Below, piece after piece: positions 1-24,097 of a stretch of 24,097 bases of DNA (position 1 is the stretch's first letter; every line of letters starts with the position of its first letter). The notes under the pieces were generated by a model. It saw only the letters and a program-made list of their open reading frames with translations, was not told the DNA's origin and made no database searches. Made by a program: the position numbers and the translations under genes. Origin of the DNA: a virus; IMG/VR virus record IMGVR_UViG_3300010885_050605, positions 1 through 24,097 of that record. One strand, written 5' to 3'.

Positions 1-476
1 AGCAGGTTGGACTGGTTGCCCGAGAGAGTCGGATGCGCAGTGGAAAAAAGCTGCACGCCGTCGGCGCCGGTGAAGCTGGAGTTGAAGCCCTGGTTGTAGA
101 CCGCGGCCAGGATGTTTTCCTTGGTCTGGCGCATGGAGAAGGCGAGTTGCTGCGCCCGGCGCTTGGCCACGACCTCGTAGAGATCGTCGCGCAGTTCCTC
201 GTACGTCACGATGTAGCCCAGGGCATACGCGACGTGGGTATAGCGGCTGACCGGCCCCTGCACTTCCGTATCGTAGTAGATCTGCTGGCCCTGCGGCTTG
301 ACCGGCGCCAGGCCGAACCCGGTGATTTCGGGTTCTTCCTCGTACGCCTTGTCGGACGTGTCGATCTCAAACAGGTCCGGATATTCCGGGACGTGCTCAT
401 TGTAGGAACGCCCCCACCAAGCCTTGATGCCCGGCCAGAGCGCCTTTGGGTGTGAGCCGGTGGTGATGATTGCCAT
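1..476 (-). CDS. Major capsid protein, N-terminal part (runs off left edge)
   Basis: The reading frame is open from ATG at 476 to the window edge, giving about 158 residues. It begins MAIITTGSHPKALWPGIKAW and continues with SDKAYEEEPEITGFGLAPVK, SRYTHVAYALGYIVTYEELR, then RRAQQLAFSMRQTKENI and FSTAHPTLSGNQSN. I recognise this order (SHPKALWPGI, SDKAYEE, TGFG, T.EE, AFSMRQTKE, STAHPTL) as the start of a major head protein found in tailed phages with a large portal. It would form the icosahedral shell. It lies downstream of portal and scaffold-like genes on the same strand, the normal head-gene order. A weak ribosome site (AAAGG) precedes the ATG. The C-terminal part is outside the window. Confidence 0.8.
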   Translation of the reverse strand, partial: MAIITTGSHPKALWPGIKAWWGRSYNEHVPEYPDLFEIDTSDKAYEEEPEITGFGLAPVKPQGQQIYYDTEVQGPVSRYTHVAYALGYIVTYEELRDDLYEVVAKRRAQQLAFSMRQTKENILAAVYNQGFNSSFTGADGVQLFSTAHPTLSGNQSNL

Positions 477-503
477 GACGGATACCTTTCAGGGCTTGGC
501 GGC

Positions 504-1094
504 TTAGACGCCGGTGGAGTTGAGCAGGGTGTGCAGATTGATCTTGCACAGCCACTTGGCGTACGAACCCACCGCGTTGTCGGCCTGCTGGAGCATCTGC
601 ATGACCCGCATCTGCAAGGTGGCCGTGGTGTTCAGCGAGCCGCTGTTCAGGGTCCAGCCGCTGTAATTCGTCACGGTGGAGCCTGCGCCGGCGAGCAGGT
701 CGACGTTGCGGCCCGAGGCACCCGACACCATCGCGCCGTTTTCCTGCACGTCGTAGAGCAGGAAGGGATCGTCCGCGACGTAGATATACGCGGCCTGGCC
801 GGCGGCGAGATACGGAGTCTGGGACTGGAGCAGGGGGATCGTGGCCTGCCCCGCGTTGTTGCTGATGCCCTGGAATGAGCCGAGGACATAAGCACCGCCG
901 CCAGCGGTGGCGATGCCTACCGACTGGACGCCGTTGCCGTCGCTGCTGTTCGTGATGATCTGGATCGGATCACCGACATAGAGCGCAGTCGCATTCCCGA
1001 CGGGCACATAGTAGGTCCGAACCGCGCCATTGTAGGGCGCCCCGGACATGTACGCGTATGGAATGATGCCACGCGGAGCATTCGCGTTTGCCAT
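504..1094 (-). CDS. Putative virion structural protein (head decoration-type)
   Basis: A 196-residue protein starting MANANAPRGIIPYAYMSGAP. It is rich in Gly, Ala, Ser, Thr and aromatic residues with few charges, which suits a beta-rich capsid surface protein. It has no signal peptide or membrane segment. It sits 27 bases upstream of the capsid gene, where many phages encode a decoration or head-stabilising protein. A GAGGGG ribosome site lies about 9 bases before the ATG. The C-terminal region (MQMLQQADNAVGSYAKWLCK) is more helical. The virion role is inferred from position and composition; no exact family is recognised. Confidence 0.6.
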   Translation of the reverse strand: MANANAPRGIIPYAYMSGAPYNGAVRTYYVPVGNATALYVGDPIQIITNSSDGNGVQSVGIATAGGGAYVLGSFQGISNNAGQATIPLLQSQTPYLAAGQAAYIYVADDPFLLYDVQENGAMVSGASGRNVDLLAGAGSTVTNYSGWTLNSGSLNTTATLQMRVMQMLQQADNAVGSYAKWLCKINLHTLLNSTGV

Positions 1095-1209
1095 TTGGGC
1101 AACCCCTCAAAAGGTGAGAAAAGAGACCCGCGACGGCGGCATTTGAGCGCGCCGCCATGCGGGAAGTCTTCGAAGGGTCTGCTTGCCCGGATGGAGCCGT
1201 TGGTCGAAA

Positions 1210-1827
1210 TCAGCGACCAGTAATGGTGATGCCCTGCTTGGGGACGTATCGGTTATCCTCGGCGCCGGGACCAGTACGACCGCTTTTGATGTCGTCCAAT
1301 CGACGCCCTAGCTGCGCTGCTTGCGTAGCCATGTCTTGCTGATACCACTGTGATGGGATTTTCATCAAGTAGGAACTGCGCCCCCGCCCATCCGCCTTGT
1401 CGGTAATGCGGCAGGCAGGCTCGCCAGTGTCCGGATCAATGACGTGGACATAGCCCGCCCGCTTGGCCCGGGCGACGCGGCCGGGAGTGTCCGAGAACCA
1501 ATAAAGCCGGAACCCAGGCTCAGGCGCCCAGGCCAGTTGCTGTTCCTGCGCACCGAACGGCTGGCGGCTTTCCAGCGCGACCGCGTTCAACCGGTGCGAC
1601 ACGAAAAGAGGATCGTTGGCCAGCGCATCATCTACGCCACCCAACCGCGGCGCTTCGATAGACTGGACCCGTTCGCCGGCAATCGGCGCTGCATGACCGC
1701 CAAACATCGCATCGGTCGACGTGTGCCGGCCCGAGAACCCCGTCATGGAGATACCCTGCGCCGCCGCGCTTGCCGCGCGCGTGTTGTCCGCGGCTTCTTC
1801 AGCCAGCAAATTCGTGAGTTTCGCCAT
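1210..1827 (-). CDS. Putative virion-associated protein between scaffold and decoration genes
   Basis: A 205-residue protein starting MAKLTNLLAEEAADNTRAAS. The middle part, FRLYWFSDTPGRVARAKRAG followed by YVHVIDPDTGEP, recalls a small phage protein type with a pattern of R-x-x-W-F, then R and a GY.hV strand, often found beside capsid genes. The C-terminal third holds a helical stretch around QWYQQDMATQAAQLGRRLDD. The start lies 3 bases after the stop of the scaffold-like gene, so the two are probably co-translated. The following 115 bases to the next gene contain nothing I can name. The function is unknown; a head role is inferred from position only. Confidence 0.55.
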   Translation of the reverse strand: MAKLTNLLAEEAADNTRAASAAAQGISMTGFSGRHTSTDAMFGGHAAPIAGERVQSIEAPRLGGVDDALANDPLFVSHRLNAVALESRQPFGAQEQQLAWAPEPGFRLYWFSDTPGRVARAKRAGYVHVIDPDTGEPACRITDKADGRGRSSYLMKIPSQWYQQDMATQAAQLGRRLDDIKSGRTGPGAEDNRYVPKQGITITGR

Positions 1828-1830
1828 GTC

Positions 1831-2763
1831 CTATCTCCCGTCATCCGCGAATTGTGCCCAATATTCCTTCGCCCATTCATCTTTCGAAAGGGGCTCGCCC
1901 TTGCCTTCTAGCATCTTGGCGTATTTCGTGAACGCATCCTTCGACTCCTTGGGCATGGATTCAAAGGTGTCGCGCCGGGCCGCCGGGCGCCCACCGCCGC
2001 CAGAACTCGGTGTCACGGATGCAGCTTCCTCACGTCGCTCGTTATTGTCGGCCGACCGCTGGCCACCAAACTTGGCCGGGAACATTTGACGCAGCCGCTG
2101 TTCCACATTCTTCAGGTTTTCAGCGAGCGGCATGGTTGGGTTCACGTTGCGCAGGCCGATATGGAGCATGTCGGCTTCGCGGCTCAGTTCCATGTCGCCG
2201 GTGGCCGAGAACTGGCCAGGAGGGACATACCATGGGTTCTTCTGGTAGAACTCCAGCACTTCAGGAGCGGCGGGACCACCCTGCGCAGGCTGCTCAGTCG
2301 GGGTTTGCACCGCTGGCTTTTCGGCCGCTGGTGCCGGCGCCGTCTTGCGCAGATCCTCCAGTTCTTTGTCGGCCCGGGCGAATTCCTCCTTGTCGCCGCG
2401 CTCCACCGCCAGCGTGCGCTCTGCTTCCAGATCCTTCTTGGCCCGGTCATAGGCGCGCTGTTCAGAGGTCCGCATCATCCCGGTAAGCTGGCCGACCATG
2501 CCCACCGCTTCATCCAGCTTCGCCGCCGAGGCCGCGCGCTCCCGTTCGGAGCGGGCGAAGCGGTCATCCAAAATCTTGTAGCGTTCCGCCAGGATCGCCG
2601 GCGTGTCGAAGCCGGTTTTCAGAAAATCTTCTGCCGGCACCCATTTCTCGGGATTGCCGGTGTATTCATCTTTCGGCTTCCAGCCCATCCGCCGTGCTTT
2701 GGCGTCGGCGCTGTCATCGACCTGTTGCTGGTCTTCATCGTTTGTCGTCGGCCGCGTATTCAT
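1831..2763 (-). CDS. Putative capsid scaffolding protein
   Basis: A 310-residue, highly charged protein. Residues 1-60 are acidic and Gln-rich and include RRMGWKPKDEYTGNPEKWVP, a motif (GW.p..e..G....W..a..F) often seen at the start of phage scaffold-like proteins. Residues of about 68-140 are predicted by eye to form a long coiled coil rich in Glu, Arg, Ala and Lys. A Pro/Ala linker and a helical C-terminus with FTKYAKMLEGKGEPLSKDEW follow. Scaffolds guide shell assembly and then leave or are cut. Size, coiled coil, lack of Cys, and place between portal and capsid genes all fit. There is no visible protease domain. The name rests on composition and context. Confidence 0.65.
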   Translation of the reverse strand: MNTRPTTNDEDQQQVDDSADAKARRMGWKPKDEYTGNPEKWVPAEDFLKTGFDTPAILAERYKILDDRFARSERERAASAAKLDEAVGMVGQLTGMMRTSEQRAYDRAKKDLEAERTLAVERGDKEEFARADKELEDLRKTAPAPAAEKPAVQTPTEQPAQGGPAAPEVLEFYQKNPWYVPPGQFSATGDMELSREADMLHIGLRNVNPTMPLAENLKNVEQRLRQMFPAKFGGQRSADNNERREEAASVTPSSGGGGRPAARRDTFESMPKESKDAFTKYAKMLEGKGEPLSKDEWAKEYWAQFADDGR

Positions 2764-2808
2764 GCCCTATTCTCCCAGGCGTTGTGGTTGAGCGAAGCCG
2801 TGGCGCTG

Positions 2809-3219
2809 CTAGGCCGCCGGCAAGGGCTCGGGTTGATCCTCGATCTCGACGCCCGCAATCGAGCGATCCTGCATCAGCCGGTACATCAGGCCGTCCTTGC
2901 CCATGTAGTCCTGCCCGGCGTACTTCTGGAAGAAGATGCGCACGCCAGGGACCGGCCGCGCGCCATCCCACCGCGTCAGGCGATCGCTGTCATAGGCGAA
3001 TGCCTGCGATCCAGTAGCCACCAGCAAGCCGGTTGTCGCGGCGTAGCCCTGCGTCTCCTGGATCGACTCTGGGATGATGATGCTGCCATGGGTTGGCATC
3101 GGCTGGTCCGGCAGCACCAGCACCTTGTCGCACAACGGTTGAATGCCAGACCGGTTTGCGCCGCCCCAGGCAGCCGGCCGGAACTGGCCGAATTGCGTGT
3201 CCAGAATGCGTTCTTCCAT
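2809..3219 (-). CDS. GroES-like co-chaperonin (Cpn10 fold)
   Basis: A 136-residue protein. After a phage-specific N-terminus of about 24 residues comes IQPLCDKVLVLPDQP, matching the start of GroES-type proteins (I.PL.DrV.V). Next is a likely mobile loop, PMPTHGSIIIPESIQET (about residues 40-56), then GYAATTGLLVATG, matching the G.V.avG strand. PVPGVRIFFQKYAGQDYMGKDG (split here between VRIFF and QKY in the fold) matches the GD.V.f..y.g strands, and LMYRLMQDRSIAGVEIE matches the closing strand. Such proteins cap GroEL; T4 gp31 is the classic phage example, needed to fold its capsid protein. The gene lies among head genes, so a similar role is likely. A GAGGACTGAGA leader precedes the ATG and the upstream gene ends 3 bases earlier. 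Confidence 0.75.
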   Translation of the reverse strand: MEERILDTQFGQFRPAAWGGANRSGIQPLCDKVLVLPDQPMPTHGSIIIPESIQETQGYAATTGLLVATGSQAFAYDSDRLTRWDGARPVPGVRIFFQKYAGQDYMGKDGLMYRLMQDRSIAGVEIEDQPEPLPAA

Positions 3220-3221
3220 TC

Positions 3222-3692
3222 TCAGTCCTCTTTTCCGTCAGGGTTCAGTTTCGAGATCAGCAAGCGACTGGTGATAATGCCGAGACCCACCGTCAGCATC
3301 GAACTCAGCACCGATCGGCTTTGGAGCAACTCGGCCTGGTTGATGGCCACAAAGGTTGTGATTTCCCAGACCGGCTTCTGGCGCCAGTAGAAGTGCAATT
3401 TCTTCCACTCGGCGCGAGGTGCGAGGGTTTCGGCGTAATCCTCCACCGCGTAGAGCCACCAGGATACCGCCCGAGCCTCGTCGCGGAACATGATCGGCGG
3501 CTGACGCCCTTCCTTGATCACGCCGCCCGACATGACGGTGACGTACGGCTCGTCGCAAGGCGCGAAGCCCATGTCCCGAGCGCCCACGTCGGTTTCGGTG
3601 CCATCAGGCGCGACGTGATAGGCCGGCATCCCCATTTCTTCATGGACGAGGAACCAGCTTTCGACTTCAGCGATCGCATCAAGGATTTTCAT
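3222..3692 (-). CDS. Hypothetical protein in head operon
   Basis: A 156-residue protein starting MKILDAIAEVESWFLVHEEM. I do not recognise its family. The first 100 residues are mixed alpha/beta with many Trp (WWLYAVEDYAETLAPRAEWK). The C-terminal part has a hydrophobic stretch, SVLSSMLTVGLGIITSRLLI, that could be a membrane helix or a buried helix. Its ATG overlaps the stop of the preceding 38-residue gene as ATGA, and its stop lies 2 bases before the GroES-like gene, so it is translated as part of the head operon. A virion or assembly role is possible but not shown. Confidence 0.6.
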   Translation of the reverse strand: MKILDAIAEVESWFLVHEEMGMPAYHVAPDGTETDVGARDMGFAPCDEPYVTVMSGGVIKEGRQPPIMFRDEARAVSWWLYAVEDYAETLAPRAEWKKLHFYWRQKPVWEITTFVAINQAELLQSRSVLSSMLTVGLGIITSRLLISKLNPDGKED

Positions 3693-3805
3693 GCGGCCTC
3701 ATGCTCCATGGGTTCTTGCTGCACCGGCGGGACAGGCAACCACCGCTCCCACACCTGATCCCAGAGGGGAGGCGCGGGATCAGGCAGCCGGGGAATGTCG
3801 GTCAT
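3689..3805 (-). CDS. Small hypothetical protein, 38 residues
   Basis: A 38-residue frame starting MTDIPRLPDPAPPLWDQVW and ending QQEPMEHEAA. It exactly fills the space between its neighbours, with an ATGA overlap at both ends: its ATG overlaps the stop of the 117-residue gene upstream, and its TGA overlaps the ATG of the 156-residue gene downstream. That double coupling is the main argument that it is real, and it is easily missed by length cut-offs. It is Pro- and Trp-rich with no recognisable domain. Function unknown. Confidence 0.5.
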   Translation of the reverse strand: MTDIPRLPDPAPPLWDQVWERWLPVPPVQQEPMEHEAA

Positions 3806-4155
3806 GGCCGAATCTTGCCGGCGTCTTCATCGGCGCGCTCGCCCAGGCCGTAGAAGCCGCGCACCTGATCCAGCGAGAGGCTTTCGACGTGATGCGCCGC
3901 CAGGAGGTAGCCGCGCGCCTCTTGCTCACCGTTGAGCGACAGGTTGCCGCTCAACCAGCCATTGATCGCCTGCTGTTCAAGCGCCGCCCGGAAGTCCGGC
4001 AGGTAACGCTGGAGCAGGAGCACCGAGATTGGGTGCCGGCGCCATAGCGCCCATTGATCCGGGCCCAATTCCGCCAGGAGCGCCGGGATTTCCGCCGCCT
4101 CCCCCGCCGCCTGGTCCAGATTGATTTTCGGCCGCTGATAGGGTGGCAAAGGCAT
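3802..4155 (-). CDS. Hypothetical helical protein overlapping portal 3' end
   Basis: A 117-residue protein starting MPLPPYQRPKINLDQAAGEA. It contains DQWALWRRHPISVLLLQRYL, a W..WR.HP.t..ll..L pattern I have seen in small phage proteins encoded next to portals, followed by a helical region with LNGEQEARGYLLAAHHVESL. The first 179 bases overlap the end of the portal gene in another frame. There is no later Met in the frame. A GAGGA ribosome site lies about 9 bases before the ATG. The stop overlaps the ATG of the next small gene as ATGA. The function is unknown; an assembly or virion role is a guess from position. Confidence 0.55.
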   Translation of the reverse strand: MPLPPYQRPKINLDQAAGEAAEIPALLAELGPDQWALWRRHPISVLLLQRYLPDFRAALEQQAINGWLSGNLSLNGEQEARGYLLAAHHVESLSLDQVRGFYGLGERADEDAGKIRP

Positions 4156-6277
4156 CGACCTGCATCCTCAAATGATCAAGGTGTTGCTCCACCCAACCAA
4201 GCTGCGCGTCATTGTCCAGCTTTCTCGCTTGGGCAAGGAACAGTTCAGCTTGGGCGATCTCTCTCACGATCATGGCTTTATCATGCGTCGCGCGCAACGC
4301 AAGATCAGTCATTTCACGGCGTTCGCGGATGTCGAGTTCCCGGTTCTTGAGCAGAACTTGCGGCGCCGGACCCGGATTTTGTGCCATGAACAGTTCAGGT
4401 TGCGGGATCATCGCCGCCTTCCAGGCTGCCAAAATCACCTTCTGGCCGTCGACGCGGGGATCATCCTTGAAGCCCAGCATGAACTGCGCGCGCCCCATAC
4501 GCTGCATGTCCGTGACCATCTGGGGATCGCTGATAGGCTCCACGCCGGCGCCCTTTTCGTAGTCGGCGCGCGTGATTTCCGGCCAATCATCGCCGTCCTG
4601 GAAGCTGGTGCTGGACGGCATATAGATGCGGTTCAGCCGGTACAGCTTGCGGAACTCATAGCCGAGAGAACGATGAATTCGCTTGTAAATGGCCGAGAAA
4701 ACCTTGAGCCCTTGCTCGATCACAGCCAGCGTTGTGATACCGGACGTGTTATCGCCGGGCATGTCCCCGACCATCACATCCTTGACCGACGCCACCCGTT
4801 CACCGGCTTCCACCAAGAAGGTCAGAAGGCTCATTAGGATCGGGTTCGGGCCGGGGAAGGGAATCGGGAACACGTTGTCGCGGATGTTGCCGCCCATCGC
4901 GTTGACGGGCTTGTACTCGCCCATTTGGAAGCGCAGCGCGCCGGTGTTGATCGACAGGCCAGACCCGATGAAACCACCGCCGACAATCTGAAGGTGCCCG
5001 GCGTCAAACATTTGGTTCAGCGTCGTGTTGATGGCCTCGTTGATCGGGAACAGAAGGTGCCCAAAGCCGAGATCGTAAACCCGCGAATCGGGCGACGGAA
5101 TGAAGCCGTATTTCGTGTAATAGGCGATCCGGTCGATCTTGCGGATTTGCCCCTTACGGTTCCAATGGATCCCATCGAGTTCATACCCGGCCCGAATGCG
5201 CGCCAGCTTCCCGGAATCGCGGGCGATCGTGACGATGTAGGGTTCCGCATATCCGTCATCATCAAGATCCCAGAACCGGTGCTGTTCCAGGAACGTGGTC
5301 GGCGCATCGTCGTCGTCCTGCGCGGTTCCCTCCTGATCGGAGCCGTAATCTTCCTCCAGGAACAATTCGCTCCGGATCGCTTCCTCGATTTCCCACGGAT
5401 ACATCCGGATCAGTTCCGTGTGCCGCGGCGCGGTCTCAAACGACTTCGCGTTGTAGTCGACCACCAGATCGAGCGCCGTGACGGTCTCGCTCACGTTGCG
5501 CCCGAGGGACGGGTTGAAATACGACTTGCGGAACATGGTGCCCACGATCGGCAGCACGATCAGCATCGTGTCGGTTTGTGGTTCCCATTCCTCTTGCTCC
5601 GTCAGAAGCTGCCAGGACATATGCCGCCCGATCAGATCCGCCCGGATTTGCTTGGCGCCGGCCGGAACCTTCATCGCCGGCTGGCCGTCGGGCCCCATTA
5701 CCGGCTGCCCGTCCGGACCCATCATAGGTTCGCCGCTGTCCTTGCCGATCACGCTGCCTTTGACCACGCCGCGGTCTCGGATGATGGCCGGGTAAGCCCG
5801 GGCCGCGAACTGGATCGCCGCCGTCGTCATCAGCGGGTAGATGATGTTGGACGCATCTTGCCAGGGATAAGTTTTCGGCTGGGCAATTTGCAGGGCGAAA
5901 TCCAGCCACTTGCGGTATTTGCCCTTCCACTCGCTGCGGCTACGATCGTCAATGTCGTAATCGGTCTTCACGCGCTGCCCGAGGCGTTCAAGCTGGTCTT
6001 CCACGTCCGGATCATCCGCGATGTTCTTCATGCGGACCCAGCGCGCCAGCTTGGCTTGCAGTTCAGCGCCAGGCGCATCGTCCATCGGCGCATCGTAGTC
6101 TTCCGGACCGGGCGGCCGCTGGATCGTGCTACCGAACGGCGCGAGCGGCGCGGGGGGGGGCGGCGGCGGCATACCCAGACCGGCCAGAGAACCACCGATC
6201 GACGGCGGCATGGCACCGGACGGGATCGCAGGAGCAGGCGCGGCACCGGCCGGCGGCGGCGTCATGGCGAAACTCAT
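3977..6277 (-). CDS. Portal protein
   Basis: A 766-residue protein, long for a portal but normal for the family with such extended ends. It forms the dodecameric ring through which terminase pumps DNA. The N-terminus (1-60) is Pro/Ala-rich with six prolines in a row near residue 37. The core starts around residue 80 and includes KTYPWQDASNIIYPLMTTAA (about 135-154), a loop with the tandem MGPDGQP repeat near 186-200, DGIHWNRKGQIRKIDRIAYY, and GDMPGDNTSGITTLAVIEQG. The C-terminus after about 700 is Gly/Pro/Ala-rich and disordered. A strong GGAGGG ribosome site lies 8 bases before the ATG. Proteins like this have sometimes been mislabelled ParB; I see no ParB motifs. Confidence 0.85.
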   Translation of the reverse strand: MSFAMTPPPAGAAPAPAIPSGAMPPSIGGSLAGLGMPPPPPPAPLAPFGSTIQRPPGPEDYDAPMDDAPGAELQAKLARWVRMKNIADDPDVEDQLERLGQRVKTDYDIDDRSRSEWKGKYRKWLDFALQIAQPKTYPWQDASNIIYPLMTTAAIQFAARAYPAIIRDRGVVKGSVIGKDSGEPMMGPDGQPVMGPDGQPAMKVPAGAKQIRADLIGRHMSWQLLTEQEEWEPQTDTMLIVLPIVGTMFRKSYFNPSLGRNVSETVTALDLVVDYNAKSFETAPRHTELIRMYPWEIEEAIRSELFLEEDYGSDQEGTAQDDDDAPTTFLEQHRFWDLDDDGYAEPYIVTIARDSGKLARIRAGYELDGIHWNRKGQIRKIDRIAYYTKYGFIPSPDSRVYDLGFGHLLFPINEAINTTLNQMFDAGHLQIVGGGFIGSGLSINTGALRFQMGEYKPVNAMGGNIRDNVFPIPFPGPNPILMSLLTFLVEAGERVASVKDVMVGDMPGDNTSGITTLAVIEQGLKVFSAIYKRIHRSLGYEFRKLYRLNRIYMPSSTSFQDGDDWPEITRADYEKGAGVEPISDPQMVTDMQRMGRAQFMLGFKDDPRVDGQKVILAAWKAAMIPQPELFMAQNPGPAPQVLLKNRELDIRERREMTDLALRATHDKAMIVREIAQAELFLAQARKLDNDAQLGWVEQHLDHLRMQVDAFATLSAAENQSGPGGGGGGGNPGAPGGIGPGSMGAMAPAPNLGAPAPALPAGLPGGA

Positions 6278-6295
6278 AGCGAAGCCCTCCAGAGG

Positions 6296-6781
6296 TCAGG
6301 GGTTCGCTTCTAGCACACCGGCAACGGGGTGGAAGCGACGCTTCGCGCGCCGGTGCACGATCCCTGGCTTGCCGTAGCGCCGCGCGGGGTGGCGGCTTGG
6401 CCCCAGGTGGCCATATCGCTGCACGGTAGCCCCGGCTTCCGCGTGCGGCAGCTTCTGTCCCGTCTCCGCCAGATAGCGGCCCGCCCAAACTTCCATTTCG
6501 AACTTTTCGATCTCCGCCAGCTTGCGCAGCGTGGCGTCTTCACCGCGCCCGGCACTCCGCGCCCAGGCCAGATGATGCGCGATCGTCTTGGACGCCAGCT
6601 TGTTCACGCCCTCGTTGAGCACCAGGCGGATGCGCGGCGGCAGCGCATCGAACGCCGCCATTTCAGCCTCCCGGCTGTCATAGAGCAGGGGTGCACCGAC
6701 GAAGGAATTGTTCTGGAGCCGCTGATTGATCAGCGCCCCGCGCGCGCCGCTCACGTTTTCGGCGCGAACTTGCCGCACCAT
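6296..6781 (-). CDS. Hypothetical protein between terminase and portal
   Basis: A 161-residue protein from ATG at 6781, or 152 residues from a GTG at 6754 whose first bases overlap the upstream stop as GTGA. Neither start has a strong ribosome site. The central part, ALPPRIRLVLNEGVNKLASK through LRKLAEIEKFEMEVW, is helical. The C-terminal 40 residues are rich in Arg, His and Pro (RHPARRYGKPGIVHRRAKRR), suggesting contact with nucleic acid or a disordered tail. Placement between large terminase and portal suggests a head or packaging accessory. No family is recognised. Confidence 0.55.
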   Translation of the reverse strand: MVRQVRAENVSGARGALINQRLQNNSFVGAPLLYDSREAEMAAFDALPPRIRLVLNEGVNKLASKTIAHHLAWARSAGRGEDATLRKLAEIEKFEMEVWAGRYLAETGQKLPHAEAGATVQRYGHLGPSRHPARRYGKPGIVHRRAKRRFHPVAGVLEANP

Positions 6782-7038
6782 TGCCCGACCATGACCACCG
6801 GGAAACAGGTTTGGCTTGAGACTTGAAAATTAGGCGTCGGCTGGCCGCCCATCACGCGCGCCGCCTGCATCACCGGAACCATGAAGGCGAAAACCTTGGG
6901 GGGATCGAAGCGGCAGACCAGATCAGCGCCCTCTTTCTCTGAAAACGCGCACGTCGAGCACATTTTCGGCTTTTCGAGTGGCTTGAAGGACGCCACCGCC
7001 CCGAGGTCGATCGGAGCGGTCAATTCAGGGAGAGACAT
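6751..7038 (-). CDS. Small cysteine-rich hypothetical protein
   Basis: A 95-residue protein with cysteines as MCSTCAF, LVCRFDPPK, TCFP and WCGKFAPKT. This C-x2-C ... C-R-x-x-P ... W-C-G-x-F pattern resembles a common small phage protein that probably binds one zinc ion; the known forms end in a similar WCG.f.P tail. It starts 15 bases after the terminase stop on the same strand. An AGGA site lies about 8 bases before the ATG. The role is unknown in the family as far as I know. Confidence 0.6.
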   Translation of the reverse strand: MSLPELTAPIDLGAVASFKPLEKPKMCSTCAFSEKEGADLVCRFDPPKVFAFMVPVMQAARVMGGQPTPNFQVSSQTCFPVVMVGQWCGKFAPKT

Positions 7039-7053
7039 CTGGGAAATCCTTGC

Positions 7054-8535
7054 TCAGTAGCCGGTTGTCCGGGATCGCGTCCCGTCATTTCCGCGTTCTT
7101 GTCCCCGGTCATACCCTCCCTCGCGAGGCAAAAACAAGCCTGCACCAAAAAGACGTGTTCCCGCATAGCCGAGCGCGTCGCATGGATGGCTGAAGCTGTT
7201 CTTGTCCGGCGTCTCGGTGTACCGCTCACCAGAAAGCCGCATCCGGCGATAGTGGTAGCCGCCCATCAGCCCCCGACGAAGCTGCGTGCACCGCGGATGA
7301 AGCACGAATTGCGGCCTGCCATCCACCAACGTCCGAAGCGGCTTACGAACGCTTTCCAAGCGGATTTGCAAGGTCTGCAAGCCCGGTTCGATCAGGATGT
7401 TCTTGCTGCGCAGGATATGGAAACACGTCTTTTCGTCGCTTTGGGACCGCTGTTGCCCCGCCGGATCGCCCACGTCGCTAAATTCGAAACCTGGATAATG
7501 CCGTGCCGAATGCTCGATCACTTCATCCGAGAACGCATCGGCGCCCATGCTGCTGGAGGTCAGTTCATCGAATACGATCCATTGGCCGCGCGGCGTGATT
7601 TGGCTGAAGATGCAGGCCGGCGTAAGCCCGAAATCCCAAGAGCGCCAGATCGGCAGGCTTTGGACCGGCTTTGGCCATGCCGCCTTGTCGGTCGGGCAGT
7701 GCAGTTGATCCCGGTATTCCGGCCAGACTGGCTTGCCGTCCGCCACGAAGCCGTAATCGCCTTGGATGTAGACCTTGATCCATTCCGGCGACTTGCCGAT
7801 GCACTCGGACTGGTAATAGCCGGGCCGCAGGTTCTCCAGGTTCTCCGCATCCGGCGCCAGGCCGGATGGCTGGCGGAACATTTTCCGGAACGTGTCGACC
7901 GTCAGGCTGGAGAATTGCGGGATCTTGGCGAGTTCCGCCACCGTCTCGGTATGGTCGGTGTCTTCAAAGAACCGGAACCAGTCGCTGTCCGCGTCCGGTG
8001 GGTTCGTATCCATGATGATCCCGTACCACGTCGCGCCGCCGTCGCGCACCGCCGGGAAACGGCCACAGCGCGGGCGCAGCGCGTCGACAATAGCCCAGGG
8101 CACTTCACGCGCCTCGTTGATCCAGGCGCCGGTCAGTTCCAGCGAGAGCAGATCTCCCACCTGATCAGGCCGATCCAGCGCGCGGAACAGGATCTCGATC
8201 TCCGCAGCCTTGGTATCGCCCTCACCGGCCAGGGTGTTGATCGTGTAATTGTGCTTCGACGGCACCCAATGCCCGAACTGTTGCGGCGGGAACCACTGAA
8301 GGAACGTGCGCTCCGTCGTGTCTTCAAGCTGCTTGGCCGTGTTGCGGATGATCGCCCAGCGGGAGCGCCGCACCCCGTCCGCGCCCGGTGCTTGCTCCAA
8401 GCCGCGCTGAATAATTTCCATGACGCAGGCGGAGGACTTGCCGGACCCGAGCGGTCCCATAAGCCCGCGCACAAACGCATCTGATTGCATGAACGCCTGG
8501 ACGACGGGCATGTTCCGGCAGGAGTAATTCGGCAT
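7054..8535 (-). CDS. terL: Terminase large subunit
   Basis: A 493-residue packaging motor that cuts concatemeric phage DNA and drives it into the prohead through the portal. The ATPase half has Walker A GPLGSGKS at residues 27-34, Walker B LTGAWINEARE near 134-144 with the catalytic Glu at 141, and a coupling motif GIIMDTNPP near 172-180. The RNase H-like nuclease half has WDFG with Asp301, GDPAG with Asp357 and HPCDALGYA with Asp453, the three acidic positions expected for metal binding. Length is typical. It lies directly upstream of the portal module, but the small terminase is not adjacent: it is at 15183-15734. Confidence 0.92.
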   Translation of the reverse strand: MPNYSCRNMPVVQAFMQSDAFVRGLMGPLGSGKSSACVMEIIQRGLEQAPGADGVRRSRWAIIRNTAKQLEDTTERTFLQWFPPQQFGHWVPSKHNYTINTLAGEGDTKAAEIEILFRALDRPDQVGDLLSLELTGAWINEAREVPWAIVDALRPRCGRFPAVRDGGATWYGIIMDTNPPDADSDWFRFFEDTDHTETVAELAKIPQFSSLTVDTFRKMFRQPSGLAPDAENLENLRPGYYQSECIGKSPEWIKVYIQGDYGFVADGKPVWPEYRDQLHCPTDKAAWPKPVQSLPIWRSWDFGLTPACIFSQITPRGQWIVFDELTSSSMGADAFSDEVIEHSARHYPGFEFSDVGDPAGQQRSQSDEKTCFHILRSKNILIEPGLQTLQIRLESVRKPLRTLVDGRPQFVLHPRCTQLRRGLMGGYHYRRMRLSGERYTETPDKNSFSHPCDALGYAGTRLFGAGLFLPREGGYDRGQERGNDGTRSRTTGY

Positions 8536-8574
8536 GAAGCCCCGCTATGGTTGGCGGCACAGCCCGCGGCAGCT

Positions 8575-8853
8575 TCAGCCCTTGGACGGCGGATGATGCG
8601 CGTGCTGCCCGATGCTTGGAAATTTGGCTTTGACCTTGCGCTTCACAGTCGCCTTTTCCGCCGGCGTGCCGTGCTGCGCGACCCGAGCGAGCGCATTGCG
8701 CGCATGGGACTTGTCTTCAATCGGGTAGCGGCGGCCGCCCAGGGCGAAATCTTCCGTCGGGATCGCCTTGCGCGCTTTCGTCGTCAGCTTGGCCATGGGT
8801 TTGGCCCCCCCAGAAAGGCCCTTGGGCACATTGCCGGTAGAAATGATCGCCAT
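8575..8853 (-). CDS. Small conserved phage protein, RNALARVAQHG-type
   Basis: A 92-residue basic protein. The C-terminal half has a typical motif: KSHARNALARVAQHGTPAEK followed by KVKAKFPSIGQHAHHP. Small proteins with RNAL.Rv.qhG...e...v...v..k.P.I are widespread in phages and some bacteria; their function is not established to my knowledge. It lies 39 bases upstream of the large terminase on the same strand and just after a 52-residue gene. The 39-base gap holds nothing recognisable. Confidence 0.65.
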   Translation of the reverse strand: MAIISTGNVPKGLSGGAKPMAKLTTKARKAIPTEDFALGGRRYPIEDKSHARNALARVAQHGTPAEKATVKRKVKAKFPSIGQHAHHPPSKG

Positions 8854-8855
8854 TG

Positions 8856-9014
8856 CTAGTTGTCCTGCGACCCACCATCAGGATCAGTATCTTCCCGATA
8901 GTTGGACTGGCTGGCCGGGCGACGCGGAACCAGCTTGACGAGTGATTCGGCTGGTGCCGGCGTGCGATCGCCGGCAGACGGGCCATAGGCGAACCGCGAT
9001 TGATCATCCGGCAT
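8856..9014 (-). CDS. Small hypothetical protein, 52 residues
   Basis: A 52-residue frame from ATG at 9014, starting MPDDQSRFAYGPSAGDRTPA and ending DTDPDGGSQDN. The ATG is preceded by GGGAG and overlaps the stop of the upstream gene by 11 bases. It shares the peptide SAGDRTP with that upstream gene, encoded by an identical 18-base run. It is polar and probably disordered. Function unknown. Confidence 0.45.
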   Translation of the reverse strand: MPDDQSRFAYGPSAGDRTPAPAESLVKLVPRRPASQSNYREDTDPDGGSQDN

Positions 9015-9282
9015 TGGACGCTCCCGGCATTGCCCCAGCCGGCAGCGCGGCGGCGGCGGTTTGAACTGGCGCTGGTGCTGGTGCCGGCGCAGCGGCAGCA
9101 CCCGGCTGCCCACCGGCTGCGCCGAGGATCGCAAGTTGCGGCATCATCGGGCTTGGCGTGCGATCGCCGGCACTGGACTTGTGCGCTTTCTCGGCCTGCA
9201 TCCGCTGTTGGATGGCAGAAGCCGCGGCTGCCATCTGCTTGCCCTCGTCGCGCCGGCCGCCGGTTGCCCCCTTGGTTCGCAT
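9004..9282 (-). CDS. Small Ala/Pro-rich hypothetical protein
   Basis: A 92-residue protein. Residues 1-40 are charged and helical (DEGKQMAAAASAIQQRMQAE). The second half is Ala/Pro/Gly-rich and likely disordered. It starts in a TGATG overlap with the upstream gene, so the pair is translationally coupled. It carries SAGDRTPSP, shared with its downstream neighbour. No domain is recognised. It could be a virion accessory by position; this is a guess. Confidence 0.5.
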   Translation of the reverse strand: MRTKGATGGRRDEGKQMAAAASAIQQRMQAEKAHKSSAGDRTPSPMMPQLAILGAAGGQPGAAAAPAPAPAPVQTAAAALPAGAMPGASNAG

Positions 9283-9836
9283 CAGACTGATCCACCGGAA
9301 GCCGGTGCCGGCGCGGCCATCAGGCCATCCGTCGACGTGGATTGCACTTGCGCAGCCTTGGCCACATCCGCCGCATTCACGATGTCCTGCAATTTGGCGA
9401 TCATCACCGATTGCTCCGCGATCCGGACATCCCCGGCGGTAATCATGTCTTCATGCGCGCGGTTCGTCAAAAGCGCACCCGTCAGGTCGGTTGTCAGCGT
9501 CGCCACCTGATCGTTGGCAGAGGCAAGCTGCGACTTCACGCCGGTCAATTCGCTTTCCAGCGTCGCGGCCTGCTGTTCAGCATCGGCAAGCTGCGACTGC
9601 AACACGCTCAGGGCCACCGGATCGACCAGCGGGTTGCCGAACATGCCGGCCACCTGCGCCGACAGGCAGGACGCTTCCGCTTCCGCCAGCCCGAACTCAG
9701 CGATCGCCACCGACGTAACCCGGGCCGGCAATTCACCCATGGAACAGAAGATCGACCGCACCTTGCCATCCAGATGCACAAAAACCGCCGCGGTCCCATC
9801 GGCTAGGGCGGAGAAGCTGATATTCGGGAGATTCAT
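9282..9836 (-). CDS. Coiled-coil hypothetical protein
   Basis: A 184-residue protein starting MNLPNISFSALADGTAAVFV. Residues 1-75 look like a compact beta-containing domain. Residues of about 77-150 form a clear heptad-rich coiled coil of Leu, Ala, Glu and Gln, such as SVLQSQLADAEQQAATLESE. An Ala/Pro/Ser tail follows. A GAGGGA ribosome site lies 8 bases before the ATG. The stop overlaps the next ATG as TGATG. Function is unknown; coiled coils of this sort occur in phage structural and assembly proteins. Confidence 0.55.
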   Translation of the reverse strand: MNLPNISFSALADGTAAVFVHLDGKVRSIFCSMGELPARVTSVAIAEFGLAEAEASCLSAQVAGMFGNPLVDPVALSVLQSQLADAEQQAATLESELTGVKSQLASANDQVATLTTDLTGALLTNRAHEDMITAGDVRIAEQSVMIAKLQDIVNAADVAKAAQVQSTSTDGLMAAPAPASGGSV

Positions 9837-9870
9837 GCGGCAGTCCCTCGGTTTGGCCGAGCAGGTCGCT

Positions 9871-10137
9871 TCAGCCCTTGGTTGATGGCCGGCGCGCGCT
9901 GCCCGGCTTCGCCTCTTTCGCCACGCTCGCCGTCACAACGGGCTTGCCGGGGGAGTACTCGTCTTCCGAGAAATACTTACCCTTACGGCTGCCCGAGCGG
10001 CTGATCAGGAACCCGTTCTTGATCGACCGGATCGACAGGCTTTCGTTGTCAGACGACGGAACCGTCACCAGCCCGGGCGACGAGTTCCGCGCCTTGGACT
10101 TTCCCGCCTTCCGCGCTGGTGACGGTTTCTTTGCCAT
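9871..10137 (-). CDS. Small basic hypothetical protein
   Basis: An 88-residue protein from ATG at 10137, starting MAKKPSPARKAGKSKARNSS. A start further upstream at 10182 would overlap the previous gene by 38 bases and is less likely. The first 25 residues are strongly basic; the middle, SLSIRSIKNGFLISRSGSRK, looks like two beta strands; the end is Lys/Pro/Ser-rich. It may bind nucleic acid. No family is recognised. Ribosome site weak. Confidence 0.45.
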   Translation of the reverse strand: MAKKPSPARKAGKSKARNSSPGLVTVPSSDNESLSIRSIKNGFLISRSGSRKGKYFSEDEYSPGKPVVTASVAKEAKPGSARRPSTKG

Positions 10138-10144
10138 CGGGCTG

Positions 10145-10501
10145 CTACTTGCCGCCACGCGTGGACGCCGCGCCGCCGACATGATGGCCGCGCGTGCCGG
10201 ACGGCATCTTCACGTCGTCATGGTCATGCGGACCCTGCTTGGAGTGAGCCGTCGCACGCATGTTGCCGGCGCCCTGGTCAATACCGGGCGGCCCCGAGCG
10301 ATGATCGTCGTGCAGCATCACGCCATCATGCGGCGCCGCGCTGCCATGGTTCTGAGCCGAGCGCGAGCCGGGCAGCGAACCAACGCCAAAACTTCCACCA
10401 GCCATCGGACTTTCTCCCTTTCCCATCATGTGACGCTGGCGGGTCGGACTGCCCTCGCCACGGGCTTCGGTGCCGGGCGCGTGGCTTGAGTTCTCGGGCA
10501 T
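10145..10501 (-). CDS. His/Gly-rich small hypothetical protein, first gene of the minus arm
   Basis: A 118-residue protein from ATG at 10501, chosen because AGGAG lies 7 bases upstream; the frame is open further back to 10663 but without that support. It is rich in His, Gly, Ser and Pro (MLHDDHRSGPPGIDQGAGNM, PHDHDDVKMPSG) and lacks hydrophobic core segments, so it is probably disordered. The many His residues could bind metal. It is the first gene of the long minus-strand head operon. Function unknown. Confidence 0.45.
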   Translation of the reverse strand: MPENSSHAPGTEARGEGSPTRQRHMMGKGESPMAGGSFGVGSLPGSRSAQNHGSAAPHDGVMLHDDHRSGPPGIDQGAGNMRATAHSKQGPHDHDDVKMPSGTRGHHVGGAASTRGGK

Positions 10502-10654
10502 CGACCGTCTCCTTTGAGGACCAGCTTGACGTTGCAGCATTAGCGCGACGGAACCGGCTTGTCTCTTGAATTTTTGGGATCGGCAATGGACGGGATCAGG
10601 AGGACGCGGGCGCCGCCCCGACCAAAAGTACGGCGCCCGCAGGGGGAGGAAACA

Positions 10655-10686
10655 CCCTGCCACGGCGGATTAAACCGTGGCCAGGG
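10655..10686. promoter_or_regulatory. Strong hairpin in divergent control region
   Basis: CCCTGCCACGG is followed by a 9-base loop and CCGTGGCCAGGG, giving an 11-bp stem with one bulged C. It lies between the minus head operon (start 10501) and the plus genes (start 10748). Neither side has a proper T-run, so it is a poor intrinsic terminator; on the minus strand it is followed by TGTTT only. It could be an operator or an RNA leader structure. The rest of the 246-base gap shows no gene. Confidence 0.5.
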
Positions 10687-10707
10687 AACAGTGCCTGCAA
10701 TAAAGCC

Positions 10708-10737
10708 TTGTCGTCAAGCATCTTTCTGGGCGATATA
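10708..10737 (+). promoter_or_regulatory. Possible promoter for the left plus-strand genes
   Basis: TTGTCG and GATATA are spaced by 18 bases and read toward the gene at 10748. The -10 box lies only 10 bases before the ATG, so transcripts would be nearly leaderless, which is odd. The call is weak and based on consensus by eye. Confidence 0.25.
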
Positions 10738-10747
10738 GACGCAGGCC

Positions 10748-11197
10748 ATGAAGAAAACCCCCAAGCCCTACCTGATCCGCATGTTCACGCCCGATCGCAT
10801 GGCTCTCTTGCGGAAGCGGTGGCGCGGTTACGACGCCCACAACGCCATTATCGCTGACCTAAACGAATTGCCCGGCCCGCTCGTCACCTACGGCGCGCTG
10901 CGCAAGATCGCCCACATCCTGAAGATCAAGCGGCCCGACGCCATCCTGGAGGTTGTCCAAGCCCGGCGCCGCGCGATCGAAACCACCATCGGGATCGAGG
11001 CCGCTATCCGCTCCGCCAGGCGCAACGCCAAGGCGAAAGCGAAACTGCCCCGCGTGAAGAAGCCCAAACCGGCCCCGAAGCCGCGCAAGAAGAAGCCGTC
11101 GACGCAGCGGTATGCCCCCGGCCTATCTATGGGACGCATCCCACGCGCCAAACTTCTGAAGGCCGCGAACAAGGCTTTGCGACCACCACGAAAATAA
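10748..11197 (+). CDS. Putative DNA-binding protein with basic tail
   Basis: A 149-residue protein starting MKKTPKPYLIRMFTPDRMAL. Residues of about 13-60 (FTPDRMALLRKRWRGYDAHN, then VTYGALRKIAHILKIKRP) have the look of a homeodomain-like helix-turn-helix in which the last helix faces DNA. The second half is extremely basic (RRNAKAKAKLPRVKKPKPAP) and is probably disordered and nucleic-acid binding. As first gene of the plus arm opposite the head operon it could be a regulator of the divergent region. The ribosome site is weak. Specific family not recognised. Confidence 0.55.
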   Translation: MKKTPKPYLIRMFTPDRMALLRKRWRGYDAHNAIIADLNELPGPLVTYGALRKIAHILKIKRPDAILEVVQARRRAIETTIGIEAAIRSARRNAKAKAKLPRVKKPKPAPKPRKKKPSTQRYAPGLSMGRIPRAKLLKAANKALRPPRK

Positions 11198-11222
11198 CCC
11201 CAACAAAAAGGATTCCCGACCA

Positions 11223-11480
11223 ATGACCAAAACTTACGACCCCGCCGAAATAACCCCCGAGATCAGAAAGAGGCAGGAGCAATTCGGCCGCGAAATTGCT
11301 GGCCATTTCCACAAGGTTGCCTCCCACTATGCGGATAAAGCGCAGGGGGAAGTAATTCTGCGCGCCGCCGGTGGGCTTATGGTGGATATTATCGCATCTG
11401 CCCCCGCAGATCTTCGCATGGATGCTTTGGACCAGGTTTGCGACCTGATGCGCACCGCCGTGCGGGAGTCACTGACATGA
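11223..11480 (+). CDS. Small helical hypothetical protein, tandem paralogue 1
   Basis: An 85-residue protein starting MTKTYDPAEITPEIRKRQEQ. It is all-helical by eye and ends VCDLMRTAVRESLT. The next gene ends ICSLIQRGARESLT with similar spacing before it, so the two look like diverged tandem copies. A clear start-associated leader, AAGGATTCCCGACCA (11208-11222), precedes the ATG. Its TGA overlaps the next ATG. Function unknown. Confidence 0.6.
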   Translation: MTKTYDPAEITPEIRKRQEQFGREIAGHFHKVASHYADKAQGEVILRAAGGLMVDIIASAPADLRMDALDQVCDLMRTAVRESLT

Positions 11481-11707
11481 CCCCCGAAGAACTCCAGGCC
11501 AAGATCGAAATGGCCAGCCATATTTCCACCGCACTATCAGCCGCGCTCGCGCCGTTCAATGACCGCGAGATCGACATAGAGATTGCCGTGTGCCTCGCCG
11601 GCGTCGCAGCCGCCTACATCGGGAAGGGCCGCGTCAATGCGCGCGTGCCAGCCGCTGACATAATTTGCAGCCTGATCCAGCGCGGCGCCAGGGAGAGCCT
11701 GACATAA
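11477..11707 (+). CDS. Small helical hypothetical protein, tandem paralogue 2
   Basis: A 76-residue protein from ATG at 11477, overlapping the upstream stop as ATGA. It starts MTPEELQAKIEMASHISTAL and ends in the RESLT motif shared with its upstream neighbour. It is helical with two amphipathic segments. It is probably made by translational coupling with the upstream gene. Function unknown. Confidence 0.6.
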   Translation: MTPEELQAKIEMASHISTALSAALAPFNDREIDIEIAVCLAGVAAAYIGKGRVNARVPAADIICSLIQRGARESLT

Positions 11708-12081
11708 CCGCCTTCTGTGGCGTCCGGCTGCTTGTCACCGGCGGCCGGACGTACGCCGACCACCTGTCCTTGTTCGCCGCCCTGGACGACATCCTCGCCA
11801 AAATCGGCATGGACTTCCTGATCCATGGAGCCTGTCACACGCCGATCAATGCCGACAAGCTGGCAGGCCAATGGGCGCGTGACCACAACATCGAGGAACT
11901 TGCCTACCCGGTCGACCATGCGCTGGACGGACCATGGCCAGGAGCAGGCCCAGCCCGGAATCGCCGCATGTTCGCCGCCAGCCACCCAACCCATGTTCTT
12001 GCCGCGCCCGGCGGCTCCGGAACAGAAAACATGATCAGCATCGCCGTCGCGCACCGCATCCCGGTCCGGCGCATCAAATGA
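11665..12081 (+). CDS. SLOG/DUF2493-family protein (YspA-like)
   Basis: A Rossmann-like protein of up to 138 residues. Motifs in order are VRLLVTGGRTYADH (20-33), a helix, FLIHGACHTPINADKLAGQW (51-70), then GPARNRRMFAASHPTHVLAA (95-114) and PGGSGTENM (115-123). The GG..GaD..A..WA, AG..RN..M and PGG.GT signatures fit DUF2493, which belongs to the SLOG nucleotide-ligand-binding superfamily; members are linked to sensing nucleotide-derived ligands. The frame has no ATG. TTG at 11665 is the conventional start but has no ribosome site and overlaps the upstream gene by 43 bases. An ATA at 11704 sits in the same context as the previous ATG start. The true start is therefore uncertain. Confidence 0.75.
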   Translation: MQPDPARRQGEPDITAFCGVRLLVTGGRTYADHLSLFAALDDILAKIGMDFLIHGACHTPINADKLAGQWARDHNIEELAYPVDHALDGPWPGAGPARNRRMFAASHPTHVLAAPGGSGTENMISIAVAHRIPVRRIK

Positions 12082-12114
12082 AGAACCCTATCGCATCAAA
12101 TGAGGAACCCTATG
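12071..12114. repeat. 22-bp tandem direct repeat at a gene junction
   Basis: Two adjacent 22-base units (12071-12092 and 12093-12114) each read GCATCAAATGARGAACCCTA and then T and one more base. They differ only at the R position (A then G) and at the last base (C then G). The first holds the stop of the SLOG-like gene; the second supplies the GAGGAA ribosome site and the ATG of the next gene. It looks like a recent local duplication. Confidence 0.8.
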
Positions 12115-12546
12115 ACCGAACCCGGCAAACCCACGATCCCGCCCAACCTGGACGAAATGGAAGGCGTCATGCGCGCCTCGGCGTCAAACGCGATCGTCAT
12201 GCTTCCGGCCGGCACGGTGCTGGAAATGATCGGCTGCATCCGCGCGGCCTATCCCGCCGGCGGCACCGAACCGGCGCGCAGCATGGAACTCGCCCTGCGC
12301 CTCAATGCGCTGTTCACCGAAAAGGAGGCGCTGACGGCGATCATCGACGCGCAGACCGTCGAGGTGCAGGCGATGTCGCAGCGCGTCGCGGCGCTGTTTG
12401 CCGAGAACCAGGACCTGATCCAAATGGTCGATGACCTTCACGCCCGGTTTTCCGAAATCCGCGGCATTACCACGCAAACCTTGGCCACCAAAGAGCGCGC
12501 ATGGACCGCACTCAGCCAGATCGACCACATCGCCAGGAAAGGGTAG
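12112..12546 (+). CDS. Coiled-coil hypothetical protein
   Basis: A 144-residue protein from ATG at 12112, which has GAGGAA 6 bases upstream; an alternative ATG at 12100 adds four residues. It starts MTEPGKPTIPPNLDEMEGVM. The central and C-terminal parts are heptad-rich (RLNALFTEKEALTAIIDAQT, VEVQAMSQRVAALFAENQDL), typical of a coiled coil. No catalytic motif is visible. It lies after the SLOG-like gene and across the 22-bp duplication. Function unknown. Confidence 0.55.
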   Translation: MTEPGKPTIPPNLDEMEGVMRASASNAIVMLPAGTVLEMIGCIRAAYPAGGTEPARSMELALRLNALFTEKEALTAIIDAQTVEVQAMSQRVAALFAENQDLIQMVDDLHARFSEIRGITTQTLATKERAWTALSQIDHIARKG

Positions 12547-12617
12547 GCCGAATGATCCCGCCTGCAATTTGGACTTTGGCCACTTCTGCCGCTTTCAAAT
12601 CTCCCAAGGAGGACACC

Positions 12618-12824
12618 ATGGCTGGATATTCAGAGAACGAAAAAGAAACCGACCACACCGCCGACATGATCACCGCCAAGGCGCTCGACTGCCTCAATCA
12701 CGTCCGCAATGTCCGCTTCGGAGAAGGATCCGCCTTTTACGAGCAGCGCGACGGCGATCGACAGATCATCGTCACCATCAGCGTCCGGTGCACCAGGATG
12801 GCAGACGAGAGGGAAGACGTATGA
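12618..12824 (+). CDS. Small acidic hypothetical protein
   Basis: A 68-residue protein from ATG at 12618, starting MAGYSENEKETDHTADMITA. The start was chosen for the strong AAGGAGG ribosome site just upstream; the frame is open further back (for example from 12552). It has a helical first half and beta strands in DGDRQIIVTISVRCTRM. The stop overlaps the next ATG as ATGA. Function unknown. Confidence 0.55.
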   Translation: MAGYSENEKETDHTADMITAKALDCLNHVRNVRFGEGSAFYEQRDGDRQIIVTISVRCTRMADEREDV

Positions 12825-12988
12825 GCCCGATCCGATCCATGACGAACCAGCGTCAGGCGTTCTTCTGCCCGGGCTGCATTGGCAGCCACGTCTTGAACAC
12901 GGCGCCCGGCGCAAAGCCGCGGTGGGACTATAACGGCAACCCCGAAGCCGCCAAGGAATACGTCGCCTATTTCAACGCGACCAAATAA
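12821..12988 (+). CDS. Small CPGC zinc-type protein
   Basis: A 55-residue protein from ATG at 12821 (ATGA overlap with the gene before; a Met at 12839 is an alternative). It has FFCPGCIGSH followed by PRWDYNGNPEAAKEY. This recalls the start of DUF6527-type phage proteins, which have a CPGC..H motif and a W.wNG...pt segment, although the usual PT..PS part is missing here. It probably binds zinc. Function unknown. Confidence 0.55.
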   Translation: MSPIRSMTNQRQAFFCPGCIGSHVLNTAPGAKPRWDYNGNPEAAKEYVAYFNATK

Positions 12989-13001
12989 AGGAAATCCAGA
13001 A

Positions 13002-13184
13002 ATGAAATTCATCCATCTTACCCAAGGCCGGCACAAGCTGGCCGTAAACGTCGCGCGCATCGCATGGGTCGAAAAACTCATGCTGCGCGATAACTACGCC
13101 GTAACACGCATTTATTTTTCCGCCAGACCGGACGATTACCAGGAGGTCGACCAAACCTACGAAACAGTCATGGCGTTGCTCTAA
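13002..13184 (+). CDS. Small hypothetical protein, 60 residues
   Basis: Starts MKFIHLTQGRHKLAVNVARI and ends VDQTYETVMALL. The layout (MkFi.LT, a V.v..IaWve strand pair, then a helix ending v..LL) resembles small beta-barrel-like phage proteins that recur in early operons. An AAAGGAAATCCAGAA leader, a partial match to the shared start leader, precedes the ATG. Function unknown. Confidence 0.55.
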   Translation: MKFIHLTQGRHKLAVNVARIAWVEKLMLRDNYAVTRIYFSARPDDYQEVDQTYETVMALL

Positions 13185-13211
13185 CACACCCAAGCCGCAG
13201 GAAAACCACGC

Positions 13212-13523
13212 ATGAGCACCAAGGCCCAACGCGCCGCCATCCGCGCCAAAAACCAAAGCCGGCAATATATGGAAAATGCCGCCGGGTTTTTTCTGGAAAA
13301 AATGAATCAATATATCGGACGCATCGAAGGGCTATTGACCGAAGCCCACGCCGATATCGAGCAACTGACAGCAACCGCCACCAACCAGGCCGCAGAGATC
13401 ACCGACCTCAAACACCAAAACGCGCGCCTCACACGCAAACTCACCAACATCCTAAGACACCGGCAAATGAATAAAGAAAAGCGCGAAAATAAAATCCGCG
13501 CCCAGGAAACCCAAATCGAATAA
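13212..13523 (+). CDS. Basic coiled-coil protein
   Basis: A 103-residue protein starting MSTKAQRAAIRAKNQSRQYM. Residues of about 45-100 form a clear coiled coil (LLTEAHADIEQLTATATNQA through LKHQNARLTRKL) ending in a Lys/Arg-rich helix. The net charge is basic. Its DNA is more A-rich than most neighbours, which may point to a different origin. A GCAGGAAAACCACGC leader precedes the ATG. Function unknown. Confidence 0.5.
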   Translation: MSTKAQRAAIRAKNQSRQYMENAAGFFLEKMNQYIGRIEGLLTEAHADIEQLTATATNQAAEITDLKHQNARLTRKLTNILRHRQMNKEKRENKIRAQETQIE

Positions 13524-13662
13524 ACGCTCCCCGGCGCACGCACGCACGCGAATAAGAAAGCGCGCGCGCAGCTTCAGTAAGGATGATAGACCTGTTCCAA
13601 CACCCCGCTCCGCTCTAACGTCGAAAAACCAACCCGTCAATCAAAATCATAGGACAGCAACA

Positions 13663-13896
13663 TTGGCCTACAGACCCGCTCCCCGAGCCTTCATCCACAT
13701 GCCGCTCCCACCCCCCCTACCGCCAGAACCAGGACACGCCGAGGCAATCGCTCGTGAACTCGCGAACATCGACCGCATAACCGCCGAGGCAATGGCCCTA
13801 ACCGCATCGCGCCGAACCGCCGCAGCCAATGCGCCAGGCGACGGCGACAAGCCGTCAACGCCAGCGCCACGCACAGCCACCGAACCATCATCCTGA
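13663..13896 (+). CDS. Possible small Pro/Ala-rich protein (TTG start)
   Basis: A 77-residue frame from TTG at 13663 with AGGA about 8 bases upstream. Residues 15-25 are Pro-rich; residues 28-50 form one plausible helix (EAIARELANIDRITAEAMAL); the end is Pro/Thr/Ser-rich. It is the last candidate gene of this plus arm. The 139-base gap before it has only simple CG-rich repeats. Weak support; could be noncoding. Confidence 0.35.
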   Translation: MAYRPAPRAFIHMPLPPPLPPEPGHAEAIARELANIDRITAEAMALTASRRTAAANAPGDGDKPSTPAPRTATEPSS

Positions 13897-14107
13897 ATTT
13901 CTCAAAAAAAACACGTTCGATAATTCAATTCAGGCCGGCCCGCAGCAAATCACCGCAGCAGATCGGCCAAACCTCCTAAATTCATTTTCAGAATTTTCCG
14001 ACATGCCGCCGTGCCAACGTGCCGAGCATTCCCCCTACACCAAAATGCACTTCCGGAATTTCACGCACACACTCCCCACATCATGCAATCCATGCACAAA
14101 CTCAAAT

Positions 14108-14136
14108 CCTGGAATTTATTTCCCAAAATTTTCAGG
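14108..14136. repeat. AT-rich hairpin
   Basis: CCTG-G-AATTT, an 8-base loop, then AAATT-TT-CAGG: a 9-bp stem with one small internal mismatch. It lies inside the convergent gene-poor region. It has no long T-run on either strand, so terminator function is uncertain. Confidence 0.4.
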
Positions 14137-14180
14137 AGAAGGATGCGCCGGCATTTCCGAGCGTATTTTTTTTGAAGAAA

Positions 14181-14302
14181 TTGTTTTTGAGATTGAGGTG
14201 TTGGGTGCAGGACTCGCGGTGAGGGGAATTTCATTTCCTGCAAATCGTTCAGTTATTATTTTTGAGAATGACTTATCAGGTGATCGACTCGCGGTGAGAG
14301 GA
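14181..14302. repeat. Imperfect direct repeat pair, 75-base period
   Basis: Two copies of about 47 bases (14181-14227 and 14256-14302) align without gaps at a 75-base offset, with roughly four fifths of positions identical. The most conserved parts are a TTTTTGAGA block and an exact 13-base GACTCGCGGTGAG at 14211-14223 and 14286-14298. The repeats face the terS/HNH island and do not encode a gene. They may be protein-binding sites. Confidence 0.65.
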
Positions 14303-14574
14303 TGACAGCGGGAGCCTCCGGAGGCCGCGGAAACTTGGGGGTGGGGGGGGTGCAGGATCGGCAGGCCCTGGACCCGCCTGGACCCGGACAGCCAAGCGCC
14401 ATGGACGCCAAGAGCCGAGCAGGTGACGCGACCGACCGACGCGAGCGGCCAGCGGCCAGCCAGAGATCGCGCCCGACGCGCGCAGCCTGCGCCTGCGTCA
14501 TGGTGCCAGCCTGGACCTGTAGCGCGACCGAGCGCAGCGCGAGCAGCGCAGCACCGCGCGCCGATGGCAGGCGA

Positions 14575-15111
14575 TCACCCGGCATGGGCCCAGACACCGC
14601 GCCGGACCTTGGCCGCGCCACCTTGTCGCGTAATACCGTGCGCCTCGGCAGCCAGAGCGATGGAGCCGAACCGCCCGAGCGGAGTAACGACGGCACGCGA
14701 GCGCGGATGGCCGTCACCACGGATCCCAAGATGCGACCCGCGGGGCTTGCCCGAAGCGATGCGCGCAACCGTGGTGCGCTCGACAGCCACCGCCCGCACG
14801 TCAGCCGGTATGTCCGCGGCGTTCTCTTTATGCGTCGCTGCATAGACGTTGCCGACCTCATACGCGCCTGCGTCGCCGTACCGCGCCATGACATACTCGC
14901 CGCGCCGACGCCCGCGCCTGGCGTCAGGACCGAGCGCCAGGAGTGCAGCATCCCACCACAGATGCCATCGCAGCACGGTGAACCCGAACCGGATACCACG
15001 ACGCGCCGCCGCGTTCCGATGCGCGCGCCATGCTTGATAAGAGTATTCCGGGATACCGTGCGCCGCTTGCTCCCGTCGCGCGGCCTCATACGCACTCGAT
15101 ATGCGCGCCAT
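14575..15111 (-). CDS. HNH-like homing endonuclease with NUMOD1-like C-terminus
   Basis: A 178-residue basic protein. Residues 48-100 contain RWHLWWDAALLALGPDARRG, then GEYVMARYGDAGAYEVGNVY and AATHKENAAD. The Y.m.R.gD.G.y..gNv......N pattern is one I associate with small phage HNH-like endonucleases. Residues of about 141-172 (VVTPLGRFGSIALAAEAHGI) fit the NUMOD1-type DNA-binding repeat of homing enzymes (tplG.F.s...AA..hgi). AAGGG lies upstream of the ATG. It follows the small terminase on the same strand, 71 bases downstream. Long frames on the other strand here look like shadows. Confidence 0.65.
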   Translation of the reverse strand: MARISSAYEAARREQAAHGIPEYSYQAWRAHRNAAARRGIRFGFTVLRWHLWWDAALLALGPDARRGRRRGEYVMARYGDAGAYEVGNVYAATHKENAADIPADVRAVAVERTTVARIASGKPRGSHLGIRGDGHPRSRAVVTPLGRFGSIALAAEAHGITRQGGAAKVRRGVWAHAG

Positions 15112-15182
15112 GCCCCGCCCTTCATTGATTGCCGCATAAGCGTTATTCTAGCAACTCGCGCTCTTATGACAACTGGTCGCGT

Positions 15183-15734
15183 TCATCGCTCGATCTTGAG
15201 CATGACCAGCTGTTTTTGCTCCGGGGGCCGGTCGACGATCAAGCCCTTGAGCCGGGCGAGATCCATGATCGCGCCCCTCTTGTCAGCCAGCTTGACGGTC
15301 ACCTCCCCCGACGCCGATTGCCGGACCTCGACCAGAGCCCGGTGTGCATCCGCGTCAATGGCGGAAAAATCCCGCAGCGTGACACGCTGGCGCCGTTTGC
15401 CGGACGCCGGATCGGTCGACGTGCTGACGTCGACCACCTGGCGCAGTTCCGTGAATGCCAACCTTGCCATTTCCTCAGCCAGCCTATCCGCCGTGATGGC
15501 GTAGCGGTCCAGGACAGCCTCGACGGCGGATGCTTGTATGACCGCGGCGCGCTCAAGCGCCTCTATCACCAGCGGATGCGAGCGCAGCTTGCCGGCCGAC
15601 CCTGCGACGTATGCGTCTTTTGGCTTATCGAAAGCGCGGCGGTAGGCGTCGGAATTGTTCCCGCCGTTTTCAAGCAGAAGCTCCACGAAGCGCGCTTGCT
15701 TTGGCGTCAGGATAGGCGCGCGCGTCCCGGCCAT
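15183..15734 (-). CDS. terS: Terminase small subunit
   Basis: A 183-residue protein from ATG at 15734, chosen for GGAG 8 bases upstream. The N-terminal helix-turn-helix region has LTPKQARFVELLLENGGN, SDAYRRAFDKPKDAYVAGSA and GKLRSHPLVIEALERAA, the usual T.kQ..Fv...l..gn...Ay..A......a...a..Ll..p.V layout of small terminases that recognise the packaging start site. The middle (ADRLAEEMARLAFTELRQVV) and end (KLADKRGAIMDLARLKGL) also fit. It works with the large subunit at 7054-8535, from which it is unusually far and separated by early-type genes. Confidence 0.85.
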   Translation of the reverse strand: MAGTRAPILTPKQARFVELLLENGGNNSDAYRRAFDKPKDAYVAGSAGKLRSHPLVIEALERAAVIQASAVEAVLDRYAITADRLAEEMARLAFTELRQVVDVSTSTDPASGKRRQRVTLRDFSAIDADAHRALVEVRQSASGEVTVKLADKRGAIMDLARLKGLIVDRPPEQKQLVMLKIER

Positions 15735-15789
15735 AGGCGAGTCTCCATTCCGTGCATCCGTGCGCACAATGCGCGCATTGGAGTCGTAT

Positions 15790-15969
15790 ATCTACGCATG
15801 ACGCGCGCCGATCTACGCATGAACTGTGCATCCTGCGACCTGATTTTGGTGCGCCAGGCCGATATGCCGCGGATTGCCGAGCGATTACAGCGGCTTACAG
15901 GATGAAGCACCCTATGCACGACCGCATAAAATAAATACCATTATATAGTGTCTATGCGATGATTATGCG
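15790..15969. promoter_or_regulatory. Candidate operator array between divergent genes
   Basis: ATCTACGCATGA occurs at 15790-15801 and 15811-15822, exactly 21 bases (two DNA turns) apart. CGCATA lies at 15923-15928, and TATGCG at 15953-15958 and 15964-15969, 11 bases (one turn) apart. They share the core ATGCG or its complement CGCAT. The spacing on one face of the helix suggests cooperative binding of a regulator that controls both directions. Confidence 0.45.
15940..15945 (-). promoter_or_regulatory. Possible -10 box for terS
   Basis: On the minus strand this reads TATAAT, a perfect sigma70 -10 box, facing the small terminase gene about 200 bases away. I see no good -35 at 16-18 bases upstream, so the promoter may need an activator. 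Confidence 0.35.
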
Positions 15970-15999
15970 TTGACAGGCATTGCATTGATGTGCTTATAT
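15970..15999 (+). promoter_or_regulatory. Sigma70-type promoter for the right plus arm
   Basis: TTGACA (15970-15975, perfect) and TTATAT (15994-15999) are 18 bases apart; CTTATA with 17 is equivalent. The expected RNA start near 16006 leaves about 30 bases to the ATG at 16035 with its ribosome site. A TATGCG element abuts the -35 box, so repression there is plausible. This is the best promoter in the window. Confidence 0.7.
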
Positions 16000-16034
16000 T
16001 CACTTCAAGAACAGACCACCACAAGGAGCCGACC

Positions 16035-16181
16035 ATGACCCGCCTGATCGAAGCCGCTACCGCAAACCCCTCCCCAATCAACATCTCCCGCGTCCTCCGC
16101 TATGCATACAAACATCCCATGTGGGCTTGCATGGCGACCGCCGCCGAGATTGCCGCTTTCAACTCCTTTGTAGGGGGTTGA
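16035..16181 (+). CDS. Small hypothetical protein, 48 residues
   Basis: Starts MTRLIEAATANPSPINISRV and ends in AAEIAAFNSFVGG. ATG at 16035 is preceded by AAGGAGCCGACC, the shared start leader in short form. It is the first gene after the strong promoter at 15970-15999, so likely expressed early. Helical, no recognised domain. Confidence 0.55.
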   Translation: MTRLIEAATANPSPINISRVLRYAYKHPMWACMATAAEIAAFNSFVGG

Positions 16182-16186
16182 GAGCG

Positions 16187-16333
16187 ATGGTTGACCGCTC
16201 CAACCTGTCCCGCCTCTTGGCCAAGGCCATTGCCTACAAGCTGTCCGGCAAGCAGGACGAAGCCAACGCCTACGCCCAGGTTCTCGTTGCTGCGCTCCGC
16301 GCTGCGAGCATTCTCACCGACAAGGACGCCTGA
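16187..16333 (+). CDS. Small hypothetical protein, 48 residues
   Basis: Starts MVDRSNLSRLLAKAIAYKLS and continues GKQDEANAYAQVLVAALRAA. It looks like a two-helix hairpin (residues 6-18 and 22-42). AGGGGG at the end of the previous gene serves as ribosome site. The start at 16187 is the only Met consistent with that. Function unknown. Confidence 0.5.
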   Translation: MVDRSNLSRLLAKAIAYKLSGKQDEANAYAQVLVAALRAASILTDKDA

Positions 16334-16336
16334 ACC

Positions 16337-16513
16337 ATGACCACGAAGAAAATTGGCGGTATCCGCTTTATCAAAATCGGCGCGCTCACCGCCTCGTATT
16401 CCATCCCCCGCCATGCCTTGCCGAGTGCCGCCGAGCGGTCCGCGCTGATCTACGCCGCCGCGTTCGCTTGCGCCGGTATCTTGTCCGGCCTCGCCGCTAT
16501 CATCGCCGCCTGA
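16337..16513 (+). CDS. Small predicted membrane protein, 58 residues
   Basis: A 58-residue frame starting MTTKKIGGIRFIKIGALTAS. Residues 35-58 (RSALIYAAAFACAGILSGLA and four more hydrophobic residues) form one strong transmembrane helix at the C-terminus; the N-terminal part is basic and would stay in the cytoplasm. It starts 3 bases after the previous stop. Small early-region membrane proteins in phages may affect superinfection or lysis, but nothing here shows which. Confidence 0.5.
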   Translation: MTTKKIGGIRFIKIGALTASYSIPRHALPSAAERSALIYAAAFACAGILSGLAAIIAA

Positions 16514-16587
16514 TTTTGGCAGCCGACGGCACCGCCGCCGGTTTCCATGACCAGGCGACCCAGACCCACCCGAGAGGATCCCGACCG

Positions 16588-16989
16588 ATGAAACCGATAA
16601 AATTGCTTGCCGCCAATGCCCCCGCCCTCGCCGCCGCGCTTGCCGCCGCCAATGGCAAAGCGACCGCGCACACCTACACCAGCCCCATGGATTTGTTCAG
16701 CTTGGCCAATGACGCCGAGACGCAACTTGACGCCCTGAAAATCAAGAAAGCCGACCGACGCGGCGCCAGGTTCTACGCCATGTCCGGCGATCGTTTGCCC
16801 AATGCTTACAAGCACGCCATCCGCGTGAGTCGCGTGCAGATCGAACGCCGCGGCGCTGGCTGGTATCTCGTCGCCCTGGAGTGTGCGGAAATCTACCCGC
16901 AGGGTACGCGCCCGCACCGCCTCATACTCACCGAGCAGCAGGACGCCGCCGCCATCGCCGCGCTCCGCGCCTCGTACGTTATCGCCTGA
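16588..16989 (+). CDS. Hypothetical protein, 133 residues
   Basis: Starts MKPIKLLAANAPALAAALAA; the ATG at 16588 follows the leader AGAGGATCCCGACCG. Residues 1-25 are an Ala-rich helix. The rest looks alpha/beta, with VQIERRGAGWYLVALECAEI and PHRLILTEQQDAAAIAALRA. The DLFSLANDAETQLDALKIKK segment is a likely helix. No family is recognised. Confidence 0.55.
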   Translation: MKPIKLLAANAPALAAALAAANGKATAHTYTSPMDLFSLANDAETQLDALKIKKADRRGARFYAMSGDRLPNAYKHAIRVSRVQIERRGAGWYLVALECAEIYPQGTRPHRLILTEQQDAAAIAALRASYVIA

Positions 16990-17032
16990 TTCCGACCAGC
17001 GCCGAACCCTCCCCAACCAAGGAACCTGACCA

Positions 17033-17431
17033 ATGGCCCACACCGAAGACCAAGACAGCGCCTTCCGCGCTGCGCAGCTTGCCACGATCATCGCCCGCGC
17101 CTACCCGGCAGCGTATCCGCATCACATTGCTTGCGCCGTGGTAGCCCTGCGTCGCACCGCCGCCGCCGCCAAACGGCACGCCACGAACCTTTGCAACTCC
17201 CCCTTGACCGAGCAGCAGGAGAACCGCGCCGAAAACCGGATCGGTCACCTCGTCACCCGCGCCACCGAACTGATGAATTTATGCGCCGAACAGCGCGACC
17301 CCGCCGCCGAGACGCCGCCGTCCTACAAGATCACCACCGGCGGAGATCCGCGCGGCGCTTGCGCATGGCTGAAAATCGACGGCATCGAGGCCGACGGATG
17401 GGACCGTGAAACTGGCTTTGCGATCTACTAG
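17033..17431 (+). CDS. Hypothetical protein, 132 residues
   Basis: Starts MAHTEDQDSAFRAAQLATII with the leader AAGGAACCTGACCA. Residues 10-90 are helical with scattered Cys. The C-terminal 35 residues (KITTGGDPRGACAWLKIDGI then DGWDRETGFAIY) look like a small beta sheet. No catalytic motif is recognised. Confidence 0.55.
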   Translation: MAHTEDQDSAFRAAQLATIIARAYPAAYPHHIACAVVALRRTAAAAKRHATNLCNSPLTEQQENRAENRIGHLVTRATELMNLCAEQRDPAAETPPSYKITTGGDPRGACAWLKIDGIEADGWDRETGFAIY

Positions 17432-17442
17432 GGCCGGACCGC

Positions 17443-17670
17443 ATGACCCACGCGACCACCTACCCCCCGACCGGGCGTTGCCATAACGCCGAACCTGGCA
17501 CCTATGGCCACGAATGCGGAAAGCCCGCGGTTTGGTACGGCACCACACGCAGCACCGTGCACCCCGGTACTCCGTACACCACCGAATATTGCGACAACTG
17601 CAAGCAGCACGGCACCGAAGCCCGCACTTGCCACGACTGGCAACGCATCCCACTACCCCCCGAAGCATAG
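17443..17670 (+). CDS. Small zinc-ribbon-like protein
   Basis: A 75-residue protein with Cys and His spaced as GRCHNAEP, HECGKPAVWYG, EYCDNCKQHG and RTCHDW. The pairing C...C...CxxC with an aromatic YG strand suggests a small zinc ribbon. The sequence before its ATG, AGGGCCGGACCGC, is a weak version of the shared leader. Function unknown; small zinc proteins in early phage arms are often host-takeover factors. Confidence 0.55.
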   Translation: MTHATTYPPTGRCHNAEPGTYGHECGKPAVWYGTTRSTVHPGTPYTTEYCDNCKQHGTEARTCHDWQRIPLPPEA

Positions 17671-17680
17671 GAACCCGACC

Positions 17681-17998
17681 ATGCCCACCACCACCCCTGA
17701 TTACGTGATTTTCCGCCGTTGGCCAGCTTCCGAAGGCGGCCGAGTTGATGCGTTATTTCCGCTGATTCCGGGCACGCGTGAAATCGGAAATTGCACCGTA
17801 TTCTCGTTGGCGGAGGGTCATGGTTGTGGTGACCTGCAAGGGGTCATAGAGCAAACCGCGCCAGCCGCCGCTGACTCGGCTGACGTCATCGCACTGGCCG
17901 CCGCACTGCGCCGAATTGGTTACGATATGGCGCCGCGAACCCGCGCGCCGTCGCGAAGCCGGGTTGCACGCGCGCACCGCGCGGGGGCGGGCGTATGA
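17681..17998 (+). CDS. Hypothetical protein, 105 residues
   Basis: Starts MPTTTPDYVIFRRWPASEGG at 17681 after the leader AGGAACCCGACC, which begins inside the stop codon of the gene before. Residues 8-60 look beta-rich (DALFPLIPGTREIGNCTVFS); residues 70-90 are helical; the last 20 are strongly basic. The stop overlaps the next ATG as ATGA. No family is recognised. Confidence 0.55.
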   Translation: MPTTTPDYVIFRRWPASEGGRVDALFPLIPGTREIGNCTVFSLAEGHGCGDLQGVIEQTAPAAADSADVIALAAALRRIGYDMAPRTRAPSRSRVARAHRAGAGV

Positions 17999-18264
17999 CC
18001 GGCCGCCGTATCCGCCGCTTCCCCCAGTACACAACCGCCGAACTGGAGCTCATCCGCGCCGAACCCACGGACAATCTCAGCCCCGGAAAACTGGACGCCA
18101 TCGCCGCCGAGATTGCCGCGCGCAGGGATGCGCCAGGACGCGCAGCCTATGAATCCGACCTTGCCGCGCGCCCGACCTATCACGACGGCACGCCGCGCCG
18201 GACTTGGCAGCAACTCACCGAATTTTGCCGGCAAACATGGCTGCCCTCGCGCGACCCGAATTGA
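17995..18264 (+). CDS. Hypothetical protein, 89 residues
   Basis: Starts MTGRRIRRFPQYTTAELELI. The segment TTAELELIRAEP...LSPGKLDAIAAEIAARRD looks like two helices with a turn and could bind DNA, while RRTWQQLTEFCRQTWLP is a third helix. It is translationally coupled to the gene before through an ATGA overlap. Function unknown. Confidence 0.55.
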   Translation: MTGRRIRRFPQYTTAELELIRAEPTDNLSPGKLDAIAAEIAARRDAPGRAAYESDLAARPTYHDGTPRRTWQQLTEFCRQTWLPSRDPN

Positions 18265-18276
18265 AGGAACCGACCA

Positions 18277-18483
18277 ATGCCCCTCGCCCCGACCCCGCAA
18301 GACCTGCATTATCTGGCGCAGGGCTACGAACTACCCGCCGGCATGACATGGGAAGACGTTGCCACCAGCCGCGCGAAGCACGGCACCACCCCAACGCTTG
18401 TCCCGCTTGCGACTGCGCCCGGTTGCGTTTGTTGGGGGGTTCCGATGATTGACGGAAAATTCTTGGACCGCCTCCCTGTCTGA
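18277..18483 (+). CDS. Small hypothetical protein, 68 residues
   Basis: Starts MPLAPTPQDLHYLAQGYELP after the leader AAGGAACCGACCA, whose first A is the last base of the previous stop codon. The C-terminal part has a Cys pair, PGCVCWGVPM. It is too short to assign. Confidence 0.5.
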   Translation: MPLAPTPQDLHYLAQGYELPAGMTWEDVATSRAKHGTTPTLVPLATAPGCVCWGVPMIDGKFLDRLPV

Positions 18484-18519
18484 CAGCCTTTGACGACTAC
18501 CAGACCACAACCCCGAACG

Positions 18520-18534
18520 AAGGACGCCCGACCA
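18520..18534 (+). promoter_or_regulatory. Start-associated leader / extended ribosome binding site
   Basis: AAGGACGCCCGACCA directly before ATG 18535 is a clean example of an element found before at least nine genes: 11208-11222, 16023-16034, 16574-16587, 17019-17032, 17669-17680, 18264-18276, 18520-18534, 20198-20211 and 20680-20695, with a shorter form at 20273-20285. The purine part is a Shine-Dalgarno site; the CCGACC part is not explained by ribosome binding. Confidence 0.7.
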
Positions 18535-18897
18535 ATGGCCAAACTCTCCGCCCATGGCACCGAGATCATCCGCTATTTCAGCCCGACCCGGTACGCCCTG
18601 CTCTCCGTCCGATCCGATGGCCACACCCTGGCCCGCACGCCCTACAGCGACGGATGGAAATTGCACCGGCGCAAGAAGGCAGACGTGCAGCTTGCCGACT
18701 GGCAAGCGAGGAAATTGGCGCACGCCAACAGCTTGCCCGCATGGTGCCGCGCCGTGACCGGAATGCCCAGCCTGCGCCAGCTAGAGGAATGGGCATCGGA
18801 AGGCACCTGCGAGACGCCGACAGGTGACACCGTGGAAACGGACGGAGAAGGCCCCGACGGCGCCCCCTCTTGGCTCCGCGCCCTCGGCCTGATCTGA
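18535..18897 (+). CDS. Hypothetical protein, 120 residues
   Basis: Starts MAKLSAHGTEIIRYFSPTRY. The first part, GTEIIRYFSPTRYALLSVRS then DGHTLARTPYSDGWKLHRRK, looks like a small beta-rich fold. A helical segment (DWQARKLAHANSLPAWCRAV) and an acidic tail follow. The shared start leader lies directly upstream. The 93 bases after it hold nothing clear. Function unknown. Confidence 0.55.
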   Translation: MAKLSAHGTEIIRYFSPTRYALLSVRSDGHTLARTPYSDGWKLHRRKKADVQLADWQARKLAHANSLPAWCRAVTGMPSLRQLEEWASEGTCETPTGDTVETDGEGPDGAPSWLRALGLI

Positions 18898-18990
18898 TCC
18901 TGCCGGCCTAGCCGGGCGCACCCTACGCGCGAGGATGGCCAAAACTTCCTGTGTTTCCAACGACTCATAATTCGCCAAGGACAAAACCAA

Positions 18991-19554
18991 ATGAACCCGG
19001 AAAATCTGAAAACCAACGCGCCCGAAACCGATATTTGCGCCGCCCTTGTTGCGGCCGGTTGCGAAATCGGCAGCCACGAATCGGATTTGCACGTCAAAAG
19101 CACGCCCGCCGCCCTCACCGTGCTGGCAGCCTATAGCCATGACGCCCGTACGTTTATCAGCGCGATCGACGGCGCCCTATGGCTGGACATCCCTTTCGCT
19201 TACTCCCCGTTTTGGGCAGCCAAGGCCCTGCACCCTGATCCTACGCCCGAGCCCGAGCCGGAAACGCCGCCGACGCTGGCGAGCGAACCGCCAGCACCCG
19301 TTGCGCCGCGGTGCCTACCAACGCTGACGGAGATCCGCACAGCCAACATGAACGGGAAAGGATTCTTTTTTGCCCGCGCGACGATGGCCGCATGGGGCGA
19401 CACCATGGACAGCTTCCGCGTCATCACTGACGGCACCCGGATCATGCTGGAGCGAGTCATTGCCCGCATAGGACCAGGCAATGAACGCGACCCAAGCAGC
19501 ATTGGCGAGCGGTATTTGTTCCGCCCGGCTTCCGGCCGCATCGAGAAAGTTTGA
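18991..19554 (+). CDS. Hypothetical protein, 187 residues
   Basis: The longest gene of this arm. Residues 1-78 form one domain (DICAALVAAGCEIGSHESDL; FISAIDGALWLDIPF). A Pro/Glu linker of about 30 residues follows. The C-terminal domain, IRTANMNGKGFFFARATMAA with WGDTMDSFRVI and LFRPASGRIEKV, resembles a small phage module with a pattern of N..G..FF...tm..fg....s......; its function is not known to me. The two-domain layout with a linker suggests fusion of two small genes. The leader AAGGACAAAACCAA is a degenerate copy of the shared one. Confidence 0.55.
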   Translation: MNPENLKTNAPETDICAALVAAGCEIGSHESDLHVKSTPAALTVLAAYSHDARTFISAIDGALWLDIPFAYSPFWAAKALHPDPTPEPEPETPPTLASEPPAPVAPRCLPTLTEIRTANMNGKGFFFARATMAAWGDTMDSFRVITDGTRIMLERVIARIGPGNERDPSSIGERYLFRPASGRIEKV

Positions 19555-19556
19555 GC

Positions 19557-19784
19557 ATGTCCCGCACCCAGCGCCACAGCGCCGCCCTCGCCCGGTTCAA
19601 CCCATGGGAAGCCCGAGACATGGCAAGCAGCCGATACAGCAGCCTGGCGCAGCAGATCACCGCCAAGCAAGCCGAGATCCGCACGCTTGAATCTGAAGCC
19701 GACGCCGCACGCCAGATTTTCCGTGCCGCCGTTGCCGAGATCAATCGCCGCCCGCTTCCCCCGCGCGGTAAAATCACCCGATAG
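19557..19784 (+). CDS. Small coiled-coil protein, 75 residues
   Basis: From ATG at 19557 (a TTG at 19551 overlapping the upstream stop is an alternative). It starts MSRTQRHSAALARFNPWEAR. SLAQQITAKQAEIRTLESEA and DAARQIFRAAVAEIN form a long helix, likely coiled coil, ending in a basic tail. Function unknown. Confidence 0.5.
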   Translation: MSRTQRHSAALARFNPWEARDMASSRYSSLAQQITAKQAEIRTLESEADAARQIFRAAVAEINRRPLPPRGKITR

Positions 19785-19795
19785 GAGCCACGCCC

Positions 19796-19999
19796 ATGCT
19801 GTACGTTGCCCACTCCGCCGACCGCACGCCCGCAGAACCCTACGGCTACGGCGCCACCGCCGAAGAAGCCACCAGCGCCGCGCGCCGACAATTCGCTGGC
19901 GCTATGCAGTTTTGGCCCGCGGTCAAGCGCCGGCTTGTCATTTCCGAAGTACCCGACGGCTTCCAATTCAAGGAATGGCCGCAGGATCCAAACGCATGA
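19796..19999 (+). CDS. Small hypothetical protein, 67 residues
   Basis: Starts MLYVAHSADRTPAEPYGYGA. Residues 20-35 (TAEEATSAARRQFAGA) form a helix flanked by strands (MLYVAHS; RRLVISEVPDGFQFKEW), a beta-alpha-beta layout. AGGAGCCACGCCC before the ATG partly matches the shared leader. The stop overlaps the next ATG as ATGA. Function unknown. Confidence 0.5.
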   Translation: MLYVAHSADRTPAEPYGYGATAEEATSAARRQFAGAMQFWPAVKRRLVISEVPDGFQFKEWPQDPNA

Positions 20000-20184
20000 C
20001 CCCCGCGCTTATTTCCCTCACCATTCAGAACTTGCGCGCGCTCCCCATTCAGGACCAGGACCGCGCGCTATGCCGGATGCACAAGGACCACCTGCTAGAC
20101 ATTGGCGAACGCCTTGGCCTGCGCCTCCCGTATTTTGGCGGAGACAAGCCGGCCGCCATCGTCGGCGCCCTCGCCCGCTCTTAA
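19996..20184 (+). CDS. Small hypothetical protein, 62 residues
   Basis: Starts MTPALISLTIQNLRALPIQD. It is helical throughout, with DQDRALCRMHKDHLLDIGER and a final GGDKPAAIVGALARS helix. It is coupled to the gene before through ATGA. Function unknown. Confidence 0.5.
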   Translation: MTPALISLTIQNLRALPIQDQDRALCRMHKDHLLDIGERLGLRLPYFGGDKPAAIVGALARS

Positions 20185-20211
20185 CCCACCAGACCCAAAG
20201 GATCCCGACCC

Positions 20212-20289
20212 ATGGGCCCGCCGGCGCCCGACCACGCGCCGGCTTTCCTATGCGCCATCCCGACGCAGCAGCAGGAGATCCGACATTGA
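20212..20289 (+). CDS. Micro-gene, 25 residues, coupled to HTH regulator
   Basis: ATG at 20212 follows a full copy of the shared leader (AAGGATCCCGACCC). The frame encodes MGPPAPDHAPAFLCAIPTQQ plus QEIRH and stops at a TGA that overlaps the TTG start of the next gene as TTGA. The leader and overlap argue that it is translated. It may act as a leader peptide that tunes the regulator downstream. Confidence 0.4.
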   Translation: MGPPAPDHAPAFLCAIPTQQQEIRH

Positions 20290-20537
20290 CCAAGCCCCAG
20301 CCGGTCCACATGACCGCAGACCAGCTTGCCGACTCCCTGGCCTCGCTTCATTGGAATCCGACCAGCCTAGCCTCGATCCTTGGCCGGCATACCACCACTA
20401 CGCGACGATGGAGCACCGGACACGGCCGCATCCCGGAGAACGTAGCGCAATGGCTCCGCCGCATGGTCGAGATACACGACGCCAACCCGCCGCCCGCGCC
20501 GCCGGTGCCTGGCAGCCGCAACATTGCGCCAGGCTAG
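20286..20537 (+). CDS. Helix-turn-helix transcriptional regulator
   Basis: An 83-residue protein from TTG at 20286, with AGGAG upstream; a Met at codon 9 is an alternative start. LADSLASLHWNPTSLASILG and RHTTTTRRWSTGHGRIPENV fit a Cro/CI-type helix-turn-helix, with recognition helix around residues 35-43 (the T..RRW..G motif). AQWLRRMVEIHDANPPP follows the typical end. It may regulate the phage arms, perhaps through the repeated CGCAT sites near 15.8-15.97 kb; that link is only a guess. Confidence 0.7.
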   Translation: MTKPQPVHMTADQLADSLASLHWNPTSLASILGRHTTTTRRWSTGHGRIPENVAQWLRRMVEIHDANPPPAPPVPGSRNIAPG

Positions 20538-20620
20538 GCGTGCGCCAGAAGCCACCAACTGGCGCAGCCGAGCATAATCACCACCACCCACAGCCCAACG
20601 CTCAGTCCGATTAACCGCAC
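20534..20620 (-). CDS. Possible antisense membrane micropeptide, 28 residues
   Basis: On the minus strand a GTG at 20620 with GGGGGAG 8 bases upstream opens a 28-codon frame: MRLIGLSVGLWVVVIMLGCA then SWWLLAHA. It is one transmembrane helix with a basic start. It fills a gap of about 160 bases in the plus operon that otherwise has no gene. Antisense placement is unusual and chance is possible. Confidence 0.3.
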   Translation of the reverse strand: MRLIGLSVGLWVVVIMLGCASWWLLAHA

Positions 20621-20695
20621 GGCACATTCTCCCCCGCATCAAAGCCGCCCGCAGCATCCGCCCGAAATTTGACCAACACAAGGAAATCCCGACCC

Positions 20696-20920
20696 ATGGC
20701 CGACCTATTCCCCGCCGCCCGCTTTCGCCACTACGCGCCCGCTAAACCCCGCCGCGCAGCCTTGCCGCCCGCACCGGTCCGCCGCTTCCCGAGCGGCTTA
20801 GTGTGCGACGCGCGCTGCATGTTCGGCATTGGCCCGGATTGCGATTGCGCTTGCGGAGGGTTGCACCACGGCGCCGGATTGCGCGCCGACCTCGTGACCC
20901 AGGAAGGATTCGCCCTATGA
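20696..20920 (+). CDS. Small cysteine-rich phage protein
   Basis: A 74-residue protein from ATG at 20696 after the leader AAGGAAATCCCGACCC. The end has CDARCMFGIGPDCDCACGGL followed by HHGAG, matching a motif (C...C..a.gp.C.C.CGG.nHG) I have seen in small proteins of many phages of GC-rich hosts. The four or five Cys and two His probably bind zinc. The stop overlaps the next ATG. Function unknown. Confidence 0.6.
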   Translation: MADLFPAARFRHYAPAKPRRAALPPAPVRRFPSGLVCDARCMFGIGPDCDCACGGLHHGAGLRADLVTQEGFAL

Positions 20921-21228
20921 CCGCCGCGCCCTCGGCCTACCACTACACCAGCCCACCGCAGACCATCGGCCGGAACGACTGGCGCATCATTGTGGATGAT
21001 AGCCGCGCGATCCCTGGCCAGCGATCCACAGCCTTCCAATTCCGCCGGCAGCATACCGACGCCTGGCAGAGCCAGCGGCTTTGGCCAAGCTACAACATCA
21101 ACGACGGGATGCACTTAGGTTTGCCGCGCTCAGTAGCCGGCATCTATCGCCAGCACGCCGACGCGATTGCCGCAGCCATAGCTGGCGAGCCCGAGCCGGC
21201 GGCCGATCAATGGAGCCTCGCCCTATGA
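20917..21228 (+). CDS. Hypothetical protein, 103 residues
   Basis: Starts MTAAPSAYHYTSPPQTIGRN. The middle, DWRIIVDDSRAIPGQRSTAF, looks beta-rich; LPRSVAGIYRQHADAIAAAI is a helix. Start and stop both overlap neighbours as ATGA, and both starts share the context CCCTATGACC. Function unknown. Confidence 0.55.
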   Translation: MTAAPSAYHYTSPPQTIGRNDWRIIVDDSRAIPGQRSTAFQFRRQHTDAWQSQRLWPSYNINDGMHLGLPRSVAGIYRQHADAIAAAIAGEPEPAADQWSLAL

Positions 21229-21428
21229 CCCAGAACACGCCGCGCCGATGGCGCTTGCAGACCTGCTATCGAGCAGCAGGAGCCACGCACCGGCTTGCCG
21301 TGGAGTGTGCAAACACCGTGGACGGAGAAGCCGACGCCCGGCGCCAGATCACCGCTTTGACTGGCGACCAAAATCCAACCCTTCTCGGCCTGGTCGCGAT
21401 GGCAATTCCGCGCGACCCTCTCCTATAG
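21225..21428 (+). CDS. Small hypothetical protein, 67 residues, last gene of arm
   Basis: Starts MTQNTPRRWRLQTCYRAAGA. It looks like a beta-alpha-beta unit (RWRLQTCYRA, ADARRQITAL, LGLVAMAI). It is coupled to the gene before by ATGA. An intrinsic terminator begins 12 bases after its stop. Function unknown. Confidence 0.5.
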   Translation: MTQNTPRRWRLQTCYRAAGATHRLAVECANTVDGEADARRQITALTGDQNPTLLGLVAMAIPRDPLL

Positions 21429-21440
21429 GATCTGGAAATT

Positions 21441-21490
21441 CACCGAGTCCCATTACCTTTCTTAAAATAGGTGATGGACCCGGTGTTTTT
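21441..21490 (+). terminator. Intrinsic terminator closing the right plus arm
   Basis: CACCG-A-GTCC-C-ATTACC, a 12-base loop, then GGTGAT-GGAC-C-CGGTG and TTTTT. The stem has 15 pairs including one G-T, broken by one A/C mismatch and one bulged C. It lies between convergent genes ending at 21428 and 21505. There is no good T-run on the minus side, so it mainly stops plus-strand transcripts. Confidence 0.85.
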
Positions 21491-21504
21491 GAAATCGTCA
21501 GAAA

Positions 21505-21729
21505 TTAAATCTCATTTCCCCGACGATCATCCGTGATTTGATCCAAAGGACCATCAGGCAAAATGAACGGCGCACGACGAAGCGCCGCTTTCGCAGATCC
21601 AGTCAGCCGGCCTATAGCGGTTGCGTCTTCCCTGGCAGGAAGGCCCGCGGTGACAATCATTTTCAGGACTTCGAATTCGGAATTGGTGCAGTTGATCCGA
21701 TAGCCGGCTTTGAGGCGCACGATTTTCAT
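21505..21729 (-). CDS. Small hypothetical partner of the methyltransferase
   Basis: A 74-residue protein starting MKIVRLKAGYRINCTNSEFE. Residues 17-50 (SEFEVLKMIVTAGLPAREDA, TAIGRLTGSAKAALRR) resemble a winged-helix or helix-turn-helix layout. Its ATG overlaps the methyltransferase stop as ATGA, so the two are coupled. It might regulate or assist the enzyme. No family is recognised. Confidence 0.55.
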   Translation of the reverse strand: MKIVRLKAGYRINCTNSEFEVLKMIVTAGLPAREDATAIGRLTGSAKAALRRAPFILPDGPLDQITDDRRGNEI

Positions 21730-23234
21730 GTTTGCTCTTTCTGGTGATGTTGCAGGATAGCCCGACCAATCAGTTCCGGGATTTGCGGCACGACCGCGTT
21801 GCCCAGGCCGATTAGCCGCTTACGCCGGTCCACTTTGTCGGCGGCGTCGGTGACTACGCGGCTAACTCCATCTTCCCAGCCCGGCCCCCAGGTTCCCACA
21901 AGGCCGGCATCCTCCCGGCGATTGCGCGCCCTGTCCGCTTTGCTGCCGAGTGCCAGAAGTCGTGGCACGTCTTGCATAGGGTCTGAATGTTTTCCGGTTC
22001 GTTGTTCGCAGGGTTCTGATCCACATGATGCGCCTGGCATTGGCTGGTCGTTCCGCACGCTTCGCAATTCGGCAGCCGCATCCGGCGAGCGCGCCAGTGC
22101 AGCGTTCCCAATTTGGGAGCGACAATCACCCTCGCCAGTCCCCTGCAAGTGTGATTGCAGAATACACGCCTGCGATAAACGCTTCGATCCTCCAGCCTCC
22201 CATTCATCCTCTTGCGTGCCATCGCTTGCCCGCATTGCCGACATTCTTTGTCGTCCACTTTGATCTGATGGCGCCCCATCTAGTCCTCCAATTTTGTCCA
22301 GCCGTCCGGGAAGCCCATCAGTCTTTCTACCCACGTCGGATTTAGCTGACCTCCAACCTGTTCCGGTAGTTGCGGCGTATGCCCATTCTCCGATCGACCC
22401 CGGCCCGATCGAAAGTCTCGCGCGGCCGGACTGGCGAACTTGACCGCCGTGTTCAGATTGTCCGGCGCCCGGGTTGCCAACCGCTTGGCCGACATGCCCT
22501 TGCTTTCCCCGCCTTCCACCGTCGGCGTTGGCCACATCCGCCCGCTCAACGCCTCGATGAAGCTGCCCGACTGGTTCTTCCGGTGGAACCGCTCCGCCGC
22601 CGCAGGCGACAGGTTGGCCGTCACGCCACCATCTGCCGTCGGCGTTGGCCACAGCATCCCCTTGCGCGCCATGCCTTCCAGCGTCGGCGTCTCGTTGATC
22701 CGATCGCCAGACCGGCTCGATCCCCCGCCCATCGGCACAACAGGGGTAGGCAACAATCCAGATCCGGTCTCTCTGGTGAGGCGCACCAATGGCGGAAGCC
22801 GGTATGCAATGCCATTCCGCATCATACCCGAGCGCGGCCAAGTCCCCGAGAACAACGTCAAGCCCCCGTCCAAGGAGTGCTGCGACGTTTTCCACGATGA
22901 CGTACCGAGGCTGTAACTCGCCAACAAGACGGGCGATCTCAGACCATAGGCCAGATCGCGCGCCCGCCAATCCTTCGCCGTTTCCGGCAACGCTGATGTC
23001 CTGGCAGGGGAAGCCGCCACAGATAACGTCAGGAACAATTCCTGTTGCTGTAAGGTGTTGGGCGGAGAGGGTTCGAACGTCATTGAAGATGGGCACCTTT
23101 GGCCAGTGTTTCGCCAGGACGCGACGCGGGAATTCTTCGATCTCACAGAAGGCCACGGTTTCGAAACCGCCAGCGCGTTCCAGCCCCAAACTGAAACCGC
23201 CGATACCACTGAAAAGATCCAGAACCTTGAACAT
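21726..23234 (-). CDS. dcm: DNA cytosine-5 methyltransferase
   Basis: A 502-residue C5 DNA methyltransferase, which moves a methyl group from S-adenosylmethionine to cytosine in DNA. ATG at 23234 is preferred (AGGA 5 bases upstream); a TTG at 23246 adds four residues. Motifs: I, VLDLFSGIGGFSLGLE (4-19); IV, GGFPCQDIS with catalytic Cys77; VI, ENV (115-117); VIII, QRDRIW (154-159); IX-X, RLIGLGNAVVPQIPELIGRA near 473-492. The region between VIII and IX is about 310 residues, far longer than usual for this short family, with repeats of VANADG. That part also encodes other proteins in a second frame. It probably protects phage DNA or is an orphan enzyme. The symbol marks the family only. Confidence 0.88.
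   Translation of the reverse strand: MFKVLDLFSGIGGFSLGLERAGGFETVAFCEIEEFPRRVLAKHWPKVPIFNDVRTLSAQHLTATGIVPDVICGGFPCQDISVAGNGEGLAGARSGLWSEIARLVGELQPRYVIVENVAALLGRGLDVVLGDLAALGYDAEWHCIPASAIGAPHQRDRIWIVAYPCCADGRGIEPVWRSDQRDADAGRHGAQGDAVANADGRWWRDGQPVACGGGAVPPEEPVGQLHRGVERADVANADGGRRGKQGHVGQAVGNPGAGQSEHGGQVRQSGRARLSIGPGSIGEWAYAATTGTGWRSAKSDVGRKTDGLPGRLDKIGGLDGAPSDQSGRQRMSAMRASDGTQEDEWEAGGSKRLSQACILQSHLQGTGEGDCRSQIGNAALARSPDAAAELRSVRNDQPMPGASCGSEPCEQRTGKHSDPMQDVPRLLALGSKADRARNRREDAGLVGTWGPGWEDGVSRVVTDAADKVDRRKRLIGLGNAVVPQIPELIGRAILQHHQKEQT
21854..22279 (-). CDS. HNH endonuclease encoded inside the methyltransferase gene
   Basis: A 141-residue protein starting MGRHQIKVDDKECRQCGQAM. An N-terminal zinc site (C13, C16, C41, C45) is followed by the HNH core: NCEACG (C72, C75), AHHVDQNPANNEPENIQTLC (H84, H85, conserved Asn near 93 and 97) and KTCHDFWH (C102, C105, H110). 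This is a complete HNH fold with zinc ligands. A GGAGG ribosome site lies 6 bases before the ATG. The gene is entirely within the methyltransferase gene, in a shifted frame on the same strand, and starts directly after the stop of the other nested frame. It may be a homing-type enzyme or part of a restriction-like pair. Confidence 0.8.
   Translation of the reverse strand: MGRHQIKVDDKECRQCGQAMARKRMNGRLEDRSVYRRRVFCNHTCRGLARVIVAPKLGTLHWRARRMRLPNCEACGTTSQCQAHHVDQNPANNEPENIQTLCKTCHDFWHSAAKRTGRAIAGRMPALWEPGGRAGKMELAA
22280..23209 (-). CDS. Second long frame nested in methyltransferase gene (WPTP-repeat type)
   Basis: A 309-codon frame shifted by one base against the methyltransferase, ending one base before the HNH start. 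It contains ARTSALPETAKDWRARDL, GTSSWKTSQHSLDGG, FSGTWPRSGMMRNGIAYRLP, repeats of LPTP/WPTPTADGG/WPTPTVEGG, and QLNPTWVERLMGFPDGWTKL. I recall these phrases as recurring in phage proteins annotated as hypothetical or methylase-like, always opposite C5-methyltransferase motifs. The first start (GTG 23209) has no clear ribosome site, so translation might start inside, at Met codons such as the one in SGMMRNG, or by frameshift. Whether it is truly made is open. Confidence 0.45.
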   Translation of the reverse strand: MVSAVSVWGWNALAVSKPWPSVRSKNSRVASWRNTGQRCPSSMTFEPSPPNTLQQQELFLTLSVAASPARTSALPETAKDWRARDLAYGLRSPVLLASYSLGTSSWKTSQHSLDGGLTLFSGTWPRSGMMRNGIAYRLPPLVRLTRETGSGLLPTPVVPMGGGSSRSGDRINETPTLEGMARKGMLWPTPTADGGVTANLSPAAAERFHRKNQSGSFIEALSGRMWPTPTVEGGESKGMSAKRLATRAPDNLNTAVKFASPAARDFRSGRGRSENGHTPQLPEQVGGQLNPTWVERLMGFPDGWTKLED

Positions 23235-23255
23235 CCATTTCCTCAAACAAAAATC

Positions 23256-23293
23256 ATTGACGTATTTATGCGGTATATCCTAAACACGTCAAT
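23256..23293. promoter_or_regulatory. Inverted repeat with mirrored promoters
   Basis: ATTGACGT (23256-23263) and ACGTCAAT (23286-23293) are an exact 8-bp inverted repeat with a 22-base spacer. Each arm includes TTGACG, a good -35 box: the left arm points to the plus gene at 23320, the right arm to the methyltransferase start at 23234. -10 boxes are weak (TAAACA on plus, ATAAAT on minus). A dimeric regulator, or the methyltransferase itself, could bind here. Confidence 0.55.
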
Positions 23294-23319
23294 AACTAAT
23301 CCACCGCGAGGACAAAGCA

Positions 23320-23532
23320 ATGCCCGAACCCACCCACAGCGAGAAGATCAAAGCTGGTCAGAAGCGCGCCGCCAGGCTTGGCCGCAAGGTCGGTGCACCG
23401 CCCAAGGCGACCGATGCACAGATCAAAGCCGCGATCCCGCTGGGCACCGCCAAGGGAGCCGCAGCGTGCGGCTTAAGCCGTCCGCAGTTCATGCGCCGGC
23501 GCCGGATAATCGAGGAAGAAGCGGAGGCATGA
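23320..23532 (+). CDS. Small DNA-binding protein, resolvase-type HTH
   Basis: A 70-residue basic protein starting MPEPTHSEKIKAGQKRAARL. GRKVGAPPKATDAQIKAAIP and GTAKGAAACGLSRPQFMRRR match the C-terminal helix-turn-helix region of serine recombinases (GRpp..td.qi.......g...aa...gls..q..RRr) but no catalytic domain is present. GAGGACAAAGCA precedes the ATG. Lying divergent from the methyltransferase across the inverted repeat, it is a good candidate regulator of that enzyme. Confidence 0.65.
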   Translation: MPEPTHSEKIKAGQKRAARLGRKVGAPPKATDAQIKAAIPLGTAKGAAACGLSRPQFMRRRRIIEEEAEA

Positions 23533-23537
23533 GCATC

Positions 23538-23584
23538 ACCACCGGCGACACCTTTTCAGCTTAGCCCAGCCGGTGGTCGGTGTC
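23538..23584. repeat. Two competing inverted repeats between convergent genes
   Basis: ACCACCGGC (23538-23546) pairs with GCCGGTGGT (23569-23577), and GACACC (23547-23552) pairs with GGTGTC (23579-23584). The order is A-B-A'-B', so both cannot form simply at once. It lies between the ends of convergent genes and may stop transcription, though no T-run follows. Confidence 0.5.
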
Positions 23585-23597
23585 GTGCGTTCGTCGG

Positions 23598-23813
23598 TCA
23601 TAGACGCGTCCCCTCGTCCCAGGATTCCAGCGCAGCCCTCGCGTCGCCGTGGTAGTGCGCGGCGTCAGCATCAATGCACGCATCGACACCGTTCCATGTG
23701 CATCCGAGGAAACCGCCCCGCGAGCATTGCGACAGGCAAAACGCCTGGGCGATCTGGTCCTCGGTCGGAGGGGTTACGCTGGCGGTGGTCTTGGTATCGT
23801 CGGTGTTACTCAT
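23598..23813 (-). CDS. Small hypothetical protein, 71 residues
   Basis: Starts MSNTDDTKTTASVTPPTEDQ. Residues 20-45 hold three Cys (FCLSQCSRGGFLGCTWNGVD), followed by a helix rich in Ala and Asp. It is coupled to the upstream gene by an ATGA overlap. No family is recognised. Confidence 0.5.
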   Translation of the reverse strand: MSNTDDTKTTASVTPPTEDQIAQAFCLSQCSRGGFLGCTWNGVDACIDADAAHYHGDARAALESWDEGTRL

Positions 23814-24031
23814 AGCCCTTGCTCCCCCATGATCCGGCGCACGTCATCCTTCGTCAGTTCCGATTTGCTCGACAACATCCCGAACACAAAACTGACCTTC
23901 TGCTCGCGGCGCTCATGCGGCGTCATTTTGTAATCACGGGCATGCTCGATCAGCGCCAGCAGTTCGGGGCTAGTGCCAGCGTGACCGATTTCTGAGAAGG
24001 TCCGGTCGGTGGTCTTGGGTCGGTCAGTCAT
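23810..24031 (-). CDS. Small hypothetical protein, 73 residues
   Basis: From ATG at 24031, starting MTDRPKTTDRTFSEIGHAGT; a start at 24070 would overlap the upstream gene by 47 bases. LLALIEHARDYKMTPHERRE, then QKVSFVFGMLSSKSELTKDD, are helical; the latter part is typical of small early phage proteins (MtphErreQkvSFvfG). I do not know a function. Both ends overlap neighbours. Confidence 0.6.
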   Translation of the reverse strand: MTDRPKTTDRTFSEIGHAGTSPELLALIEHARDYKMTPHERREQKVSFVFGMLSSKSELTKDDVRRIMGEQGL

Positions 24032-24097
24032 TGTTGAAAGCCTTCTTATCCCACTCGCGCAGGTAGTCATGTATCTCGCGCAGTTGATTGTCAGTCG
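24024..24097 (-). CDS. C-terminal end of a gene running off the right edge
   Basis: The minus strand is open from the window edge to a TGA at 24024 and encodes ...TDNQLREIHDYLREWDKKAF plus NND. Its last 8 bases overlap the start of the next gene, the same dense packing seen through the region. Only about 24 residues are visible, all helical, so no function can be given. Confidence 0.5.
   Translation of the reverse strand, partial: TDNQLREIHDYLREWDKKAFNND

Follow-up and report, generated by a model that had tools for sequence, protein, structure and literature searches.

Split C5 methyltransferases with overlapping genes have previously been represented by a few enzymes. The gene for the small subunit of M.EcoHK31I reportedly lies within the gene for the large subunit, in another reading frame, and M.EaeI is a further relative. 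M.EcoHK31I and M.AquI are established as C5 enzymes composed of two polypeptides (PMC3404938). In M.EcoHK31I, the larger subunit carries motifs I-VIII and X and the smaller polypeptide carries motif IX; the recognition domain was placed in the larger subunit, an assignment that is itself a prediction (PMC3404938). In M.AquI, the alpha subunit comprises motifs I-VIII, and the beta subunit comprises the distal recognition region and motifs IX-X (PMC3404938).

This study investigated a methyltransferase locus in a viral sequence record that is 24,097 bases long and contains terminase and portal genes; the whole of this stretch is referred to as the window. In its motif layout the locus resembled M.EcoHK31I, with motifs I-VIII and X in a putative large subunit (frame A), motif IX in a putative small subunit (frame B), and the gene for B nested in that for A in the +1 frame. 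It differed from M.EcoHK31I in that selection, measured among relatives, placed the recognition region in the smaller subunit, with A neutral there. Compared with M.AquI, motif X of the window stayed in alpha and beta was fully nested, whereas the layouts of the phages Samy and Eesa and of the relative L070 were similar to that of M.AquI. The locus also differed from the monomeric M.HhaI, in which the recognition domain and motif IX lie in the same chain. The kind of enzyme is known; its prevalence, the location of the recognition region in the beta subunit, and the shifting of motifs IX and X from one frame to another appear to be new. The open-access papers searched contained no description of phage C5 enzymes with a nested beta subunit, and the prevalence of this arrangement may still be reported elsewhere.

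Two overlapping frames in the methyltransferase locus

A sequence-only reading of the window had noted two long frames on one strand over 22280-23209, one with methyltransferase motifs I (in part), IV, VI, and VIII and the other with recurring phrases such as SSWKTSQ and WPTPT. Both frames were indeed open on the minus strand, with B in the +1 frame relative to A (Table 1). The motifs were located in A in the expected order, as LDLFSGIGG (motif I), GGFPCQDIS (motif IV), ENV (motif VI), and RDRIWIVAYP (motif VIII), and were followed by motif X, which lies beyond that interval. Every quoted phrase was located in B. The 18-base repeat said to link VANADG in one frame with WPTPTADG in the other was present in two exact copies where none were expected, and the link held. 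An in-frame ATG is likely a better start for B than the GTG of the mechanical open reading frame; no clear Shine-Dalgarno site was identified ahead of this ATG. Two further minus-strand open reading frames of the window, at 14575-15111 and 504-1094, matched phrog_16521 (E=3e-15) and phrog_37556 (E=1.9e-10), respectively, both of unknown function.

Table 1. Positions of the features of the methyltransferase locus in the window
Feature	Position	Strand	Description
Frame A (predicted alpha subunit, C5-cytosine DNA methyltransferase)	21726..23234	-	ATG at 23234, 502 aa; TTG at 23246 possible, 506 aa
Motifs I-VIII of A	23222-22743	-	motif coordinates; followed by unconstrained linker
Motif X of A	21818-21756	-	
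Frame B (predicted beta subunit)	22280..23083	-	likely start ATG at 23083, 267 aa; putative PTP-repeat recognition region and motif IX
N-terminal part of B		-	beta-rich
Mechanical open reading frame of B	23209..22280	-	GTG start, 309 aa
Stretch coded in both frames	22743..22900	-	A: motifs VI-VIII; B: SSWKTSQ..WPRSGMMRNGIAYRLPPLV
SSWKTSQ in B	22900-22871	-	
FSGTWPRSGMMRNG.. in B	22852-22784	-	
Putative recognition region of B	22346..22742	-	LLPTP, WPTPTADGG, WPTPTVEGG; VANADG-rich linker in A
WPTPTADGG in B	22651-22625	-	
WPTPTVEGG in B	22534-22508	-	
18-base repeat, copy 1	22519..22536	+	exact match; codes WPTPT in B and VANAD in A
18-base repeat, copy 2	22636..22653	+	exact match
Motif IX in B, LNPTWVERLMGFPDGW	22345-22298	-	
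HNH endonuclease open reading frame	21854..22279	-	in B's frame, inside A, with motif IX before it and motif X after it

Protein features of A and B

We analyzed the proteins encoded by both frames using profile searches and AlphaFold2 (AF2) models. Protein A lacked the small domain of a C5 enzyme: its match to PF00145 (E=1.5e-41) was confined to model positions 1-161 of 324, and Foldseek aligned 166-167 residues of its core with M.HhaI (rmsd 1.6). The model of A was confident at residues 1-166 and at about 451-502, which contain motif X, and was mostly below a pLDDT of 50 at residues 177-418. The recognition region and motif IX, which share one chain in a monomeric enzyme, were absent from A and were both located in B.

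Protein B matched phrog_1008 (E=2.8e-34), as did all 53 of its aligned relatives. This family is labeled "DNA methyltransferase", a label that is silent on its being an overlapping subunit; in Streptomyces phage Samy, it has an annotation as a gene of its own. The AF2 model of B was poor (mean pLDDT, 59.8) except for the strands at residues 37-77 (WKTSQ..IAYRL) and the motif IX helix. This weak model matched no known fold in the PDB, and among viral models it matched one phage methyltransferase, by sequence-level similarity. A search of the PDB with motif IX alone returned chance hits only and no C5 enzyme. A profile of motifs IX-X, built from relatives that carry both motifs in one frame, matched DRM-type plant enzymes (E=2.3e-4) and residues 270-318 of M.HhaI (E=0.03), and single relatives of this type gave a weak, below-cut-off match to PF00145 near positions 277-322. 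The identity of motif IX in B is thus supported indirectly, through the profile from relatives. The designation of a recognition domain in B is a predicted one that draws on where the region lies, on the selection acting there, and on motif IX. PTP-like repeats in the B tail numbered 0 to 8 among relatives, with more repeats in longer tails (r=0.75).

Occurrence of the second frame

To estimate how often the overlap would be open by chance, we permuted synonymous codons in the window. Permuting the codons of A gave an expectation of 3.0 stops in B, which was free of stops in 1.3% of the permuted sequences; permuting those of B gave an expectation of 7.2 stops in A, which was free of stops in <0.05% of them (<1 in 2000).

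We then fetched 80 viral loci by using the N-terminus of A alone, because loci found with B would be biased by how they were found; these loci are the 80 closest to the window and do not represent C5 enzymes as a whole. The +1 frame was open across the 75 codons of motifs VI-VIII in 79 of the 80 loci (11.5 expected), and the +2 frame was open in none of them. The tail of B was present in the +1 frame of 78 of the 80. The pair of A and B also occurred in isolated phages and in 73 of 80 bacterial-genome loci, which were chosen by B. A was almost never found without B in the sampled loci. Second-frame stops, which the sequence-only reading had named as evidence against a gene if common in close relatives, were rare in the relatives examined. 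The corresponding +1 frame of the monomeric enzyme of Staphylococcus phage CUB-EPI_14 (L256) contained 38 stops.

In the records examined, mostly the A frame alone was annotated. A plasmid search yielded one match for B, itself nested. Among E. coli genomes, two chromosomes carried a related gene, and the one inspected was marked as a pseudogene there. In the E. coli PCP07014 prophage (L258), the related methyltransferase at 2807-3568 is annotated as a pseudogene with an internal stop.

Selection in each frame

The sequence-only reading had allowed for two possibilities: that B is a genuine overprinted gene, or that it echoes, out of frame, a strongly conserved enzyme. We shuffled the synonymous codons of A and scored B with a model from which near relatives were omitted. 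In the window, B scored 123.2 bits over motifs VI-VIII (the core) compared with 59.6 +/- 9.3 bits after shuffling, and its tail scored 95.6 bits compared with 7.5 +/- 6.5 bits. The median excess over shuffles was 4.5 bits in an upstream control region, 54.7 in the core, and 69.7 in the tail. The results revealed that the echo is real but accounts for only approximately half of the similarity of the B core and for little of that of the tail. The +2 frame was also tried as a negative control within the overlap, but shuffling A there alters bases that B holds constant; as this compromised the control, we relied on the upstream region and on counts of stops.

We further conducted the overlap-aware selection test that the earlier reading had proposed. 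The test was run on relatives, as the window itself is without a close relative, and used 41 disjoint pairs with an OLGenie-like site-class method in our own simplified implementation; a Jukes-Cantor correction and a bootstrap over pairs were applied, and phylogeny beyond the disjoint pairing was ignored. In motifs I-IV, the dN/dS was 0.09 for A and 0.81 for B. Across motifs VI-VIII, the values were 0.23 and 0.53 (0.47-0.60), respectively. In the recognition region, they were reversed, at 1.59 (0.97-2.95) for A and 0.12 (0.07-0.22) for B. The last 45 codons of B, which contain motif IX, yielded 0.43 for A and 0.26 for B, and the region after B, which contains motif X, yielded 0.07 and 0.81, respectively. 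The most variable codon position was the third position of A in motifs I-IV and X and the third position of B in the recognition region, and diversity at the fourfold sites of A decreased from 0.63-0.70 to 0.29-0.56 over the overlap.

On the basis of the regional dN/dS values and the agreeing variability of base positions, the coding order along the DNA is A, both frames, B only, both frames, and A only. B was under purifying selection beyond what A explains and is a real, conserved gene. The dual coding proposed for the whole interval accordingly held for motifs VI-VIII and for motif IX; in the recognition region, A is merely open and neutral, and B alone is constrained.

Natural variants of the motif layout

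Most relatives had a layout similar to that of the window minus the HNH insert. In the phages Samy and Eesa, A ended after motif VIII and B contained motifs IX and X. Motif X was also carried by B in L032 and L070, as in M.AquI, and motifs IX and X were together in the small subunit, the M.AquI arrangement, in L008, L009, and L070. In L089, L092, L205, and L219, both motifs were located in A and B held the recognition region only. L070 and L089 are close relatives of each other, with motifs IX and X in B in the former and in A in the latter. In L228, the recognition region and motifs IX and X were all in the frame of A; this locus is from a metagenome assembly, and a sequencing error is possible. 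These natural variants indicate that motifs IX and X move between frames and that the pieces together constitute one enzyme. A separate observation was made in the methyltransferase gene of Paenibacillus polymyxa plasmid pAP1 (L093, 879-2369), where frame B contained two copies of motif IX with no recognizable HNH sequence between them; this arrangement may have been left behind by an element since lost, or it may reflect a duplication.

Interpretation of the locus

The selection on both frames, the motif content, and the recurrence of the pair are evident at the sequence level, and on these grounds the locus very probably encodes a split C5 methyltransferase as separate alpha and beta subunits, in the manner of M.EcoHK31I and M.AquI. 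Alpha would comprise the catalytic large domain (SAM binding, the PCQ of motif IV, and motifs VI-VIII), a disordered linker, and motif X. Beta would comprise a small beta-rich N-terminal part, the PTP-repeat target-recognition region, and motif IX. One message would serve both subunits, with beta translated from its own start inside the alpha gene. The two would assemble as a heterodimer to form one active methyltransferase, in which beta supplies motif IX and picks the DNA sequence to be methylated. The phage probably uses the enzyme to mark its own DNA against host restriction. B would thus be an overprinted gene, one of the two alternatives of the sequence-only reading, although one that encodes the other half of the same enzyme rather than an unrelated protein. 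In this subfamily, the N-terminal part of beta may exist only as the +1 reading of motifs VI-VIII; we tentatively suggest that it arose by overprinting of the core of the enzyme, and that the two halves have since remained inseparable within one stretch of DNA, in phages as in many bacterial phyla.

Three other explanations were considered. That B is a mere echo of a conserved core in GC-rich, stop-poor DNA draws on the finding that shuffled A codons reproduce approximately half of the similarity of B over motifs VI-VIII. However, the large excess over shuffles, which is greatest in the tail, a part in which A lacks conservation, the strong constraint on B in the recognition region, and the contrast between the open +1 frame, the closed +2 frame, and the stop-rich +1 frame of the monomeric enzyme are all against it; the echo-only reading was ruled out by the shuffle and selection tests, and its probability is negligible. 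Under programmed ribosomal frameshifting, one polypeptide would combine motifs I-VIII, read from A, with the recognition region and motif IX, read from B; this is consistent with the parts summing to one normal C5 enzyme and with the layout of L228. Such a mechanism is nevertheless unlikely because B is constrained over motifs VI-VIII, upstream of where the shift would occur; furthermore, motif X lies in A in most loci, such that a second shift back would be needed, and A is maintained free of stops as far as motif X, including over the HNH insert.

B might also be a separate DNA-binding or counter-defence protein that overlaps the methyltransferase without joining the enzyme, as could be suggested by the absence of a known fold for its model. 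We consider this improbable: B supplies the motif IX and the recognition region that A is missing, motifs IX and X occur in either frame among relatives, and A scarcely occurs alone in the sampled loci.

The split-methyltransferase reading has several implications. What was previously a few enzymes becomes a large phage and bacterial subfamily that is mostly under-annotated, and subfamily records annotated as single "DNA cytosine methyltransferases" are probably half enzymes. The hidden frame alone carries the recognition half, and the corresponding part of the visible frame is a neutral linker. It would mislead to clone just the annotated frame or to deduce specificity from the linker of A.

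Endonuclease genes nested in the locus

The HNH open reading frame of the window starts at the stop of B (TAGATG) and matched the PHROG HNH family (E=2.3e-8). Frame A was open across it, although 5.8 stops were expected (P=0.0008). HNH homologues occupied the same place in L112, with A open (P=0.0006), and in L183, where A is open in the real sequence and in none of 5000 shuffles. By inspection, the same HNH layout was observed in Komagataeibacter phage phiKX1 (L257). A pattern scan of viral contigs identified no HNH relatives, L112 and L183 having surfaced by another route, and an Rfam scan identified no self-splicing intron around the HNH gene.

The ShiLan domain is described as an out-of-frame HNH insertion in a phage methylase that leaves no in-frame stops in the host gene, with no intron or intein detected (PMC11855218). 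The HNH gene of the window has a similar layout: it occupies another frame within a methylase gene, and the methylase frame contains no stops across it. A nested beta subunit goes unmentioned in the passages on this element (PMC11855218), although the methylases of mycobacteriophages SG4 and Hades contain a nested B. The neutral linker in A may explain how homing endonucleases sit there without breaking the host frame.

Other nested elements were observed. In L133, motif VI of A is the insertion site of a LAGLIDADG-like endonuclease sequence (3374-3832) that reads in frame B; A has no stops across this sequence, where 4.2 were expected (P=0.003). Staphylococcus phage CUB-EPI_14 carries a single-frame C5 methyltransferase (842-2647) with a related HNH sequence in the +1 frame before motif IX, and the host frame is open across this sequence. 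In phiKX1, the region at 838-2495 contains a methyltransferase-like frame with B and HNH, and the record annotates only "hypothetical protein" fragments. In L112, a second copy of motif IX (LREWLMGFPLGWT) occurs in frame B after the HNH stop at about 4313, which looks as though the 3' end of B came with the element or was copied by it.
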